This document shows positions 1 through 64,000 of a stretch of 64,000 bases of DNA, piece by piece. How positions within the stretch are numbered: position 1 is the stretch's first letter; every line of letters starts with the position of its first letter. The notes under the pieces are model-generated. The model was given only the letters and a program-made list of their open reading frames with translations, had not been told where the DNA came from and did not search any database. A program made the translations under genes and the position numbers. This DNA is from an uncultured Prevotellaceae bacterium. Lineage in GTDB: Bacteria > Bacteroidota > Bacteroidia > Bacteroidales > Muribaculaceae. The stretch spans positions 108,616-172,615 of the forward strand of contig ONKU01000005.1 of assembly GCA_900318535.1 (NCBI GenBank), read 5' to 3'.

Positions 1-1
1 C

Positions 2-574
2 GGCATCAGCACCGTGAGCGGCGCATTCCTGATGCTGTTGCCCGAGGGTTCGCCCTACGGCCACAATGGTGTGATGGTATTTGCCGACTGCGCTGTCGTT
101 CCCGATCCCGATGCCCAGCAGCTGGCACAGATTGCCGTGAGCGCCGACCGCACCGCACGCGCTCTGGCCGAAATCGACGATCCCAAGATTGCCATGCTGA
201 GCTTCTCGACCAAGGGCAGCGCCAAGCATGAGCGCGTGGACAAGGTTGTAGAGGCTACCCGCCTGGCCCTTGAGATGAATCCTAACCTGAAGATTGACGG
301 TGAATTGCAGGCCGACGCCGCCATCGTTCCCAGTGTGGGCGCCAGCAAAGCTCCCGGCAGCACGATTGCCGGTCATGCCAACGTGCTCGTCTTCCCCGAC
401 CTGGGTGTGGGCAACATCGCTTACAAGCTGGTTCAGCGCATCGCTGGTGCCAAGGCCGTAGGTCCCGTCCTGCAAGGTCTTGCCGCTCCTGTCAACGACT
501 TGTCGCGCGGCTGCAACGATGACGACATCTACCGCACCGTGATCCTGACCTGCAACCAGGCGATTAACAGATAG
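2..574 (+). CDS. pta: Phosphate acetyltransferase, C-terminal part (truncated by window edge)
   Basis: Interconverts acetyl-CoA plus phosphate with acetyl phosphate plus CoA, the step before acetate kinase in cytoplasmic acetate formation. The frame is open from the first bases, so the true start is outside the window; the first internal ATG (at 14) is not the start. About 190 residues of the Pta domain are visible, including the family-like stretches VPSVGASKAPGSTIAGHANV-like region, FPDLGVGNIAYKLVQR and GPVLQGLAAPVNDLSRGC. It lies 50 bp before ackA on the same strand, the classic pta-ackA operon. The stop is followed at once by a seven-base repeat array. Identification is firm; only the N-terminus is missing. 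Confidence 0.95.
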   Translation, partial: GISTVSGAFLMLLPEGSPYGHNGVMVFADCAVVPDPDAQQLAQIAVSADRTARALAEIDDPKIAMLSFSTKGSAKHERVDKVVEATRLALEMNPNLKIDGELQADAAIVPSVGASKAPGSTIAGHANVLVFPDLGVGNIAYKLVQRIAGAKAVGPVLQGLAAPVNDLSRGCNDDDIYRTVILTCNQAINR

Positions 575-575
575 A

Positions 576-603
576 TTAGTGATTAGAGATTAGTGATTAG
601 AGA
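576..603. repeat. Heptad array (4 units) after pta
   Basis: Four consecutive seven-base units alternating TTAGTGA and TTAGAGA begin one base after the pta stop codon. Each unit carries TAG on the plus strand and most carry TAA on the minus strand, so three units give stops in all frames. The same kind of array recurs at many gene ends in this window. Confidence 0.8.
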
Positions 604-624
604 AATTTAAAAACTATTATAATA

Positions 625-1839
625 ATGAATATCTTAGTATTGAATTGCGGCAGCAGCTCTGCCAAGTATAAACTCATCGAGATTAAAGAGAACAAGACCC
701 TCGCCGAGGGTGGTGTGGAGAAAATCGGTCTGCCCGACGGTTTCATCAAGCTGAAATTCGACGATGGCAGCAAGAAGAACATCGACCTGGGTCTTATCGA
801 CCATAAGGGTGCCATCAAGGCTATCCTCGATGCCCTGATCAACCCCGAATATGGCTGCATCAAGGATCTGAAGGAAATCGACGCTGTTGGTCACCGCGTG
901 GTGCATGGTGGCGAGAAGTTCAGCCGCAGTGTCCTCATCACCGACGAGGTGAAGGAGATGATTCGCGAGTGCTACGGCATTGCCCCGCTGCACAATCCCG
1001 TGAACATGGCAGGCATCGAGGCTATCGAGGCCGTATTGCCCAATGTGCCCCAGGTGGCTGTGTTTGACACTGCCTTCCACCAGACGATGCCCAAGTCGGC
1101 ATTCATGTATCCCCTGCCCATGGAGTACTATACCAACGACCACGTTCGCCGCTACGGCTTCCACGGCACTAGCCACCGCTTCATCGCTCAGCGCGTGTGC
1201 GAAATGCTGGGCACAACTCCCGAGGGCAAGCGCATCATCAGCTGCCACATCGGTAACGGCGCCAGCATCAGCGCCATCAAGGACGGCAAGAGCATCGACA
1301 CCACGATGGGTCTGACCCCCACCGAGGGCCTGATGATGGGTACCCGCTCGGGTGACGTCGATCCCGGTGCATTGCTGTTCCTCATGGAGAAATACAACCT
1401 CAGTCCCAAGGAGATGCTCAACATCATCAACAAGAAGAGCGGTGTGCTGGGTATCACTGGCGTGAGCAGCGATATGCGTGACGTCGTTGACGCCGCCGAG
1501 AAGGACCACAACGAGCGTGCTCAGCTGGCTCTCGACATGTACGAGCTGCGCATCCTCAAGACCATCGGCGCCTATGCAGCCGAGTTGAACGGTGTGGACA
1601 TCATCGCCTTCACGGGCGGTGTGGGTGAAAACCAGTTCCAGACCCGCAAGCGCGTGTGCCGCAACCTGTCCTACCTGGGCGTGAAGATTGACGAAGAGCT
1701 CAACGACACCCTGTGGCGCGGCAAGGAAGGCGAGATCAGCACGCCCGACAGCAAAGTCAAGGTTGTTGTCGTCCTCACCGACGAGGAATACATGATTGCC
1801 CGTGACACCGAAGCCATCGTCGAGGGTCGCGAACCGTAA
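625..1839 (+). CDS. ackA: Acetate kinase
   Basis: Transfers phosphate from acetyl phosphate to ADP, giving acetate and ATP. At 404 aa it has the normal family length. The N-terminus MNILVLNCGSSSAKYKL is the ASKHA phosphate-binding motif; VGHRVVHGG, VFDTAFHQTMP (catalytic Asp), YGFHGTSH and IAFTGGVGEN are all present and intact. It is the second gene of the pta-ackA pair. Acetyl-CoA made by the lysine-fermentation cluster further right would be cashed in here for ATP, so the two regions are metabolically linked although not adjacent. A palindromic terminator follows at 1885. Confidence 0.98.
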   Translation: MNILVLNCGSSSAKYKLIEIKENKTLAEGGVEKIGLPDGFIKLKFDDGSKKNIDLGLIDHKGAIKAILDALINPEYGCIKDLKEIDAVGHRVVHGGEKFSRSVLITDEVKEMIRECYGIAPLHNPVNMAGIEAIEAVLPNVPQVAVFDTAFHQTMPKSAFMYPLPMEYYTNDHVRRYGFHGTSHRFIAQRVCEMLGTTPEGKRIISCHIGNGASISAIKDGKSIDTTMGLTPTEGLMMGTRSGDVDPGALLFLMEKYNLSPKEMLNIINKKSGVLGITGVSSDMRDVVDAAEKDHNERAQLALDMYELRILKTIGAYAAELNGVDIIAFTGGVGENQFQTRKRVCRNLSYLGVKIDEELNDTLWRGKEGEISTPDSKVKVVVVLTDEEYMIARDTEAIVEGREP

Positions 1840-1884
1840 AGCAAACTGCGAATTACACAAATTAAACTAACCGTTTAATGAATA

Positions 1885-1918
1885 TAGAGACGCAAAATTT
1901 TGCGTCTCTACTTTTTTT
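1885..1918 (+). terminator. Palindromic terminator / dispersed repeat after ackA
   Basis: A perfect 26-base palindrome (arms TAGAGACGCAAAA and its complement) at 1885-1910 is followed by a C and a run of seven T. It fits a Rho-independent terminator for pta-ackA. A decayed relative sharing the right arm GCGTCTCTACT lies at 10236-10262, so this is probably also a dispersed palindromic repeat. Its right arm supplies the TTTG (1899-1902) of the pheS promoter. Confidence 0.85.
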
Positions 1919-1929
1919 ATGTACTTTTG
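1899..1929 (+). promoter_or_regulatory. pheS promoter (TTTG-N19-TACTTTTG)
   Basis: TTTG at 1899-1902, 19 bases, then TACTTTTG at 1922-1929 match the Bacteroidota sigma-ABfr -33/-7 elements. The predicted transcript starts near 1936, 18 bases before the pheS ATG at 1954. This argues against the in-frame upstream codon at 1900. Confidence 0.75.
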
Positions 1930-1953
1930 CACGTTAATTCAATAGAGAAGACT

Positions 1954-2991
1954 ATGTTAAAGGACAAAATAGAGGCGCTGAAGGCGCAAATTGCAGACCT
2001 CAAGGCTGAGAATGAGGAGGCCTTGGAGGCTTTGCGTATCAAATATCTGAGCAAGAAAGGTGAAGTAACCGCTTTATTCAACGAGTTCCGAGATGTGCCC
2101 CCCGAGCAGAAACGCGAACTTGGCCAGAAACTCAACGAGTTGAAAAACCTGGCCACCGAGAAGATCAATGCACTGCGCGAGGCCACCAAGCAACAGGCCA
2201 AAGAGCAGAACAAGATTGACATCACTCGTCCCGCTTTCCCAGCTGAACTGGGTACCCGTCACCCCATCTCGGTGGTGCGCAAGCAGATCATCGACATCTT
2301 CTCCCGTCTGGGCTTCACCATTGCCGACGGCCCCGAGGTCGAGGATGACTGGCACGTTTTCAGTGCGCTGAACTTCGCCGCTGACCATCCCGCACGTGAC
2401 ATGCAGGATACCTTTTTCATCGAGAAGAACGAACAGGATGTGACCCGCAACATCGTGCTCAGGAGCCACACCAGCTCGGTACAGGTGCGCACGATGGAGC
2501 GTCAGCAGCCGCCCATCCGCATCATCTGCCCCGGCCGCGTTTACCGCAACGAGGCCATCACCGCCCGCGCCCACTGCTTCTTTCACCAGATTGAAGGCTT
2601 ATACATTGATAAAAACGTGACTTTTGCAGACCTGAAGCAGGTGCTGCTGCACTTCGCCAAGGAGCTTTTCGGCACCGAGACCGAGATCCGTCTGCGTCCC
2701 AGCTACTTCCCGTTCACCGAGCCCAGTGCCGAGATGGACGTGACCTGCATGCTGTGCGGCGGCAAGGGCTGCGGTTTCTGCAAGCATACGGGTTGGGTCG
2801 AGATTCTGGGTTGCGGCATGGTGGATCCCGCTGTGCTTGAAGCCAGCGGTATCGACAGCACCGTCTATAGCGGCTATGCCTTCGGCCTTGGCGTAGAGCG
2901 TATCACCAACCTCAAGTATATGGTGAAGGACCTGCGCATGTTCAGCGAGAACGATGTCCGCTTCCTTGACGAGTTCAAGAGCGCACATTGA
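1954..2991 (+). CDS. pheS: Phenylalanine--tRNA ligase alpha subunit
   Basis: Catalytic alpha subunit of the class II phenylalanyl-tRNA synthetase, charging tRNA-Phe in the cytoplasm together with PheT, which is not in this window. The start at 1954 (MLKDKIEALKAQ) is chosen because the promoter -7 box is at 1922-1929; the protein is then 345 aa, usual for the family. The N-terminal coiled coil (about residues 1-90) is followed by class II motifs including RTHTSS-type RSHTSSVQVR, CPGRVYRNE, FTEPSAEMDV and the C-terminal GCGMVDPAVLEASG and AFGLGVERI. A Cys-rich insert (CMLCGGKGCGFC) typical of this family is present. Separation from pheT is common in Bacteroidota. Confidence 0.97.
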   Translation: MLKDKIEALKAQIADLKAENEEALEALRIKYLSKKGEVTALFNEFRDVPPEQKRELGQKLNELKNLATEKINALREATKQQAKEQNKIDITRPAFPAELGTRHPISVVRKQIIDIFSRLGFTIADGPEVEDDWHVFSALNFAADHPARDMQDTFFIEKNEQDVTRNIVLRSHTSSVQVRTMERQQPPIRIICPGRVYRNEAITARAHCFFHQIEGLYIDKNVTFADLKQVLLHFAKELFGTETEIRLRPSYFPFTEPSAEMDVTCMLCGGKGCGFCKHTGWVEILGCGMVDPAVLEASGIDSTVYSGYAFGLGVERITNLKYMVKDLRMFSENDVRFLDEFKSAH

Positions 2992-3017
2992 GTTTTTACC
3001 GCTTGGCGGTAAAAAAG

Positions 3018-3079
3018 TTTAGAGTATAGAGTTTAGGGTTTAGAGAGGTGCCGTGACTGAGTCACGGCACAGGGAACCT
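3018..3079. repeat. Composite element: heptad array + palindrome + AGGGAACCT
   Basis: Four seven-base units (TTTAGAG type) at 3018-3045 are followed by a 10-bp-arm palindrome with a 3-base TGA loop (GTGCCGTGAC / GTCACGGCAC, 3048-3070) and then AGGGAACCT. The same order (heptads, palindrome with TGA loop, ACAGGGAACCT) is found at 47855-47927, so this is a dispersed modular repeat. It also ends the pheS transcript region. Confidence 0.8.
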
Positions 3080-3118
3080 GGCTCTACGGCAAATGACAGG
3101 CTTTGCAATAAAACTAGC

Positions 3119-3748
3119 ATGACAATTAAGGAGCGATATCAGGGAATACTGGAGTATTTCCAGCAGGCACAGCCCAATCCCGAGACCGAATTGCAGCACG
3201 GCAGTCCCTATGAACTGCTGGTGGCAGTGATGTTGAGTGCCCAATGCACCGACAAGCGGGTGAACATGGTCACTCCTGCCCTGTTTCAGGCCTACCCCAC
3301 TCCGCAAGCCATGGCTGCTGCCAGTGTTGAGGAAATCCTGCAATACGTCAAGAGCGTCTCCTATCCAAACAGCAAAGCCGCCCACTTGCAGGCAATGGCC
3401 AGGATGCTGGTAGATGAGTTTGAAGGCCAGGTGCCCGACAACATGAAGGACCTGACCTCGCTGCCCGGCGTGGGACGCAAGACGGCCAATGTGGTGATGG
3501 GCGCTGCCTTTGGTCAACCGACAATTCCTGTTGACACTCATGTCTATCGCGTTTCGCACCGTTTGGGCTTGTCACAAGGCAAAACTCCTGACGACGTTGA
3601 ACGCGACCTGAGCCGCCACATTCCCGCTCCATTACGCTTCAAGGCTCACCACTGGATATTGCTGCACGGGCGGTATGTATGCAAATCACTTCGCCCCGAT
3701 TGCTTGAACTGCGGTATCCAGCAGTATTGCAAGCAGTATAACAAATAG
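3119..3748 (+). CDS. nth: Endonuclease III
   Basis: DNA glycosylase/AP lyase that removes oxidised pyrimidines in base-excision repair. The ATG at 3119 (MTIKERYQGILEYF) gives 209 aa, the standard size; the longer frame from 3053 reads through the palindromic repeat and is not credible. The helix-hairpin-helix LPGVGRKTANVV carries the catalytic Lys and VDTHVYRV the catalytic Asp. The C-terminal C-X6-C-X2-C-X5-C (CKSLRPDCLNCGIQQYC) binds a 4Fe-4S cluster. It appears to be transcribed alone or by read-through from pheS. All key residues are present. Confidence 0.97.
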   Translation: MTIKERYQGILEYFQQAQPNPETELQHGSPYELLVAVMLSAQCTDKRVNMVTPALFQAYPTPQAMAAASVEEILQYVKSVSYPNSKAAHLQAMARMLVDEFEGQVPDNMKDLTSLPGVGRKTANVVMGAAFGQPTIPVDTHVYRVSHRLGLSQGKTPDDVERDLSRHIPAPLRFKAHHWILLHGRYVCKSLRPDCLNCGIQQYCKQYNK

Positions 3749-3911
3749 GGTGTCCTTTATGAGCGGCAAAGTGTCCCAAATTTCACATAATTGGTAGTTT
3801 TAAGCCTGCTTGATTAAACCAAGCGAGTTTTCAAGTGTCAAAGAAACGTTTTTTCGTAAATAAGCATATAAACAAGAAAACAACCCAATCGTATTAAATA
3901 AAGAAAAGATT

Positions 3912-4532
3912 ATGAAGAAAGTTTTTGTTTTGATTGCTGCTGCAATCGTTAGCATGAGCGCTATGGCTCAAGTTCAATTTGGTGGAAAGGTCGGTTTTGA
4001 CATGACCCACTTCTGGGGCAAGGATGTTGGGCACGATCTTGTACCCAACTATCAATTAGGTTTGATGATGGAATATAAGTTTAATCCGTCGTTTGCTATC
4101 GCTCCTGAAGTTGTCTTTGCAGCCCAAGGTGGCAAGGAATCTGAAGATGGCGCTAAAGTCACCTATCACACCAACTATATTAATGTCCCCGTGATGCTCA
4201 AGTTCTATGCTACGCCGTCATTCAGCATTGACTTTGGACCTCAAGTTGGCTTCAATGTTTATAGCAAAGCCACGGCTGCCTACAGCGGTTACAAAGCAAC
4301 TCTTGATATTAAGGAGATGACCAACTTAGTTGACTTTGGTGTGGGATTAGGTTGCACATATAACTTGACCAATAATGCTTTTGTTCAGGCCCGTTATAAT
4401 CTTGGTTTGACCAAAGCATTCAAAGGTGGCAGCGAAACGTTTGACTATGAGGGATATGACATCGAACTGAGTGGCGATTCTCCCGACGTCAAGAACGGCA
4501 ACATCCAGATTGCCTTCGGTATGAAGTTCTGA
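3912..4532 (+). CDS. Outer-membrane beta-barrel protein (PorT/OMP_b-brl_2-like)
   Basis: 206-aa precursor with a clear Sec signal peptide (MKKVFVLIAAAIVSMSAMAQ, cleavage after AMAQ). The mature part alternates short amphipathic strands and ends in FGMKF, with a terminal aromatic typical of BAM-inserted barrels; the strand pattern fits an eight-stranded OmpA-like/porin-family barrel. Likely location is the outer membrane. Function is unknown; such proteins are abundant in Bacteroidota and sequence alone does not give a ligand. It is a single gene with its own strong terminator 36 bp after the stop. No clear TAnnTTTG box was seen in the 163-bp upstream gap. Confidence 0.8.
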   Translation: MKKVFVLIAAAIVSMSAMAQVQFGGKVGFDMTHFWGKDVGHDLVPNYQLGLMMEYKFNPSFAIAPEVVFAAQGGKESEDGAKVTYHTNYINVPVMLKFYATPSFSIDFGPQVGFNVYSKATAAYSGYKATLDIKEMTNLVDFGVGLGCTYNLTNNAFVQARYNLGLTKAFKGGSETFDYEGYDIELSGDSPDVKNGNIQIAFGMKF

Positions 4533-4568
4533 TTATAGAATCAAGATTGAGAGAGAAAATAATTCAGT

Positions 4569-4606
4569 AAAGCGGCTGCTCCGTCATTGGAGCAGCCGCT
4601 TTAATT
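4569..4606 (+). terminator. Rho-independent terminator after the barrel gene
   Basis: A perfect 14-bp stem (4569-4582 with 4589-4602), GC-rich in the middle, closes a six-base loop and is followed by a short T/A-rich tail. It ends the 3912-4532 transcript. Confidence 0.85.
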
Positions 4607-4722
4607 CTTCTCGCCAGTATGGTCACAAAAAATCTTGTATAAGACATCGCTACGACCTGCTGTTGATTACAGTAGTTTGAATTCTAAATTTATATATAAA
4701 AATATAAAAATTACTTAAAATA

Positions 4723-4831
4723 TTTGTAAGATTCAAAAAATCCATAGTACATTTGTACGTGTGTTTTTCATGGTATTAGATTTAAGGTTTGTGGAGGCTG
4801 TCGGGAGACATCTTCCACTTTTTTATTTTTT
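4723..4831 (+). ncRNA. Candidate small RNA with its own promoter and terminator
   Basis: TTTG at 4723-4726, 21 bases, then TACATTTG at 4748-4755 form a rightward promoter with no open reading frame downstream. A 12-bp stem with one mismatch (4791-4802 with 4807-4818, GGGA loop) followed by six T, A and six T is a strong plus-strand terminator. The predicted RNA is about 60-70 nt (roughly 4762 to 4825-4831). Its 3' end overlaps the stop codon of the oppositely oriented def gene. The preceding gene already has a terminator at 4569, so this unit looks independent. No known RNA family is recognised. Confidence 0.45.
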
Positions 4832-5395
4832 CCGCCTTGCGGGAGCAATCTTGCACTTGTAATCACAAGAGACTTTCCCCTTCATCATATTGTTAAGTTT
4901 GCTGCGGATGATCTGTTTGCGGATGGGTGAAATGCGGTCTACAAACAGGGTCTTTTCCAGGTGGTCGCACTCGTGTTGCACCACACGGGCAAGATAGCCC
5001 TCGATGTCCTTCTCATGCTGCTGGAACTGCTCGTCCTGCCAGGCGAGATGGATTTTCTCGATGCGTTGTACGTTTTCATGAATGCCGGGCACACTCAGGC
5101 AGCCTTCCTCGCGTGTGACTGGTGAAGCGCTCTCGTCAACGGTGATTTTGGGATTGATAAGCACCATGCGCACATCTTTCAGTTCAGGAAAATCCTCGGC
5201 CAACACATCCACATCGATATAAACGATGCGGGCGTTAACGCCCACTTGAGGTGCGGCAATGCCGATACCTTGTGTGTGATACATGGTCTCCTTCATGTTC
5301 TCAATGAGCTCTTGCAGATTGGGATAATCAGGAGTGACCTCCGCGTTCTCGGCGCGCAACACGGGATGACCATATATATAAATAGGTAATATCAT
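4823..5395 (-). CDS. def: Peptide deformylase
   Basis: Removes the formyl group from the N-terminal Met of nascent proteins. At 190 aa it is a normal type I enzyme. All three motifs are intact: GIGIAAPQ (residues 43-50), EGCLS (97-101, metal-binding Cys99) and HECDH (141-145, two metal-binding His and the catalytic Glu). It is last in a leftward rho-ruvX-def run, with only 3 bp after ruvX, so it is probably cotranscribed. The Lys/Arg-rich C-terminal tail is ordinary for Bacteroidota copies. Confidence 0.97.
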   Translation of the reverse strand: MILPIYIYGHPVLRAENAEVTPDYPNLQELIENMKETMYHTQGIGIAAPQVGVNARIVYIDVDVLAEDFPELKDVRMVLINPKITVDESASPVTREEGCLSVPGIHENVQRIEKIHLAWQDEQFQQHEKDIEGYLARVVQHECDHLEKTLFVDRISPIRKQIIRSKLNNMMKGKVSCDYKCKIAPARRKK

Positions 5396-5398
5396 AGA

Positions 5399-5827
5399 TT
5401 AAGTATTTGGTTGATTGTATATGCTTTGCAAGTAATCATTAAGGATGATGGTCGCTGCGATGGCATCGACACGCGACTTGTCGCGTCGGTCACTTTTCTT
5501 CATGCCACCGTCGATCATCGCCTGGTGGGCTATCGTGCTGGTGAAGCGCTCATCATACATCACCACGGGCATGTCGGGCAACTCCTTTTTCAGGCGGTTG
5601 ACAAAGGGGGTGATGTACTTCATGCTCTCGCTGGGTTCCCCATTGAGTTGGGTGGGCTTGCCAACGACAATCCGGTCTACCGGATCATGGGCAATGTAAT
5701 CCTTGATGAACTGCATGAGCGTGTGGGTGGGCACTGTGGCCAGATTGCCCGCCACAATCTGCAGCGGGTCTGTCACAGCGACGCCAGTGCGCTTGCGCCC
5801 ATAGTCGATGCCCATGATACGTCCCAT
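5399..5827 (-). CDS. ruvX: RuvX/YqgF Holliday-junction resolvase-like / pre-16S rRNA nuclease
   Basis: Small RNase H-fold nuclease; YqgF family members process the 16S rRNA 5' end and may also resolve Holliday junctions. The start at 5827 (MGRIMGIDYGRKRTGVAVTDP) gives 142 aa, the family length; the longer frame to 5920 overlaps the end of rho and adds no conserved sequence. The catalytic Asp lies in GIDYGRKRTG, with VGKPTQLNGEPSE, YDERFTS and the C-terminal DAIAATIIL region all present. It sits 25 bp after rho and 3 bp before def on the same strand. Confidence 0.95.
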   Translation of the reverse strand: MGRIMGIDYGRKRTGVAVTDPLQIVAGNLATVPTHTLMQFIKDYIAHDPVDRIVVGKPTQLNGEPSESMKYITPFVNRLKKELPDMPVVMYDERFTSTIAHQAMIDGGMKKSDRRDKSRVDAIAATIILNDYLQSIYNQPNT

Positions 5828-5852
5828 CGTCCTTAATGACTGAAAAACGGGA

Positions 5853-7955
5853 TTATTCCTGTTGCATGGTGAGCAGGAACTCCTCGTTATCGCGAGTGCG
5901 GTCCATGCGTTCTTTAACAAACTCCATAGCCTCGACCGAGGTGCGGTCGCTCAAGAAACGACGGATGATCCACATCTTGTTCAAGGTATCCTGCGGCAAG
6001 AGCAGGTCGTCGCGACGGGTACTCGAAGCCATCACATCCACAGCGGGGAAGATGCGCTTGTTGGAGAGCTTGCGGTCGAGCTGCAACTCCATGTTACCGG
6101 TTCCCTTGAATTCCTCAAAGATGACCTCATCCATCTTAGAGCCGGTTTCTGTGAGCGCCGTAGCAATGATGGTCAAGCTACCGCCACCCTCGATATTGCG
6201 TGCGGCACCAAAGAAGCGCTTGGGACGCTGCAATGCGTTGGCATCAACACCACCGGTCAGGATCTTACCTGATGCGGGAGCTATCGTGTTATAGGCACGT
6301 GCCAGACGAGTGATGGAGTCAAGCAGGATCACCACATCGTGACCGCATTCCACCAGGCGCTTGGCCTTGCTCAATACCAGGTCAGCAATCTTGACATGGC
6401 GGTCGGCGGGTTCGTCAAAGGTTGATGCGATCACCTCGGCATTCACGCTGCGGGCCATATCGGTCACCTCCTCGGGGCGCTCGTCGATGAGCAGGATAAT
6501 CATGTAGGTCTCGGGGTGATTCTCCGAGATGGCATTGGCGATCTCCTTCAAGAGCATGGTCTTACCAGTCTTGGGCTGAGCGACGATGAGGCCGCGCTGA
6601 CCCTTGCCGATGGGCGAGAACATATCCACTACACGCTGCGAGACAGTGGGATGCGTCTTGCTGACAAGATCAAATTTCTCGTTAGGGAACAGAGGCACCA
6701 GATGCTCGAAGGGGACACGGTCGCGCACATAAGAAGGAGTGCGTCCGTTGATCAGACGGATCTCGCTCATGGGGAAGTATTTCTCTCCCTCCATGGGCGG
6801 ACGGATAGTGCCCTCGATGACGTCACCGGTCTTGAGGCCGTAAGCCTTGATCTGTGACTGCTGCACATAGATGTCATCAGGAGAAGTCAAGTAGTTGTAG
6901 TCACTCGAGCGCAGGAATCCATAACCCTCGGGAGCGATGTCAAGCACACCCTGAGCCTCCAGAATACCATCGAAGTTATAGGGCTGTTCAAGATAAGGAT
7001 TCACATCGGCAATCTGCTGCTGTTGCTGCTGTTTCATCTTGCGCTTGTTCTTCTTGCTTTCCTTCACCACTTTAGGCTCCTGGATGACAATGGGAGCGAC
7101 AGCTGCTTCTTCGGCCTGACGTTTACGCTCTTCCTCGGCACGGCGCTGAGCCTCTTCACGCTCCTGCTGGGTGCGGGGTTTGAAGGTAAACGAGCCACCA
7201 GTGTTAAAGAACGAGTTCAGCGATACATCTTCGCGCTCGCGACTTTCAACCATAGGAGCAGTCTGCTCGGTCTCAGCCACCTCTTCGTCCATGACCGGTT
7301 CATATTGAACAGGCTCGGGCTCTTCTTGCAGTAAAACCTCGTTTGGACCCTGTTGGTCAATCGGTGCGTCCAGGTTATCAAACGGCAAAACGGGCTCTGC
7401 AATCGTCTGTTTGGGCTTGCGGCCACGGCGACGTGCAGGCTGTTCAGCGGTCATCACTTCCTTCTGGGCATCGGTTTCGCCGTCAGCGTCTTTGGCTACG
7501 TCCTGTTGATCGCCAGCCTGAGCCTCGATCAAAGCGGCTTCACGAGCGGCTTTCTCGGCTGCCGAAGGACGTCCTCTCTTACGTTTAGGCGGTTCTGCCT
7601 CGGCAGGTTGTTCTACTGCAGGCATGGCCGGTTTTACTTCTTTTGGGGTATCTTCAGCTTTGGGTGCTTCCTCAGCTTTAGTTTTCTTTTGATTATTTTT
7701 GTTGGTTTTGGTAGCGACGGCATCATCCTTGGTCACCTCATTGCCATTGGCTTTAGCGGCCGGCTGACGGATGCGTTCGCGGCGACGTTTTACAGGCTCC
7801 GAGGCATTGGCTGCTTCAGTTTCGGCCTGCTGGTCCAAGACCTGATAGACGAGATCATCGTGATCAATTGAGTCCACACGCTTAATCCCCATTGACTTGG
7901 CTAAATCGCGGAGCTGCTCATCGCTCATCTCATTCAGTTGATTGATATTGTACAT
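5853..7955 (-). CDS. rho: Transcription termination factor Rho with long disordered insert
   Basis: Hexameric RNA-dependent ATPase/translocase that ends transcription. At 700 aa it is far longer than E. coli Rho (419 aa). Residues 1-45 are the Rho_N helical part; about 50-320 is a low-complexity Lys/Arg/Glu/Pro/Gln insert; then comes an OB-fold primary RNA site ([13 protein letters not shown]), Walker A QPKTGKT near residue 455, Walker B VVILLDS and the C-terminal ring domain. Long disordered inserts are a feature of Bacteroidota Rho, and in Bacteroides one has been reported to drive condensate formation. The gene leads rho-ruvX-def and has a roughly 270-nt leader that may carry self-regulation. 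Confidence 0.97.
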
Positions 7956-8226
7956 ATTTATATAAGTTCTAAAAGATGCGCTTGGGCAAGATTGCCTTTT
8001 ATCGCATCTTAGCGTGCACTGGAGTACACGCCATTTCTAGTTAATGCTTCAATAATTGTTGTGATATAAAATCCATTTCATCACTCCCAAACACTTTCTG
8101 TATTTATACTGGCATTGTGTATATAACAAGCCGGCCAGAATTTTGCCCAACAAAAGTATCGGTAAAAGTGGGGGAAGTGGAATTGAGTGATTTATCAAAT
8201 GCAAAATGCCCCTCTTGGGCTGAAAT
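7956..8226 (-). promoter_or_regulatory. Long structured rho 5' leader
   Basis: From the predicted start near 8226 the rho transcript would have about 270 untranslated bases. Two inverted repeats lie just upstream of the start codon: GATGCG/CGCATC (7975-7980 with 8003-8008) and GCGTG/CACGC (8012-8016 with 8027-8031, plus inner ACT/AGT). A 79-codon frame inside (8049-8288) overlaps the promoter and has no recognisable features. A leader of this kind fits known Rho autoregulation, but this is inference. Confidence 0.4.
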
Positions 8227-8232
8227 GCGGTG

Positions 8233-8280
8233 CAAAGATATGAATTTATTTCCATCTGAGCAAAAAAAATCGTAATTTTG
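8233..8280. promoter_or_regulatory. Divergent promoters: rho (left) and CCA/Ogt fusion (right)
   Basis: On the minus strand TTTG (8261-8264 complement), 20 bases and TATCTTTG (8233-8240 complement) point to rho. On the plus strand TAATTTTG at 8273-8280 lies 20 bases before the ATG at 8300. The two core promoters interleave within about 50 bp. Confidence 0.7.
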
Positions 8281-8299
8281 CGGTCCAAATCAGCAAAAT

Positions 8300-10216
8300 A
8301 TGGTGATTAACCGTCAAATAATAGCCGAACATGTCAATCTGCCAGTAATGAAACTGGTGGGAAGTGTTGCCGATGAGCTGCACCGCGAGTGCTATGTCGT
8401 TGGTGGATATGTCAGGGACATTTTCCTTGAACGGCCCAGCAACGATATGGATTTTGTGACAGTGGGCAGCGGCATCGAGGTGGCTCGGGCTGTGGCTAAC
8501 CGTCTGGGCAAGCGTGCCCACCTGGCTGTTTTCCGCACCTACGGCACGGCCCAGGTCAAGACCCGCCAGTGGGAACTGGAATTTGTCGGGGCACGGCGAG
8601 AGTCCTATCACCGCGAGAGCCGCAATCCCATTGTGGAGGATGGCACTCTGGACGACGACCAGAAACGCCGCGATTTCACCATTAACGCCATGGCCATCTG
8701 CCTGAACAAGGAGCGTTATGGCGAGTTGCTTGACCCCTTTGACGGCATTGGCGACATGGAGCGCCGCATTATCCGTACTCCGCTGGATCCCGACATCACC
8801 TTCAGCGATGACCCGTTGAGGATGATGCGTGCCGTCAGGTTCGCCACACAGTTGGATTTTGACATTTATCCTGAGACTTTCGAGGCGATTCGCCGCAATG
8901 CCAAGCGCATCCGCATCATCACCCGTGAGCGCATTGCCGAGGAACTGATGAAAATCATGCGTTCGCCCCAACCGTCACGCGGATGGAAGCTGCTGGAACA
9001 GTGCGGACTGTTGCCACTCATTTTCCCCGAGTTGGCAGCGCTCAAGGGCATCGAGACCGTGAACGGCCGTGGCCATAAGGACAATTTCATGCACACCCTG
9101 CAGGTGCTTGACAACGTGGCTGCTGTCAGTGATGACGTATGGCTCCGTTGGGCCGCACTGCTGCATGATGTGGGCAAGGCACGCACCAAGCGCTGGGACC
9201 CGCAGCTGGGCTGGACGTTCCACAACCATAATTTCGTAGGCGAGAAAATGGTGCCCAAGATCTTTGCCAAGATGCGCCTGCCGCTCAACGAGCACATGAA
9301 ATATGTGAAGAAGCTCGTTGGACTGCACATGCGCCCCATTGCACTGGTCGAGGACGAGGTGACCGACAGCGCCGTGCGCCGTCTGCTATTTGATGCGGGC
9401 GATGACATTGACGACCTGATGACGCTGTGCAAAGCCGACATAACAAGCAAGAACCAGAACAAGGTGCAGCGTTTCCGCGAAAACTTCGACCTGGTGAAGC
9501 AAAAACTGGTGGATATCGAGGAGAAAGACCGGGTGCGCAATTTCCAACCCCCTATCGATGGCGAGGAAATCATGACGACCTTTGGCCTGGAACCCTCCCG
9601 TCCAGTAGGGTATATCAAGGATGCCATCAAGGACGCCATTCTCGACGGCGTTATCACCAACGACTATGCGTCGGCCTACCGTCTCATGCTTGATAAGGCC
9701 GCAGAACTGGGTATTTCTCCCGTTCACGCCGGCCAATTGTGCCACACGACGATACCATCTCCTGTGGGTTCACTGATTATCGCTGCCAGTGACAAGGGAA
9801 TCGCCTATATCGGCTGGAACAAAGATGACATCGGCGATTTGGCCCAAAAACTGAATCTGCAGCCGATAGAAGAGCTCTCTCCCCTGCTCTCGCAGTGCAT
9901 CAAGCAGTTGGGCGAGTATTTTGACGGAACCCGTCGCGAGTTCTCATTACCCTTGCATGTGACAGGCACCGACTACCAGCTCAAGGCATGGGACGAGCTG
10001 CAAAAGATTCCCTATGGCGAGACCATCAGCTATGGCGAACAGGCAACCCGCTTGGGCAATCCCAAGGGAGCACGTGCTGTTGCACAAGCCAACCATAACA
10101 ACCCTGTTGCCATCGTCGTTCCTTGCCATCGTGTGATCAATGCCGATGGCACTTTGGGAGGTTACGCCTCGGGTACTGATATCAAACGAGAGCTCCTATC
10201 TCTAGAGAAGCACTGA
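8300..10216 (+). CDS. CCA tRNA nucleotidyltransferase fused to O6-alkylguanine-DNA alkyltransferase
   Basis: One uninterrupted 638-codon frame encodes two enzymes. Residues 1 to about 475 form a class II polymerase-beta-like CCA-adding enzyme: GGYVRD (35-40), catalytic NDMDF (Asp49, Asp51), DDDQKRRDFTINAM, a PcnB-type RNA-binding part and an HD phosphohydrolase domain (LLHDVGK near 288). Residues about 481-638 are a complete Ogt/MGMT suicide methyltransferase: IPYGETISYGEQ, the Arg-finger region GARAVAQANHNNP and the active-site PCHRVI with Cys609. The CCA part alone has the normal Bacteroidota length, so the Ogt is an addition, not a replacement. The start follows a -7 box at 8273. Joining tRNA 3'-end maturation to DNA alkylation repair is unexpected; whether the chain is cleaved is unknown. 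Confidence 0.93.
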   Translation: MVINRQIIAEHVNLPVMKLVGSVADELHRECYVVGGYVRDIFLERPSNDMDFVTVGSGIEVARAVANRLGKRAHLAVFRTYGTAQVKTRQWELEFVGARRESYHRESRNPIVEDGTLDDDQKRRDFTINAMAICLNKERYGELLDPFDGIGDMERRIIRTPLDPDITFSDDPLRMMRAVRFATQLDFDIYPETFEAIRRNAKRIRIITRERIAEELMKIMRSPQPSRGWKLLEQCGLLPLIFPELAALKGIETVNGRGHKDNFMHTLQVLDNVAAVSDDVWLRWAALLHDVGKARTKRWDPQLGWTFHNHNFVGEKMVPKIFAKMRLPLNEHMKYVKKLVGLHMRPIALVEDEVTDSAVRRLLFDAGDDIDDLMTLCKADITSKNQNKVQRFRENFDLVKQKLVDIEEKDRVRNFQPPIDGEEIMTTFGLEPSRPVGYIKDAIKDAILDGVITNDYASAYRLMLDKAAELGISPVHAGQLCHTTIPSPVGSLIIAASDKGIAYIGWNKDDIGDLAQKLNLQPIEELSPLLSQCIKQLGEYFDGTRREFSLPLHVTGTDYQLKAWDELQKIPYGETISYGEQATRLGNPKGARAVAQANHNNPVAIVVPCHRVINADGTLGGYASGTDIKRELLSLEKH

Positions 10217-10235
10217 ATATAGAGCCATGTTAACT

Positions 10236-10262
10236 GGAGTCGCAAATTATTTGCGTCTCTAC
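10236..10262. repeat. Decayed copy of the GCGTCTCTACT palindrome
   Basis: GGAGTCGCAAAT-T-ATTTGCG with TCTCTACT is an imperfect inverted repeat sharing its right arm with the palindrome at 1885-1910. It lies just after the fusion gene, in the same position relative to the upstream gene as the first copy. Confidence 0.6.
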
Positions 10263-10276
10263 TGGTTTCAATAACA

Positions 10277-10321
10277 AATCAGGTCGCAACGGGGATAGCC
10301 ACTGCGACCTGATTGATTTTT
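10277..10321 (+). terminator. Terminator after the CCA/Ogt gene
   Basis: A 12-bp perfect stem AATCAGGTCGCA (10277-10288) with its complement (10303-10314) around a 14-base loop, followed by GA and six T. It separates the convergent fusion gene and the SIMPL gene. Confidence 0.85.
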
Positions 10322-10333
10322 TGTAACCGTATT

Positions 10334-11035
10334 TTAGTTCTTCAATGAGTAAGTGACAGTGGTAACGACACGCACTTTCTTGATCCATGGCGTGTACTCG
10401 TCACGATTATCGATAGAGAACTGGCCCTGGTCGGCGCTCACGATTTTGTTGAGTTTGCTCTTGGAATTCTTGGCAAACTGCTCGGCAGTGGCCTGTGCGT
10501 TCTCGATGGCTTCCTGCATCATTTTGGGCTTCATCTCCTTGAAAGCAACAAATTCATACCTAATCTGGTTCTCATAGCTGTCACCTGTGATGGCCACCCC
10601 CTCCTTCAGCAGATCACCCTGCTTGGCGATGAGTTTGCGCACCTGGTCAACATTCTTACTCGTCACGGTAAGCACCGAGGTCACGATATAGCGGTAAGCC
10701 TTGTTCGTCTCATACTCTCGAGCGGTCAGATCGACTACCTGGGGAGCATTTAGGCTGATTTCATCTTCCTTCACGCCGCCCTTAATCAAGAAGGACTTGA
10801 TTTTAGCTTGAGTGGCGGCAATGCGGTCATAAAGACCCGGCAGGTCGTTACCCACTTCCTTGGAGACTATGGGCCACGTCACCTTGTCGGCCGGCACTTC
10901 CTGCTCGGCAAGACCCTTAACACTGACCTTGCGGTCCTTGCTGGCAAAGTCATCAATACCAGCCTTGATAAACCAGCCCAGGCAAAAAACGCTCAATGCG
11001 AGAAGGGCTGCCGAAATGATTTCTTTCTGTTTCAT
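10334..11035 (-). CDS. SIMPL domain-containing protein (DUF541)
   Basis: 233 aa with one N-terminal hydrophobic segment (about residues 7-25), so probably exported or anchored with the SIMPL domain in the periplasm. The domain ([16 protein letters not shown], about 37 to the end) matches the oligomer-forming DUF541 family that includes E. coli YggE and BP26. YggE has been linked to oxidative-stress tolerance, but the biochemical role of the family is not settled. It is convergent with the fusion gene and separate from the FAD dehydrogenase upstream. No clear TAnnTTTG box was found; the nearest is a GGATTTTG near-match about 40 bases upstream. Confidence 0.85.
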
Positions 11036-11139
11036 AATTGTGTAAAAAGTCTAATGAATAAAATCCAATCGCATCATTAACTGCAAAATCCGCGCCATAT
11101 TGTGTATAACAAGTAAAAAAATGTTGTTTTTGTTGTTAT

Positions 11140-12714
11140 TTATGTCGACTGAGCGCTGAAAGTATCTGCTAGAGCCTCGGCACATCGTTCACCGTCAATG
11201 GCGCTGGAAACGATGCCACCGGCATAACCGGCACCCTCGCCACAGGGATAAAGGCCCTGCAGGGTAACATGGTGCAGCAGCATATTGTCACGGGGAATAC
11301 GCAATGGCGATGAAGTGCGGGTCTCGACACCGATGACGATGGCGTCGTTGGTGAGGAAGCCACGGGCATTCTTGCCAAAGACCTTAAAGCCCTTGCGCAA
11401 ACGGTTGGCAACAAAGGGCGGCATCCACAAATCCAGTCGGGAAGGCTGCACACCGGGCAGATAGGATGATGGCGGAAGGTTGCGCGACGACTTGCCATCG
11501 ACAAAGTCCTTCATGCGCTGGGCTCCCGCAATCAGCGTGTTGTCGGCCTCGGCAAAGGCGCGGCGCTCCATGTCCTGCTGGAACTTCATCATCGCCAGCA
11601 CGCCAAATTTCTTATACTGGTCGGGCAAGTCTTCGGGATGCAATTCCACGACCATGCCCGAGTTGGCCCAGTGCGAGCCGCGGTTGCTGGGCGACATGCC
11701 GTTGACCACGAGACCGTCTTGCTCACTCACTGCCGGGACAACGAAACCGCCTGGACACATGCAGAATGAATACACGCCACGGTGGTCCACTTGGGTGACA
11801 AAATTGTACTCGGCGGCAGGAAGGTATTCTCCACGGCCCAGCACACTGTGATATTGTATCTGATCGATGATGCGCTGGGGATGCTCTAGGCGAACGCCCA
11901 CGGCAATGCCTTTGGGCTCGACGTCGATGTCGCTGTCATGAAGCATCTGGTAAACGTCACGGGCAGAGTGTCCGGTTGCCAGTATAACAGGACCTTCAAA
12001 GCCTTCACCAGTAGCGGTTTCCACGCCAGTCACCTTGTCACCCTCGACAATCAGGCGGGTAACGCGCGTCTCGAAATGTACCTCGCCGCCACAACGCAGG
12101 ATGGTCTCACGCATCGCCTTGATGACGCCTGGCAACTTGTCACTGCCGATATGGGGGTGCGCATCGATAAGAATGTCTTCACGTGCACCGTGCTGGACAA
12201 AAATGCCCAGGACACGGTCCACCGAGCCACGCTTCTTGCTGCGGGTATAAAGTTTGCCGTCGCTGTAGGCTCCTGCCCCACCCTCGCCAAAGCAGTAGTT
12301 GCTCTCCGGGTTCACAATTCCCTCGCGTTGAATCATCGAGGCGTCGATGCGGCGATTCATCACATCCTTGCCGCGCTCCAGCACAATGGGTTTGATGCCC
12401 AATTCGATGAGCCTGAGCGCAGCAAACAGTCCGCCAGGACCCATGCCCACGACAATGGCTTGACGTTTACCGTCCACGGGCTTATACTCGATGGGCGGCA
12501 CCAGATAGTCCTGCGTCATGGGCTCGTCGATATAGACGCGCACCTTGAGGTTGACCACCACATTGCGCTGGCGAGCGTCGATGGAGCGCTTCAATACCCT
12601 GATACCCTGGATGCTTTGGGCGGGGATGTCATGGTGCTTGGCCAGATGCTGGGCGATGTCGCCCATGCTGGCAGCCGTGCGGGGATTGACGCGCAATTGA
12701 AGTTCCTGAATCAT
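11140..12714 (-). CDS. FAD-dependent dehydrogenase (COG2509-type NAD(FAD)-utilising protein)
   Basis: About 524 aa, cytoplasmic. An N-terminal ferredoxin-fold-like region (about 1-85) precedes a Rossmann FAD-binding motif AIVVGMGPGGLFAALRL, followed by LERGKDV, FGEGGAGAYSDGKLYTR and the C-terminal LYPCGEGAGYAGGIVSSAIDG that closes the FAD site. This matches the COG2509 family of uncharacterised FAD dehydrogenases common in Bacteroidota; substrate unknown. The ATG at 12714 (MIQELQLRVNP) is chosen because the minus-strand TATTTTTG box is at 12736-12743, so the upstream ATG at 12738 would lie inside the promoter. Confidence 0.88.
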   Translation of the reverse strand: MIQELQLRVNPRTAASMGDIAQHLAKHHDIPAQSIQGIRVLKRSIDARQRNVVVNLKVRVYIDEPMTQDYLVPPIEYKPVDGKRQAIVVGMGPGGLFAALRLIELGIKPIVLERGKDVMNRRIDASMIQREGIVNPESNYCFGEGGAGAYSDGKLYTRSKKRGSVDRVLGIFVQHGAREDILIDAHPHIGSDKLPGVIKAMRETILRCGGEVHFETRVTRLIVEGDKVTGVETATGEGFEGPVILATGHSARDVYQMLHDSDIDVEPKGIAVGVRLEHPQRIIDQIQYHSVLGRGEYLPAAEYNFVTQVDHRGVYSFCMCPGGFVVPAVSEQDGLVVNGMSPSNRGSHWANSGMVVELHPEDLPDQYKKFGVLAMMKFQQDMERRAFAEADNTLIAGAQRMKDFVDGKSSRNLPPSSYLPGVQPSRLDLWMPPFVANRLRKGFKVFGKNARGFLTNDAIVIGVETRTSSPLRIPRDNMLLHHVTLQGLYPCGEGAGYAGGIVSSAIDGERCAEALADTFSAQST

Positions 12715-12735
12715 AGCTAAATCATTTTTAGAGCA

Positions 12736-12774
12736 CAAAAATACGGCAAATTTGGCATTTTTACACTACTTTTG
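12736..12774. promoter_or_regulatory. Divergent promoters: FAD dehydrogenase (left) and HAD phosphatase (right)
   Basis: Minus-strand TATTTTTG (complement of 12736-12743) and plus-strand TACTTTTG (12767-12774) stand back to back. They fix the starts of both flanking genes. Confidence 0.7.
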
Positions 12775-12804
12775 TCATTTAATTCATCAATCAGACAAAC
12801 AGAC

Positions 12805-13455
12805 ATGAGTGACAATACCACCCGCAAGCGGGGCGTGCTTTTTGACCTGGACGGTGTATTGCTCGACAGTGAGGGCAATTACACCATCTTTTGGGCACAG
12901 ATGGATAAGGAATTTCCCACAGGCATTGACAATTTCGCCAGTTACATCAAAGGGCTTCATCTGACCCGTATTCTTGGCTTTTTTGAAAACGATGAAGTGC
13001 GACAGCAGGTACAGGACAGGCTGTTGGATTTTGAACGCGACACGAAATATGAATTCTTCCCAGGCGCACTCGACTTTGTCAGGCGACTGGGTGACGCCGG
13101 CATCCCCATGGCCATCGTCACATCGAGCGACCACAAGAAAATGCAGGCCCTGTATGAGCAGTATCCCGAATTCCCCACCCTGTTTGACCACATCATCACA
13201 GGCGACATGGTGACCAAGGCCAAACCCGATCCCGAGTGTTTCCTGACAGGCGCCAAACTGCTGGGAGTGGACATCAAGGACTGTATCGTGTTTGAAGACT
13301 CCCGTAACGGGCTGATTGCCGCACGCGAATCGGGCGCAATGGTCATTGGCCTGCCCACCACATTGGCGCCAGATGAGGTGAGCCAATTGTGCGATATGAT
13401 GGTGGACGCGGTGAGCCAGTTGAGCGTGAAGCAGATTCTGGACATGGAGCGTTAA
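12805..13455 (+). CDS. HAD-superfamily phosphatase (beta-phosphoglucomutase-like)
   Basis: 216-aa soluble hydrolase with all HAD motifs: motif I FDLDGVLLDS (nucleophile and acid/base Asp), motif II TSS, the motif III Lys in KAKPDPECF, and motif IV EDSRNG. The alpha-helical C1 cap between motifs I and II puts it in the subfamily of beta-phosphoglucomutase and phosphoglycolate phosphatase. The EDSRNGLIAARESG stretch resembles sugar-phosphate members, but the substrate cannot be read from sequence. The ATG at 12805 follows the -7 box by 30 bp; the upstream TTG of the longer frame lies in that box. Confidence 0.9.
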   Translation: MSDNTTRKRGVLFDLDGVLLDSEGNYTIFWAQMDKEFPTGIDNFASYIKGLHLTRILGFFENDEVRQQVQDRLLDFERDTKYEFFPGALDFVRRLGDAGIPMAIVTSSDHKKMQALYEQYPEFPTLFDHIITGDMVTKAKPDPECFLTGAKLLGVDIKDCIVFEDSRNGLIAARESGAMVIGLPTTLAPDEVSQLCDMMVDAVSQLSVKQILDMER

Positions 13456-13497
13456 CTCTCCCCCTTACGGTGAATTATCTTCAAAAGACCAAAAATC

Positions 13498-13529
13498 TTT
13501 GCTTAGTTTCAAAATTGGTTGTACTTTTG
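13498..13529 (+). promoter_or_regulatory. Promoter of the Fur-family gene (TTTG-N20-TACTTTTG)
   Basis: TTTG 13498-13501 and TACTTTTG 13522-13529 with 20-base spacing. The start codon is only 8 bases after the box, so the transcript would be leaderless or nearly so. Confidence 0.7.
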
Positions 13530-13537
13530 TCACACCA

Positions 13538-14047
13538 ATGAAGACCAATCCAAATATTGATGATCTTGCTGGCCGCAACAACCCTGTTGTGCGCAAGTTC
13601 AATGAGTTTCTTGACTCACGGGGCATGCGCAGGACAGCCGAGCGGTACGCCATCCTGGACCGTATCATGTCCATCAACGGGCACTTCACTATCGAGGAAC
13701 TGCAGCAAATGATCGAAGAGGAGGGTTTTCGCGTGAGCCGCTCGACGGTTTATAACACTGTCGAGTTGCTGATGGAGGCCAAGATGCTGCGCCGGCACGT
13801 GTTTGAGGGTATGCAGGCCCAATACGAGCGCATTACCCTGCCTCACACCCACCTGATCTGCACCACATGCGGTAAGGTCAAGGAAGTGAGGGACACCAAC
13901 TTTGCCGCTTTCATGAACGCGCACCGCTTCAATGCCTTTAACACTGACCACTACAGCCTGTACATCTACGGCACCTGCAGCACATGTGCACGCAAGTCCA
14001 AGCGCTCAGCACAGGCCAATAAAACGAGTAAACTCAAGAATAAATAA
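13538..14047 (+). CDS. Fur-family metalloregulator (Fur/PerR/Zur)
   Basis: 169-aa winged-helix repressor. The N-terminal DNA-binding half (RRTAERYAILDRI to VSRSTVYNTVELL) is followed by a metal/dimerisation half with LPHTHLICTTCGKV and a second CxxC in GTCSTCARK, the two pairs forming the structural zinc site. Which metal or peroxide it senses cannot be decided by eye. The ATG at 13538 is chosen because the only upstream in-frame start (13499) precedes the promoter -7 box. The Lys-rich C-terminal tail is unremarkable. Possible targets in the window include feoAB at 56.9 kb, whose upstream region has AT-rich inverted repeats. Confidence 0.92.
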   Translation: MKTNPNIDDLAGRNNPVVRKFNEFLDSRGMRRTAERYAILDRIMSINGHFTIEELQQMIEEEGFRVSRSTVYNTVELLMEAKMLRRHVFEGMQAQYERITLPHTHLICTTCGKVKEVRDTNFAAFMNAHRFNAFNTDHYSLYIYGTCSTCARKSKRSAQANKTSKLKNK

Positions 14048-14088
14048 TTTATCTATTAACACTTTTAGAACCATTAATTTAATTCATC

Positions 14089-15333
14089 ATGGCTAAAGTA
14101 AAACCGTTCCGTGGCGTGAGACCGCCCAAAGAGTATGTAGAAAAAGTAGCTTCCAAGCCCTACGACGTGCTGTCGAGTGAAGAGGCACGTGCCGAGGCCG
14201 GCGACAACGAGATGTGTCTGTATCACATCATCAAGCCCGAAATCGACTTCGAACCCGGCACTGGCGAGCATGAGCCCAAGGTCTATGACAAGGCCGTAGA
14301 GAACTTCAAGAAGTTCCAGGAGAAGGGCTGGCTGGTTCAGGATCCCCAGGACTGCTACTACATCTATGCTCAGACCATGGATGGCCGCACCCAGTATGGA
14401 TTTGTTGTAGGCGCCAGCGTTGAGGATTACCTCACCGGCCGCATCAAGAAGCATGAGCTCACCCGCCGTGAGAAAGAGGCCGACCGCATGCACCACATCG
14501 AGATCAACAACGCCAACATCGAGCCGGTATTCCTGGCATTCCCCGATAACAGCACCCTCGAGGACATCATCGACCGCACTGCCCAGACGGCTCCCGAATA
14601 TGACTTCGTGAGCGAGGACGGCATCGGCCACACCCTGTGGGTAATCAAGGATCAGGAAACCATCGACACCATCACCCGTGAATTCGGTGAAATTCCTTAC
14701 CTGTACATCGCCGACGGTCACCACCGCACCGCTGCCGCTGCCCACGTGGGCGAGGAGAAAGCCAAGGCCGATCCCAACCACAACGGCACCGAGGAGTACA
14801 ACTACCTGCTGGCAGTATGCTTCCCACAGTCACACCTCAAGGTGATGGACTACAACCGCGTGGTTGTTGACCTGAACGGCAACACCGAGGAGCAGTTCCT
14901 CGAGAAACTCGCCGACAAGTTCATCGTCGAGGAAAAGGGCACCGAAATCTACAAGCCCGCCAAGCTGCACAACTTCTCGCTGTACCTGGGCGGCAAGTGG
15001 TATTCACTGACTGCCAAGGAAGGCACTTATGACGACAACGACCCCATCGGCGTGCTCGACGTGACCATCAGCAGCGATTATATCCTGCGCGACATCCTGG
15101 GCATCACCGACCTGCGTACCGACAAGCGCATCGACTTCGTTGGCGGTATCCGCGGCTTGGGCGAACTGAAACGTCGTGTTGACAGTGGCGAGATGAAGAT
15201 GGCTCTGGCCCTCTATCCCGTGACCATGAAGCAGATCATCGACATTGCCGACAGCGGCAAGATCATGCCTCCCAAGGCTACCTGGTTTGAGCCCAAACTG
15301 CGTTCGGGTCTCATCATCCACAAGCTTGACTAG
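14089..15333 (+). CDS. DUF1015 family protein
   Basis: 414 aa, full length for DUF1015, with MAKVKPFRGVRPPKEYVEKVASKP-type N-terminus (shortened here), KKHELTRREKEADRM, the YIADGHHRTAAA motif and the C-terminal MPPKATWFEPKLRSGL. The GHHRT motif suggests a phosphotransfer or kinase-like site; family members often sit beside serine-biosynthesis genes in Bacteroidota, but here the neighbours are a Fur regulator and dnaN. Function not established. It lies 41 bp after the Fur-family gene without a visible promoter, so they may be cotranscribed, and it ends at a strong terminator. Confidence 0.9.
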   Translation: MAKVKPFRGVRPPKEYVEKVASKPYDVLSSEEARAEAGDNEMCLYHIIKPEIDFEPGTGEHEPKVYDKAVENFKKFQEKGWLVQDPQDCYYIYAQTMDGRTQYGFVVGASVEDYLTGRIKKHELTRREKEADRMHHIEINNANIEPVFLAFPDNSTLEDIIDRTAQTAPEYDFVSEDGIGHTLWVIKDQETIDTITREFGEIPYLYIADGHHRTAAAAHVGEEKAKADPNHNGTEEYNYLLAVCFPQSHLKVMDYNRVVVDLNGNTEEQFLEKLADKFIVEEKGTEIYKPAKLHNFSLYLGGKWYSLTAKEGTYDDNDPIGVLDVTISSDYILRDILGITDLRTDKRIDFVGGIRGLGELKRRVDSGEMKMALALYPVTMKQIIDIADSGKIMPPKATWFEPKLRSGLIIHKLD

Positions 15334-15341
15334 GTTTTAGG

Positions 15342-15362
15342 CTAAGGACTAAAAACTAAGAA
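15342..15362. repeat. Heptad array (3 units) after DUF1015
   Basis: Three units of CTAAGGA/CTAAAAA/CTAAGAA type begin 8 bases after the stop codon, the reverse-complement orientation of TTAGTNN. They run into the terminator stem. Confidence 0.65.
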
Positions 15363-15370
15363 AAAACTTA

Positions 15371-15410
15371 AAAAGCGTTATCGAGGCAATCGATGACGCT
15401 TTTTTTCGTT
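15371..15410 (+). terminator. Terminator between DUF1015 and dnaN
   Basis: A 14-bp stem with one wobble pair (15371-15384 with 15390-15403) and a five-base loop, followed by a T-rich tract. Confidence 0.88.
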
Positions 15411-15449
15411 TTTTATTAACAAAGCCACCATTATTAACGAAAAAAGAAC

Positions 15450-15457
15450 TATATTTG
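15450..15457 (+). promoter_or_regulatory. dnaN -7 box TATATTTG
   Basis: TATATTTG 53 bases before the dnaN ATG; no convincing TTTG at the -33 position. It would drive the dnaN-exonuclease-coaBC-DUF4835-recN-rlmB run. Confidence 0.6.
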
Positions 15458-15510
15458 TAGGTTAAAAGAGAAAACAAAAAATTAATCACGCAATAAAGAG
15501 ACATAACTGT

Positions 15511-16629
15511 ATGAAATTCAACGTTCAAAGTAAATTGTTGCTCAGCCGTCTGAATGCGGTGAGCAAAGTGGTGAGCAGTAACAACGCCTTTGCAATCCTC
15601 GACAATTTCCTGTTCGAGTTGCAGAGCGACCGTCTTGTGGTGACCGGCAGCGACATGGAAACCCGTTTGACGACCAACATCGAGGTGCAGAATGTGGAAG
15701 GTACCGGTAAGTTTGCCATTGATGTCAAGCGCACCATCAACTCCCTGAAAGAGTTGCCCGACACGGCATTGACCTTTGAAATCAACGACGAGACGCTGGC
15801 CGTGAAAGTGACCTATCTGAACGGTTACTACGATGCCATGGCCCTCAATGGTGACGAATTCCCCGAGAAGGCTGCCAATGCCAACGACGTGAAGCAGTTC
15901 GCACTGCCCGCCAGGAGCATCGCCGCAGGCATCGGCCACACCCTGTTCGCAGTAGGCAAGGACGACATGCATCCGCAGTTCACCGGCATCTTCTGGGACA
16001 TCAAGCCCGACATGATTGTCTATGTCGCCAGTGACTCCCACAAGCTGGTGCGTTACCGTCAGACCAATGTAAAACCCGACTTTGAGCGCAATTTCATCCT
16101 GCCGGCTAAGCCCGCCGCCATCCTGATGAGCGTGCTGGACAAGGGCAGCGAGGAACCCGTGAGCATCACCATCGACGAGAACAGCGCCACATTTGAGAAC
16201 GCCGACTTCCAACTGTCGTGCCGCTTCATCAACGGTCGCTACCCCAACTACAACTCGGTAATTCCTGAGGACAACCCCTACACCATGGCTGTGGACCGCC
16301 AGACGCTGCTGAACGCAGTGCGCCGCGTGGCCGTGTTTGCCAACGTGGGTGGCTTGGTTCGCCTGGACTTGAGCGCTGACCACGTGGTGCTCACCGCCCA
16401 GGACGTGGACCACTCGACTGCTGCCGAGGAGACCATCGCCTGCGAATATAACGGTGAACCCATGAACATCGGTTTCAAGAGTGCCGACGTGATCGATGTG
16501 GTGAACAACATCGACAGCGAGGGCGTCTTCCTCAAGCTCCTCGACCCTGCTCGCGCAGGTGTGTTCGTACCCAGTGAGCAAAAGGCTGGCGAGGACCTCA
16601 TCGTGCTGCAGATGCCCATGATGATTTAA
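15511..16629 (+). CDS. dnaN: DNA polymerase III beta sliding clamp
   Basis: 372-aa clamp that tethers DNA polymerase III to DNA as a ring dimer. The N-terminus MKFNVQSKLLLSRLNAVSKV, VTGSDMETRL, the second-domain SDSHKLVRYR and the C-terminal LQMPMMI are standard for Bacteroidota DnaN; three clamp repeats fill the whole length. Unlike the usual dnaA-dnaN arrangement it is followed by a DnaQ-like exonuclease 19 bp downstream and there is no dnaA or origin here. First gene of a probable six-gene housekeeping operon. Confidence 0.97.
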   Translation: MKFNVQSKLLLSRLNAVSKVVSSNNAFAILDNFLFELQSDRLVVTGSDMETRLTTNIEVQNVEGTGKFAIDVKRTINSLKELPDTALTFEINDETLAVKVTYLNGYYDAMALNGDEFPEKAANANDVKQFALPARSIAAGIGHTLFAVGKDDMHPQFTGIFWDIKPDMIVYVASDSHKLVRYRQTNVKPDFERNFILPAKPAAILMSVLDKGSEEPVSITIDENSATFENADFQLSCRFINGRYPNYNSVIPEDNPYTMAVDRQTLLNAVRRVAVFANVGGLVRLDLSADHVVLTAQDVDHSTAAEETIACEYNGEPMNIGFKSADVIDVVNNIDSEGVFLKLLDPARAGVFVPSEQKAGEDLIVLQMPMMI

Positions 16630-16648
16630 TCTAACTGTCAAGAACCAC

Positions 16649-17431
16649 ATGGAACTGAACCTGAAACGCCCTCTCGTGGTCTTTGACCTGGAATCCACAG
16701 GACTGAACATCACCGAGGACCGCATCATCGAACTGTCCTACGTCAAGGTGTTCCCTGGCGGTGAGGAGGAAAGCCGCACCTACCGCTTCAACCCCGAGAA
16801 GGTGATTCCCCAACAGGCCATCGACGTGCATGGTATCACGAACGAGGACCTGAAGGACGAGCCCACCTTCAAGGAGCGGGCACACGAGATTGCGCGTGTG
16901 TTTGAGGGCAGCGATATCGCGGGATTCAACAGCAACCACTTCGATATTCCCCTGCTGGCCCAAGAGATGAGCAAAGCCGGTGTGGAGTTTGACCCCTCAC
17001 AGCACAAGTTCATCGACGTGCAGACGATCTACCACAAACGGGAGAAGCGAGATCTGGAGGCGGCCTGCATCTTCTACTGCGGCCATCCGATGGAGAATCA
17101 CCACTCTGCCGCCGATGATGCCAAGACCACCCTCGAGGTGCTCAAGGCCCAACTTGACCACTATGCCAACGATGCCGAGCCGCTGGTCAATGATATCGAC
17201 TTCCTGTCACAGTACTCTTCTCACAACCGAAATGTGGACCTGGCAGGACGCATCATCCTCAATGACCAAAAACAGCCGGTCTTCAACTTTGGCAAGCACA
17301 GGGGAAAAACGGTTCAAGAGGTTTTCACCAAATTAGACCTTGGATACTATGACTGGATGATGAAGAGCGATTTTGCCGAGAACACCAAGCAGGTCATCAC
17401 CCGATTGTACATCCAATACAAGAGAAAATAA
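16649..17431 (+). CDS. DnaQ-like 3'-5' exonuclease with C-terminal GKHRGK module
   Basis: 260-aa DEDDh exonuclease. ExoI VVFDLESTGLN supplies Asp13 and Glu15, ExoII lies in AGFNSNHFDIPLL, and ExoIIIepsilon in HHSAADDAKTTLEVL. After the nuclease domain (about 1-180) comes a separate C-terminal piece with FNFGKHRGKTVQEV, a small motif also found in other Bacteroidota exonucleases and in DUF3820-like proteins. It sits 19 bp after dnaN, suggesting a proofreading or repair role next to the clamp, but whether it is the Pol III epsilon subunit or an accessory exonuclease is not shown. Confidence 0.9.
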   Translation: MELNLKRPLVVFDLESTGLNITEDRIIELSYVKVFPGGEEESRTYRFNPEKVIPQQAIDVHGITNEDLKDEPTFKERAHEIARVFEGSDIAGFNSNHFDIPLLAQEMSKAGVEFDPSQHKFIDVQTIYHKREKRDLEAACIFYCGHPMENHHSAADDAKTTLEVLKAQLDHYANDAEPLVNDIDFLSQYSSHNRNVDLAGRIILNDQKQPVFNFGKHRGKTVQEVFTKLDLGYYDWMMKSDFAENTKQVITRLYIQYKRK

Positions 17432-17453
17432 CTCAAGACAAAAACAACGCATC

Positions 17454-18662
17454 ATGTTGAAAGGCAAGCACATTATCTTGGGTATCACGGGCGGAATCGC
17501 CGCCTACAAGTGTGCCACGCTCACACGGCTGCTTATCAAAGCCGGCGCCGAGGTACAGGTCATCATGACCCCTAACGCCAAGCAGTTCATTCAGCCCTTG
17601 ACGCTCTCGACGCTGAGCGGCAAGCCTGTCATCAGCGAGTTCTTCACGGCCAACACAGGCCAGTGGAACAGCCATGTGGACCTTGGCCTTTGGGCCGATG
17701 CCCTCATCATTGCCCCTGCCACAGCATCGACAATCGGGAAGATGGCCAACGGCGTTGCCGACAACATGCTGGTAACGACCTACCTGTCGGCCAAGGCGCC
17801 CGTTTTCGTTGCTCCTGCAATGGACCTGGACATGATGCGCCACCCGAGCACCGTGCGCAATCTGGAACTATTGCGCAACTACGGCAACCACATCATTGAG
17901 CCTGCCGAGGGTGAATTGGCAAGCCATCTCATCGGCAAGGGGCGCATGGAAGAGCCCGAGAACATTCTAAAAGCGCTTGACCGCTTCTTTGCCGCAAAAG
18001 AGGACCTGAAAGGCAAACGCGTACTCATTACCGCAGGCCCCACGGTCGAGAAAATCGACCCGGTGCGCTACATCAGCAACTTCTCATCGGGTAAGATGGG
18101 CTTTGCCCTCGCCGAGGAATGTGCCAGCCGTGGCGCTGAAGTGACCCTAGTAGCCGGCCCGGTTACCCTCAAGACTCCCGAGGGGAACATCGAGCGCATT
18201 GATGTGACAACGGCCGTCGAAATGCATGATGCCGTGATGAAAGCGCTGCCCGAAAGTGATGCCGTCATCCTGTGCGCTGCTGTAGCCGATTACCGTGTAG
18301 AGAATGTGGCCGACAGCAAAATCAAGCGAGAGAAAACACAGAATCCCGTCATACAATTGATCCCCAATCCCGACATCGCCCGTGCCGTTGGACAAGCCAA
18401 GCGTCCCGACCAGGTGACTGTGGGTTTTGCACTGGAAACCGATAATGAACAAGCTAACGCTCAAGGCAAACTTGAACGTAAGAATCTGAATTTCATTGTT
18501 ATGAACTCGTTGCGCGACAAGAATGCCGGTTTCCAGGTCGATACCAACAAGGTCACCATCATCACCGACCGCGGTGAGACGATTGAGGGTGAGTGCAAGT
18601 CCAAACGCGATGTAGCCCGCGACATAACCGATGTTTTATACAAGTATCTGACTGAGAAATGA
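17454..18662 (+). CDS. coaBC: Phosphopantothenoylcysteine decarboxylase / phosphopantothenate--cysteine ligase
   Basis: Bifunctional flavoprotein making 4'-phosphopantetheine for coenzyme A. The start at 17454 (MLKGKHIILGITGGIAAYK) gives 402 aa. Residues 1-190 are the FMN-binding CoaC half (GGIAAYK, NSHVDLGLWAD with the active-site His, IAPATASTIGKMANG); 190-402 are the CoaB ligase (GPTVEKIDPVRYISNFSSGK, DSKIKREK). At the CoaC positions where E. coli has PAMN and ACG, this protein has PAMD and ASH, so the usual active-site Asn and Cys are not obvious. The stop overlaps the next start by four bases (ATGA). coaE, the last CoA step, lies 5.7 kb downstream. Confidence 0.95.
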   Translation: MLKGKHIILGITGGIAAYKCATLTRLLIKAGAEVQVIMTPNAKQFIQPLTLSTLSGKPVISEFFTANTGQWNSHVDLGLWADALIIAPATASTIGKMANGVADNMLVTTYLSAKAPVFVAPAMDLDMMRHPSTVRNLELLRNYGNHIIEPAEGELASHLIGKGRMEEPENILKALDRFFAAKEDLKGKRVLITAGPTVEKIDPVRYISNFSSGKMGFALAEECASRGAEVTLVAGPVTLKTPEGNIERIDVTTAVEMHDAVMKALPESDAVILCAAVADYRVENVADSKIKREKTQNPVIQLIPNPDIARAVGQAKRPDQVTVGFALETDNEQANAQGKLERKNLNFIVMNSLRDKNAGFQVDTNKVTIITDRGETIEGECKSKRDVARDITDVLYKYLTEK

Positions 18663-19579
18663 AAAAAACACTTTTGCTGATTGCAAGCATACTGTTGTGT
18701 GCCTTTTTTGCCGTTGCCGATGACGAGGCGACAGCGCTCAACTGCGAGGTCGAGGTCAACAGCCAGAAAATCTCCAACGCCAACAAGGACATATTCAATG
18801 AGCTTAAGGAGAAGGTTACCGACTACATGAACACCACCCCGTGGTCCAACGCTATCTTCAGCACGAACGAGAAAATCAACTGCAAACTCCTGCTGACGCT
18901 TAGCTCCTGGGACGAAAACACCGGTTTGATGAAGGGCGACCTGCAGATCCAGTCACAACGGCCTGTTTTCAACAGCACCTATACGACTGCCCTCATCAAC
19001 TTCAGGGACACCAAGGTGGACTTCCATTTCGAGACCGGACAACAACTCGTATTCAACGAGATGGAGATGGAAGATAACCTGACTGCGATTCTCAACTTCT
19101 GGGCCTATATGATTCTTGCGCTGGACTTTGACTCGTTTGAGCTCAACGGCGGCACGCCCTATTACGATATGGCCGCACAGGTGGTCCGCCTGGCTCAGAG
19201 TTCGGGCGAAAGCGGATGGAAAGCATTTGAGGACAACGCCAACCGCAGTGCTGTACTCAGCGCCTTTACCGAAACCCAGACCGCACCGATCCGCCAGATG
19301 CTTTACGACTATCACCGCATGGGCCTAGACCAGATGGTGATCACTGTCGACAAAGGACGCTCGGCCATTACCCACACGCTTGAGAACCTGGGCAAAATCT
19401 ACAGCGTGGCACCGCTGTCGGTGTGCCTGACGATGTTCAAGGACGCCAAGCTCGATGAACTCATCAACGTTTACAGCAAAGCCAACACGACTGAGAAGGA
19501 AACGGTCTATGAAATGCTGTACCAAGTTTATCCCAGTGAAACCAACAGGCTGGAACAAATCAAGAAAACAGAGAATTAA
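18659..19579 (+). CDS. DUF4835 family exported protein
   Basis: 306 aa with a signal peptide (MKKTLLLIASILLCAFFAVA). The mature part begins LNCEVEVNSQKI, the N-terminal signature of DUF4835, with DYMNTTPWSN and the LDFDSFELNGGTPYYDMA region also typical. DUF4835 is a Bacteroidota-specific family placed between coaBC and recN, exactly as here; it is probably periplasmic or outer-membrane associated. A link to cell-envelope secretion has been discussed for the family but I cannot support it from this sequence. It is translationally coupled to coaBC by a 4-bp overlap. Confidence 0.88.
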   Translation: MKKTLLLIASILLCAFFAVADDEATALNCEVEVNSQKISNANKDIFNELKEKVTDYMNTTPWSNAIFSTNEKINCKLLLTLSSWDENTGLMKGDLQIQSQRPVFNSTYTTALINFRDTKVDFHFETGQQLVFNEMEMEDNLTAILNFWAYMILALDFDSFELNGGTPYYDMAAQVVRLAQSSGESGWKAFEDNANRSAVLSAFTETQTAPIRQMLYDYHRMGLDQMVITVDKGRSAITHTLENLGKIYSVAPLSVCLTMFKDAKLDELINVYSKANTTEKETVYEMLYQVYPSETNRLEQIKKTEN

Positions 19580-19594
19580 AACAGCTGGAGAATA

Positions 19595-21265
19595 ATGATC
19601 AAACAGCTGCACATCTCTAACTATGCGCTCATCGACAAACTCGACATCGGGTTTGCCGACGGGCTTACCATCATTACCGGAGAAACAGGTGCAGGCAAAT
19701 CCATCATTTTGGGCGCTCTATCACTCATACTGGGTGAGCGCGCCGATGTCAAGGCGATTCGCGACACAGCGGCCAAAACGATTGTCGAGGCCACATTTGA
19801 CATTGCGGGATACAGGCTTGAACGGTTCTTTCAAGACAACGATATCGACTGGAACGAGCATGAATGCCTGATCAGGCGTGAATTGTCTCCAACAGGCCGC
19901 ACAAGGGCGTTCATCAATGATAGTCCTGTGCAGCTCAACGTGCTGCGTGAGCTGAGCACCCGTCTGCTTGACATCCACTCCCAGCACAGCAATATGCTGT
20001 TGTCACGGCCGGCTTTTCAACTCTCCATTCTTGACAGTATAGCCCAGAACGGCCAATTGTTGGAGAAATACCATCTGGCTTATCAGGCTTATCGCAACGC
20101 CATCAGCCAACTCGAAAAGACCGAGCAGGAGATGGAACAGCTCAAGCGCAACGAGGATTACATCCGCTTCCAGCTCAACCAGTTGCAGGAAATGCAGCTG
20201 CAACCCGATGAGGACCAGCAGCTGGAAGCATTGCAGAACAAGCTAAGTAATATTACTACACTGAAGGAAGCGCTGTGGAGCGTTGAAAGCGAACTGAACA
20301 GCGAGGAAAACAGTGTGCTGGAACGGCTCTCGTCAGTTGCCCAACGGCTGGAAGACGCCGAACAGAACCTCAATGAGGTTGAAGGCATGTCCGCGAGAGC
20401 GAGAAGCGCCCTTATCGACCTCAAAGATATTGCAATGAGCGTCAGCTCGATTGTTGACACATTGAACGACGATCCGGCAGAATTGGCTCGCGTCGATGAA
20501 CGCCTGAACAATATCTATACCCTTGAGCGCAAGCACAACGCCCAGGATGTAAACGAGCTCATCAACATCCAGCATGACTATGAGAAGCAGCTGGGTGAGA
20601 TAGAGCATAACGACGACATTATCGAGGAACTCAAGGCCCAAGTCCAGGCCAATCACGCAGCGGCAACGGATCTGGCTAAAAAACTGTCTGATCGTCGCCA
20701 CGATGCGGCGAAAAGCTTTGGCAAGGAGTTTCTTGCGCTGGCCACCCCATTAGGCATGAAGAACATCGCCTTTGACGTGGCATTCGATCAAACTGGCCTG
20801 ACACCCAGCGGCACCGATGACGTCAATTTCATGATGGCTTTCAACAAAAACCAGCAGCCCATGCCCGTCAAGGACACCGCATCAGGCGGTGAAATCTCGC
20901 GTGTGATGCTGTGCATCAAGACAATCATCGCCCGTCACATGCAGCTGCCCAGCATCATCTTTGATGAGGTGGACACGGGCGTGAGCGGTGACGTGGCCAA
21001 CATGATTGGCGAGATGATGGCCGACATTGCCCGTTCCATCCAGGTCATCGCCATCACCCACCTGCCCCAGGTCGCTGCTAACGGTGACCACCACATGCGT
21101 GTGTACAAGACCGACACCGATAAAGAGACGCTCACCCGTGTAGAGACTCTAGATCAGCAAGAACATATCACCGAGGTTGCACGCATGTTGAGCGGCAAGG
21201 AATTGAACCAAGCCGCAATCGAGAACGCAAAATCACTGATAAAACACAAGCATAAAGACAAATGA
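19595..21265 (+). CDS. recN: DNA repair protein RecN
   Basis: 556-aa SMC-like ATPase that acts at double-strand breaks. Walker A GETGAGKS is at residues 29-36, a long coiled coil fills roughly 150-370, and the ABC signature TASGGEISRVML and Walker B IIFDEVDTGVSG lie near the C-terminus, followed by the His of ITHLPQVA. Length and order match RecN. It is 15 bp after DUF4835 and overlaps rlmB by 4 bp, so it belongs to the dnaN-rlmB run. Confidence 0.97.
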   Translation: MIKQLHISNYALIDKLDIGFADGLTIITGETGAGKSIILGALSLILGERADVKAIRDTAAKTIVEATFDIAGYRLERFFQDNDIDWNEHECLIRRELSPTGRTRAFINDSPVQLNVLRELSTRLLDIHSQHSNMLLSRPAFQLSILDSIAQNGQLLEKYHLAYQAYRNAISQLEKTEQEMEQLKRNEDYIRFQLNQLQEMQLQPDEDQQLEALQNKLSNITTLKEALWSVESELNSEENSVLERLSSVAQRLEDAEQNLNEVEGMSARARSALIDLKDIAMSVSSIVDTLNDDPAELARVDERLNNIYTLERKHNAQDVNELINIQHDYEKQLGEIEHNDDIIEELKAQVQANHAAATDLAKKLSDRRHDAAKSFGKEFLALATPLGMKNIAFDVAFDQTGLTPSGTDDVNFMMAFNKNQQPMPVKDTASGGEISRVMLCIKTIIARHMQLPSIIFDEVDTGVSGDVANMIGEMMADIARSIQVIAITHLPQVAANGDHHMRVYKTDTDKETLTRVETLDQQEHITEVARMLSGKELNQAAIENAKSLIKHKHKDK

Positions 21266-22020
21266 TTGACAAGACCCAATACATCTACGGCATTCATGCC
21301 GTGCTCGAGGCCCTTGATGCCGGCAAAGACATAGACAAAATCCTGTTGAGCAAAACGCTCAACGACGAAACGGCCAGAGAAATCATCGAGCAGGCCCGTG
21401 CACTGCGCGTGCCCGTGCAGCGTGTCCCTGTTCAGAAGATTGACCGCATCACCCGCCGCAACCATCAAGGCGTGCTTGCGATGATGGCAGCCGTGACCTA
21501 TTATCGTGCCGAGGACTTGGTGCCTCACCTATTCGACGAGGGCGAGAATCCGTTTATCGTTGTGCTTGACGGTGTTACCGACGTGCGCAACTTTGGTGCA
21601 GTGGCCCGCACATGCGAGTGTGCCGGCGTGAGCGCCATCGTCATCCCTGACCACGAGAGCGTGAGCGTCAATGCCGATGCCGTCAAGACATCTGCCGGAG
21701 CGCTCAACTACCTGCCTGTATGCCGCGAGCACAATCTAGTCAAGGCAGTGAGGCTGCTGCGCGACAGCGGTTTCAAGATTGTCGGTACCAGCGACAAGAG
21801 CCAGATGCCTTATACCCAGGGCAATTACACAGGTCCTGTCGCCATCATCCTTGGCGCTGAGGACAAGGGCATTTCACCCGAAATCATGAAATTGTGTGAC
21901 ACACAGGTGCTTATTCCCGAGTTTGGCCACATCAATTCATTGAATGTCTCGGTTGCCGGCGGCATCATGATTTATGAAGTGGTCAGACAGCGTCTCAACG
22001 ACAACCAAGAGGTGAATTAA
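21262..22020 (+). CDS. rlmB: 23S rRNA (guanosine-2'-O-)-methyltransferase RlmB-type (TrmH family)
   Basis: 252-aa SPOUT methyltransferase with an N-terminal L30e-like RNA-binding substrate domain (IYGIHAVLEAL) and a knotted C-terminal domain: motif 1 VTDVRNFGAVARTCECAG, motif 2 AIILGAEDKGIS and motif 3 SLNVSVAGGIMIYE. RlmB methylates G2251 in E. coli 23S rRNA; TrmH-family specificity is hard to read, so the exact base is inferred from overall architecture. It overlaps the recN stop by 4 bp and ends this operon. Confidence 0.9.
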   Translation: MIDKTQYIYGIHAVLEALDAGKDIDKILLSKTLNDETAREIIEQARALRVPVQRVPVQKIDRITRRNHQGVLAMMAAVTYYRAEDLVPHLFDEGENPFIVVLDGVTDVRNFGAVARTCECAGVSAIVIPDHESVSVNADAVKTSAGALNYLPVCREHNLVKAVRLLRDSGFKIVGTSDKSQMPYTQGNYTGPVAIILGAEDKGISPEIMKLCDTQVLIPEFGHINSLNVSVAGGIMIYEVVRQRLNDNQEVN

Positions 22021-22028
22021 GCGGCCGT

Positions 22029-22063
22029 TTTGTTGCAAACGCCATCAAATTTCGCTAACTTTG
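22029..22063 (+). promoter_or_regulatory. nusB operon promoter (TTTG-N23-TAACTTTG)
   Basis: TTTG 22029-22032 and TAACTTTG 22056-22063, with the ATG of nusB 20 bases later. It shows that the in-frame codon at 22030 is not the start. Confidence 0.68.
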
Positions 22064-22083
22064 CAAGTTCAAATATTAATGAT

Positions 22084-23016
22084 ATGATAAATCGCGTTTT
22101 AATCCGTACCAAAGTCGTACAAAACCTATATTCATACATGCTTACCCGCCCTGAGCGCACGTTATCGGCTGCGCTCAAGGACTTGAACGCATGTCTCGAG
22201 AAGACCTACGAGTTGTACCATTACTTGCTGCTATTGCCCGTCGAGTTGACGCATATTCAGGAAATCAGACTGGATGAGGCCCGCAACAAGTATATGCCCA
22301 CCGAGGAGGAACTCAATCCGAACATGAAGTTCGTCAACAACAGGTTGGTGAAGGCTCTTGCCGACAACGAGCAGCTGGCACAATTTGCCCAGGAACATAC
22401 GGTGACGTGGAACGACGACCCCATCTTTGAGCGCATGATGCTCGAGAAAATCCTCAAGAGCGATCTCTATAACGACTACATGGCCGACGATGAGGACAGC
22501 ATGACTGCCGATGCCCTGCTGTGGCAACAGCTGATGAAGCAGGTCATCCTGCCCGACGAGAATATGGCAGAGGCCATCGAGCAGCGCTCCCTGTTCTGGA
22601 CCGAGGACGACCTGGATCTGGTGGGACAATTCGTGACCAAGACGTTCAAGCGACTGGCTGACGGTACCGACGACCCCATCCTGCCCATGTTCAAGGACGA
22701 AGAGGACAGTGACTTCGGCAAAGAACTGTTCAGTGCCGCCGTGACCATGATGCCCGAGAGCAATGCCATGATTGACGGACTGCTTGAGGAAAGCCGCTGG
22801 GACAAGGACCGTATCGTGCTCATGGACCGCATTATCATGTGCACAGCACTGGCCGAGCTGCGCACCTTCGAAAAAATTCCCGCAGCCGTGACACTCAACG
22901 AGTACATCGAACTGGCCAAGAATTTCAGCACTGCAGCAAGTGGCAAGTTTGTGAACGGTATCCTCAACAATGCCGTCAAGCAGTTGCGCAAGGATGGACT
23001 CATCTTCAAGCGTTGA
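22084..23016 (+). CDS. nusB: Transcription antitermination factor NusB (long Bacteroidota form)
   Basis: Binds boxA RNA with NusE during rRNA transcription antitermination. The protein is 310 aa, about twice the length of E. coli NusB (139 aa). The C-terminal part (about 180-310: WDKDRIVLMDRIIMCTALAE, PAAVTLNEYIELAKNFS, GKFVNGILNNAV) is the canonical NusB fold; the N-terminal part (MINRVLIRTKVVQNLYSYM) is a second, NusB-like helical extension found across Bacteroidota. First gene of nusB-yajC-ybbR-coaE-DUF5606. Confidence 0.95.
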   Translation: MINRVLIRTKVVQNLYSYMLTRPERTLSAALKDLNACLEKTYELYHYLLLLPVELTHIQEIRLDEARNKYMPTEEELNPNMKFVNNRLVKALADNEQLAQFAQEHTVTWNDDPIFERMMLEKILKSDLYNDYMADDEDSMTADALLWQQLMKQVILPDENMAEAIEQRSLFWTEDDLDLVGQFVTKTFKRLADGTDDPILPMFKDEEDSDFGKELFSAAVTMMPESNAMIDGLLEESRWDKDRIVLMDRIIMCTALAELRTFEKIPAAVTLNEYIELAKNFSTAASGKFVNGILNNAVKQLRKDGLIFKR

Positions 23017-23056
23017 TAAGAATCACATTATAAACCAATAGAAATAAAACAAGATT

Positions 23057-23383
23057 ATGCTTAACACGATTTTATTAGATGCCGCAGCAGGCGCACCCGC
23101 CGCTGGTGGCGCAGGTTGGAGCAGTATGATCATGATCGTTGCTCTGATCGCCATTTTCTATTTCTTCATGATTGCTCCTCAAAAGAAGAGAGAGAAGAAA
23201 ATCAACGAATTCCGCAACAACCTCAAGAACGGCGACAAAGTGGTGACCATCGGTGGCATCTATGGCCGCATCCGTGAAGTCAAGGACAATGCCTTTATTC
23301 TTGAGATCGCCGACGGCGTACGCATCAAGGTAGACAAGAGCGCCATCTCGATGCAGGACAACACTGAGGTACCTGCCAAGTAA
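23057..23383 (+). CDS. yajC: Preprotein translocase subunit YajC
   Basis: 108 aa with a single membrane segment (about residues 22-40, MIMIVALIAIFYFFMIAPQ) and a C-terminal cytoplasmic domain (KNGDKVVTIGGIYGRI, IADGVRIKVDKSAI). It associates with SecDF in the inner membrane as an accessory to the Sec translocon. The FMIAPQKKREK stretch after the membrane segment is the family hallmark. The Ala/Gly-rich N-terminus is normal. It lies 40 bp after nusB. Confidence 0.96.
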   Translation: MLNTILLDAAAGAPAAGGAGWSSMIMIVALIAIFYFFMIAPQKKREKKINEFRNNLKNGDKVVTIGGIYGRIREVKDNAFILEIADGVRIKVDKSAISMQDNTEVPAK

Positions 23384-23404
23384 ACAAACAGCAAGTAGGC
23401 TATC

Positions 23405-24370
23405 ATGAAACTCTGGGACAACATACAAGGACGGTTAAAGCAGTCGCCCCGTACAAGGTCGATTCTGCTTTATCTGTTTTTCGTGGTCATCTCGGCCATG
23501 TTCTGGAGTTTTCTGACGTTTAACCGCGATGTGCAGCTCGACATGGAAGTACCTGTCGAGGTCAGTCTGCCCAGCAATGTGCATCTGTTGGCCAAGGTGC
23601 CCGACACGCTCACGGTAACCGTGCGTGATCGGGGCTACCGCTTCTTCTCTTATCTCTTCCACAAGACACCCAAGCTGACGCTGCGTTTTACCGATTACAG
23701 CGACGGCAACAGTGTCTTCAAGGTAGACCAGAGCCACTTACGGAAAGCCTTGGCGCCCGTGATCAACAAGAATGCGACAATCATCAGCGTCTTGCCTGAG
23801 TCTATCAACATCAAGTTCACCGACCTTCCTGGCAAGAAAGTGCCTGTAAAGACCGACATTCTTGTTGAGCCACGAGAAGACTACACGCTATACGGCGCAT
23901 TGATACAAAACCAAGACTCTGTGCTCGTCTTCAGTGACGCCAAGACCTTGAGCCAAATCAACGAGGTCTATACCTATCATGTCGAGGAGCATGACCTCAC
24001 CGACACGCTGTGGCGAAAAGTCACCATCGCACCCATTAATGGTGCCGTTGTCGAGCCGCGTTCCATCGACATCATGGTGCCTATCGAGAAGCTCAAGTCG
24101 CAGACCCGTTCGGTCAAGATTGCCGTTCGCAATGCACCTCCTGGAGTCAAGATGTTGCTCTTCCCCAGCGATGTCGAGGTTTCATTCCGTTCACCCGTCA
24201 GCCGCATCAATGACGATGATGCCGGCATTACCGCCGTCGTGGACTACAACAGTGTTGCCAATGGCACCCCTGGAAACAAGGTGAAAGTGATGATTGGCGA
24301 GGTTCCCGCAGCCTATCAGGATGTAGTATTCTCTCACGACAGTGTAGAGTACGTCATCGAGAAACATTGA
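23405..24370 (+). CDS. YbbR-like domain protein
   Basis: 321 aa with one N-terminal membrane anchor (about residues 20-40, SILLYLFFVVISAMFWSF) and a periplasmic region of several YbbR-like beta-repeats (VPVEVSLPSN, KVPVKTDILVEPR, SVKIAVRNAPP). In Firmicutes the YbbR protein CdaR controls the di-adenylate cyclase CdaA, but there is no cdaA here and Bacteroidota YbbR proteins between yajC and coaE have no established role. It is 21 bp after yajC and 4 bp before coaE. Confidence 0.85.
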   Translation: MKLWDNIQGRLKQSPRTRSILLYLFFVVISAMFWSFLTFNRDVQLDMEVPVEVSLPSNVHLLAKVPDTLTVTVRDRGYRFFSYLFHKTPKLTLRFTDYSDGNSVFKVDQSHLRKALAPVINKNATIISVLPESINIKFTDLPGKKVPVKTDILVEPREDYTLYGALIQNQDSVLVFSDAKTLSQINEVYTYHVEEHDLTDTLWRKVTIAPINGAVVEPRSIDIMVPIEKLKSQTRSVKIAVRNAPPGVKMLLFPSDVEVSFRSPVSRINDDDAGITAVVDYNSVANGTPGNKVKVMIGEVPAAYQDVVFSHDSVEYVIEKH

Positions 24371-24374
24371 TAAG

Positions 24375-24965
24375 ATGAAACTCATCGCCATCACGGGAGG
24401 CATTGGCAGCGGCAAGAGCGTCGTGGCACGTATGGTTCAAGTCATGGGCTATCAGGTCTATGACTGTGATTCACAGGCCAAAGCGCTGATGACCGAAGAC
24501 GATCATGTCCGACACCAACTGGTGGATGCGTTCGGGCCCGAAACCTTTCTAGAGGATGGTTCGTTGAACCGACAGCACCTTAGTGCGGCAGCCTTTGGAA
24601 ACGATGAGTCCCTGTCACGGCTCAACGGCATCGTGCATCCCGCCACGGCCAGCGATATGCTGCAATGGGGCCGAAACCAGGCCGATAGTGGTGCCACAGT
24701 CGCCTTTGTAGAAACAGCATTGCTGCGCACGGCAGGACTGGACCGGCTGATGGACGAAGTGTGGCATGTGACAGCGCCAGCCAGTGTGCGCATTCCTCGA
24801 GTCATGGCACGCAGCGGCTTGACGGCCCAACAGGTGCAAGACCGCATCGCCTCGCAGGCCATCGAAGAGTCCCTTGCCCCCGGTGAGCGCATCATCATCA
24901 ACGACGGCATTGCGGCAGTATTGCCACAGGTCATCAACTTGTTGAGCATCAAAACAGAACAATAA
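24375..24965 (+). CDS. coaE: Dephospho-CoA kinase
   Basis: Phosphorylates dephospho-CoA, the last step of coenzyme A synthesis. 196 aa; P-loop GGIGSGKS at residues 8-15, YDCDSQAKAL and the lid region TAPASVRIPRVMARSGLTAQ are present. It follows the YbbR gene by 4 bp. CoA supply matters to this organism because the lysine-to-butyrate cluster runs through several CoA esters. Confidence 0.95.
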   Translation: MKLIAITGGIGSGKSVVARMVQVMGYQVYDCDSQAKALMTEDDHVRHQLVDAFGPETFLEDGSLNRQHLSAAAFGNDESLSRLNGIVHPATASDMLQWGRNQADSGATVAFVETALLRTAGLDRLMDEVWHVTAPASVRIPRVMARSGLTAQQVQDRIASQAIEESLAPGERIIINDGIAAVLPQVINLLSIKTEQ

Positions 24966-25001
24966 CAATAATTAAAATCAACATTATTTTTAACTAAAAC
25001 T

Positions 25002-25439
25002 ATGCTGAAAAAAATTTTATCCATTTCGGGACGTCCCGGACTTTATCAACTCATCTCCTACGGTAAAAACATGCTGGTAGTGGAAACCATTCCCGCTGGT
25101 CGCCGTTTCCCGGTTCATTCGCGTGAGCGTGTGATGTCGCTGGGTGATATCTCCATCTTTACCATGAGTGAGGATGTGCCCTTGACACAGGTATTTGAGA
25201 ACATCGGCAAGAAATTTGACAACAAGGCTCTTGATACCAAGGAATATGCTACTCCCGAGCAACTCCACGAGTTCATGAACAGCGCACTCGAGAATTGGGA
25301 CACCGAGCGTGTTCACAACAACGACATCAAGAGAATCATCTCGTGGTACAATATCCTCGTCAATGCCGGTATCACCGACTTCACCGCCAAGGAGGAAGAA
25401 ACCGAAGAGGCTAAACCCGACGAGGAGAAGAAAGACTAA
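25002..25439 (+). CDS. DUF5606 domain protein
   Basis: 145 aa, soluble. The N-terminal half (LKKILSISGRPGLYQLISYG, ISIFT) is a small beta-barrel-like DUF5606 module, and a helical part with RIISWYNILVNAGI follows; the tail is very acidic (Glu/Lys/Asp, residues 125-145). This protein is a constant neighbour of coaE in Bacteroidota. No catalytic motif is visible and its function is unknown. It is the last gene of the nusB run before the lipoprotein gene, 36 bp after coaE. Confidence 0.88.
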   Translation: MLKKILSISGRPGLYQLISYGKNMLVVETIPAGRRFPVHSRERVMSLGDISIFTMSEDVPLTQVFENIGKKFDNKALDTKEYATPEQLHEFMNSALENWDTERVHNNDIKRIISWYNILVNAGITDFTAKEEETEEAKPDEEKKD

Positions 25440-25455
25440 ACCTGAGTGAGGTCTA

Positions 25456-26103
25456 ATGTCTATCAACTGCAAACAGATACTTTACCTGGCAGCGGCGATA
25501 CTATTGTCGCTGCCAGTAGTATCGTGCAGCAGTACCAAGAGCAACACACATACTTACCGCCCCTATCATGAGCGCCGCAACCGAGGCGGATCGGCCCATG
25601 ATGATAACCCCACTGCCACCACAACCGACAAGAAACGTCCCATAGCACAAGAGGCACACGGTCTTGTCAATGACGAGTGGGCACGACTCGACATCAAGTT
25701 GGGACGGCACGACAACAAGAAACTGTATAAGGAATTGAAGCGGTGGCTTGGTACGCCTTATGCCTATGCCGAACACACCTGCGGTGAGGGCACCGATTGC
25801 TCAGGGATGGTTATGGAAGTCTTTTTGACGGTATATGGCATCAAGGTACACCGCAATTCCGCCAAGATGTTGGAGGAGAATTGCCGAGTCATCGATTTGG
25901 ATGATTTAAAGGAGGGCGACCTGGTGTTTTTCTGCACCAATGGAGACGAGCGTGTCTCACATGTCGGCATCTATCTCAAGGACAACAAGTTTGTCCATGC
26001 CTCTTCGTCACGAGGGGTTGCTGTCGATGACCTACGCCAGAACTACTACGCCACGCATTTCCACGCTGCGGCCCGCGTGACCACACAACCCAAAAACAAC
26101 TGA
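25456..26103 (+). CDS. NlpC/P60 (C40) peptidoglycan endopeptidase lipoprotein
   Basis: 215 aa. The signal peptide ends in a lipobox with Cys24 (PVVSCSS), so it is probably a lipoprotein. A charged, disordered linker (about 28-85) precedes the C40 catalytic domain: Cys115 in GTDCSGMV, His169 in VSHVGIYL and His181 in FVHASSSRGV form the triad. It likely cuts stem peptides in peptidoglycan (gamma-D-Glu to diamino acid bonds are usual for the family). It lies 16 bp after DUF5606 and is convergent with the SDR gene, with only 3 bp between stops. Confidence 0.93.
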   Translation: MSINCKQILYLAAAILLSLPVVSCSSTKSNTHTYRPYHERRNRGGSAHDDNPTATTTDKKRPIAQEAHGLVNDEWARLDIKLGRHDNKKLYKELKRWLGTPYAYAEHTCGEGTDCSGMVMEVFLTVYGIKVHRNSAKMLEENCRVIDLDDLKEGDLVFFCTNGDERVSHVGIYLKDNKFVHASSSRGVAVDDLRQNYYATHFHAAARVTTQPKNN

Positions 26104-26106
26104 TTT

Positions 26107-26829
26107 TTATATTTTCAAGTGCCTCCACAGGGCACGAGGCAGGCGGCGCCAAAGCGCTGTCAGGATGGCATATTTCCAATCAACAACTACAACATGGCGC
26201 TTGTTGTCGATGGCTTTGACTATCTGTCGAGCTACATTGTCAGGCTTGAGCATCAGGGGATAACGGTAGTCCCCGCTCAGCAGGTCGGTATCGACAAAGC
26301 CCGGACGGATGTCAGTAAATCGTATTTTCAAGCCACGGGCGTTAGCCTGCTGCTCCAGGGCTTGCAGATAGACGTTCTGCATCGCTTTGGTGGCAGAATA
26401 GGACGGAGCCGGGCCAAGTCCTTTGGTACCGGCAATGCTGGTGATGGCGGCAATGTGTCCCTCCCCGTGCTCGGCAAAATAGCGGTAAGCCTCACCTATC
26501 ATGCGGGTGAAGCCCTTGCCATTGGTGTTTACCGTGTCGAGTTCAATGTCGGAAGTGAGCGTTCGGTTCTGCTTGCCAATGCCAGATACATGAAAATAGA
26601 GGTCCATGCCGCCCAGCTCGTCGATGAGCGAGCGCAGGCGAAGGTCGGCGTCCTCGGCAGTGACATCGATAGCAGCAGTCACGACCCTGTCGGGTGCCAG
26701 CTGTTTCAGGGCCAGCAGGCGGTCCTGACGCCGGGCTGCAATGCCCAAGTAATAGCCCTTGTCAAGCAACAGTTTGGCCACTTGTTGGCCAATTCCCGAC
26801 GATGCACCGATGACAACTACTCTTTTCAT
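26107..26829 (-). CDS. Short-chain dehydrogenase/reductase
   Basis: About 240 aa classical SDR. The NAD(P) motif GASSGIG is near residues 8-14, and the active-site YSATK with the upstream Ser in TSIAG is intact. AARRQDRLL after the second strand suggests NADP(H) preference. Substrate unknown. The start at 26829 (MKRVVVIG) is preferred over 26847 because the latter overlaps the end of the upstream gene. It is the last gene of nadC-aroF/CM-SDR; the association with NAD and aromatic biosynthesis may be only operonic. Confidence 0.9.
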   Translation of the reverse strand: MKRVVVIGASSGIGQQVAKLLLDKGYYLGIAARRQDRLLALKQLAPDRVVTAAIDVTAEDADLRLRSLIDELGGMDLYFHVSGIGKQNRTLTSDIELDTVNTNGKGFTRMIGEAYRYFAEHGEGHIAAITSIAGTKGLGPAPSYSATKAMQNVYLQALEQQANARGLKIRFTDIRPGFVDTDLLSGDYRYPLMLKPDNVARQIVKAIDNKRHVVVVDWKYAILTALWRRLPRALWRHLKI

Positions 26830-26836
26830 AGCGGAT

Positions 26837-27925
26837 TTAATTGTCATTCATTATATCCAGCTGTTGGCGCACACTATCCTCGTGTATAGCCTGCATGATG
26901 CGCTGTGTGAAGTCTGCGTCAAGCCCCAACCGGCTGCCTTCGTCAACGCGCGCATTCATCACATCCTGATAGCGTGCGGGCTGCACAATGCGCAGGTTGT
27001 TAGCCTTCTTGAAACGGCCTATTTCGCGTGAGATGCTCATGCGTCGAGCCAAGACTGCCAGCAGCTCGTGGTCACAGTCGTCGATTTGCTGGCGCAGCAA
27101 GGCCAATTCGTCCTCGATAGGGGCTCCAGAGCGAATAACCAGTCGGTCAAGAATTGACTTGAGCTCGTTTGGGGTTATCTGCTGGGCGCTATCGCTCAGG
27201 GCTTGCGCAGGATTGCAATGGCTCTCAATCATCAGGCCGTCAAACCCGGCATCCATAGCCAGTTGCGAGAGCGGTTCTACATATTCCCGCTTGCCGCCAA
27301 TGTGTGAAGGGTCACACAGCAGTGTCATGCCAGATGCAAGACGGCGCAACTCGAAGGGGATGTGCCACAGGGGATCGTTGCGGTAGATGTGTGCTCCTGC
27401 CGAGCTGAATCCACGATGCACGGCACCCAGCCGCGTGATACCCGCATTGCTGAACCGTTGCAGGGCGCCCAGCCACAAGTCAAGGTCAGGATTCACGGGA
27501 TTCTTGACCAGCACAGTGATTTCGTCATGCCCCTGCAACTGATCGGCGATATCCTGAACAGCAAACGGGTTGGCGGTTGTGCGTGCTCCAATCCACAGAA
27601 TATCGATGCCGGCATCTAGGGCGGCACGCACGTGTTCGACGGTAGCTACCTCGGTAGCGACCATCATACCTGTTTCACGTTTGACCGCTTGGAGCCACTG
27701 CAGGCCCTCGTCGCCAATGCCTTCAAAGCTGCCGGGCATCGTGCGGGGTTTCCAGATACCAGCCCGATAGAATTTCACGCCGATAGCGCTCAACGCGCGT
27801 GCCGTTTCTAGGGTTTGCTGCTCACTCTCGGCGCTGCACGGGCCGGCGATGACAAGGGGCAAGCCGCTCTCCATACCAGGAAAAGAGAGCGGTCCGATAT
27901 CAGATAATGACTTGGACAGGTTCAT
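26837..27925 (-). CDS. Bifunctional DAHP synthase / chorismate mutase type II
   Basis: 362 aa. Residues 1-265 are a KdsA-like type I-beta 3-deoxy-7-phosphoheptulonate synthase (VIAGPCSAES, YRAGIWKPRT, LVKNPVNPDLDLWLGAL, CDPSHIGGKREYV); the last 90 form an AroQ chorismate mutase (LRQQIDDCDHELLAVLARRM, IGRFKKANN). One protein therefore starts and then branches the shikimate pathway towards Phe/Tyr; the fusion is typical for Bacteroidota. The ATG at 27925 overlaps the nadC stop by one base (TGATG), implying translational coupling; the TTG six bases upstream is less likely. Confidence 0.95.
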   Translation of the reverse strand: MNLSKSLSDIGPLSFPGMESGLPLVIAGPCSAESEQQTLETARALSAIGVKFYRAGIWKPRTMPGSFEGIGDEGLQWLQAVKRETGMMVATEVATVEHVRAALDAGIDILWIGARTTANPFAVQDIADQLQGHDEITVLVKNPVNPDLDLWLGALQRFSNAGITRLGAVHRGFSSAGAHIYRNDPLWHIPFELRRLASGMTLLCDPSHIGGKREYVEPLSQLAMDAGFDGLMIESHCNPAQALSDSAQQITPNELKSILDRLVIRSGAPIEDELALLRQQIDDCDHELLAVLARRMSISREIGRFKKANNLRIVQPARYQDVMNARVDEGSRLGLDADFTQRIMQAIHEDSVRQQLDIMNDN

Positions 27926-28773
27926 CAACAAGCCTTGAAACTCATGTCAAGCGACTTGATGGAGTGTGTGAGTGCACCTACCGAGATATAGTCCACGCCG
28001 CACTCGCCATAGGCACGCAAAGTGTCGATGGTGATGCCACCGCTGGACTCGGTCTCTACCCTGCCGTTGATAATTTCCACAGCCTTGCGGGTGTTTTCTA
28101 CACTGAAGTTGTCAAGCATCACACGGTCCACACCACCATGGTCGAGCACCTGTTGTAACTCGTCGAAGTTGCGCACCTCGATCTCAATCTTCAAGTCCTT
28201 GCCGTTTTCCTTGCACCACCTGTGGGCATTCTCGATGGCAGGAACGATGCCACCAGCAAAGTCCACATGGTTGTCCTTGAGCAGAATCATGTCGAACAGG
28301 CCGATGCGATGGTTGCAACCGCCGCCAATCTTGACAGCATCCTTCTCGAGCAGGCGCATACCGGGAGTCGTCTTGCGGGTATCGAGCACGCGGGTCTTGA
28401 GTCCTTCCAGGCATTTGGCATAGCGGGCTGTTGTCGTGGCCACACCGCTCATGCGCTGCATGATGTTGAGCATCAGGCGCTCGGTCTGCAACAGGGAGCG
28501 CACCTTGCCCGTCACGACAAAGGCGATGTCACCGGGCTTGACATGGGCGCCGTCCTCGATCATCACCTCCATCTTCAATTCTGGATCAAATTTCTCGAAC
28601 ACGCGGCGTGCGATTTCCACACCGGCCAAGATACCCTCTTCTTTGACAATCAGGCGCTGGCGTCCCATCTCGTCGTCGGGGATGCAGCACAGGGTTGTAG
28701 CGTCACCGTCACCAATGTCCTCGGCAAATGCCAAGTCTATCAACTCATCAATCAGTTCTTCTCTTGTTTTCAT
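27925..28773 (-). CDS. nadC: Nicotinate-nucleotide pyrophosphorylase (carboxylating)
   Basis: Converts quinolinate and PRPP to nicotinate mononucleotide in de novo NAD synthesis. 282 aa; GDGDATT, TRKTTPGMRLLEKDAV, GGGCNHRIGLFDMILLKDNH and the C-terminal VMLDNF and ISVGALTHS phosphate-binding parts are all intact. First gene of a leftward three-gene run; its promoter is back to back with that of rlmH. nadA and nadB are not in the window. Confidence 0.97.
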   Translation of the reverse strand: MKTREELIDELIDLAFAEDIGDGDATTLCCIPDDEMGRQRLIVKEEGILAGVEIARRVFEKFDPELKMEVMIEDGAHVKPGDIAFVVTGKVRSLLQTERLMLNIMQRMSGVATTTARYAKCLEGLKTRVLDTRKTTPGMRLLEKDAVKIGGGCNHRIGLFDMILLKDNHVDFAGGIVPAIENAHRWCKENGKDLKIEIEVRNFDELQQVLDHGGVDRVMLDNFSVENTRKAVEIINGRVETESSGGITIDTLRAYGECGVDYISVGALTHSIKSLDMSFKAC

Positions 28774-28808
28774 AATATTATTCTTTTGTTTAGTGATTTT
28801 CTAGAGCA

Positions 28809-28845
28809 CAAAAGTACTGATATTTCAGCGGATTTGCTAATTTTG
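28809..28845. promoter_or_regulatory. Divergent promoters: nadC (left) and rlmH (right)
   Basis: Minus-strand TACTTTTG (complement of 28809-28816) and plus-strand TAATTTTG (28838-28845). Confidence 0.7.
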
Positions 28846-28873
28846 TGGATATTTTTAGTAAAATGATCTTATT

Positions 28874-29347
28874 ATGAAGATTACACTCGCTGTCATCGGC
28901 AAGACCGAAGTGGGATTTGTGCGTCAAGGCATTGAGGAATATGTCAAGCGCCTGCAGCACTATGTCACGTTCAATATTCAGTATGTGGGCGATGTGAAGG
29001 GCACCCGCAACATGAGTGAGGCGCAGCAAAAGGCTGCCGAGGGGCGTGCCCTGCTTGCCACGCTTGAGACCAGCGACCATGTTGTCCTGCTCGACGAGCA
29101 TGGCACCGAACGTACTTCGATAGACTTCAGCCAATGGCTGCAGCGGCGCATGGCAAGCGGTGTCAAACGGCTGGTATTTGTCGTGGGAGGGCCTTACGGC
29201 TTCTCACCCGAGGTCTATGACCGTGCCAACGAGAAGATTTCGCTAAGCAAGATGACCTTCCCACACGAGCTCGTGCGGCTGGTGTTTGTCGAGCAGCTCT
29301 ACCGCGGGTTCACCATCTTGCGGCATGAGCCCTATCATCATGAATAA
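28874..29347 (+). CDS. rlmH: 23S rRNA (pseudouridine-1915-N3)-methyltransferase
   Basis: 157-aa minimal SPOUT methyltransferase that modifies helix 69 of 23S rRNA in assembled ribosomes. VVLLDEHGTERTSIDFS, FVVGGPYGFSPEVYDRA and the C-terminal LVRLVFVEQLYRGFTILR and EPYHHE are the RlmH signatures. It is a single-gene unit from the promoter at 28838. Confidence 0.97.
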   Translation: MKITLAVIGKTEVGFVRQGIEEYVKRLQHYVTFNIQYVGDVKGTRNMSEAQQKAAEGRALLATLETSDHVVLLDEHGTERTSIDFSQWLQRRMASGVKRLVFVVGGPYGFSPEVYDRANEKISLSKMTFPHELVRLVFVEQLYRGFTILRHEPYHHE

Positions 29348-29377
29348 ATCACTACAGCGCCCATGCGCTGCAGTGAT

Positions 29378-29440
29378 GTTTAAAGTATAATGTTTATTGT
29401 TGCGCGCTGCGCTAGCAGTTTAGGGTTCAGTTTAAGAGAT
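29378..29440. repeat. Heptad arrays around a CTGC/GCAG core
   Basis: Three seven-base units (GTTTAAA, GTATAAT, GTTTATT; 29378-29398) are followed by a GC-rich stretch containing CTGC-GCTA-GCAG and then further degenerate TTTAGG/TTTAAG units. It is a weaker member of the heptad-plus-core elements seen elsewhere. Confidence 0.5.
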
Positions 29441-29453
29441 TAGTATTTTTGAG

Positions 29454-30569
29454 ATGAAGAGGTATTTATTCTTTTTGGTGATCATTCTGTTGGGAGTGGA
29501 TGTTATGGGCAAGTCCTATTATAACACGGCTGAGAACAACTTTGGCGGACTTTTTCCCCATCCCGGGATGAGAATGCAGGGGCGTTACAAGGCCATCAAC
29601 GAAGACTTGCTGATCGAGGAGAATGCCACGATGGCAACGGCTCTCACCATCGACACCATGTGCATCTACAGCACCGCCTACCGCTACCAGCTGCGACTGG
29701 CCAACCTGAACAACAAGCAAGGCAAGACCAAGTCAATCAAGAACCCCATGACGGGCGACAAGACCCCTGTGACGAGCACACAATGGGGACTGGTGTTCAA
29801 CTATGACGAGATGGGCGACTATTGCGCCGTGGTGCTGAGTTGCGACAACAGCGCCCCCTATGACGACATCACCGACAGCCGCACGATGTTGGTATCCATC
29901 ATCCAGCAATGCGGCAATGAAGTGACCCAATTGGCACAAACCACGCTGTCCAAGGGCGTTTCGCTCGAGGATGAGATGAACACGTTGTGTGTCGATGTTA
30001 ACGAACAAACCGTGACTGTGTCCATCGGCAAGAACGAACTGCAGCAAGTGCTGGAAGCGCCAGTCAAGAGGGGCGCCGGCATGGTTCAGGTGGGATATCT
30101 AGTAGGGCCAGGTGCACGCACCGCTATCGAGCGTGCAGTGCTTACCATCGAGAACGAGAAGCAGGTGGCTGCGACTACACTGTGGACAGCCGCCTCGCTC
30201 GACGAGTATCTTGCCCAAAGTGCTGACCCCGTCGAGGGCTATTGGCGTTATCTGGACCGAGACATGCAGGATGAATGGCTGCGGCTGGGCGGCCGTTACA
30301 CGCTGGCGATCGTGCGCAGCGATGACGGCTATGACCTCATCTATATCGACGGAGCCCAGGTCAAGAAGTCCATGTGGGAGCCCGGTATGCTGAAGGGGCA
30401 CCTCACCCCCACCCTGTTCACTGGCAACTATGACCTCATGTGGATCGATGCCACGATGGAGCCCATCGACAAGGATGCTTATGCAACCGTCGAAAACGGC
30501 ATCATCCTCACCTTGAATTTCCCTGTGTACAAGAGCCAAGTGCGACTCTCAAAAATAATCAATAATTAG
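29454..30569 (+). CDS. Secreted protein of unknown function
   Basis: 371 aa with an N-terminal signal peptide (MKRYLFFLVIILLGVDVMG). I do not recognise the family. The mature protein looks like two beta-rich halves: about 20-240, with an extended GRYKAINEDLLIEENATM opening and many beta-strand/turn stretches, and about 250-371, which resembles a small separate domain with DPVEGYWRYLDRDM and GRYTLAIVRSDDGYDLIYI. The second half looks like a lipocalin-like or YDL-type barrel that reads out the size of a deviation, but this is only an impression. No catalytic motif, lipobox or sorting signal is visible. It follows rlmH and precedes the sigma-factor region; codon use is like its neighbours. Confidence 0.75.
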   Translation: MKRYLFFLVIILLGVDVMGKSYYNTAENNFGGLFPHPGMRMQGRYKAINEDLLIEENATMATALTIDTMCIYSTAYRYQLRLANLNNKQGKTKSIKNPMTGDKTPVTSTQWGLVFNYDEMGDYCAVVLSCDNSAPYDDITDSRTMLVSIIQQCGNEVTQLAQTTLSKGVSLEDEMNTLCVDVNEQTVTVSIGKNELQQVLEAPVKRGAGMVQVGYLVGPGARTAIERAVLTIENEKQVAATTLWTAASLDEYLAQSADPVEGYWRYLDRDMQDEWLRLGGRYTLAIVRSDDGYDLIYIDGAQVKKSMWEPGMLKGHLTPTLFTGNYDLMWIDATMEPIDKDAYATVENGIILTLNFPVYKSQVRLSKIINN

Positions 30570-30580
30570 GAATCTGAAGA

Positions 30581-30629
30581 TTTTTGGCAAGAATTGTGAT
30601 AATTATTTGCCAAAAAAGGAGTACCTTTG
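30581..30629 (+). promoter_or_regulatory. Inverted repeat over the promoter of an outer-membrane protein gene
   Basis: A perfect 10-bp inverted repeat TTTTTGGCAA-N16-TTGCCAAAAA (30581-30590, 30607-30616) ends five bases before a -7 box TACCTTTG (30622-30629), which is 40 bases before the ATG at 30670. There is no T tract, so it is not a simple terminator. A repressor or activator site is likely. Confidence 0.5.
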
Positions 30630-30669
30630 CAGCCGATTTTTTAACTAGAACCAAAATATTGATTTAACA

Positions 30670-31377
30670 ATGAAGAAATTTGCTTTGATTTTTGCTGCCA
30701 TGTTAGTCATGGCTCCGTTTAATGCAATGGCTGAGGACGAAGAGTCAAACTTTGAGGTATCGCACCCCTTCAAGGAGAATACGACCCATTGGAGCCTCGA
30801 GACCAACGGTTTCTACCTCGGTATGGGCGTAAAGCACAACTGGGATGCTATCAACAACTCGTTTGAAGTTGGTTTGCTCAACATCACCTCGATTAACTAT
30901 AACAGCCTGCACGGCCAGAACCTGAGCCTTGGTGTTGGTATCCACCACCACTCTTACAGCATGAAGCGCCCCGGCATGCTTATGCGTGACGACAATGGCG
31001 TGGTTTTCTTGAGCGAGTATCCCTCAAATAATGTCGACAAGATCAAGGATCGCACCTCTAACCTGAACATGTGGAGCCTTCAGTTCCCGCTCATGTTCCG
31101 TCAGAGGATTGTCAAGAAACTCGAAATTGGCGTTGCTGGTATCCTGAACTGGAACTATATGGCCCGTGCCGACAACCATTACGAAATCAACAAGATTGAC
31201 CATGACACCCATTACAAGGGCCTCAAGCAGAACAAGGTCAACTTTGATTTCATGGGCACGCTTACCCTTGGCGGCACTGGTGTTTACTGCCGTTACAGCC
31301 CCTCCAAGTTCTTCAAGGACGGCTTTGGTCCCGAGGTAAAGCAGACCTGGACTGTCGGTCTCATGATCGGTCTTTAA
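30670..31377 (+). CDS. Outer-membrane beta-barrel protein A (paralogue of 32963-33814)
   Basis: 235 aa with a signal peptide (MKKFALIFAAMLVMAPFNAMA) and a mature all-beta pattern ending GLMIGL. It shares long conserved blocks with the protein at 32963-33814: ETxGxYxGxGxK near the start, NNSFxxGxLxIxSINY, HGQxxSLGVG, SxKRP, QFPLxFxQ, GLKQNKxxFDxxG or GIKQNK, RYSPxxxFKxGxGPE and a final TWTxGxxIxL. The two are clear paralogues flanking a sigma/anti-sigma cassette. Function unknown; outer-membrane location inferred from signal and strand pattern. Confidence 0.8.
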   Translation: MKKFALIFAAMLVMAPFNAMAEDEESNFEVSHPFKENTTHWSLETNGFYLGMGVKHNWDAINNSFEVGLLNITSINYNSLHGQNLSLGVGIHHHSYSMKRPGMLMRDDNGVVFLSEYPSNNVDKIKDRTSNLNMWSLQFPLMFRQRIVKKLEIGVAGILNWNYMARADNHYEINKIDHDTHYKGLKQNKVNFDFMGTLTLGGTGVYCRYSPSKFFKDGFGPEVKQTWTVGLMIGL

Positions 31378-31410
31378 TTGACGGAAATAACGTATAACAC
31401 TGATACTATG

Positions 31411-31443
31411 GAGAACCCTGAGCAATCGGGGTTCTCTTTTTTT
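31411..31443 (+). terminator. Terminator after outer-membrane protein A
   Basis: An 8-bp stem GAGAACCC (31411-31418) with GGGTTCTC (31429-31436) followed by eight T. It isolates the first paralogue from the sigma-factor cassette. Confidence 0.88.
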
Positions 31444-31513
31444 TCAGTTTTTCTCCATTTTTTGTTACAAATGGCCATGTCGTGCGTCTATTAAGTAGAA
31501 ACGTCAATTGACA

Positions 31514-32014
31514 ATGAAGCAACCCGACCACATCACAAGCGCATTCACCGCCCTGAGGGAGCAGATGCTCTCGCTGGCCGAACGCATCACGGGCAACCGT
31601 GACGATGCTGCCGATGCCGTTCAGGATGCCTTTGTGAAGCTGTGGCTGCGGCGGGAACGCATCGAGTCTTCGAGCCATGCCAGCGGAGCGGGAATAACGA
31701 CTGTGCGCAATGCCAGCGTCGACCTGGCCAGGCGCAACAGCAGGCGGGGCCACATCCCCATTGAACAAGCTGATGATGCCCCAGTCGAGGTTACCGACAC
31801 CGATCGTGAACTGGCCTACCGCCAAGTGCGTGCCATCATCGACAAGGAGCTGTCCCCCAACCAACGCGCCATCATCAACATGAGAGAAGTGGAAGGGATG
31901 GAATTTGAGGATATCGCAATGCGATTGGGACTACAAGCCGCCACAGTGCGGGTGGAACTGAGCCGAGCCCGCAAGCGGGTGCGCGAGATTTACCAAGAAA
32001 GAAAGGAGAACTGA
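31514..32014 (+). CDS. ECF-type RNA polymerase sigma factor
   Basis: 166 aa with sigma region 2 (LAERITGNRDDAADAVQDAFVKLW, here cited in part: DAVQDAFVKLW) and region 4 helix-turn-helix (MEFEDIAMRLGLQAATVRVELSRARKRV, in part AATVRVELSRARK). No region 1 or 3, as expected for group 4. The ATG at 31514 (MKQPDHITSAF) is used; an upstream TTG is also in frame. It is 3 bp before a single-membrane-segment protein that looks like its anti-sigma factor. Targets are unknown; the flanking paralogous outer-membrane proteins are candidates. Confidence 0.93.
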   Translation: MKQPDHITSAFTALREQMLSLAERITGNRDDAADAVQDAFVKLWLRRERIESSSHASGAGITTVRNASVDLARRNSRRGHIPIEQADDAPVEVTDTDRELAYRQVRAIIDKELSPNQRAIINMREVEGMEFEDIAMRLGLQAATVRVELSRARKRVREIYQERKEN

Positions 32015-32017
32015 AAA

Positions 32018-32479
32018 ATGAAAAAATCACAATACATCAGCAGTCAGGCAGAACTTGAGGCGCTCATCGAGCGATACTTCGAGGGCATTACAAGCCTTGA
32101 GCAAGAAGACGCCATGAGGCAGTGCCTTGCACATTGCCCGTGGAGCAGCGAGGCCATCGACGACGCACGCATGGTCATGGGCTACTTTGCCGCCCACAGT
32201 AAACAGCATCGTCGCAGTGTGTCAAGCGGTATGCGCCAGGGCATCATCGGCATTGCAGCGTCGATTGCTGTAATATTGGCAGTTGGAGGCTATGTCCTGT
32301 GGCACCAGAGCCAACCCGGCGACATGTGCATTGCCTATGTTAACGGCACGGTTGTGAAAGACAACGATAAAGTAATGGCACTGGTCGCTAATGACATGAG
32401 CAAGATGGACGATGCCACCGATGCCATGACCAATCAGCTTTCCTCCCTGGGCGAAGCACTTGAACTCGATAACGAATAA
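32018..32479 (+). CDS. Probable membrane anti-sigma factor
   Basis: 153 aa: an N-terminal cytoplasmic helical part (1-80, with YFEGITSLEQEDAMRQCL resembling the helical N-terminus of anti-sigma factors), one membrane segment (about 84-100, IIGIAASIAVILAVGGYV) and a short C-terminal periplasmic part. Position 3 bp after an ECF sigma gene and topology support an anti-sigma role. There is no HxxxCxxC zinc motif and no FecR domain, so it is not a classical ZAS or FecR-type protein. Confidence 0.7.
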   Translation: MKKSQYISSQAELEALIERYFEGITSLEQEDAMRQCLAHCPWSSEAIDDARMVMGYFAAHSKQHRRSVSSGMRQGIIGIAASIAVILAVGGYVLWHQSQPGDMCIAYVNGTVVKDNDKVMALVANDMSKMDDATDAMTNQLSSLGEALELDNE

Positions 32480-32491
32480 AACACTACCGAT

Positions 32492-32938
32492 ATGAAACGA
32501 ATCACCATCATCATTCTCGCCTGCCTGCTTACCTCAATAGCAGCAATGGCACAGAACGGACTGAATATCAACCGCCTGTTTGACGGACGATACAAGAAGG
32601 CCGCAGGCGCTACCGAAATCATCGTCACAGGCAGCCAGGCCCACGAAATCGGCCTCACGGTCTATCACAGCGTGAGTGTGACCGACAAAACGCAGGCCGA
32701 GATCATCGAGAACCTCGTCGTGAAAGACGGTGCACAGGCCATCGACAAGGAAGTGGAGTACCGCAACGGGCAGCTGTATTACGGCTTCTACACGATGCCC
32801 AAGAGCAAACGCAGCAACCGCTACATCTTCTTCCTGAACCAAAACCTGGCGCGCAAGTCACCCAAAAACGTCGTCACGCTCATCTATATGGAAGGCAGCG
32901 CCAGCGCCGACAAAATCAAGAAACTCATTCGTAAATAA
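32492..32938 (+). CDS. Small secreted protein of the sigma cassette (DUF6108-like)
   Basis: 148 aa with a signal peptide (MKRITIIILACLLTSIAAMAQ). The mature part is mixed alpha/beta with YHSVSVTDKTQAEIIENLV and a Lys-rich C-terminus (SADKIKKLIRK). It resembles the small DUF6108-type proteins that accompany sigma factors in Bacteroidota, but I am not certain of the family. It is 12 bp after the anti-sigma gene and 24 bp before the paralogous barrel gene, so it is part of the same unit; it may be the envelope sensor or an effector. Confidence 0.65.
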   Translation: MKRITIIILACLLTSIAAMAQNGLNINRLFDGRYKKAAGATEIIVTGSQAHEIGLTVYHSVSVTDKTQAEIIENLVVKDGAQAIDKEVEYRNGQLYYGFYTMPKSKRSNRYIFFLNQNLARKSPKNVVTLIYMEGSASADKIKKLIRK

Positions 32939-32962
32939 TCACAATCAATACACAACCGCATT

Positions 32963-33814
32963 ATGAAGAAGTTTTCATTATTCATCACTGCCATCATGGC
33001 AGCCGCAACGGTGTCGGCCCAGTCACCCGACACAGTGACCGTCATCGAACAGCCCAGCCAGGTCATCATCACCGAGACTCCGACAGGCTCTCATGTAAAG
33101 GTGATCGGATCCAAAGAAAAAGAGGATTACAGTTACACTTACACGATGCAGCACGCCTCTAACGACACCGTACACACCACAAGTGACTGGGAACTCAACT
33201 TCCCGTTCAAGAAGAACAAGAGAAAACGCTACCACTGGACGATGGAGACCAAGGGCCTCTACTTTGGCGGTGGCCTAAAGACTTCATGCGACCTGGTCAA
33301 CAACAGCTTTAACTGGGGTATTCTTGACATCGCCAGCATCAACTACGACACCTGGCACGGACAGCACTTCTCGCTGGGTGTGGGCTACGACAACAAGCGG
33401 TTCTCGCTCAAGCGTCCCAACTGCTTTGTCATGGATGAAGCCACCGGCATTGTGGGCATCAGCACCTATCCCGATGATGTAAAAGACCGCTCGTCGGTGC
33501 TCAGCATCAGGGCCATCCAGTTCCCCCTCCTGTTCCAACAAGATCTGGGCGAGGATTTCCACATCGTTCTGGGAGCCAGCATGAACTGGAACGTATATGC
33601 CAAGTGCAACACCCACTACAAGGTCAACAAGACCCACTACGACGTCTCCTATCGCGGCATCAAGCAGAACAAGCTGACCTTTGACGTAATCGGTGCCTTC
33701 TCGTTCGACGGCCTAGCCATCTATGGCCGCTACAGCCCCTGTAACATGTTTAAGAAAGGCTACGGCCCCGAAATCAAGAACACCTGGACCCTGGGCGTTG
33801 CCATAGCCCTGTAA
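32963..33814 (+). CDS. Outer-membrane beta-barrel protein B (paralogue of 30670-31377)
   Basis: 283 aa with a signal peptide (MKKFSLFITAIMAAATVSAQ). Compared with paralogue A it has about 50 extra N-terminal residues (a disordered, Thr/Ser/Pro-rich stretch then WELNFPFKKNKRKRYHW). From about residue 95 on the two align along their whole length and share the closing RYSP-FK-GYGPE-TWTLGV block. It is the last gene of sigma-anti-sigma-small protein-barrel and ends at a hairpin that terminates in both directions. Confidence 0.8.
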   Translation: MKKFSLFITAIMAAATVSAQSPDTVTVIEQPSQVIITETPTGSHVKVIGSKEKEDYSYTYTMQHASNDTVHTTSDWELNFPFKKNKRKRYHWTMETKGLYFGGGLKTSCDLVNNSFNWGILDIASINYDTWHGQHFSLGVGYDNKRFSLKRPNCFVMDEATGIVGISTYPDDVKDRSSVLSIRAIQFPLLFQQDLGEDFHIVLGASMNWNVYAKCNTHYKVNKTHYDVSYRGIKQNKLTFDVIGAFSFDGLAIYGRYSPCNMFKKGYGPEIKNTWTLGVAIAL

Positions 33815-33846
33815 ACAACGGAGGGAACGGACATTACGGAAAAAAT

Positions 33847-33872
33847 GGAGAGCCCGGTTATTGAGGCTCTCC
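33847..33872. terminator. Bidirectional terminator between convergent genes
   Basis: An 8-bp stem GGAGAGCC (33847-33854) with GGCTCTCC (33865-33872). Plus strand is followed by GTTTT; minus strand by ATTTTTT. It ends both the barrel gene and the small basic gene, 9 bases after the latter's stop. Confidence 0.85.
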
Positions 33873-33881
33873 GTTTTCTGT

Positions 33882-34058
33882 TTAATAGTCGCTGTCGCTC
33901 TTGTGTTTTTGTTTGCGGGTGTAGGTTTTCTTAGAGCGGTGGATGCGGTTGGTCGAGTGGAAGCCGGGGCCGAGCACTTCCTGCTGGCCCTCGCGGTTGC
34001 CACGACGCATGGCCTTGATGACGTCATCGAGGCGTGATTTCTGTTTCTTCTTTTTCAT
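33882..34058 (-). CDS. Small basic protein with ArfA-like C-terminal motif
   Basis: 58 aa, very Lys/Arg-rich (MKKKKQKSRLDDVIKAMRRG at the start). The end, KKTYTRKQKH (residues 43-52), is close to KGSYMRKGKH in the C-terminus of E. coli ArfA, the alternative ribosome-rescue factor that enters the empty mRNA channel; the rest shows no clear match, including no RF2-recruiting hydrophobic patch. The start at 34058 is chosen over 34136 because the upstream 26 codons cross an inverted repeat (34095-34109). The stop lies 9 bases before a terminator. Coding status is likely because of composition and terminator position; function is a hypothesis. Confidence 0.6.
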   Translation of the reverse strand: MKKKKQKSRLDDVIKAMRRGNREGQQEVLGPGFHSTNRIHRSKKTYTRKQKHKSDSDY

Positions 34059-34128
34059 GATACTGATTGAAAAGCAAATATCGTGCCAGGCGTACGAGCC
34101 AATGGCTCGCAATACATCGACAACCTGT

Positions 34129-34168
34129 AACAACAACCAGGGCGGATGCCGTGGTGGCGCCCGCCCTG
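34129..34168 (-). terminator. Terminator of the lysine-to-butyrate cluster
   Basis: On the minus strand, 25 bases after the etfA stop, an 8-bp GC-rich stem CAGGGCGG/CCGCCCTG (34161-34168 with 34138-34145) is followed by GTTGTTGTT. A moderate Rho-independent terminator that closes the cluster. Confidence 0.65.
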
Positions 34169-34192
34169 ATTTAGTGGATTGTCGTCAAGGAT

Positions 34193-35209
34193 TTACCCTT
34201 CGAGCTCCTTCTTGATGCGCTCGGTGAGCATGGGAACGATCTTGTGGAGGTCGCCCACGATGCCCAGGTCAGCTACACTGAAGATGGGGGCAAACTTGTC
34301 CTTGTTGATGGCGATGATGAAATCGCTCTCCTCCATACCGGCGAGGTGCTGGATGGCACCGCTGATACCGCATGCCATGTAGAGGTTGGGACGAACGGTC
34401 TTACCGGTCTGTCCCACCTGTACCTCGTGAGGCATCACGCCGTTGTCGACCATAGCACGTGACGAAGCCACCTGGCCGCCGAGGACGTCGGCGAGGGCCT
34501 GCAGCTTGTCGAAGCCTTCCTTGTCATGCACACCGCGGCCACCGCTGACGAGGACCTTAGCCTCGGCGATGTCGGCAACCTGCTTGTCGGCCTTGATGGT
34601 CTTGACGAGTTTTACCTTGAACTTGCTGGTATCGAACTTGGGTGCAAACTCGGTTACGATGCCCTCGCGACCGGGCTGGCGCTGCATCTTCTGCATCACA
34701 CCAGGACGAACGGTCGACATCTGCGGACGATTGTTCGGGCAGATGATGGTCGCCATCAGGTTACCGCCAAAGGCGGGACGAGTCATGCGGAACTCGGGAT
34801 TCTCATCCTTATCGGGTTCGATGTCGAGCTTGGTGCAGTCGGCTGTCAGACCCGTCTTGAGGCGGGAAGCGATGCGCGGAGCCAGGTCACGGCCAATGGT
34901 GGTGGCACCATAAAGCACAATACTGGGTTTGCGGTCCAGGATGATCTGGCCAACGGCCTGGGAATACTGTTCGCTGAGGAAGTCCTTCAACTCGGGAGCA
35001 TCAACCACGATAACCTCGTCGGCACCATACTCGATAAGCATTTGAGCCTGGTCCTTGATGCCCTCACCCAGCAACATGGCAACCACCTTCTCGCCGAGGG
35101 CGTCGGCCAGGTCGCGGGCCTTACCTAAAAGTTCGAGTGCAACGGACTGGATAACACCTTCGCGCTGCTCAGCAAAAACGAATACGTTCTTATAATCTTT
35201 CTTGTCCAT
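34193..35209 (-). CDS. etfA: Electron transfer flavoprotein alpha subunit
   Basis: 338 aa, FAD-binding. The N-terminal half (NVFVFAEQREG, GATTIGRDLAPRIASRL) and the C-terminal FAD domain (VLVSGGRGVHDKEGF, SSRAMVDNGVMPHEVQVGQTGKTVRPNLY cited in part as VGQTGKTVRP, ACGISGAIQH) are complete. With EtfB it passes electrons to or from the acyl-CoA dehydrogenase encoded just upstream, probably bifurcating electrons from NADH to crotonyl-CoA and ferredoxin as in butyrate producers. Last gene of the cluster. Confidence 0.96.
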   Translation of the reverse strand: MDKKDYKNVFVFAEQREGVIQSVALELLGKARDLADALGEKVVAMLLGEGIKDQAQMLIEYGADEVIVVDAPELKDFLSEQYSQAVGQIILDRKPSIVLYGATTIGRDLAPRIASRLKTGLTADCTKLDIEPDKDENPEFRMTRPAFGGNLMATIICPNNRPQMSTVRPGVMQKMQRQPGREGIVTEFAPKFDTSKFKVKLVKTIKADKQVADIAEAKVLVSGGRGVHDKEGFDKLQALADVLGGQVASSRAMVDNGVMPHEVQVGQTGKTVRPNLYMACGISGAIQHLAGMEESDFIIAINKDKFAPIFSVADLGIVGDLHKIVPMLTERIKKELEG

Positions 35210-35220
35210 AGCGATAACTT

Positions 35221-36003
35221 TTAGATAATGTGTTTAACTTTCAGTTGATTAACAATCAGCTCAACAGCCTCTTCGGGGGTTACCTCGTGAACCTCGCCGG
35301 GAGCCTTCATGGCCTTGGGGAACGACTTGAACACCTTGGTGGGCGAGCCGGCGAGACCCAGCTTGCCTTCCTCGACGTCGATCTTGTCGGCACTCCAAAC
35401 CTCGACTTCCTTGTCATAGGCCTCCATGATGCCGCTCACGCTCATGTAGCGGGCATCAAATGCCGATGCAAGCACGGTCAACAGGCACTTGCCCTCGACC
35501 TCGAGAACCTGGATGCCGTCCTCATTCTCCTTGTCGACCTGCAGGTTGCCATTCTCAAGCACCTTGGCATCGGCAACGTAGGTGATCTGCGGCAGGTCGA
35601 GATGCTCAGCCAGCTCAGGACCTACTTGGGCGGTGTCACCGTCGATGGCCTGGCGGCCAGCGATGATGAGGTCATAATCCAGCACACGGCACAGGCCCGA
35701 CAGGGCGTAGGAAGTGGCCAGCGTATCGGCACCCGCAAACTTGCGGTCACTCAGCAGGATGGCACGGTCGGCACCCATAGCGAGCGCCTCGCGCAGCATG
35801 ACGTCGGCTTGGGGAGGACCCATCGAAATCACGGTAACATGGGCTCCAAACTGGTCTTTGAGCCTCAAAGCCAGTTCAAGACCACCCTTGTCGTCGGGGT
35901 TCATAATGCTGGGAACGCCTTCACGAATCAAAGTACCCTTCACGGGGTCAATCTTGACAACAGTGGTATCGGGAACTTGTTTTACACAAACTATAATATT
36001 CAT
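35221..36003 (-). CDS. etfB: Electron transfer flavoprotein beta subunit
   Basis: 260 aa, starting MNIIVCVKQVPDTTVVKIDP, with GGLELALRLKDQFG, VISMGPPQADVMLREALAMG-type nucleotide-binding region and AGRQAIDGDTAQVGPELAEH. The last two features are the AMP/FAD site found in bifurcating EtfB proteins. It is 11 bp before etfA. The 104-bp gap to bcd contains a heptad-flanked repeat. Confidence 0.96.
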   Translation of the reverse strand: MNIIVCVKQVPDTTVVKIDPVKGTLIREGVPSIMNPDDKGGLELALRLKDQFGAHVTVISMGPPQADVMLREALAMGADRAILLSDRKFAGADTLATSYALSGLCRVLDYDLIIAGRQAIDGDTAQVGPELAEHLDLPQITYVADAKVLENGNLQVDKENEDGIQVLEVEGKCLLTVLASAFDARYMSVSGIMEAYDKEVEVWSADKIDVEEGKLGLAGSPTKVFKSFPKAMKAPGEVHEVTPEEAVELIVNQLKVKHII

Positions 36004-36004
36004 A

Positions 36005-36112
36005 ATTAGTTCTTAGTTTTTTAGTTTTTAGTTCTTAGTTGTAAGAATGGTTTGTATCGCCTGAAAGAGGAAATATGACTTAAAACTTACAACTTAAAAC
36101 TTACAACTTATT
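36005..36112. repeat. Heptad-flanked element copy 1 (between bcd and etfB)
   Basis: TTAGTTN heptads (36006-36041) on one side and CTTAAAA/CTTACAA heptads (36079-36106) on the other flank a core reading GGTTTGTATCGCCTG then AAAGAGG. The second copy at 37261-37348 has the same core with one base change (TAAGAGG). The arms are roughly complementary, so the RNA could fold. The core and arms show this is one dispersed element, not two accidents. Confidence 0.85.
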
Positions 36113-37247
36113 TAAACAATTGACCGGCAATTACCATGCGTTGAACCTCGGATGTACCCTCGTAGATCTCGGTAATCTTGGCATCACGCATCATGCGCTC
36201 AACAGGATATTCACGAGTGTAACCGTAACCACCGTGGAACTGAACGGCCTTGGTCGTCACTTCCATAGCTGTCTCGGCAGCAAAGAGCTTGGCCATAGCG
36301 GCATCGGCGCTGTAGGGCAGGTGCATGTCTTTCTTCCATGCGGCACTGCGCACCAGCAGACGGGCAGCCTCAACCTTGGTCTTGAGGTCGGCCATCTGGA
36401 ACTGGGTGTTCTGGAATTTGGCGATAGCACGGCCAAACTGCTTGCGCTCCTTGGTGTACTTCACGGTCTCGTCGATAGCGCCCTGAGCGATGCCGAGGGC
36501 CTGCGAAGCGATACCAATGCGGCCGCCGTCAAGCGTCATCATAGCGATCTTGAAGCCCTTGCCGAGTTGACCCAGCAGGTTCTCCTTGGGCACGATGCAG
36601 TTTTCAAAAATCAACTCACAGGTAGCGCTGCCGCGGATACCCATCTTCAACTCCTTCTTACCAACCGAGAAGCCAGGCATGTCGCGCTCGACGATAAAGG
36701 CCGAGATACCCTTGGTGCCCTGCGACTTGTCGGTCATGGCCATCACGATGAACACGTGAGCGTTAGAAGCGTTGGTGATGAAAATCTTGGAGCCGTTGAG
36801 CACCCAGTGGTCACCAGCGTCAACAGCGGTCGTCTGCTGCATGGCAGCGTCGGTACCCGCATTGGGCTCGGTCAGACCAAAGGCGCCAATCCACTCACCC
36901 GAAGCGAGTTTGGGCAAATATTTCATCTTCTGCTCCTCGGTGCCGTGCTCCAGGATGGGAGCCATGCACAGCGAGGTGTGGGCCGAGAGGACAACGCCAG
37001 TGGTTGCACACACGCGTGAGAGCTCCTCAACAGCCATGATATACATCTGCACGGTACCGCCGGCACCGCCATATTGCTTGGGAATAGGAATACCCATCAT
37101 ACCGAGCTTGCCCATCTTCTGGACCGTCTCGAGAGGGAAGCGCTCCTGCTCATCAATTTCGGCAGCGAGAGGCTTTACCTCGTTCTCTGCAAACGAGCGA
37201 ACCATCTGCAGGAACAGTTCTTCAGTCTTGGAATAGCTAAAATCCAT
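36108..37247 (-). CDS. bcd: Short-chain acyl-CoA (butyryl-CoA) dehydrogenase
   Basis: 379-aa FAD enzyme that reduces crotonyl-CoA to butyryl-CoA with EtfAB. MDFSYSKTEELFLQMVRSFA is the typical start; FGLTEPNAGTDAA, MGIRGSATCELIFENC, GRAIAKFQNTQFQMAD and the catalytic Glu in YEGTSEVQRM are present. Context (crt, hbd, kal on one side; etfBA on the other) supports butyryl-CoA as product. It is flanked on both sides by copies of the same heptad element. Confidence 0.95.
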   Translation of the reverse strand: MDFSYSKTEELFLQMVRSFAENEVKPLAAEIDEQERFPLETVQKMGKLGMMGIPIPKQYGGAGGTVQMYIMAVEELSRVCATTGVVLSAHTSLCMAPILEHGTEEQKMKYLPKLASGEWIGAFGLTEPNAGTDAAMQQTTAVDAGDHWVLNGSKIFITNASNAHVFIVMAMTDKSQGTKGISAFIVERDMPGFSVGKKELKMGIRGSATCELIFENCIVPKENLLGQLGKGFKIAMMTLDGGRIGIASQALGIAQGAIDETVKYTKERKQFGRAIAKFQNTQFQMADLKTKVEAARLLVRSAAWKKDMHLPYSADAAMAKLFAAETAMEVTTKAVQFHGGYGYTREYPVERMMRDAKITEIYEGTSEVQRMVIAGQLFK

Positions 37248-37260
37248 TTCTTTTAAAGTT

Positions 37261-37348
37261 TTTAGTTTTAAGTTTTAAGTTGTTAGTACGGTTTGTATCG
37301 CCTGTAAGAGGTATGATTACTTAAAACTAACAACTTAAAACTTAAAAC
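37261..37348. repeat. Heptad-flanked element copy 2 (between hbd and bcd)
   Basis: TTTAGTT/TTAAGTT heptads (37261-37288), the core GGTTTGTATCGCCTG then TAAGAGG, and TTAAAAC/TAACAAC heptads (37321-37348). It matches the copy at 36005-36112 in order and orientation. The two copies bracket bcd. Confidence 0.85.
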
Positions 37349-37356
37349 TGAATTCA

Positions 37357-38193
37357 TTAATACTTGTAGAAGCCTTCACCGGTTTTGCGGCCAAGCAGAC
37401 CGGCACGAACCATCTTGCGCAGCAGCGGGTGAGGACGATACTTGGGATCGCCAAACTCGTTGTAAAGCACCTCCATGATGGCGAGGTTTACATCGTTACC
37501 GATCAGGTCGGCAAGTGCGAGGGGTCCCATGGGATGGTTGGCACCCAGCATCATGCACTTGTCAATGTCCTCGGCGCTGGCAATGCCGTCGGCCAGGATA
37601 CCTACTGCCTCGTTGATCATCGGGATGAGAATGCGGTTAACGACAAAACCGGGAGCCTCGTTAACAGGCACGGGGGTCTTGCCGATCTCGGTGGTCAGGT
37701 CAACGATGCACTTGGCAGTTTCCTCGCTGGTGAGCTGGCCCTTGATAACCTCAACGAGAGCCATGCGGTCGGCAGGATTGAAGAAGTGGCAACCGATGAA
37801 CTGAGCGGGACGGCTGGTGCATGCGGCAATCTCGGTAATCGAGAGCGACGACGAGTTGGTAGCGAAAATGGTCTCGGGCTTGCAGATCTTGTCAAGCTCC
37901 ATGAACACATCCTTCTTCAACTGCATGTTCTCGACAGCAGCCTCGATAACGAGGTCGGCATCGGCGAAGTCAGCATAATCGGTCGTCGTGGTGATGTTTG
38001 CCAGGATAGCCTTCATGGCATCCTCGGTGATTTTGCCTTTCTCCACGAGCTTGTTGTAACCCTTGGAAATCGAAGCCATAGCCTTGTCCAGACTCTCCTG
38101 AGTGCGGCTCTTCATGACAACGGGCATCTTGGCGGCAAACGCCTTGACGATACCCTTAGCCATCGTACCTGTTCCAATAACACAGATTTTCAT
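37357..38193 (-). CDS. hbd: 3-hydroxybutyryl-CoA dehydrogenase
   Basis: 278 aa; interconverts acetoacetyl-CoA and 3-hydroxybutyryl-CoA with NAD(P)H. The Rossmann motif GTGTMAKG is at residues 7-14, the catalytic His is in [18 protein letters not shown] and the catalytic Glu/Asn region [18 protein letters not shown] follows. In the lysine pathway this is not needed to make crotonyl-CoA from 3-aminobutyryl-CoA, so it probably returns acetoacetyl-CoA to crotonyl-CoA. Confidence 0.96.
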
Positions 38194-38234
38194 AATTTGA
38201 AACTATTTTATTGATTTTAAATGATTTATGTTAA

Positions 38235-39011
38235 TTATTCTCCAGTAAATGCAGCTGGACGCTTATTGAGGAAAGCATCCATGCCCTCTTTTTGGTCCTT
38301 AGTGGCAAAGCACTGGCCGAAAAGCTTGTTCTCGAGCGCAATAGCATCATCAGCATCCAGGTCGTAGCCCTCGTTGATGCTCTGCTTGGCCAAGCGGATA
38401 GCGATAGCGGCGTTCTTGAGCATCATGGCAGCCATTTCCATGGCCTTGCCCATGAGTTCCTCGGGCTCGTAAACGGCATTGACCAGGCCGATGCGCAGGG
38501 CTTCGTCAGCACGGATCACCTTGCCCGTGTAGATCATCTCCTTGGCATAACCTTGGCCGATGAGTTTGGGCAGGCGATAGGTACCCGAGAAACCGGGAAT
38601 GATACCCAGTCCCACTTCGGGCTGACCGAATTTGGCTTTGCTCGAAGCAATGCGGATGTCGCAGGCCATGGCCAACTCACAGCCGCCACCCAATGCAAAG
38701 CCGTTGACAGCGGCAATGACGGGAATGGGCAGCAACTCGATGCGGCGGAACACCTGAGCACCCAGACGGCCAAATTCCTGTCCTTGGGGCTCGTTGAGGA
38801 GAGCCATCTCGGAGATATCGGCACCGGCAACAAAGGATTTCTCGCCATCACCCGTGATGATGAGTACACGGGTCTGGGCATCCAGATGACCGACGAAGTC
38901 GTCCAGCTCCTTGAGAATCGTGGAGTTGAGCGCATTCAGCGACTTGGGTGCAGAAATCTTGAGGACGGTAATCCCCTCGTTGTGCTCAAACTTTAAAAAT
39001 TGATATTCCAT
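38235..39011 (-). CDS. crt: Enoyl-CoA hydratase / crotonase
   Basis: 258 aa; dehydrates 3-hydroxybutyryl-CoA to crotonyl-CoA. Both catalytic Glu are present, in GGGCELAMACD and FGQPEVGLGIIPG; the oxyanion hole is formed by residues in FVAGADISEM and the GGG motif. It lies 41 bp before hbd. With hbd it forms the classic crt-hbd-bcd-etfBA butyrate module. Confidence 0.96.
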   Translation of the reverse strand: MEYQFLKFEHNEGITVLKISAPKSLNALNSTILKELDDFVGHLDAQTRVLIITGDGEKSFVAGADISEMALLNEPQGQEFGRLGAQVFRRIELLPIPVIAAVNGFALGGGCELAMACDIRIASSKAKFGQPEVGLGIIPGFSGTYRLPKLIGQGYAKEMIYTGKVIRADEALRIGLVNAVYEPEELMGKAMEMAAMMLKNAAIAIRLAKQSINEGYDLDADDAIALENKLFGQCFATKDQKEGMDAFLNKRPAAFTGE

Positions 39012-39023
39012 GACGAGACGGAA

Positions 39024-39683
39024 TTATACATCCATGGGCTTGAGGTCGGGCGAGATGATGAGCTTGGCCTCGGTAGCAGCCTGTACATCCTCAACAGTGA
39101 ACTCGGGATGCAGCTCGCGCAGGACGATGCCCTCGGGGGTGATGTCCATGACGCCCATCTCGGTGATGATCATGTTGACCTGACCAGCAGCGGTGAGAGG
39201 CAGCGTGCACTCTTTCAAGATCTTGGGATTGCCCTTCTGGGTGTGTTCCATCGTCAGGATCACACGCTTGGCACCTACAACGAGGTCCATTGCGCCACCC
39301 ATACCGGGAGCCATCTTGCCAGGGATAATCCAGTTGGCCAGGTTACCTTTCTCATCGACCTGCAGAGCGCCCAGGAACGACACGTTCACGTGGCCGCCGC
39401 GAATGATGGCGAACGAGGTAGCCGAGTCGAAGGTGCAAGCACCAGGATTCAGCGTAATGGCACCGCCACCAGCGTTGATGAGGTTCTTGTCCTCCTTGCC
39501 CTCTTCGGGCGTGGGACCCATACCCATGGCACCGTTCTCGGTCTGCAACGTAACCGAAACGCCGTCGGGCAGGTAGTTAGGGATTAAGGTGGGGATACCA
39601 ATACCCAGATTCACAACATCGCCATCGTGCAACTCTTTGGCAGCACGTTTTGCGATGACTTCTCTCATTTGATATTTATCCAA
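39024..39683 (-). CDS. atoA: Butyrate/acetoacetate CoA-transferase beta subunit
   Basis: 219 aa. The catalytic Glu lies in [12 protein letters not shown] (SENG-type motif of family I CoA-transferases). It pairs with AtoD encoded 8.7 kb upstream at the head of the cluster; the two subunits are normally adjacent genes. In lysine fermentation the enzyme moves CoA from butyryl-CoA to acetoacetate, giving butyrate and acetoacetyl-CoA. It lies 19 bp after kamE and 12 bp before crt. Confidence 0.95.
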
Positions 39684-39702
39684 TTATGTTGTTTTTAAAA
39701 AG

Positions 39703-40491
39703 TTATTTCATTCCTCTCTTGACCATTTCCTGAACAACGAACGAAGCCACGTCGTCGGCATAGGTGTTCATGCCGAAACCGGCATCAAAGCCCAATTCCT
39801 TGGCCAGCTCGTGCGTTACACGTGCGCCACCACAGCAGCAGATCATCTTGTCGCGCAGGCCCTCGGCCTCCATGAGCTCGATAAACTCTGTCATGTTCTT
39901 GATGTGGACGTCTTTCTGGGTCACCGTCTGTGAGACGAGAAGGGCGTCGGCATGCAGTTCGATGCCCTTGGCGATAAACTCGTCGTTGGGCACCTGGGAA
40001 CCCAGGTTATAGGCCTCGATCATCTCATAGCGCTCCAGGCCATAATGGCCGGCATAGCCCTTCATGTTCATGATGGCATCGATACCCACCGTGTGGGCAT
40101 CGGTACCTGTCGAAGCGCCCACGATGACGATCTTGCGGCCAATGTTCTCCTTGATGTACTCGTCGGTCTCGTACATGTCCATCGTGTTGCTCTCCACCTT
40201 GGGGACATAAATGGTCGAATAGTCCACCGTGTGGGTGCAGCTGCCGTAGCAGTTGAAGAAGGTGAAACCCGGGGTCAACTCCTTGTAGAAGACCACACTG
40301 GGATTCTCCAGACCCATTTTGCGGAGTAACTGCTTGGCGGCCTCAACGGCCTCGGCGCCACAGGGCACGGGCAGGGTGAAGCTGAGCTGCACCTTACCGT
40401 CGTTCATGGTGTCGCCATAGGGCTTTATCTTGGTGAAGTCTAAGGTTTTGTCAAAATCCTTAGCTTCCATGCTATATAATCCTTCGCTCAT
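39703..40491 (-). CDS. kamE: Lysine 5,6-aminomutase beta subunit (B12-binding)
   Basis: 262 aa. The cobalamin-binding DxHxxG motif is DAHTVG (Asp131, His133, Gly136), and Lys144 in NMKGYAGH is at exactly the number of the PLP-binding Lys144 of the characterised enzyme. The C-terminal Rossmann half (LGSQVPNDEFIAKG, ICCCGGARVTHELAKELGFD) holds the nucleotide tail. With KamD it converts beta-lysine to 3,5-diaminohexanoate. Confidence 0.97.
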   Translation of the reverse strand: MSEGLYSMEAKDFDKTLDFTKIKPYGDTMNDGKVQLSFTLPVPCGAEAVEAAKQLLRKMGLENPSVVFYKELTPGFTFFNCYGSCTHTVDYSTIYVPKVESNTMDMYETDEYIKENIGRKIVIVGASTGTDAHTVGIDAIMNMKGYAGHYGLERYEMIEAYNLGSQVPNDEFIAKGIELHADALLVSQTVTQKDVHIKNMTEFIELMEAEGLRDKMICCCGGARVTHELAKELGFDAGFGMNTYADDVASFVVQEMVKRGMK

Positions 40492-40524
40492 AGTGATATA
40501 GTAACCTTATAATTCGTGTTGATA

Positions 40525-42081
40525 TTATCTCTTGCCTTTCATCAGTTCCACAAACGGGTTGTAGTAGTTCTCGCCCTTCATGGTTACGCCCTCAAGGCCC
40601 TTACCGCCGTTCTTGGGACGTTTCACGTCACCGAAGATGCCCTTCTCCAATGCGGTGAAGAGGCCTTCCTTGGTGATATCCTCAAGCAACTTGATGGTGT
40701 TGCCCAGCACTTCCTTGACGCGGTTGCGGCAGATACCGCCCTCGACAAACTCCATTTCCTCGCCAATGCTCTTCATGTTGTTGAAGATGTACTTGGCATT
40801 CTCGATCGAGAGGTAACGGTCGCTCATGAAGGGGGTGTGGATAGCCTCGGTGGGCATACCCAGCAACTGGATACCCTGATGGGTCCAGATACCGATCATG
40901 TTGAACAGCGCATCCTGGATGTGGCCGCGGAAGATGTTACCCGTCATGAACTTGGTGGGCGGCATGTACTTCAGCGTAGCCTTGGGGAAGATTTCGCGGG
41001 TCATCTGTGCCTGAGCCAGCTCCAGCAGGAAGCCGTTCTCGAGCATGGGATCCATCTCGAAAGCGTGTCCCAGACCCATCTGTTCCTCGGGCAGACCAGC
41101 CATGAGGGCCAGCTGCTCGTTGATGAGGTCAGAAGCCAGTACCGTGTGCGCTGCCTCGACAGCGTCGGCAGTGGTCAGGTAGTTGTCCTCACCCGTGTTG
41201 ATGATCACACCGGCAAAGCCGTTGATGATGCGGCTCATGTACTGGTCGATGAGCGTGCGCTGCATGTTGATGTCGCGGAACAGAATACCATACAAAGCAT
41301 CGTTCAACATCACGTCCAGACCCTCGAAAGCGCCCATGATGGCAATCTCGGGCATACACAGACCTGAGCAATAGTTACACAAGCGGATGTAACGGCCCTG
41401 CTCCTCGCCCACTTCATCGAGCGCCTTACGCATGATGCGGAAGTTCTCCTGGGTAGCGAAGGTGCCGCCAAAGCCCTCGGTCGTGGCGCCATAAGGCACA
41501 TAGTCCAGCAGACTCTGGCCCGTGGTACGGATCACTGCGATGACGTCGGCACCTTGACGGGCTCCTGCCTGAGCCTGTACCACGTCCTCATAGATGTTAC
41601 CCGTTGCCACGATGATGTAGAGATAAGGCTTAGGCCCCTCACCGATGGTTTCCAGATAGTGTTCACGGCGCGAGCGGCGAGTGCGTATGCGCGTCATGCT
41701 CTCATCGATGACAGGTTGCAGTGCTTTTGCAATCTGTTGCGGGTCGCGTGTCACTACCTTGGTGATGTCCAGTTCGTCAGCTGCCACTTTCTCGGCAATC
41801 TGCTGGGGGTTGAGTCCCGTTTGAATCATGGCATTGGCAATGAAGAACAAGGCACCCTCGTTCAAGACGCCTTTGTCTTTCAACGCCTCAACAACCACGT
41901 TGGGCAGAGGCACATCATTGTCATCAACGCCGTCGATGCCCATCAAGCGGCACAATGTACGCTCCACAGCCACCGTGGTGTACTGCTCCACAAAGGACTG
42001 CACATCCTCGGCGATGCCTTTGGCCAATCCTCTGGCGTACTCAACTTTTTCAAAATCTAGTCCTAACTTGCTCTTTTGCAT
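40525..42081 (-). CDS. kamD: Lysine 5,6-aminomutase alpha subunit
   Basis: 518 aa, the expected length for KamD. The TIM-barrel subunit contacts adenosylcobalamin and PLP together with KamE. Recognisable stretches include GPKPYLYIIVATGNIYEDV, AVIRTTGQSLLDYVPYG and MPEIAIMGAFEGLDVMLND. It lies 33 bp before kamE and 30 bp after kamC. No sign of damage. Confidence 0.96.
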   Translation of the reverse strand: MQKSKLGLDFEKVEYARGLAKGIAEDVQSFVEQYTTVAVERTLCRLMGIDGVDDNDVPLPNVVVEALKDKGVLNEGALFFIANAMIQTGLNPQQIAEKVAADELDITKVVTRDPQQIAKALQPVIDESMTRIRTRRSRREHYLETIGEGPKPYLYIIVATGNIYEDVVQAQAGARQGADVIAVIRTTGQSLLDYVPYGATTEGFGGTFATQENFRIMRKALDEVGEEQGRYIRLCNYCSGLCMPEIAIMGAFEGLDVMLNDALYGILFRDINMQRTLIDQYMSRIINGFAGVIINTGEDNYLTTADAVEAAHTVLASDLINEQLALMAGLPEEQMGLGHAFEMDPMLENGFLLELAQAQMTREIFPKATLKYMPPTKFMTGNIFRGHIQDALFNMIGIWTHQGIQLLGMPTEAIHTPFMSDRYLSIENAKYIFNNMKSIGEEMEFVEGGICRNRVKEVLGNTIKLLEDITKEGLFTALEKGIFGDVKRPKNGGKGLEGVTMKGENYYNPFVELMKGKR

Positions 42082-42111
42082 AGTGTATAATAGTATATAG
42101 TATGATGATTG

Positions 42112-43461
42112 TCATGGTTGCGGGTAAGACTCCAACAGGTTTCGGGCAATGCCGATCCACTCGCTGTCGATGCCCAGACTCTGGGCGATATTCAATGCCT
42201 CGTGCGGCACCTCACCGTCCTGAACCTCGACCAGCCGGTAATCCATCTCCCCGTTCTCAATGCCTTTTACCCTGAGGCAACGGGCTTCACCCGGTTCTAT
42301 ATCATAGTGCGTTGTCATCACCAAGCTCACAGCGCTACCGGTGAGCACCTTGAGCAATGCCGTTACAAGGGCAGTGCCTTCGGTGGGATTGGTCGTGCGT
42401 GCAGGCTCGTCTATCAACGCCAGTAATCTCTTGTTCATGCGTGATGCCTTAATGACGGCATCAATGTTCTTCATCTCAGCAGCGAACGACGACAGGCCCT
42501 TCTCGACCGACTGTTCGTCACCGATGCAGAAGTATATCTCGTCTTTCACGGCAATTTGGGCCGAAGCCGCAGGAATGCCGAAACCGAATTGGAAAAGCAG
42601 TTGACACAGGGTCAATGTCTTCAATACCACGGTCTTGCCGCCCATGTTGGCGCCGGTAATCAGCGTTGGCTGCATGCCGTAAGTGATATCCACCGGTTGG
42701 AATTCACGTCCATGCGCAGCGAGGGCTACTTTCACCTGTGGGTGGAACATGCAATGATAGTTGCTTGTCCCGTCATTGGACAGCATGGGGAACGACAGGC
42801 CCATCTGTCTCATCTGCATGGCCTTGGCCAGGCAGACATCAATCTGCGCCAAGGCAATCTGTGCCTGCTCAATCGCAGCTGCAAAGGGGTGCAACTGCAC
42901 GCTCAGGTCTCTTCTCACTCCTTCTTCCAACTCGCTGGCCTGAAGCAGCAGGTCATCCTGCTGGTCGGGATGCTGGCGCATCTGGGCGCGCAGGTCCTTG
43001 AGTTGAGCACAATAGGAGTCATATATATAAAATGTGGCTATTTTCATCCCGTCAGGATCCAGGATGGTAATCACCCCGTCAAGAGCGGGAATCTCCACTA
43101 CCCCACCCATGCCGTGTTTTTCCATCAACTTGGCCACGTCAGTTGCAAGGATCGCCAGATGCTTGATCTCAAAGAGCTCGATATCGTCAAGCACAGCACT
43201 CTGAGAGAGATTGCGGATGGTGGTGCGGATGTCTTTCAAGCCCTGCAGCTTGAAGAGCAGCGTATCTAAGTGGGTTTTCTCTACCCGATCGATAAAATCG
43301 GTGAAACGATGAAGAACTGCATAGGATGCAGCAATCTCCTCGTCCCTTGTCATCATGGGGGAATCGAGGAGCCAACGGCGGGCAAAACCCGACTGCAGTT
43401 CCAGCTCGTCGAGCATGAAACGCAGGCCGCAGGGCGAATCTATGACATTCTTCAGTTGCAC
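42112..43461 (-). CDS. kamC: MutS-like ATPase of the aminomutase reactivase (KamC)
   Basis: 449 aa with the MutS core only: a lever/clamp-like helical region (about 40-210) and an ABC ATPase with Walker A TGANMGGKT (269-277), a Q-loop and Walker B LLALIDEPARTTNP followed by VTALLKVL and TTHYD. There are no mismatch-recognition domains, so it is not a mismatch-repair MutS. MutS-related proteins of this size beside kamD/kamE are named KamC and thought to reactivate the B12-bound aminomutase; the position here between kamB and kamD supports that. Direct biochemical evidence is, to my knowledge, thin. Confidence 0.88.
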   Translation of the reverse strand: MQLKNVIDSPCGLRFMLDELELQSGFARRWLLDSPMMTRDEEIAASYAVLHRFTDFIDRVEKTHLDTLLFKLQGLKDIRTTIRNLSQSAVLDDIELFEIKHLAILATDVAKLMEKHGMGGVVEIPALDGVITILDPDGMKIATFYIYDSYCAQLKDLRAQMRQHPDQQDDLLLQASELEEGVRRDLSVQLHPFAAAIEQAQIALAQIDVCLAKAMQMRQMGLSFPMLSNDGTSNYHCMFHPQVKVALAAHGREFQPVDITYGMQPTLITGANMGGKTVVLKTLTLCQLLFQFGFGIPAASAQIAVKDEIYFCIGDEQSVEKGLSSFAAEMKNIDAVIKASRMNKRLLALIDEPARTTNPTEGTALVTALLKVLTGSAVSLVMTTHYDIEPGEARCLRVKGIENGEMDYRLVEVQDGEVPHEALNIAQSLGIDSEWIGIARNLLESYPQP

Positions 43462-43466
43462 ACTAA

Positions 43467-44456
43467 TTAATCGTTGTTTTTTAACAGATCGTAAACCGGA
43501 AGCATGATCGCTTCACTCAGTCGGTTACACAAAGCTTCAGAATCGAGGACATATCCACTGGGCGAGGTGGGATTGACTGTCACGGCAATCAATTTGCTCT
43601 TTTGCATCACCCTGATGCGGCCACCAGACTTGATGAAGAGCCTGAATTGCTGCGGGGTGACGAAAATCTTGGTGAAATCCCTCACCACCAGTTCCACTTG
43701 CTTGAGGCTCTTGTTTTTCCTCACTTTCTCAAGGAAACCATCGACCAATGCGCCTGCCACATAGAGCGTCTTGCAGTCGTCCATGCCGTCGAAACGGATA
43801 TCCTTGGACAAAGAACTCAAGGCCTCCAGGCTGTGCAAGTTGCCATCTCCGTCAATGAACCATACTCCCCGTTCCAGCGGCAAAAGCCTCTTGATATTGT
43901 CCTCGCTTGTCAACTCCAGATTCACCAGGTCAACAACATGTGCCGTTTTACTCACCAGCGTTGACAGGTTTGCCGAATAGGCTGCGCCTGTCGCCAAAAT
44001 CATTGACTGACTCACGGCTGGCGAAGCCGAACTCATGCGAGACAAAGCGCCATCAATGATCACCAGGTCGATGTCCTGCCGTCTCATCTCGCCCATCCAA
44101 CGCTTGAGGCTAGAGGCCGATGACGGTCCAGATAGCAGGATTTTGCCCGTCGTGAGCGCCCTGGCGGTCACTACCCTACCCAGTGATGTATTCTCGTCAC
44201 TCACGTCTATAAGTTCCGAGACCAGACGTCGCTGGCGGTAGTGCATCTCGCTAGTGCCGAAGTACATGCCCTCGCGAAGGACAATCTCGGGCTTTTGCGT
44301 GCGGGTGACTTGATCCACTGTTTCCCCGTCGATGCCGATCGAAGTCACGGCAATGCGCTTGTTTTGGACTGGCAAACGGTCAAGGATGTACTTGAGAGAC
44401 TCGGTTTTACCAGTATTTTTCTCCAGTCCCACGATAGACAAGCTATCGTAACGCAT
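43467..44456 (-). CDS. kamB: Aminomutase reactivase subunit KamB
   Basis: About 329 aa. A P-loop GLEKNTGKT (residues 10-18) opens the protein, and DLVIIDGALSRMSS is a Walker B-like stretch; the rest (about 170-329) has no similarity I recognise. KamB proteins next to the MutS-like KamC in lysine-fermenters share this P-loop form. The ATG at 44456 (MRYDSLSIVG) puts the P-loop at the usual distance; a GTG at 44489 is in frame and would add 11 residues. The stop is 5 bp from kamC, suggesting equal expression. Confidence 0.85.
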   Translation of the reverse strand: MRYDSLSIVGLEKNTGKTESLKYILDRLPVQNKRIAVTSIGIDGETVDQVTRTQKPEIVLREGMYFGTSEMHYRQRRLVSELIDVSDENTSLGRVVTARALTTGKILLSGPSSASSLKRWMGEMRRQDIDLVIIDGALSRMSSASPAVSQSMILATGAAYSANLSTLVSKTAHVVDLVNLELTSEDNIKRLLPLERGVWFIDGDGNLHSLEALSSLSKDIRFDGMDDCKTLYVAGALVDGFLEKVRKNKSLKQVELVVRDFTKIFVTPQQFRLFIKSGGRIRVMQKSKLIAVTVNPTSPSGYVLDSEALCNRLSEAIMLPVYDLLKNND

Positions 44457-44509
44457 TATTTCATCGATGAATGGGAGCACAGAATACACCTCAATTAATC
44501 CGATGGCCC

Positions 44510-44535
44510 GTGAAGGCGCACTATAGCGCCCTCAC
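44510..44535. other. Intercistronic hairpin between kamA and kamB
   Basis: A 10-bp stem with one mismatch (44510-44519 with 44526-44535) and a six-base loop sits in the 98-bp gap between kamA and kamB. There is no T tract on the minus strand, so it is not a standard terminator; it could stabilise the upstream RNA or mark a processing site. Confidence 0.45.
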
Positions 44536-44554
44536 AGACCTCGGACGAAATATT

Positions 44555-45838
44555 TCACTTCTTGTTGCGGACCTCGTTGCGCTCATGACGCTTCAGCGCC
44601 TTGGGCTCAATGTTCATGCGCTCACCCTCAAGCAGCGAGATTACACCATCCACAGCCTTGTCGGCAGCCACCTGCTCGCGCTGGCGGGCAGCCTGGCACT
44701 CGGGACAGTTGCACTCGTTGTGATATTCGGTGGGCTCGGTATAGGTCGTGATCACACCTTCAAAGTTGCGCAGCACTACCCTGCCAGGCGATTGCGAGAT
44801 GACGTACTGGGGCATGACGGGCGTCTTGCCGCCGCCACCGGGAGCGTCAACCACAAAAGTGGGAACGCAATAACCGCTCGTGTGGCCACGCAGGCCCTCG
44901 ATGATCTCGATGCCCTTGCTGACGGGGGTACGGAAGTGCTCCAGACCCATCGACAGGTCGCACTGATAGATGTAATAAGGACGAACACGGATCTTGACGA
45001 TCTCGTGAACGAGCTTCTTCATCACATGCACGCAGTCATTCACACCGCGCAGCAACACGGTCTGGTTGCCCAAGGGGATACCGGCGTTGGCCAGCATCTC
45101 GCAGGCGCGGCTCGACTCGGCGGTCACCTCGTTGGGATGGTTGAAGTGGGTATTGATCCAGATGGGATGATACTTCTTCAACATGTCACACAACTCGGGC
45201 GTGATGCGCTGGGGGCAAACCACGGGAACGCGGGTACCCAGACGGACGATCTCCACGTGAGGAATCTTGCGAAGCTCCGAGATGATGTACTCCAGTCGCT
45301 TGTCGCTCACCATGAGGGCGTCGCCACCCGAGAGGAGGACGTCGCGAACGGTGGGCGTGTTGCGGATATACTCCAGTGCCTTCTCGATGCGGTCAATGCC
45401 ACACTCGTTGTCGGTCTGACCTGCAAAACGGCGACGGGTACAGTGACGGCAATACATCGAGCACATGTCGGTGATGAGGAACAGCACACGGTCGGGATAA
45501 CGGTGGGTCAAACCGGGCGTGGGAGAATCTTCATCCTCATGCAGCGGGTCAAGCAGATCGGCAGCGGCCTGATGGGTCTCAAGACCAGTGGGGATGCACT
45601 GACGGCGGATGGGGTCATGGGGATCATCGGGATTGATGAGGCTCAAGTAATAAGGCGTGATGGCCATGCGCAGGGTCTTGAGGGTCTGTTTAACGCCCTC
45701 TTCCTCCTCGGCGGTAAGTTTCACGTATTTCTTGAGCTCTTCAAGAGTCTCGATGCGGTTTTTCACCTGCCATTTCCAATCGTTCCACTGTTCGTCGGTG
45801 ACATCGGGAAACAACTGTTTTCTTCTTGATTCTGTCAT
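44555..45838 (-). CDS. kamA: L-lysine 2,3-aminomutase
   Basis: 427-aa radical-SAM, PLP-dependent enzyme making L-beta-lysine, the first step of the pathway. The 4Fe-4S Cys are Cys126, Cys130 and Cys133 (CSMYCRHC); the PLP Lys is Lys338 in PGGGGKTP. Asp294 (QCDL) and Asp331 (VVDAPGG) match the two Asp that hold the lysine epsilon-amino group, which supports lysine over glutamate as substrate. The C-terminal C-X-C-X2-C (CNCPEC, around residue 375) is also present. It lies 17 bp after kdd. Confidence 0.97.
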   Translation of the reverse strand: MTESRRKQLFPDVTDEQWNDWKWQVKNRIETLEELKKYVKLTAEEEEGVKQTLKTLRMAITPYYLSLINPDDPHDPIRRQCIPTGLETHQAAADLLDPLHEDEDSPTPGLTHRYPDRVLFLITDMCSMYCRHCTRRRFAGQTDNECGIDRIEKALEYIRNTPTVRDVLLSGGDALMVSDKRLEYIISELRKIPHVEIVRLGTRVPVVCPQRITPELCDMLKKYHPIWINTHFNHPNEVTAESSRACEMLANAGIPLGNQTVLLRGVNDCVHVMKKLVHEIVKIRVRPYYIYQCDLSMGLEHFRTPVSKGIEIIEGLRGHTSGYCVPTFVVDAPGGGGKTPVMPQYVISQSPGRVVLRNFEGVITTYTEPTEYHNECNCPECQAARQREQVAADKAVDGVISLLEGERMNIEPKALKRHERNEVRNKK

Positions 45839-45855
45839 AAGAAAAAGATGATTGA

Positions 45856-46929
45856 TTATGCGTAGAGTTCCTCAAAGATCTTGCGCAGCTCAGGGCACTC
45901 GCGCAGCTCCTGCAGGGTAAAGTCGGCATGGCCCTTGGTGTAGCCGTTACCGATAATCATGTTCACGTCGGCACCGATGCCTTCAGCACCCAGGGCAGCC
46001 TTGGTGAAGCTGGTGGCCATCGAGAAGAAGTAAACCACACCGTCATCCTTGGTGCACAGTACTGCGGTCATCTCGCAGTCGGGCACGTTCACGCAGTTGA
46101 TGGTGGTGTCGGCCATCTTGCCATCGGTCAGCTTGTAAACCAACTCGTAAACCTCAACGGGAGTCATGCCGGCAACGCTCTCGACCACGTCACAGAAGCC
46201 GAGGTCCTTGATGCGCTGGGTGGACTTGGGGCTGTTAGCCAGACCAATCACCTTACCGGTGACCCCAACGCGCTTCTTGGCCTCGTAGCAGCACAGCATA
46301 CCGCTCTTGCCACCTGCACCCAGGATAACCACGTTCTGGCCATACTGGCACAGCTTGGCGGTCTGAGCGGGAGCACCAGCCACGTCGAGTGCGCTCAGCG
46401 CGAGTTTCTCGGGCATGTCATCGGGAATCTTGGCATAAATACCGCTCTCGAACAGGATTGCCTTACCCTTGATGTCCACCTGGTCAACGTCGGCACGGAT
46501 CTCGAGAATCTCGTCGATGCGCAGCGGGGTCAGTGACAGTGAAACGAGGGTAGCGATGCGGTCGCCCTCCTTGAGGTCGATCTTGCCCTTCAAGGCATCA
46601 CCGATCTTCTCAACCTTACCCAGCAGCATACCGCCCGAACCGGTGCGACGGTTGCGGTGCTTACCCTGCAGCTCGACATTGAGGAGCATCTCCTTCTTGA
46701 TCTCTTCCATTACCTCGGCCTCGTTGTTGGGGTCCTTGGCCTGCTGCTTAGCATAGTTGTGGATATCGGTAAACGAAGCGGAGTCAATATTCAGGGTCTG
46801 TACATCGATCAGGATCTCGTTGTCGTAGATCTCGTCCATGTTATTGTCCAGCTTGTTGGCGGGCTGAGGAAGAATGCCCTTGGGTTCGATCACTCGGTGG
46901 GTACCGAATCTATTTCCGTGTTTCTGCAT
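45856..46929 (-). CDS. kdd: L-erythro-3,5-diaminohexanoate dehydrogenase
   Basis: 357 aa; oxidatively deaminates 3,5-diaminohexanoate to 3-keto-5-aminohexanoate, giving NADH and ammonia. The Rossmann motif VVILGAGGKSGML lies mid-protein and GNRFGTHRVIEPKGILPQPA near the start is the characteristic Kdd N-terminus. It is between kce and kamA, and is preceded by a nine-unit heptad array at the 3' end of kce. Confidence 0.96.
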   Translation of the reverse strand: MQKHGNRFGTHRVIEPKGILPQPANKLDNNMDEIYDNEILIDVQTLNIDSASFTDIHNYAKQQAKDPNNEAEVMEEIKKEMLLNVELQGKHRNRRTGSGGMLLGKVEKIGDALKGKIDLKEGDRIATLVSLSLTPLRIDEILEIRADVDQVDIKGKAILFESGIYAKIPDDMPEKLALSALDVAGAPAQTAKLCQYGQNVVILGAGGKSGMLCCYEAKKRVGVTGKVIGLANSPKSTQRIKDLGFCDVVESVAGMTPVEVYELVYKLTDGKMADTTINCVNVPDCEMTAVLCTKDDGVVYFFSMATSFTKAALGAEGIGADVNMIIGNGYTKGHADFTLQELRECPELRKIFEELYA

Positions 46930-46963
46930 TGTTTTAATAGGTTTAAATTGTTAAACGATTATT

Positions 46964-47026
46964 TTAGTTCTTAGTTGTTAGTCCTTAGTCCTTAGTTTCT
47001 AGTCCCTAGTCCTTAGTTTCTAGTTG
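46964..47026. repeat. Heptad array (9 units) between kce and kdd
   Basis: Nine consecutive seven-base units of the form YTAGTNN with no indel, running exactly into the kce stop codon (47020-47022), which is part of the last unit. Each unit contains TAG on the plus strand and, where it begins with T, TAA on the minus strand. Confidence 0.9.
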
Positions 47027-47853
47027 CGCTTGGGCAAGCCGAGGATTTCGCGGGCCTCGTCGCTGGTGGCGATGGGACGGCCCAGCTCTTTTGCGATGCG
47101 AACGACCTTCTCAACGAGTTCGCCGTTGCTCTTGGCAAGCACGCCCTTGGAGAGATAGAGGTTGTCCTCAAAGCCTACACGAACGTTACCTCCCATGGCG
47201 ATAGCAGCTGCTGCCATCGGGAAGGCATGACGGCCAACACCGGTTACGGTCCAGGTTGAGCCTGCGGGAATGCCGTTCACGAGCCAGCACAGGTTGGCTA
47301 CGGTAGCGGGGGTGCAGCCGGGGACGCCAAGCACGAAGTTGAACTGCATGGGATTGCCGGGAACCTCACCCTTGCGGGCCATGGTCAGGATGGTGTCGAG
47401 GTGACCCATCTCGAAGCACTCATATTCGGGCTTGATACCGCGCTCGATCATGCGCTTGCCAAAGGCACGCATGGTGGGCATGGTGTTGTCGAAGATCTCA
47501 TCGCCAAAGTTGCAGGTACCGCAGTCGAGCGTCGCCATCTCGGGCAGCGGGGTCGTGTCGGTAGACTGAAGACGCTCGTCGGGAGTCATACCCACAGCAC
47601 CGCCGGTCGACGGGATAAGAATGACATTGGGGCACACCTTGAGGATGGCCTCTTCACATTCCTGGAAACGGGCACGGTCCTGAGTGGGCGTACCGTCGTC
47701 CCAGCGCACGTGCAGATGGACGATAGCCGCACCGGCATCAACAGCCGACTTGGCCTCACGAACGATTTCTTCTACGGTATAGGGCACGTTGGGATTCTGC
47801 TCCTTGGTAACCTCGGCGCCGCAGATGGCGGCAGTGATAATCAGTTTATCCAT
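47020..47853 (-). CDS. kce: 3-keto-5-aminohexanoate cleavage enzyme
   Basis: 277-aa BKACE-family TIM-barrel. It uses acetyl-CoA to cut 3-keto-5-aminohexanoate into 3-aminobutyryl-CoA and acetoacetate. Zn-binding His46 and His48 lie in HLHVR, Glu14 in CGAEVTKE and a second acidic site in GFEDNLY (Glu229-Asp230), all matching the characterised enzyme within one residue. The stop codon sits in a heptad array. Confidence 0.96.
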   Translation of the reverse strand: MDKLIITAAICGAEVTKEQNPNVPYTVEEIVREAKSAVDAGAAIVHLHVRWDDGTPTQDRARFQECEEAILKVCPNVILIPSTGGAVGMTPDERLQSTDTTPLPEMATLDCGTCNFGDEIFDNTMPTMRAFGKRMIERGIKPEYECFEMGHLDTILTMARKGEVPGNPMQFNFVLGVPGCTPATVANLCWLVNGIPAGSTWTVTGVGRHAFPMAAAAIAMGGNVRVGFEDNLYLSKGVLAKSNGELVEKVVRIAKELGRPIATSDEAREILGLPKRN

Positions 47854-47854
47854 T

Positions 47855-47927
47855 CTAGTTTCTAGTCCTTAGTTTTTTGTCCTTAGTTTTTTTGTTGGCC
47901 GTGGCTGAGCCACGGCACAGGGAACCT
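47855..47927. repeat. Composite element: heptads + palindrome + ACAGGGAACCT (between kal and kce)
   Basis: Five heptads (47855-47889), then an 8-bp-arm palindrome with a TGA loop (GCCGTGGC / GCCACGGC, 47898-47916), then ACAGGGAACCT, ending one base before the kal stop. Same order and orientation as the element at 3018-3079; the palindromes differ by one base pair (A-T versus G-C), which keeps the pairing. Confidence 0.85.
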
Positions 47928-48320
47928 TTATTTGTTCTTGCGTTGGCAGTCTTTGGGGGTTACGCAGGTTCCAGACGCGCGGCAAACCACAACGGGCTCG
48001 TCGAGGATGTCGGCAGCCGATGCTGAGATGTCAGGACGGGCCTGAGCCACCTTGCGTGCCTCGAACATCATGTGACGTGAGGTGTTGCCCTCGCGATCGA
48101 TCCAACCCTCGGCCTCGATGAAGTCACCGGCATAAACGGGAGCCAGGAACTCAATGTTGTCATAAGCACAGAAAAGGCCCTCGTCACCGTCACGCATAAT
48201 CAACAGTTCGGTAGCCACGTCACCAAACAGGTGAACCATGTGTGCTCCATCCACCAAATTGCCACCGTAGTGTGCATCCTTTGCGCTCATGCGCAGTCTG
48301 ATCATTGTCTTGTATTCCAT
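47928..48320 (-). CDS. kal: 3-aminobutyryl-CoA ammonia lyase
   Basis: 130-aa single hot-dog domain protein. It eliminates ammonia from 3-aminobutyryl-CoA to give crotonyl-CoA. Recognised by size, hot-dog pattern ([20 protein letters not shown], cited at its limit) and position between atoD and kce. No fusion or truncation. Confidence 0.93.
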
Positions 48321-48322
48321 TA

Positions 48323-48357
48323 TAGTCTTTAGTTTCTAGTCTTTAGTCTTTAGTTAC
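48323..48357. repeat. Heptad array (5 units) between atoD and kal
   Basis: Five seven-base units of TAGTYTT type with no indel; the atoD stop codon (48354-48356) falls in the last unit, as in the kce array. Confidence 0.85.
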
Positions 48358-49004
48358 TTCTCAACATAGATGCCATCAACGTAGATACCCGAAGCGTGAA
48401 CATGTTCGGGAGCGATTTCGCCAACGGGAACGAGCTTCTCGGCCTCAACGACAACATAGTCGGCTGCAGTTGCCATCAGCGGGTTGAAATTGTTGGTGGT
48501 GCCTAGGAATACCATGTTGCCAAACTCATCGACGATGTTGGCACGCAGGAAGGCGATGTCGGCACGCAGGGGCTTCTCCAGCAAGAAGTCCTGACCGTCA
48601 ACCTTGATGATTTCCTTACCATCGGCCATGATGGTGCCCAAGCCAGTGGGGGTCAGCACGCCGCCCAAACCAGCGCCTGCCGCACGGATACGCTCGGCCA
48701 GAGTGCCCTGGGGAACATATTCCACGATGAGGGTGCCCTCATTCTTCTGCAAAGCAGTCTGCTTGTTGGTACCCGTGTGGGATACGATAGCCTTCTTTAC
48801 CTGGTGATTGCTGACCAGCTTGCCGTGAGCCACCTCGTCATAGGCGGTGTCGTTAGCAATAATGGTGAGGTCTTTAACACCCTTCTCTACAATGGCGTCG
48901 ATGATCTGGGTGGCACTGCCGTTACCCAAGAAACCGCCAAACATGATTGTCATACCGTCCTGTACTTTCTCGACGGCTTGCTCCAATGTGATTTGTTTGT
49001 TCAT
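48354..49004 (-). CDS. atoD: Butyrate/acetoacetate CoA-transferase alpha subunit
   Basis: 216 aa. GGFLGNGSATQIIDAI is the CoA-binding loop of subunit A, and ADYVVVEAEKLVPVGEI the usual C-terminal part. Its partner AtoA is encoded at 39.0-39.7 kb, so the two subunits bracket the lysine-specific genes. First gene of the cluster after a TATATTTG box at 49051-49058. Confidence 0.95.
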   Translation of the reverse strand: MNKQITLEQAVEKVQDGMTIMFGGFLGNGSATQIIDAIVEKGVKDLTIIANDTAYDEVAHGKLVSNHQVKKAIVSHTGTNKQTALQKNEGTLIVEYVPQGTLAERIRAAGAGLGGVLTPTGLGTIMADGKEIIKVDGQDFLLEKPLRADIAFLRANIVDEFGNMVFLGTTNNFNPLMATAADYVVVEAEKLVPVGEIAPEHVHASGIYVDGIYVEK

Positions 49005-49050
49005 AATGTTTATGTTTTGTAATATATCGGTTTATGTCTAATAATGGGTG

Positions 49051-49058
49051 CAAATATA
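49051..49058 (-). promoter_or_regulatory. Promoter -7 box of the lysine-fermentation cluster (TATATTTG)
   Basis: Minus-strand TATATTTG about 47 bases before the atoD ATG. A TTTG (complement of 49071-49074) lies only 12 bases further, closer than the usual 19-21, so the -33 element is uncertain. No regulator gene lies next to the cluster. Confidence 0.55.
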
Positions 49059-49186
49059 GAAAATTTTCATCAAATAATAAACCCTTTATTCTCTTTTTTT
49101 CACTAATGTATATATAATCTAATCAATGACAGCTATTTGTGAGTTATTAACAGATTTCGGGTTTTTGTGCCAGGTATGCAAAAAAC

Positions 49187-49221
49187 GCCCGTTTTCACGT
49201 CTGGTACGCGTGAAAACGGGC
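49187..49221 (-). terminator. Terminator of alaS
   Basis: A perfect 13-bp stem (49187-49199 with 49209-49221) and nine-base loop; on the minus strand it is followed by G and six T. It separates alaS from the cluster promoter. Confidence 0.9.
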
Positions 49222-49247
49222 ATTAAGTCAATCTATCCCGATCAGGC

Positions 49248-51866
49248 TTACAGGCCCAACGCCTGGCGCATAGCGGCCATCGCGTCGTTCAGGCCCTGGG
49301 GATTGCGTCCTCCAGCCTGAGCAAAGTGGGGCTGGCCTCCACCACCGCCCTGGATGCACTTGGCAGCACCACGCACGATATCGCCAGCCTTCTTGCCGCT
49401 CTTGACGATATCCTCGCTGAGCATGACGGTCAGCATGGGCTTGCCTTCAAACTCGGTAGCGGCAAGGAATGCCGTTGCCGTCGGGCAATCGGCCTTGATG
49501 GTGAGCGCCACGCCCTTAACTACGTCGGGCACTCGTACACCTGTCAGGGTGATGATTGTCATGCCGTTCTCTTGCTTTGCCTCGTTCTCGAGCTGCTTTG
49601 AGAGGATGGCGATGCGCTGTTTCATGAAGTCGTCCACCTGCTTTTTGAGGTCGGCATTCTCCGAGAGTGACTTCTGCAATGCGGCAATGGCATCGGGTGC
49701 ATTGTTGAGCAATTCCTTGACCTTGGATAGCGTATCCTGAATACTGTCAAGCATATCCTCGACACGCTCGCCTGTAACGGCCTCGATACGACGGATGCCG
49801 GCTGCGATGCTGCTCTCGCTGACGATGCGCACCATGCCGATGTTGCCCGTGTTGCACACGTGGGTACCACCACACAGCTCAACCGAGTCGCCATACTTGA
49901 TGACGCGCACACGGTCACCATATTTCTCGCCAAAGAGCGCCATCGCGCCCATCTGACGGGCCTCGTCGATGGGCATTTCGCGATGCTCCTCGCGCTGGAT
50001 GGCCGAACGGATCATCTGGTTTGCCAAATGCTCGACCTGACGGATTTCTTCAGGCGTTACTTTGCGGAAATGCGAGAAGTCGAAACGCAGTGAAACCGGG
50101 TCCACATAGGAGCCCTTTTGCTCCACATGAGTGCCCAATACCTGACGCAAGGCTGCATGCAGCAAGTGGGTTGCCGTGTGGTTGCACTCGGTAGCATGAC
50201 GTGCCTTCAGGTCGATGGATGCGAGCAGTGTCGCATTCACGTCGCTGGGCAATTTTGCCGTGATGTGAACGGGCAGGTTGTTCTCGCGCTTGGTGTCGGT
50301 CACCTCGATGATTTCGTCACCCAACTTGAGGGTACCGCGGTCACCCACCTGACCACCCATTTCGGCATAGAAGGGAGTGCGGTCGAGCACAATCTGATAG
50401 AAGGATTTGTTCTTCTGGGTCACCTTGCGGTAGCGCAGGATGTTCACATCACACTCGCTGAGGTCATAGCCCACAAATTCCGTGACGCCGTCCTTGAGCT
50501 CCACCCAATCGGTAGCCTCGACAGCGGCGGCATTGCGTGCGCGCTGTTTCTGCTTCTGCATCTCGACATTGAACTCCTCCTCATTGACGGTCATGCCGTT
50601 CTCACGCAAGATGAGTTCGGTCAAGTCCAAGGGGAAACCGAAGGTGTCATAGAGGGTGAACGCCTCCTTGCCATCGACAACGGTTTTGCCAGCAGCCTTA
50701 GTGTCGGCAATGACCTTCTCGATGAGTTTCATACCCGTTTCCAGAGTGCGCAGGAAAGCATCTTCCTCCTCTTTGGTAACGTGCTTGATGAGGTCGGCCT
50801 GAGCTTTAATTTCGGGATAGGCTTCGCCCATACTTTCGATCAGCGTGTCAATCAGGCGATACATGAAGGCCTCACGGAATCCCAGGAAGGTGTAACCATA
50901 ACGCACGGCGCGACGCAAAATGCGACGAATCACATAACCGGCCTTGGCATTGCTGGGCAGCTGACCGTCGGCAACCGAGAATGCGATGGTGCGCACATGG
51001 TCGGCCACAACGCGCATGGCAATGTCCACATCCTTGTTCTCGCCATATTTCTTGCCGCACATCTCACCCAACCTGCCGATGAGGGGCTGGAAAACGTCGG
51101 TATCATAGTTGGATTTCTTGCCCTGCAGGGCCATGCACAGGCGCTCGAGGCCCATACCGGTGTCAATCACCTTGTTGGGCAGCGGTTCCAGCGAACCGTC
51201 CACCTTGCGGTTATACTGCATGAACACGAGATTCCAAATCTCAATCACGAGCGGGTTGTCCTTATTGACCAACGAGGCACCGGGCACGGCAGCTTTCTCT
51301 TCCTCGCTGCGCAGGTCGATGTGGATCTCGCTGCACGGGCCGCAAGGACCCGTATCGCCCATTTCCCAGAAGTTGTCATGGGCATTGCCGTTGAGGATAT
51401 GGTCCTGAGGCAGATGAGCTTCCCAGAATTTTGCAGCCTCATCGTCACGGCTCACACCGATCCCCTCATCGCCCTCAAAAACGGTTGCATAGAGGTTCTT
51501 GGGGTCCAGCTTATAGACATTGACCAGCAGATCCCATGCCCAATCGATGGCCTCGTGCTTGAAATAGTCACCAAATGACCAGTTGCCCAGCATCTCGAAC
51601 ATGGTGTGGTGGTAGGTGTCATGACCCACCTCTTCCAGGTCGTTGTGCTTGCCGCTCACGCGCAGGCACTTCTGCGAATCGGCCACACGGCGCCATTGGG
51701 CCTCTTTATTGCCAAGGATAATGTCTTTGAACTGGTTCATACCAGCATTGGTAAACATGAGGGTTGGATCGTCCTTGATTACCATGGGAGCCGAAGGCAC
51801 AATGTGGTGGCCGCGCTCCTCGAAGTAACGTTTGAACGTCTCTCGGATTTCTTTTGCAGTCAGCAT
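49248..51866 (-). CDS. alaS: Alanine--tRNA ligase
   Basis: 872-aa class II synthetase that charges tRNA-Ala. Catalytic domain ([33 protein letters not shown]), editing domain Zn motif HxxxH in [13 protein letters not shown] and [10 protein letters not shown], and the C-terminal DHHA1/C-Ala domain ending [13 protein letters not shown] and ALGL are all present and full length. Single-gene unit, divergent from the MerR gene. Confidence 0.97.
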
Positions 51867-51905
51867 AATATTTTATCTTAATATGTTATAAATGTTCGAT
51901 TTTTA

Positions 51906-51936
51906 TTGCAAAGTCTAAACTATTTGTTTACCTTTG
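51906..51936 (+). promoter_or_regulatory. MerR-gene promoter (TTG-N20-TACCTTTG)
   Basis: TTG 51906-51908, 20 bases, TACCTTTG 51929-51936, with the ATG at 51991. On the other strand only a near-match AGACTTTG is visible for alaS. Confidence 0.6.
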
Positions 51937-51990
51937 CAGTGCTATAATCAAACCGCAAAGATAATCAATTCTAACAATCTGTGCAAGACC

Positions 51991-52347
51991 ATGCAGGAAC
52001 TGGACAAAAAATTCTATAAAATCGGTGATGTATCCGAGATACTTGGTATCCCAGAATCCACATTGCGATACTGGGAGAGTCAGTTCACCATCATCAAGCC
52101 CAAGCGCAACAAAAAGAACATCCGATACTACACGCCTCACGACATCGAGATGATTAGCCGCGTGTACTATCTCGTCAAAGAAAAGGGCCTGAAGCTCGAT
52201 GCAGCCCAAGCCCAAATCCGCCACAACCGTGACGGTGTTGACAAGCGTTTTGACGCCATTGCCCAACTCAAGTCCATCAGGGAACAACTGGTCATCTTCC
52301 AAAACACCCTGAATGAGCTCTTCCCCGACGTTCCCGCCGTCAAATAA
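51991..52347 (+). CDS. MerR-family transcriptional regulator
   Basis: 118 aa. The N-terminal winged helix-turn-helix KFYKIGDVSEILGIPESTLRYWE and the wing RRYYTPHDIEMI-like stretch (here IRYYTPHDIEMISR) place it in MerR; a short coiled-coil dimerisation helix follows and there is no effector domain. Small MerR proteins of this type next to alaS are common in Bacteroidota; targets unknown. The ATG at 51991 is used because the frame's earlier ATG lies inside the promoter. Confidence 0.9.
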   Translation: MQELDKKFYKIGDVSEILGIPESTLRYWESQFTIIKPKRNKKNIRYYTPHDIEMISRVYYLVKEKGLKLDAAQAQIRHNRDGVDKRFDAIAQLKSIREQLVIFQNTLNELFPDVPAVK

Positions 52348-52370
52348 GGCAACTAAGTCATATAACAATT

Positions 52371-52402
52371 GAGGACTGTCTCCTTCTTGGGAAACAGTCC
52401 TC
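52371..52402 (+). terminator. Weak terminator after the MerR gene
   Basis: A 9-bp stem GAGGACTGT (52371-52379) with ACAGTCCTC (52394-52402), followed by ATCGTTTA; only a weak T-rich tail. Confidence 0.5.
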
Positions 52403-52427
52403 ATCGTTTAGTCAATACTTAATGTCA

Positions 52428-52469
52428 CAAAAAAGTCTTGCAGCATGCGATCACCGCGTGCTGCAAGAC
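52428..52469 (-). terminator. Terminator of the OmpP1/FadL-type gene
   Basis: A 15-bp stem (52435-52449 with 52455-52469, one wobble) and five-base loop; on the minus strand it is followed by six T and GTGAC. It ends the gene at 52522. Confidence 0.85.
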
Positions 52470-52521
52470 AATAATTTAATATAACTTTAAAACGCAATTT
52501 CCGGGTATCAATAAATTGTTT

Positions 52522-54210
52522 CTAGAATCTCATGCCCAATGTGAGCGAGACGCGATTGTTGTTGTCCTTCGCGTCGGCACTTACGCTAGGCTCATAACCA
52601 TATTCGTCGTTGATGGGCGAGAATGCGTTATAAACGCCATTGCGCATCTTGTGCACGTAAGCCAAGTCGGCATAGAACGATTGATAACGATAGCCCAAGC
52701 CACAAGTGATGTTGTGGACGGTGTTGTCAAACTGGTAAGTGGGATTGGTACCTACAGTGACAACCTGATAGTCATAGTTGTCAACACCCTTATCGACCTG
52801 TGTCGTCTTGATGCTGTAACCAGCACGCAGGCTCAGGTTGGGGTTCACGCGGTACTCAGCACCCAGGCGAACGATGTGTGAAGGCTTGAAATAATACTTC
52901 ACATTGTTGGTCACATCAGGATAGTTGTTACCATGGGTGTCACCAACGCGCATGGTCTGGTTGCCCACATATTCATAATCCAGGCTGATGATGCCTTGGG
53001 TGCCAATGACACCTGCCAAACTGCCCATAAAGCGCCAGGGAGTTGAAATCGTGTAGCTGCTAGAGTAGTCATAGCCGTCATTGCTGCCCTTGTCGGCACG
53101 ATAGAGCATCTGGTTGTTCTCATAGGCCTTGAGCGATGCACTCACGTAGTAGGTGTCACGCATGTCATAGTAGGTGGGCGTGTGGAACGCGGCACCGATG
53201 CGCAGCGCCTGAGTGGGACGCCAGATGAGACCGAACTTGAAGTTCACGCCAGTGCCCTCGGTGTGCAGGTAATTGTACAGGCCCCATTCGGCGCGAGTAT
53301 TACCAAAATTGTTGATCTCAGGGTACATCACATCACCGACATCTTTTCTGATATAGGCATAATCCAAATCTTCCTCATAGGACTGGAAACTCCTGTAATC
53401 CAGATCGAGGATACCGAAATCGAGACCCCAGTACAACTTGTTGGCAAAGTTACCGCCGAAGGCGATGTTGTACTCATCGGCATGTCCACGCTCGTCCACC
53501 TCATAGTAAGCATTGCCTACAGTACCCTGGCCATAGAGACCTTGGACTAGTGATCCATTCTTTGAATAGCCATACTCATCATACTCATAATTTCCTTGCT
53601 CATTAGGCAAAGCGAAATTATTGATAATACCTGTATAGCCGCCATCTTGGGTAGGCATGTCATAGGTGACAATAGCTGCCCAGGGGGCATAACCGTCAAA
53701 GTACGGGTTGAAGCCATCTCGCCAATACAGATCGTCATGAGCATAACCGCTCATGTTGACAAAGCCGTCGGCGATATAGTTGCTCATCGAGTTCTCGATA
53801 TTTCCTACTCCACCGATATAGTGGCGGTTAAAGGACTGAATGCGATTGTAAGTGAAACCGAAATTCAGGTTGGGCACCACCTCGCTATCGAGTCGGATAG
53901 CACCGATGTAACCCACGTTGTTCACATTAAACTTGGTCTCGTTGACCTTATCCACGCCAGATGAAGTGCTGTTGAAATCCAGGCTGAGTGTAACTCCCAG
54001 GTCGGAGTTGCGATAGACGCCGATACCGCCAGGATTCTGAGTGAGCACCGAGAGATCGCCGCCCAGGGCTCCGAAGGCCCCCGCCATCGACTGGAAGCGC
54101 GAGGTGCCTCGGAGTTCGGTTTGTGACAACTGCAGGACATCAAAAGCGTCCTGAGCGTTTATCATCAGAGGAAGTCCGCACAACAACAGGGCAAAAACTT
54201 TCTTCTTCAT
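52522..54210 (-). CDS. OmpP1/FadL-family outer-membrane protein
   Basis: 562 aa with a signal peptide (MKKKVFALLLCGLPLMINAQ). The N-terminal hatch SRFQSMAGAFGALGGDLSVL and NPGGIGVYRNSD are typical of the FadL/TodX superfamily, whose members let hydrophobic compounds across the outer membrane; the rest is a 14-stranded-barrel pattern ending VSLTLGMRF. Substrate unknown. It is 57 bp downstream of the Trp/Tyr-rich protein gene on the same strand, so the two may work together. Confidence 0.88.
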   Translation of the reverse strand: MKKKVFALLLCGLPLMINAQDAFDVLQLSQTELRGTSRFQSMAGAFGALGGDLSVLTQNPGGIGVYRNSDLGVTLSLDFNSTSSGVDKVNETKFNVNNVGYIGAIRLDSEVVPNLNFGFTYNRIQSFNRHYIGGVGNIENSMSNYIADGFVNMSGYAHDDLYWRDGFNPYFDGYAPWAAIVTYDMPTQDGGYTGIINNFALPNEQGNYEYDEYGYSKNGSLVQGLYGQGTVGNAYYEVDERGHADEYNIAFGGNFANKLYWGLDFGILDLDYRSFQSYEEDLDYAYIRKDVGDVMYPEINNFGNTRAEWGLYNYLHTEGTGVNFKFGLIWRPTQALRIGAAFHTPTYYDMRDTYYVSASLKAYENNQMLYRADKGSNDGYDYSSSYTISTPWRFMGSLAGVIGTQGIISLDYEYVGNQTMRVGDTHGNNYPDVTNNVKYYFKPSHIVRLGAEYRVNPNLSLRAGYSIKTTQVDKGVDNYDYQVVTVGTNPTYQFDNTVHNITCGLGYRYQSFYADLAYVHKMRNGVYNAFSPINDEYGYEPSVSADAKDNNNRVSLTLGMRF

Positions 54211-54267
54211 ATTGTCAAATTATTAGAATTGGTTCGACTTAAAGTGTGTGTTCAAGAAAGGTGTTCA

Positions 54268-55488
54268 TTAGCGACGTCGTCCGCCACCGCCTGACGAACC
54301 GCCATGGCTACCGCCACCACTGGAATGGCTGCTGCCGCTGCTGTACGAACCGCCACTGCGTGAACTGCCGCTGCTGCCGCTGCTGTACGAACCGCCGCTG
54401 CGTGAGCTGCTACCGCTGCTGTACGAGCCACCGCTGCGTGAGCTGCTGCCGCTGCTGTACGAGCCACCGCTGCTGGAACGGCCTCCACTGTACGAGCCGC
54501 GTGATGATGCGCCACCGCTGCGTGTAGTAATGCCAGAATTATTGCGGGATCCCATGTTGCCGCTGCGCGATGATGCCATTCCGCTACGGTTGCGATTTCC
54601 TCCCATACCGGCAGAGGCAGAACCGCTGCGACTGGTTCTTCGAGCCGAGACACTATTGCGGCCTCCTGTAGCATCAACGCGGCCACGTCCGTTGCGGTTG
54701 CTTGCGAGTCCGGCACGACGACCGACACTGCTGCCGCCTACGTTAGTATGGGGTCTGTTAGGACGATGAGTAGTCCAGTCATAGTGAGTGTTGGACCAGC
54801 CCCAATCATTATAGTGGGGTCCCCATCCCCAGTGGTTATGCCAGTGATGGCCCCACCAACCGTAGTATGGGCTATGCCAATAACCGAAATAGACGGGACT
54901 ATACCAACCGTAGCGCCAAGGGCTGTACCAGCCATAGTACCAGGGACTGTACCAGTCGGAGTACCAAGGCTCATACCACCCTGTGTACCAAGGGTAATAG
55001 GAACTTGACCATCCATAAGATGAATAAGCCCAATCGCTACCTACAATCAGGTTGATGGTTGGAGACTCGTCATAATAGAGTTCCACCAGGTCATCATCAT
55101 CGCTCAGGATAACGATGTCGGGATTGTAGAAACGCTCGATGCGGCGCGTGTTGGCAAACATGTCATCATCATACATGACGGAGTCACCATCGAAATAGAT
55201 GGTATCACCATTGATGTCAACCTCATATTTGGGCTCATACGCACCACGACGGTTGTACTCGTCAACATCACGCTCCTCGCGATAGTTATCCTTGACAACC
55301 AGCTTATATCTCTCGGGAACATCGCCATAGACGGCTACCGTCTTGGCTGGCTTTTCGACCTTAACCTTAGTCTTGGTCGTGGGTTGGGCCTTTGACGCAT
55401 CGTAATAGATGTCGTCATAGTCCTGGGCCTGTAGCGATCCGGCGGTCAAGGCCATCACGCCCAATAATCCTAAAATGCGGTACTTCAT
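54268..55488 (-). CDS. Secreted Trp/Tyr-rich and Gly/Ser-repeat protein
   Basis: 406 aa with a signal peptide (MKYRILGLLGVMALTAGSLQA). Residues about 20-150 are acidic and charged (DDIYYDASKA, VILSDDDDLVELYYDE); about 155-235 is a remarkable Trp/Tyr/Pro-rich run with recurring WYxPWY/GWYSPW units and then HHWHNHWGWGPHYNDWGW; about 250-406 is a basic Gly/Ser/Arg tail with SGGSYSSGSS-type repeats of roughly 13 residues. This layout is seen in uncharacterised Bacteroidota proteins; no enzyme motif is present. The repeated tail DNA (54288-54480) is coding repetition and not a CRISPR. It sits before the FadL-type gene. Confidence 0.8.
   Translation of the reverse strand: MKYRILGLLGVMALTAGSLQAQDYDDIYYDASKAQPTTKTKVKVEKPAKTVAVYGDVPERYKLVVKDNYREERDVDEYNRRGAYEPKYEVDINGDTIYFDGDSVMYDDDMFANTRRIERFYNPDIVILSDDDDLVELYYDESPTINLIVGSDWAYSSYGWSSSYYPWYTGWYEPWYSDWYSPWYYGWYSPWRYGWYSPVYFGYWHSPYYGWWGHHWHNHWGWGPHYNDWGWSNTHYDWTTHRPNRPHTNVGGSSVGRRAGLASNRNGRGRVDATGGRNSVSARRTSRSGSASAGMGGNRNRSGMASSRSGNMGSRNNSGITTRSGGASSRGSYSGGRSSSGGSYSSGSSSRSGGSYSSGSSSRSGGSYSSGSSGSSRSGGSYSSGSSHSSGGGSHGGSSGGGGRRR
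54295..54485. repeat. In-frame tandem repeats in the Gly/Ser tail
   Basis: Repeats of about 39-42 bases encode SSSRSGGSYSSGS-like units. Their length is a multiple of three, so copy-number change would lengthen or shorten the protein without a frameshift. Confidence 0.7.
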
Positions 55489-55779
55489 AGTTCAATTACG
55501 TTTAAAAAGTTATTATTAAATCTTGTTTGTCTTTTAGACCACGAACTTTTAAAAAAGTTTAAGTTGTATGAATAAAACTGTTTGAAAAACGTTGCAAGTT
55601 ATAAAGTAAAAGGACACAGGCGCCACTTTTTTCAGTGAAAAAATGCTAAATGCCCGATTTTTCACTTTATAATCCTCTTGATTAGAGCAAAAACCGTGCC
55701 AGCGCCCCTCGCGCGCGCACCATGACAGTATTAGGATACGCACCTATTGGAAAAATTGTTTATCTTTGCACAACAATTT
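55489..55779. other. Intergenic region between the Trp/Tyr-rich gene and trmN6
   Basis: 291 bp between divergent genes. It holds a 17-base perfect palindrome TTTTTTCA-G-TGAAAAAA (55627-55643) and the trmN6 -7 box. No clear promoter was found for the leftward gene. No RNA gene or repeat family was recognised. Confidence 0.5.
55761..55768 (+). promoter_or_regulatory. trmN6 -7 box TATCTTTG
   Basis: TATCTTTG 12 bases before the ATG at 55780, so the leader would be very short. It rules out the earlier in-frame TTG at 55747. Confidence 0.65.
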
Positions 55780-56493
55780 ATGGGACGAGAGAAAGTATTC
55801 CGTTTCAAGCAGTTTGCCGTCTTGAACGACCGCACGGCAATGAAGGTGGGCACTGATGGGGTCCTCCTGGGTGCATGGTGCCCTGTGGCGACCGCCAGTC
55901 GGGTGCTCGACGTGGGCACAGGCTGCGGTGTGATTGCCCTGATGATAGCCCAGCGCAACAGCACTGCCATCATCGACGCCATCGACATTGATCCCGATGC
56001 CATCGGCGAGGCACGCCTCAACTTCGCCAACTCCCCATGGAGCGAACGCCTGTCAGCCACCGAGTGCGATTTCAATGATATGACCACGCAGCCCATTTAC
56101 GACCTAATCGTCTCTAATCCTCCTTTTTTCACCAACGGAGTATTGCCGAGTGGAGCTGCCAGAACAGCCGCCCGGCACACGGAATCGCTTACTTACCGCC
56201 AACTCATCGATGGAGCGGCAAAGCGTCTTACCGACAACGGCGCACTGGCACTCATCTCCCCCATCGAGGCTGAATCCGATATCATCCAAGCGGCCACTTT
56301 TGCCTCACTGCCAGCAAAAAAGATGACGCGTGTCATACCCGTCGAGGGTGCGGCCCCCAAGCGCACTTTGTGGCTGCTATCCAGAAATGACAGCATCAGT
56401 TATGAGGAGAATGAACTGACCATCACACACCGTGATGGCACTTTCACCCGCGAGTATATCGAACTCACTGGCGCCTTTTACCTGAAAATGTAG
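55780..56493 (+). CDS. trmN6: tRNA1(Val) (adenine-37-N6)-methyltransferase (YfiC/TrmN6)
   Basis: 237-aa class I methyltransferase starting MGREKVFRFKQFAVLNDR. SAM motif I VLDVGTGCGVIALMIAQR, the acidic motif II AIDIDPDAI and the N6-adenine motif NPPFF are present, as is the substrate-side LGAWCP. The family methylates A37 of tRNA1-Val in E. coli; the exact tRNA target here is inferred. The RHTESLTYRQLI helix is typical for TrmN6. Confidence 0.93.
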   Translation: MGREKVFRFKQFAVLNDRTAMKVGTDGVLLGAWCPVATASRVLDVGTGCGVIALMIAQRNSTAIIDAIDIDPDAIGEARLNFANSPWSERLSATECDFNDMTTQPIYDLIVSNPPFFTNGVLPSGAARTAARHTESLTYRQLIDGAAKRLTDNGALALISPIEAESDIIQAATFASLPAKKMTRVIPVEGAAPKRTLWLLSRNDSISYEENELTITHRDGTFTREYIELTGAFYLKM

Positions 56494-56885
56494 ATGGCAT
56501 CTATTTCGTATTGACAATCAACACGTTAACACAAAAACAAAAGTCCCGAGACTATGGAATGTCAAGCGGGACCTATATGTTCTGTGTCTAGTGATGCTTC
56601 GTCAGCAGTTCGGCACAAGGTTGAATTGTTTTATTATTATGAAAAAGTCAGTTTAATTCGTTTGAAGCTTTATTTCTTCATCGAAGTTGTAATAAAGACT
56701 GATTTACAACGAAAAAGTTTAATCACATTGTAATATTTAACATTTCTTAATACTTTTGATCCATATCATGAATGATATATCCCCATAAATGGGGATAAAA
56801 ACCATCATAAAACATATAAAAATGGGATTGCATGTGCTGACTGATTCCAGTAAATTTGCAAATTGAAATAAAATACATACACGAG
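56494..56885 (+). promoter_or_regulatory. feoAB upstream region: tandem promoters and inverted repeats
   Basis: 392 bp. Two promoters each with TTG-N20-TAnnTTTG: P1 (TTG 56728-56730, TACTTTTG 56751-56758) and P2 (TTG 56828-56830, TAAATTTG 56851-56858). Right after P1 lie two inverted repeats, TATCAT-GA-ATGATA (56764-56777) and TATCCCC-ATAAAT-GGGGATA (56778-56797). The first resembles part of a Fur box (GATAAT repeats). Further left is a GTCCCG/CGGGAC hairpin (56543-56572) that on the minus strand is followed by TTTTGTTTTT. The rest of the region shows nothing recognisable. Confidence 0.55.
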
Positions 56886-59258
56886 ATGATATCAAACGAA
56901 GATAATAATAAGATTACCAGACTGCTTGACAACGAACCCGTCGGGATGACCGTTCAAGTGGTGAGGGTCATGGGTGACGGCGCCTTCCGCCAGCGTCTGC
57001 TGGAAATGGGCTTTGTGCGTGGAGCACGTGTGACAGTGCTCAAAAACGCACCACTGAAAGACCCTGTCGAGTATATGATACTTGGAGCACACATCTCACT
57101 GCGACACAGCGAGGCCGCCCAAGTCGAAGTCACCGACCAGGATGCTGAATTCTGTGACATGGAAGACGCCTTTAACGGCATTGTAGAGACCACCGTGGCT
57201 GGTGTCGACCCGATGGCCGACAATGTGCTGCGTGTGGCCCTAGTGGGCAATCCCAACTGCGGCAAGACGTCCCTGTTCAATTATGTGACTGGAGCCAAGG
57301 AGAAAGTGGGCAACTACGGCGGTGTGACCGTTGACAGCAAAGAAGGATGGTTCAACATAGGCGGCCGCAAGGTGCAATTGGTGGACCTGCCCGGCACCTA
57401 CTCGCTGACCGAGTATTCGCCCGAAGAGATGTATGTGCGCACCTACATCCGCGACAACCATCCCGACGCCATCCTGAACATCGTTGATGCCGGCAATCTG
57501 GAACGCAATCTGTACCTGACCACCCAGGTCATGGACATGAATATTCCCATGGTGATCGCACTGAACATGTGGGACGAGCTGGAGAAAAGCGGCGACCATC
57601 TGGACATCGAGATGATGAGCCGACTGCTTGGCGCCAAGATGGTTCCCATGACAGCCTTTAACGGTCATGGCGTGAAAGAAGTGCTGCAAGCCACAATCGA
57701 CGCCATCGACGAGAGCGAACAGGAAACCCGTCACCACAACGTGAACTACGGCACACTGATTGAAGACAGCATCAAGGAATTGAGCGGAATGTGCCCGCAG
57801 CTGGACCGTTACACGGTGCTCAAAATCATTGAGAACGACCAGCATGCCTTGCTGCTGCTCAACAGCCAGTCAAATGCCGATCAAGTGAAATCGACTGCAG
57901 CCGAACTGCGCCAGCGCATCGAGCGCGACTACAATGATGACATCGTGAGCATCATCACCGACCTGAAATACGGATTCGTGCGCGGCGCATTGGCCGAAGC
58001 CCTCACACCCAACCCCGACCGCGCCACGGGCGAGACCAAACCCGGCTATTCACTGGACCGGCTGTTGACTAACCGCTGGCTGGCGCTGCCCATCCTGCTG
58101 GTGCTCATGTGGCTCATGTTTGAAGCGACATTCACATTAGGAGCCTATCCGCAGGAGTGGATCGAGAGTGGCATCGGCTGGATTGGAGAATGGATCGGCA
58201 AAGCCATGCCCGACGGCATCCTTAGAGACCTGATTGTTGACGGCATCATCGGCGGCGTGGGAGGCGTGCTCGTGTTCCTGCCCCAGATTCTGATATTGTT
58301 CTTCTTTATCTCGCTGCTTGAGGACAGCGGCTACATGGCGCGCGCGGCATTCATTGTGGACCGTATCATGCACCGCGTGGGACTTCACGGCAAGTCGTTT
58401 ATCCCCTACCTCATCGGCTTTGGCTGCGGTGTTCCTGCCATCATGGCAACTCGCACACTCGAAAACCGTCGCGACCGCATTGTGACTATCCTGACTATTC
58501 CCTTCATGTCCTGCTCGGCACGCCTGCCGGCTTATCTGTTGCTGGTAGCCGCCTTCTTTACCGCCAAGCAGGGATTGATCCTGATGAGCATCTACTTGAT
58601 CGGTATCCTGGTGGCCGCACTCACAGCCATCGTCTTGAGCAAGACGGTATTGAAGCATGACAAGACACAATTTGTGATGGAGTTGCCGCCATACCGCAAA
58701 CCCACTGCCCGCAATGCCACTATCCACATGTGGAGCAAGGGCAAGCAGTACCTGCAAAAGATGGCCACCATCATCCTGGCAGCCTCAATTATTGTTTGGG
58801 CATTGGGATACTTCCCCCGCCACGAGGGGCAAACCCCGCAGGAACAAATCGAGAACTCCTACATGGGCATGATGGGTAAAGCCATCGAACCCGTTGTGGA
58901 ACCGCTGGGATTCAATTGGCAGATGGGCGTGAGTGTGCTGACCGGTGCAGCAGCCAAAGAGATTGTCGTATCGACGATGGGCGTGCTCTACACAGGCGAA
59001 GCCGATGCCGACGAAGAGAGCGCTTCACTCAAGGAGAAGCTGCAAACCGCCACGAAGCCCAACGGAGAACCCGTGTTCAACCCGATTGTCGCCTACTCGT
59101 TCATGCTGTTCATCCTGCTTTACTTCCCGTGTATTGCCGCATTGGTCGCCATCCGTCGCGAGGCAGGCACCAAGTGGATGATTTTTGAGATCATCTACAC
59201 TACTGCGGTGGCATGGCTCGTTTCGTTCATCTTCTACCATATAGCCATACTGCTATGA
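56886..59258 (+). CDS. feoB: Ferrous iron transporter FeoAB (fused)
   Basis: 790 aa. Residues about 18-85 are an SH3-like FeoA domain; the G domain follows with G1 GNPNCGKTS (121-129), G3 DLPGTYSL and NMWDEL; the C-terminal half is the membrane pore (PILLVLMWLMFEATF, GLHGKSFIPYLIGFGCGVPAI, VSVLTGAAAKEIVVS). It imports Fe2+ across the inner membrane. FeoA-FeoB fusion is common in Bacteroidota. The ATG at 56886 is 28 bases after the P2 box; the frame's earlier codon at 56856 lies in that box. The stop overlaps the next gene by 4 bp. Confidence 0.96.
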   Translation: MISNEDNNKITRLLDNEPVGMTVQVVRVMGDGAFRQRLLEMGFVRGARVTVLKNAPLKDPVEYMILGAHISLRHSEAAQVEVTDQDAEFCDMEDAFNGIVETTVAGVDPMADNVLRVALVGNPNCGKTSLFNYVTGAKEKVGNYGGVTVDSKEGWFNIGGRKVQLVDLPGTYSLTEYSPEEMYVRTYIRDNHPDAILNIVDAGNLERNLYLTTQVMDMNIPMVIALNMWDELEKSGDHLDIEMMSRLLGAKMVPMTAFNGHGVKEVLQATIDAIDESEQETRHHNVNYGTLIEDSIKELSGMCPQLDRYTVLKIIENDQHALLLLNSQSNADQVKSTAAELRQRIERDYNDDIVSIITDLKYGFVRGALAEALTPNPDRATGETKPGYSLDRLLTNRWLALPILLVLMWLMFEATFTLGAYPQEWIESGIGWIGEWIGKAMPDGILRDLIVDGIIGGVGGVLVFLPQILILFFFISLLEDSGYMARAAFIVDRIMHRVGLHGKSFIPYLIGFGCGVPAIMATRTLENRRDRIVTILTIPFMSCSARLPAYLLLVAAFFTAKQGLILMSIYLIGILVAALTAIVLSKTVLKHDKTQFVMELPPYRKPTARNATIHMWSKGKQYLQKMATIILAASIIVWALGYFPRHEGQTPQEQIENSYMGMMGKAIEPVVEPLGFNWQMGVSVLTGAAAKEIVVSTMGVLYTGEADADEESASLKEKLQTATKPNGEPVFNPIVAYSFMLFILLYFPCIAALVAIRREAGTKWMIFEIIYTTAVAWLVSFIFYHIAILL

Positions 59259-59407
59259 CAACTTCAACGATTATACAGACAATTGTGGCTCTCGGCATCG
59301 TAGCCGTGGCCCTGGTTTATGTGCTTCGACGCGTGTTCAAGACCACACGGGGCCAAGGCGACTGCGGTTGCGGCTGCGGCAAGGATTGCAAGTGTAAAAA
59401 GCTCTAA
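59255..59407 (+). CDS. FeoB-associated Cys-rich membrane protein
   Basis: 50 aa. One membrane segment (about residues 5-24, IIQTIVALGIVAVALVYVL) is followed by a cytoplasmic Cys-rich tail CGCGCGKDCKC with five Cys. The start overlaps the feoB stop (ATGA), implying coupled translation. The family accompanies FeoB in Bacteroidota and Firmicutes and may stabilise FeoB or sense iron via the Cys. The 3' end overlaps the convergent acyltransferase gene by 4 bp. Confidence 0.9.
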   Translation: MTTSTIIQTIVALGIVAVALVYVLRRVFKTTRGQGDCGCGCGKDCKCKKL

Positions 59408-60399
59408 TAGATGCTCACCATCGACTTCCAGTCATAAGGTGCATCCTTGAAGGTCTGTGAGATGAACCGTGCAAAGCATCTTAACAGATAGGCTGCCACT
59501 ACAATGATGCAGAAGATAACGACCAGATTAAGCGGGAACATAAAGTTCAGTGCATCTGTGAACAAGCGGTTCTGTATGAGGTAGATTTCCAAACAAAGTC
59601 CTCCAATAAACCTGATGAGGAAGTATCCCCATTTGGTGTGATAGACTGAACGCATGAACGCGCCGTCGGCCCAAAGGTAAATATAATACAGCCATACAAG
59701 CAGCGGGATGAACGTAAATGGATGCAGGAATGCGAACTGCTGATACCTGAGCGTTATACCCTGCATGACATAGAAAACGACAACACCCAGCAAAGCGAAA
59801 AGCAGGTTCCGCCACTGATGATCCAATTGCTTTGTGTGAGTCATCGTACCCATCCTAGTGCCGAACAACATGAAAATGAAGAACACAAACCACTTGTTGC
59901 TGGCACCATCACCAGCATAAAGACTGAACGGGAAAGGAAAATTCATGCAATAGTACCACACCAGCAACACCAACGATGCAAAGGCCAATACCCAGTTGAG
60001 CTTATCACGGAAATATACACCAATCACATAGATGAAGACATAGTACACCATGATGAGCCTCACAAACCAGCGTCCGCCGTACAGAATAACATGATTGATA
60101 TCCCAGTGGACATCCCAGAACGTGCAAAACACGAACGCCACAGCCAGCACCGAGGGATAGATGCGGTTAAAACGGCGTTTGTACCAATTCGGGAAATCCT
60201 TAATGCCGTTAATAGGCTTCAAGAACAATGTAAAGCCAGAACAGAAAAAGAACAATGCGTTACCAATCGCGCCACCTGTTGCCAAAGCGTTATACTTGCC
60301 ATAGAGTAGCTCCATGTGCGAATTGGTTATCAGGATTATCGCCAGAAACTTCAGGACATCAATCCCCACATTCCGTTCTTTTATAGTGCTCGATATCAT
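59404..60399 (-). CDS. Acyltransferase 3 family membrane protein
   Basis: 331 aa with about ten membrane segments. The N-terminal RNVGIDVLKFLAIILITNSH matches acyltransferase 3 proteins (OatA/OafA/NodX-type), which O-acetylate or otherwise acylate cell-surface sugars; the first-helix His and the Arg in YKRRFNRIYPS are the conserved features. Substrate unknown. The start at 60399 (MISSTIKERNV) lies just after a TAATTTTG box (complement of 60409-60416), so the mRNA would be nearly leaderless. It is not part of a polysaccharide cluster here. Confidence 0.88.
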   Translation of the reverse strand: MISSTIKERNVGIDVLKFLAIILITNSHMELLYGKYNALATGGAIGNALFFFCSGFTLFLKPINGIKDFPNWYKRRFNRIYPSVLAVAFVFCTFWDVHWDINHVILYGGRWFVRLIMVYYVFIYVIGVYFRDKLNWVLAFASLVLLVWYYCMNFPFPFSLYAGDGASNKWFVFFIFMLFGTRMGTMTHTKQLDHQWRNLLFALLGVVVFYVMQGITLRYQQFAFLHPFTFIPLLVWLYYIYLWADGAFMRSVYHTKWGYFLIRFIGGLCLEIYLIQNRLFTDALNFMFPLNLVVIFCIIVVAAYLLRCFARFISQTFKDAPYDWKSMVSIY

Positions 60400-60408
60400 A
60401 ATTCCCTG

Positions 60409-60416
60409 CAAAATTA
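60409..60416 (-). promoter_or_regulatory. Acyltransferase -7 box TAATTTTG
   Basis: Minus-strand TAATTTTG ending 9 bases before the ATG at 60399, in the 44-bp gap after radA. Confidence 0.6.
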
Positions 60417-60443
60417 GCAAAAATTGATGAAAACCAAGAATTG

Positions 60444-61829
60444 TTAGCCGAAGAGGTAGCGGAAGGCGTCCTCGACGCGAGCAACCTCGACAACCTTGAT
60501 GGTCCAGGCATCTCGCTTGATACCTTTGAGGTTGTTTTTGGGTATGATGATGGTTTCAAACCCGAGTTTTTGGGCTTCGGCAACGCGCTGCTCACAACGG
60601 GTGACTTGGCGAATTTCGCCTGAAAGCCCCACTTCACCGGCAAAGCACACGCTGTTGTTGATTGCCATATCCACATTAGATGACAAAATGGCACTGATTA
60701 CCGCCAAATCCAAGGCCGGGTCATTGACTTTGATACCTCCCACGATGTTGAGAAAGACATCTTTCTGCGCCAACTTGAATCCCAACCGCTTTTCAAGAAC
60801 GGCCAGCAACATGTTCATGCGCCGCTGGTCGAAACCGGTAACCGACCGCTGGGCGGTACCATAGGCGGCAGTGCTCACCAGGGCCTGTACCTCGATGAGG
60901 AAAGGACGCATCCCGTCGATGGTCACGCCAATCGCCGTTCCCGATAGCTCACCGTCACGGTCGCCCAACAGCAATTCGCTGGGGTTGGTCACTTCGCGCA
61001 AGCCATCCTCCTTCATCTCATAGATACCTATCTCATTGGTATTGCCAAAGCGGTTTTTGATTGGCCGCAGGATGCGGTACATATAGTTGCGGTCACCCTC
61101 AAACTGGACAACGGCATCAACGATGTGCTCGAGCACCTTGGGGCCAGCGATGCTGCCCTCCTTGTTGATGTGACCGATGAGGATGACAGGCGTATAGGTT
61201 TCCTTGGCATAACGCTGGAATGCTGCGGCACACTCTCGCACCTGGGTCACACTGCCCGGAGCGCTCTCGAGCTGCTCGCTGGCAATGGTCTGGATCGAGT
61301 CCACGATAATGAGTCCGGGCTGGAACGAGCGTATGCTCGCAAAGATGTTGTCCAGAGAGGTCTCGCACAACAAGTAACACTCACAGTCCATGCGGCCGCC
61401 TGCTATGCGGTCGGCACGCATGCGCAGCTGTTGCGGGCTCTCCTCGCCCGAGACATAGAGGACGCGTCGCGAGCGGATGCGCAACACATTCTGCAAAACC
61501 AGCGTTGACTTGCCGATGCCCGGTTCACCTCCCAACAAAACAATACTGCCAGGCACAAGGCCACCACCAAGCACACGGTTCAGCTCCCCGCTGGGCAGAT
61601 TGATGCGGGGTTGATCCTCGGCATGGATTTCCGAGATTTTGACAGGTTCGGCTGCCTTGCGGCTGCTTTCTCCAGCACCCGTGTAGCGCGCTGACGTGGT
61701 TTTGGGCGCTTTTGGCTCCTCAATGTAGGTGTTCCATTCACCGCATGCGGGGCACTTTCCGAGCCACTTGGGCGACTCGTTGCCACAGTTTTTGCAGAAG
61801 AAAGTGGTCTTGACTTGTTGTTTTGCCAT
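60444..61829 (-). CDS. radA: DNA repair protein RadA
   Basis: 461-aa RecA-like ATPase/helicase that extends D-loops in recombination. C4 zinc finger Cys12, Cys15, Cys26, Cys29 (CKNCG, CPACG); Walker A GGEPGIGKS near residues 100-108; Walker B LIIVDSIQT; the RadA-specific KNRFG motif (IKNRFGNTNE); and a Lon-like C-terminal domain (GIKVNDPALDLAVISAI). Full length and intact. Confidence 0.97.
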   Translation of the reverse strand: MAKQQVKTTFFCKNCGNESPKWLGKCPACGEWNTYIEEPKAPKTTSARYTGAGESSRKAAEPVKISEIHAEDQPRINLPSGELNRVLGGGLVPGSIVLLGGEPGIGKSTLVLQNVLRIRSRRVLYVSGEESPQQLRMRADRIAGGRMDCECYLLCETSLDNIFASIRSFQPGLIIVDSIQTIASEQLESAPGSVTQVRECAAAFQRYAKETYTPVILIGHINKEGSIAGPKVLEHIVDAVVQFEGDRNYMYRILRPIKNRFGNTNEIGIYEMKEDGLREVTNPSELLLGDRDGELSGTAIGVTIDGMRPFLIEVQALVSTAAYGTAQRSVTGFDQRRMNMLLAVLEKRLGFKLAQKDVFLNIVGGIKVNDPALDLAVISAILSSNVDMAINNSVCFAGEVGLSGEIRQVTRCEQRVAEAQKLGFETIIIPKNNLKGIKRDAWTIKVVEVARVEDAFRYLFG

Positions 61830-61856
61830 AGCTGGAGTATCTGGACTGGAGAGAGT

Positions 61857-62606
61857 TTACCTCCTGAAAAATTCGCTGATAGTGATAGCAGCGGCAACGC
61901 CCACATTGAGCGACTCGCTGCCTGCCGTCTTGGCCTTGGGGATGAGCAAACGGCTATCGACATGCTTGGCGACCTTGGCTCCGATTCCTTGACCTTCGTT
62001 ACCAAAAACAACGAAACCCTGTTTTCCCAGCTCGCTAGTGTAGATGTTCTTACCGTCAAGGAAGGTGCCATAGACGGTCAAGTCAGGGTATTTCTCGAAC
62101 AACGCTTCCAAGTCACCATAATGCACCTTGACACGGGCAATGGCCCCCATCGTGGCCTGCACTACCTTGTGGTTATAGACATCTACCGAAGTTTTGCTGG
62201 CAAATATATCCCGGATTCCGAACCAGTCAGCCAAACGGATGATTGTTCCCAGATTGCCCGGGTCCTGGATGTTGTCAAGGACAATATTCAAACTCGATGC
62301 CACAAGGTTCTCATCGATAGTGTCCACAGGTTTCTCATATACTGCGATGACGTCGCTAGGCGTGTCAAACTGCGAGATGCGCGCCATCTGCTGGCCGTTG
62401 GCAAACACGATTTTGTCGTAGTGCTCTGCCGTTCCGCATTGCTCATACCACGAGCGTTTGGCAATGAGCCAGCGGCAATTGAAGTGTTGCCACGTGTCGC
62501 GCACGCACTTGGTGCCCTCGGCGACAAACAGCCCCTCGTCGTCACGGTATTTCTTGGCAGCCAGGCTTCTTACCACCTTGAGGATGCCGTTGTTCATGTC
62601 CATCAT
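61857..62606 (-). CDS. RNA 2'-O-methyltransferase (TrmH/SpoU family)
   Basis: 249-aa SPOUT enzyme with an N-terminal RNA-binding part (KKYRDDEGLFVAEGTKCV) and a knotted domain with motif 1 NIQDPGNLGTIIRLADWFG, motif 2 FVVFGNEGQGI and motif 3 SLNVGVAAAITISE. This is the second TrmH-family gene in the window (the other is rlmB); its rRNA or tRNA target is not known. The ATG overlaps the stop of the ADP-ribosylglycohydrolase gene (ATGA), so the two are coupled. Confidence 0.9.
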   Translation of the reverse strand: MMDMNNGILKVVRSLAAKKYRDDEGLFVAEGTKCVRDTWQHFNCRWLIAKRSWYEQCGTAEHYDKIVFANGQQMARISQFDTPSDVIAVYEKPVDTIDENLVASSLNIVLDNIQDPGNLGTIIRLADWFGIRDIFASKTSVDVYNHKVVQATMGAIARVKVHYGDLEALFEKYPDLTVYGTFLDGKNIYTSELGKQGFVVFGNEGQGIGAKVAKHVDSRLLIPKAKTAGSESLNVGVAAAITISEFFRR

Positions 62607-63412
62607 AAGGCTTCTTGTTCACGTTTAGCCACAAGTTCGTTGAACCGCAGCAGGGTTGTACAAAATTCATCACTCAACAGGGCAATCACCTGTTGAGTGA
62701 TACCATTGGGCACCTCATCGACTGCTGATGAGATCGACCCGGCAATAGCGGCAATCGTGTCGGCGTCACCTGCCAGTGCTACCGATAATCGCACCACGTC
62801 CTCATAATCCTTACCCTCCATGAAGCAGGTGATGGCTTCGGGCACCGTGCGCTGGCACGTCTCGTCAAAGGTGAATGTCGGACGTATCTCGTCGAGTGTG
62901 CGCGACAGGTCATAGCCGAAGGTCTGGGCCACATAGTCGCGGATTTCCTGCTTGGATTTTCCGCGCCTTGCCAAGAAGATGGCAGCCGCAGTGGCCTGGG
63001 CGCCCTTGATGCCCTCAGGGTGGTTATGCGTCACCTCGGCCGAGACCTTGGCCAATGCCAAAGCCTCTTCCAACGATTGAGCATAATAGCCCACAGGACT
63101 CACACGCATTGCCGACCCGTTGCCATACGAGTTATAGGGCTGGGGATCTTTATCGCAAATCCAGTTGGCAAAACGGCCTCCATAGCCTCTGTTGGGGTAC
63201 CTACGGCACAGGTCAAGCATGATTTCAACCAAACGCTCATGCGTGTGCTGTTCGTCATCGATCAGCCACAATGCGTTGGCCATAGTGAGCACGGTGTCGT
63301 CGGTAAACGAGCTCTTGGGTGTGAACAACTCAAAGTCGTGGTCACGCGTAGGGTTAAACTCATATGCCGACCCGATCACATCGCCGGCAATGGCTCCAAT
63401 AATTCCTTTCAT
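62603..63412 (-). CDS. ADP-ribosylglycohydrolase family protein
   Basis: 269-aa all-helical hydrolase with metal-binding FTDDTVLT, NGSAMR and GDADTIAAIAGS motifs, the three DraG/ARH signatures. It would remove ADP-ribose from proteins or small molecules; the exact substrate is unknown, and no ADP-ribosyltransferase is nearby. The ATG at 63412 follows a TATATTTG box; the TTG six bases upstream is less likely. Overlaps the TrmH gene by 4 bp. Confidence 0.92.
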   Translation of the reverse strand: MKGIIGAIAGDVIGSAYEFNPTRDHDFELFTPKSSFTDDTVLTMANALWLIDDEQHTHERLVEIMLDLCRRYPNRGYGGRFANWICDKDPQPYNSYGNGSAMRVSPVGYYAQSLEEALALAKVSAEVTHNHPEGIKGAQATAAAIFLARRGKSKQEIRDYVAQTFGYDLSRTLDEIRPTFTFDETCQRTVPEAITCFMEGKDYEDVVRLSVALAGDADTIAAIAGSISSAVDEVPNGITQQVIALLSDEFCTTLLRFNELVAKREQEAL

Positions 63413-63437
63413 AATCAAAAATGTGTTTTTGAGTTTA

Positions 63438-63445
63438 CAAATATA
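63438..63445 (-). promoter_or_regulatory. ADP-ribosylglycohydrolase -7 box TATATTTG
   Basis: Minus-strand TATATTTG 26 bases before the ATG at 63412. Confidence 0.6.
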
Positions 63446-63486
63446 CTACTATTTTACCGAATTGGGCACACTAGGGTGACATTATT

Positions 63487-63795
63487 TTAAAGGGACCAAG
63501 GGATAAGGTACTGCGAACCCATGCTTGGTGCAGTGGCCATTGCAGGCTGATTGGCGACAACCGGGCGGCGCATCGTAGCCATAGCGGTCACGTCACGCCA
63601 GCCCTGAGTGCAGTTGCGCACCGTGAGCACTGCCATGCCCACATAGCGACCAGCCAACTCCAACAATGCACTCTTGACAGCATCCAGGCTTGAAAAGCAA
63701 CTGCCATTGATGCTGGCAAGACGGCGACCATTACACTCGAGCGAGGCGCAGATGCGGTCGCCATAATTAACGATGTTGATGATGTTCTTATTCAT
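63487..63795 (-). CDS. Small protein of unknown function with a strong SD sequence
   Basis: 102 aa, soluble, no membrane segment. The N-terminal half (NYGDRICASLECNGRRLASI, then LDAVKSALLELAGRYVG) looks like a small alpha/beta fold; the C-terminal third is Met/Ala/Pro-rich and probably disordered (MRRPVVANQPAMATAPSM). I do not recognise the family. Unlike most genes here it has a strong Shine-Dalgarno AAGGGAGGAA ending 8 bases before ATG, plus a TACCTTTG box. That points to a highly translated protein. Confidence 0.7.
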   Translation of the reverse strand: MNKNIINIVNYGDRICASLECNGRRLASINGSCFSSLDAVKSALLELAGRYVGMAVLTVRNCTQGWRDVTAMATMRRPVVANQPAMATAPSMGSQYLIPWSL

Positions 63796-63800
63796 TGTCT

Positions 63801-63835
63801 TTCCTCCCTTTATCAGTTTTTACACTGCAAAGGTA
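63801..63835 (-). promoter_or_regulatory. Promoter and strong ribosome-binding site of the small unknown gene
   Basis: Minus-strand TACCTTTG (complement of 63828-63835) and AAGGGAGGAA (complement of 63801-63810). Strong purine SD sites are unusual in Bacteroidota, where initiation usually relies on A-rich leaders. Confidence 0.6.
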
Positions 63836-64000
63836 GGATGACATGGTGCCAAAATATGGCACTACGAATATAATAAATCAAAAAAATCAGACCATAGCAC
63901 TGTCTTTCCCTAGAATTACTTGACAGAATTGAGAGCGATTAACTAAGTTGGTTTACACTAATTTTATCGTTCGCCTAAACCGGGTTGACAGTTTGGCGGT
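63836..64000. other. Right end of window, no gene seen
   Basis: 165 bp with a short inverted repeat GTGCCA-AAATA-TGGCAC (63846-63862). No open frame or promoter is recognised; it may belong to a gene beyond the edge. Confidence 0.4.

Follow-up and report, generated by a model that had tools for sequence, protein, structure and literature searches.

Intergenic repeats with a seven-nucleotide unit are known from several phyla, where quadruplexes, slippage and start-site binding compete as explanations. In the accessible parts of Rehm et al. 2015 (PMC4692102), the heptads GGGAATC and GGGGA(C/T)T of Xanthomonas and Nostoc are mostly intergenic, prefer aligned ORFs, are rare between divergent ORFs, and stand with the G-rich strand in sense orientation just after stop codons and in antisense orientation just before start codons, with 70 and 75 inverted heptad pairs in the two Xanthomonas genomes. 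The available sections of a study on cyanobacterial STRR sequences (PMC2670836) describe 7-bp repeats, located between genes such as hupS and hupL, that have hairpin-forming potential, and suggest an effect on transcript stability or translation coupling. MacGregor 2015 (PMC4679880), as far as its available text goes, reports direct repeats of TAACTGA, an intergenic unit that contains stop codons and often lies directly before start codons, in Beggiatoaceae, cyanobacteria and five Bacteroidetes. A slippage hypothesis for heptads is already in print, as cited in the same excerpts of PMC4692102 and PMC4679880. Selective RNA processing and stabilization (SRPS) stem-loops of Clostridium, described in the accessible part of PMC4423207, are intercistronic and affect transcript abundance. 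Within the open-licence literature, PMC4679880 was the only paper found on heptad repeats in Bacteroidetes, and none was found on Bacteroidales intergenic hairpin repeats in operons.

We analyzed a 64,000-nucleotide stretch (the window) of a draft genome of 2.92 Mb in 43 contigs, in which a nine-unit heptad array separates kce from kdd within a lysine-fermentation run of minus-strand genes (an atoD-like CoA-transferase subunit A gene, kal, kce and kdd). Among the gene labels used here, kal, kce, kdd, ackA and pheS passed the NCBIfam curated cut-off, and pta, acd, hbd and etfB are names from best matches below it; all gap and placement counts rest on a simple codon-score ORF caller rather than on annotation. 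The 80 nearest kce loci came mostly from metagenome-assembled genomes labelled Bacteroidales, Prevotellaceae or Muribaculaceae, many of them of ruminant origin judging by record titles, and the loci compared belong to related species, so that counts over loci are non-independent.

A preliminary description of this DNA had listed eleven arrays of a TTAGTNN unit with a strict seven-base period nearly free of indels. The enrichment of period 7 withstood comparison with shuffled sequence, as nine window segments scored at least 9, against a mean of 0.5 and a maximum of 2 in 30 dinucleotide shuffles of the window; the other periods examined (4, 5, 6, 8, 9, 10, 11 and 13) gave 0-5 segments each, and period 14, a multiple of 7, gave eight. 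One of the nine segments, 32000-32025, differs from this array type, and a separate 36-bp tandem repeat of about four copies (54328-54473) lies within a predicted coding region. Lag-7 identity across the eleven listed arrays was 0.61-0.86. Two of them, the weak stretch at 29378-29398 and the one with only three units at 15342-15362, fell below the threshold, and 47855-47889 was below it at period 7 and was detected at period 14. The TTAGTNN unit is present, but the range of units is wider, including TTTAGRG, GGAGTTA, TTTTAAG, TCAGTTN and TTAGGYN among others, and a TTAGT/CTAGT-type core is absent from the arrays at 3018, 29378 and 36079. The near-absence of indels did not survive inspection: the array at 36006-36041 carries one (6% indels), and 8- and 9-nt periods were seen by eye in some relatives, namely after the kce stop in L072, L087, L054 and L065, where other relatives hold heptads.

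Consistent with their description as spacer features, the arrays were far from equally frequent inside genes. Intergenic to genic counts (period 7, score at least 11) were 28:1 in array-rich congeners, 15:0 in the own genome and 7:2 in congeners without TTAGTNN matches, and they were 5:0 in a phylum sample and 83:2 in the 80 kce loci. Three consecutive TTAGTNN units occurred in 30 of 41 genomes of the genus (0-240 overlapping matches per genome), and four TTAGNNN units in 104 of 296 phylum genomes, for which a pattern-reversed control is an unclean negative, since real arrays, too, can contain GATT cores. G015, a congener without TTAGTNN matches, carries TAGCNNN heptads with a more variable unit (L163:13096-13421 and 17900-18033). 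Being head-to-tail 7-nt units above chance, outside genes and mostly between aligned ORFs, the window arrays belong to the intergenic heptanucleotide repeats of the LSSR / STRR kind. The features are collected in Table 1. Two of the arrays adjoin copies of a palindrome, CCGTG(A/G)CTGAG(T/C)CACGGCACAGGGAACC (3051-3078 and 47899-47926), found twice in the window and not at all in 100 shuffles.

Table 1. Heptad arrays, predicted hairpins and apical motif of the window (window positions; R2 is a covariance model, see text)
Feature	Position	Strand	Remarks
TTAG-type array at the pta-like stop	576..603	+	single; 21 nt before ackA; fold z -0.72
TTTAGAG-type array downstream of pheS	3018..3045	+	single; an unrelated GC-rich hairpin on either side
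Three CTAA-type units after a stop codon	15342..15362	+	terminator-like hairpin and T run downstream
Weak period-7 stretch	29378..29398	+	lag-7 identity 0.71, no core; probably no true member
acd-etfB predicted hairpin	36004..36107	-	-19.3 kcal/mol, z -3.75, 0/200 shuffles as good; arms are listed arrays 36079-36106 (first in RNA) and 36006-36041 (second); R2 match 36023-36110, 105.6 bits, itself an R2 seed
Apical motif tip 2, GGTTTGTATCGCCTGAAAGAGG	36049..36070	+	second copy 37290-37311; third genomic copy, with 3 mismatches, outside these two sites
hbd-acd predicted hairpin	37248..37356	-	-31.4 kcal/mol, z -6.00, 0/200 shuffles as good; listed arrays 37321-37348 and 37261-37288 are the arms and form a perfect stem of 24 bp; R2 match 37264-37351, 98.8 bits, itself an R2 seed
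Nine-unit array, (ACTARNN)n on the coding strand	46964..47026	-	single-armed; begins in the kce stop codon, ends 34 nt before kdd
kal-kce array	47855..47889	-	single A/C-rich arm on the coding strand; separate palindrome adjoins
Array filling the junction of the atoD-like gene and kal	48323..48357	-	includes the atoD-like stop; predicted unfolded

Placement of the arrays followed gene orientation. Across five sets, in gaps of 15-600 nt, there were 122 arrays in 104.8 kb of co-directional gaps, four in 14.2 kb of convergent gaps and three in 32.5 kb of divergent gaps (129 of 138 intergenic arrays placed, nine lying outside such gaps). The arrays had been said mostly to touch a stop codon, and 53 of the 122 co-directional arrays did overlap the upstream stop or start no more than 3 nt from it, against 21.3 expected from random placement within their own gaps; 44 of 122 ended within 8 nt of a start codon (33.0 expected in the same way). 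On the coding strand, TTAG-type arrays numbered 26 on the stop side and three on the start side, and CTAA-type arrays were biased the other way, with 24 on the start side and 13 on the stop side (51 arrays were of other types and five mixed). The Bacteroidales arrays thus follow the strand rule of Rehm et al., in which one strand is sense after stops and antisense before starts. This order may simply reflect what start regions need, as array-free gaps are also richer in A on the start side (38.9% in the last 30 nt) than on the stop side (30.4%), and Flavobacterium start regions, according to the accessible part of PMC6847099, are tuned through low structure and an A at -3; the A-rich second arm described below could have the same origin.

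Comparison with the described systems shows which features are shared. With the Xanthomonas and Nostoc heptads, as far as the text of PMC4692102 was available, the arrays share the 7-nt unit, the intergenic position, the preference for aligned ORFs with rarity between divergent ones, and the strand rule; they differ in that convergent ORFs are the setting for 16% of the heptads in Xanthomonas, a location rare in the Bacteroidales set, and in the shared apical motifs and compensatory arm changes measured here. On inspection, the main units TTAGTNN, TCAGTTN and TAAGTTN contain no GGG tract, and only the minority unit TTTAGGG has one, so a quadruplex reading was rejected. STRR sequences, in the part of PMC2670836 available, share 7-bp, hairpin-capable intergenic repeats and differ in phylum; that part contains neither a strand-order nor a covariation analysis. 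The TAACTGA repeats are likewise intergenic heptads, but theirs is a fixed unit, and the main genome of that report (in its accessible text) has 169 sets of direct repeats and a single indirect one, whereas the Bacteroidales unit is degenerate and its arms are often paired. TAACTGA is not the unit of the window arrays (TTAGTNN, TTTAGRG, TTTTAAG); AACTGAH units, with a variable third position, serve as second arms in relatives. RRM/Musashi-like UAG sites were also considered and dropped, given that arrays of both strand types exist and that TTAG gives way to TCAG.

The preliminary description had proposed that the arrays are translational insulators, with stops in every frame of both strands releasing ribosomes that read through or shift frame. 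The geometry behind this proposal is partly there. The kce stop (47020-47022) and the atoD-like stop (48354-48356) both lie inside array units, TTAG units close every frame on both strands, and six of the eleven arrays close all three frames on both strands, the other five closing two or three. Of 47 stop-side array gaps, 36 had all three coding frames closed within their first 35 nt, compared to 41 of 330 array-free co-directional gaps (arrays starting no more than 10 nt from the stop, gaps of 60-300 nt), and the arrays sit between co-directional genes, where read-through would matter. The stops themselves are not conserved, however. The hbd-acd hairpins of L192 and L193, which belong to the same family, are built from TCAG units and keep their pairing although the arm has no stop on the coding strand; the three frames are first closed only 52-72 nt past the gene's stop. 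In 67 related hairpins, the first arm closed all three frames 20 times, two frames 16 times, one frame 19 times and no frame 12 times, which makes stops a property of some units and not of the element, and the letter preceding AGTT in first arms was C in 80 cases, A in 60, T in 33 and G in 13. A coding-strand stop was also absent from eight of 72 stop-side arrays (two of the eight orthologous), start-side arrays would be unable to protect an upstream gene, and the GGGAATC heptads of Xanthomonas, stop-free on both strands by our own reading of the unit, obey the same placement in the available text of PMC4692102. Together, the TCAG arms, the stop-free stop-side arrays and the arms closing no frame led us to reject selection for stops as the main cause, and the TCAG-type members largely refute it for the hairpin family; we now regard insulation as very unlikely. 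All-frame stops are real for TTAG-type arrays, yet, judged from these sequence comparisons, they are not what evolution keeps.

Pairing between arms provided a second property to examine. In 29 of 155 co-directional array gaps, the rest of the gap contained an arm complementary to the array (local score of 14 or more), compared to seven, four and two for same-sequence, reversed and complemented controls over the same gaps, of which 52 come from loci picked for TTAGT arrays and whose kce loci are related to one another. In the window, such pairs make up the predicted hbd-acd and acd-etfB hairpins. Heptad hairpins at these two junctions are, on inspection, followed by A-rich sequence and no U run and were therefore rejected as intrinsic terminators. 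The nine-unit array after kce did not fold significantly (z -1.46, with 18 of 200 shuffles folding as well or better), and co-directional array gaps in general were no more folded than array-free ones, with z below -3 in 31% (n=144) and 33% (n=100, drawn from 553 gaps), respectively. Array-free divergent and convergent gaps reached this level in 3% of 71 and 73% of 81. The similar folding with and without arrays indicates that hairpins are common in co-directional gaps regardless and that most arrays are single arms, the nine-unit array being one of many without a partner, and the idea that every array is a hairpin arm was rejected. A unit-order test on the two window hairpins was undiscriminating, the observed value being attained by 21 of 500 and 500 of 500 shuffles. 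Two congeneric genomes (at L030:2659-3036 and L039:4270-4650) hold a short gene-like stretch between two inverted heptad arrays, similar by eye, which we take to recall small four-helix-bundle proteins.

The two hairpin junctions were then compared across 24 congeneric loci. The hbd-acd junction has a predicted fold with z no higher than -3 in 17 of them, although the arms vary among TTTTAAG, TTAGTTG, TTAGGCN, TCAGTTN and TTAGTCC heptads or are replaced by unrelated, heptad-free stems; two of the seven loci that miss this level have gaps of only 24-30 nt. The acd-etfB junction reaches about z -3 or below in just eight of 24 loci, and nine of 24 have an element-free gap of 18-24 nt, indicating that the element is dispensable there. 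From these proportions the hbd-acd site looks maintained and the acd-etfB site optional. Several of the element-free acd-etfB gaps (L199, L201, L202, L210 and L211) contain a Shine-Dalgarno-like AGGAGGA motif; Bacteroidota rarely use Shine-Dalgarno sequences, and motifs of this kind are unusual in the phylum.

Compensatory change was clearest in alignment A2, comprising 12 sequences with the tip GCGGCATCCGC. Its 25 pairs had 93.3% of cells paired and nine pairs were double-changed, values that none of 500 shuffles matched for either the paired-cell share or the double-change count, and slid controls paired just 16.7-42.6% of cells. The count of further pair types was ordinary (reached by 99 of 500 shuffles), and most of the double changes, which template switching without selection could also produce, are contributed by two TTAGGC-type sequences from a single arm family. 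In alignment A1 (10 sequences, tip 2), three of 27 pairs were double-changed and the covariation term was about nil. Apical motifs were common to several loci and species. The sequence GGCATCCGC had 34 intergenic and 35 intragenic copies, although spacers make up just ~12-16% of the five sets measured; 14 of the 34 intergenic copies come from loci picked for TTAGT arrays, and about 16 of 34, by eye, lie at a two-arm junction. Arms that co-vary in one family and tips that are shared make a pairing-based function directly testable.

Covariance models R1 and R2 were used to follow the hairpins through genomes. At E 0.001, R1 had matches in 27, R2 in 25 and either in 28 of the 41 genus genomes, including the own genome, with up to 105 matches in one genome (both strands counted), and match counts tracked TTAGTNN abundance (rho 0.71 and 0.69, 41 genomes). 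R1 matched eight of 79 genomes and five of 30 genera in a family search (the own genome and one congener among them), and 13 of 118 genomes in a phylum search (the own genome included, with 1-3 matches in each of the others), both run with stricter filters that lose weak matches; these sparse matches suggest that the hairpin family as modelled is mainly one of this genus. Among 70 distinct non-seed copies drawn from the best-scoring matches, 67 were co-directional, one convergent, one divergent and one at a contig edge. The keto (G/T-rich) arm came first in all 67 co-directional copies, which started a median 5 nt past the stop and ended a median 14 nt before the start codon. The depletion from convergent gaps (binomial, 0.003) is not predicted by mere tolerance of spacers. 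In the 53 cases where it was known, the model's best strand was sense in 44 and antisense in nine, a mixture that a near-palindrome may well give. Rfam 15 at the gathering score returned no family besides tRNAs for nine sources, and with E up to 1 gave sub-threshold matches only, mostly to microRNA models, for five sources.

This dispersal bears on whether the repeats are small MITE- or REPIN-like mobile elements, carried by a transposase, inserting at stop codons and without host function. The preliminary description had allowed for the remnant of a target-site-specific element, and the element-like spread, shared tips, and gain and loss at one site fit that suggestion, which comes closer than its stop-cassette idea, but no target-site signature was found, including no target-site duplication by eye at the acd-etfB site. 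Hairpin counts also did not correlate with Y1_Tnp match counts in the 41 genomes (Spearman rho 0.17 and 0.12, p 0.28 and 0.45, for the Y1_Tnp family only, pooled and including any RAYT), which speaks against mobility driven by a Y1 transposase, and nearly all copies share one orientation and gap type. We consider mobile elements without host function highly improbable.

The main rival is neutral slippage, whereby heptads arise through slippage of the polymerase and persist only in operon spacers, being excluded elsewhere by promoters, terminators and genes, and pairing arises by template switching between arms. The turnover of arrays and their presence or absence between congeners are as this reading would have it, as are the single arms, the 8- and 9-nt periods seen by eye at the same site, the equal folding of gaps with and without arrays and the published slippage hypothesis. 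It does not readily account for apical motifs common to loci and species, for a single strand order in every co-directional copy with convergent gaps nearly empty, or for an hbd-acd hairpin kept with unrelated arms in most loci. We therefore judge it unlikely, though less so than insulation or mobility.

On balance, we think that the arrays are paired or single arms of a dispersed intercistronic element family that acts at the mRNA level in operon junctions. The junction genes are co-directional and presumably co-transcribed, and the element often begins at the upstream stop codon. In its complete mRNA form, the stop codon would lead into a G/U-rich heptad arm, for instance (HAGTTNT)n, followed by an apical motif that is commonly GCGGCAUCCGC or else AUUACCU...CAGGCGAUAC, a complementary A/C-rich heptad arm, an A-rich stretch and the start codon, giving one long predicted hairpin. 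Such a hairpin would most likely protect or delimit the message of the upstream gene at its 3' end and uncouple the two cistrons, with the A-rich arm keeping the next start accessible. Stabilization or processing of the upstream message, or control of coupling, would be its likely role. Arrays would lengthen and shorten through 7-nt slippage, with arm complementarity maintained by selection, template switching or both, and the stop codons would follow incidentally from the TTAG/TAAG core and from the position of the arrays at a stop codon. The nine-unit array after kce and other single arms may be half elements.

Position, strand order, copy number, arm turnover at a fixed site and, in one alignment, compensatory pairing are read from the sequences directly, and a role in stabilization, processing or coupling is likely by analogy with the Clostridium stem-loops (PMC4423207) and the STRR heptads (PMC2670836), both as described in the accessible parts of those papers. 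Like SRPS stem-loops, for which the accessible text mentions no heptad arms, the predicted heptad hairpins are intercistronic and lie at the 3' end of upstream genes in presumed operons; the position matches, the pairing is predicted and covarying, and co-transcription is presumed. An effect on abundance is reported for the SRPS stem-loops in the available text of PMC4423207 and is suggested here for the heptad hairpins by that likeness. A more tentative possibility, which we hold to be doubtful, is that the tips (GCGGCAUCCGC or AUUACCU...CAGGCGAUAC) are recognized by a protein or nuclease, so that strand-specific elements, with hairpin arms evolving as seven-nt repeats, set the relative output of neighboring genes in dozens of operons per genome.

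As far as the literature searched goes, the kind of repeat is known, and what is new is the sequence class, the strict strand order of the hairpins, the tips and the covariation. The Bacteroidales case obeys the same placement rule as other heptads, and does so without G tracts, independently of stop codons and with shared tips. If the more tentative reading with recognized tips is correct, the selected trait would be neither quadruplexes nor stop codons, and Xanthomonas, cyanobacteria and Bacteroidales would have arrived at their heptads convergently, in response to a common need where genes of an operon meet. The hairpin elements probably influence the keeping or translation of neighboring genes on one message and, should a pairing-based function hold, would represent, in a phylum with little use of Shine-Dalgarno sequences, a common, fast-evolving means of tuning genes within operons.
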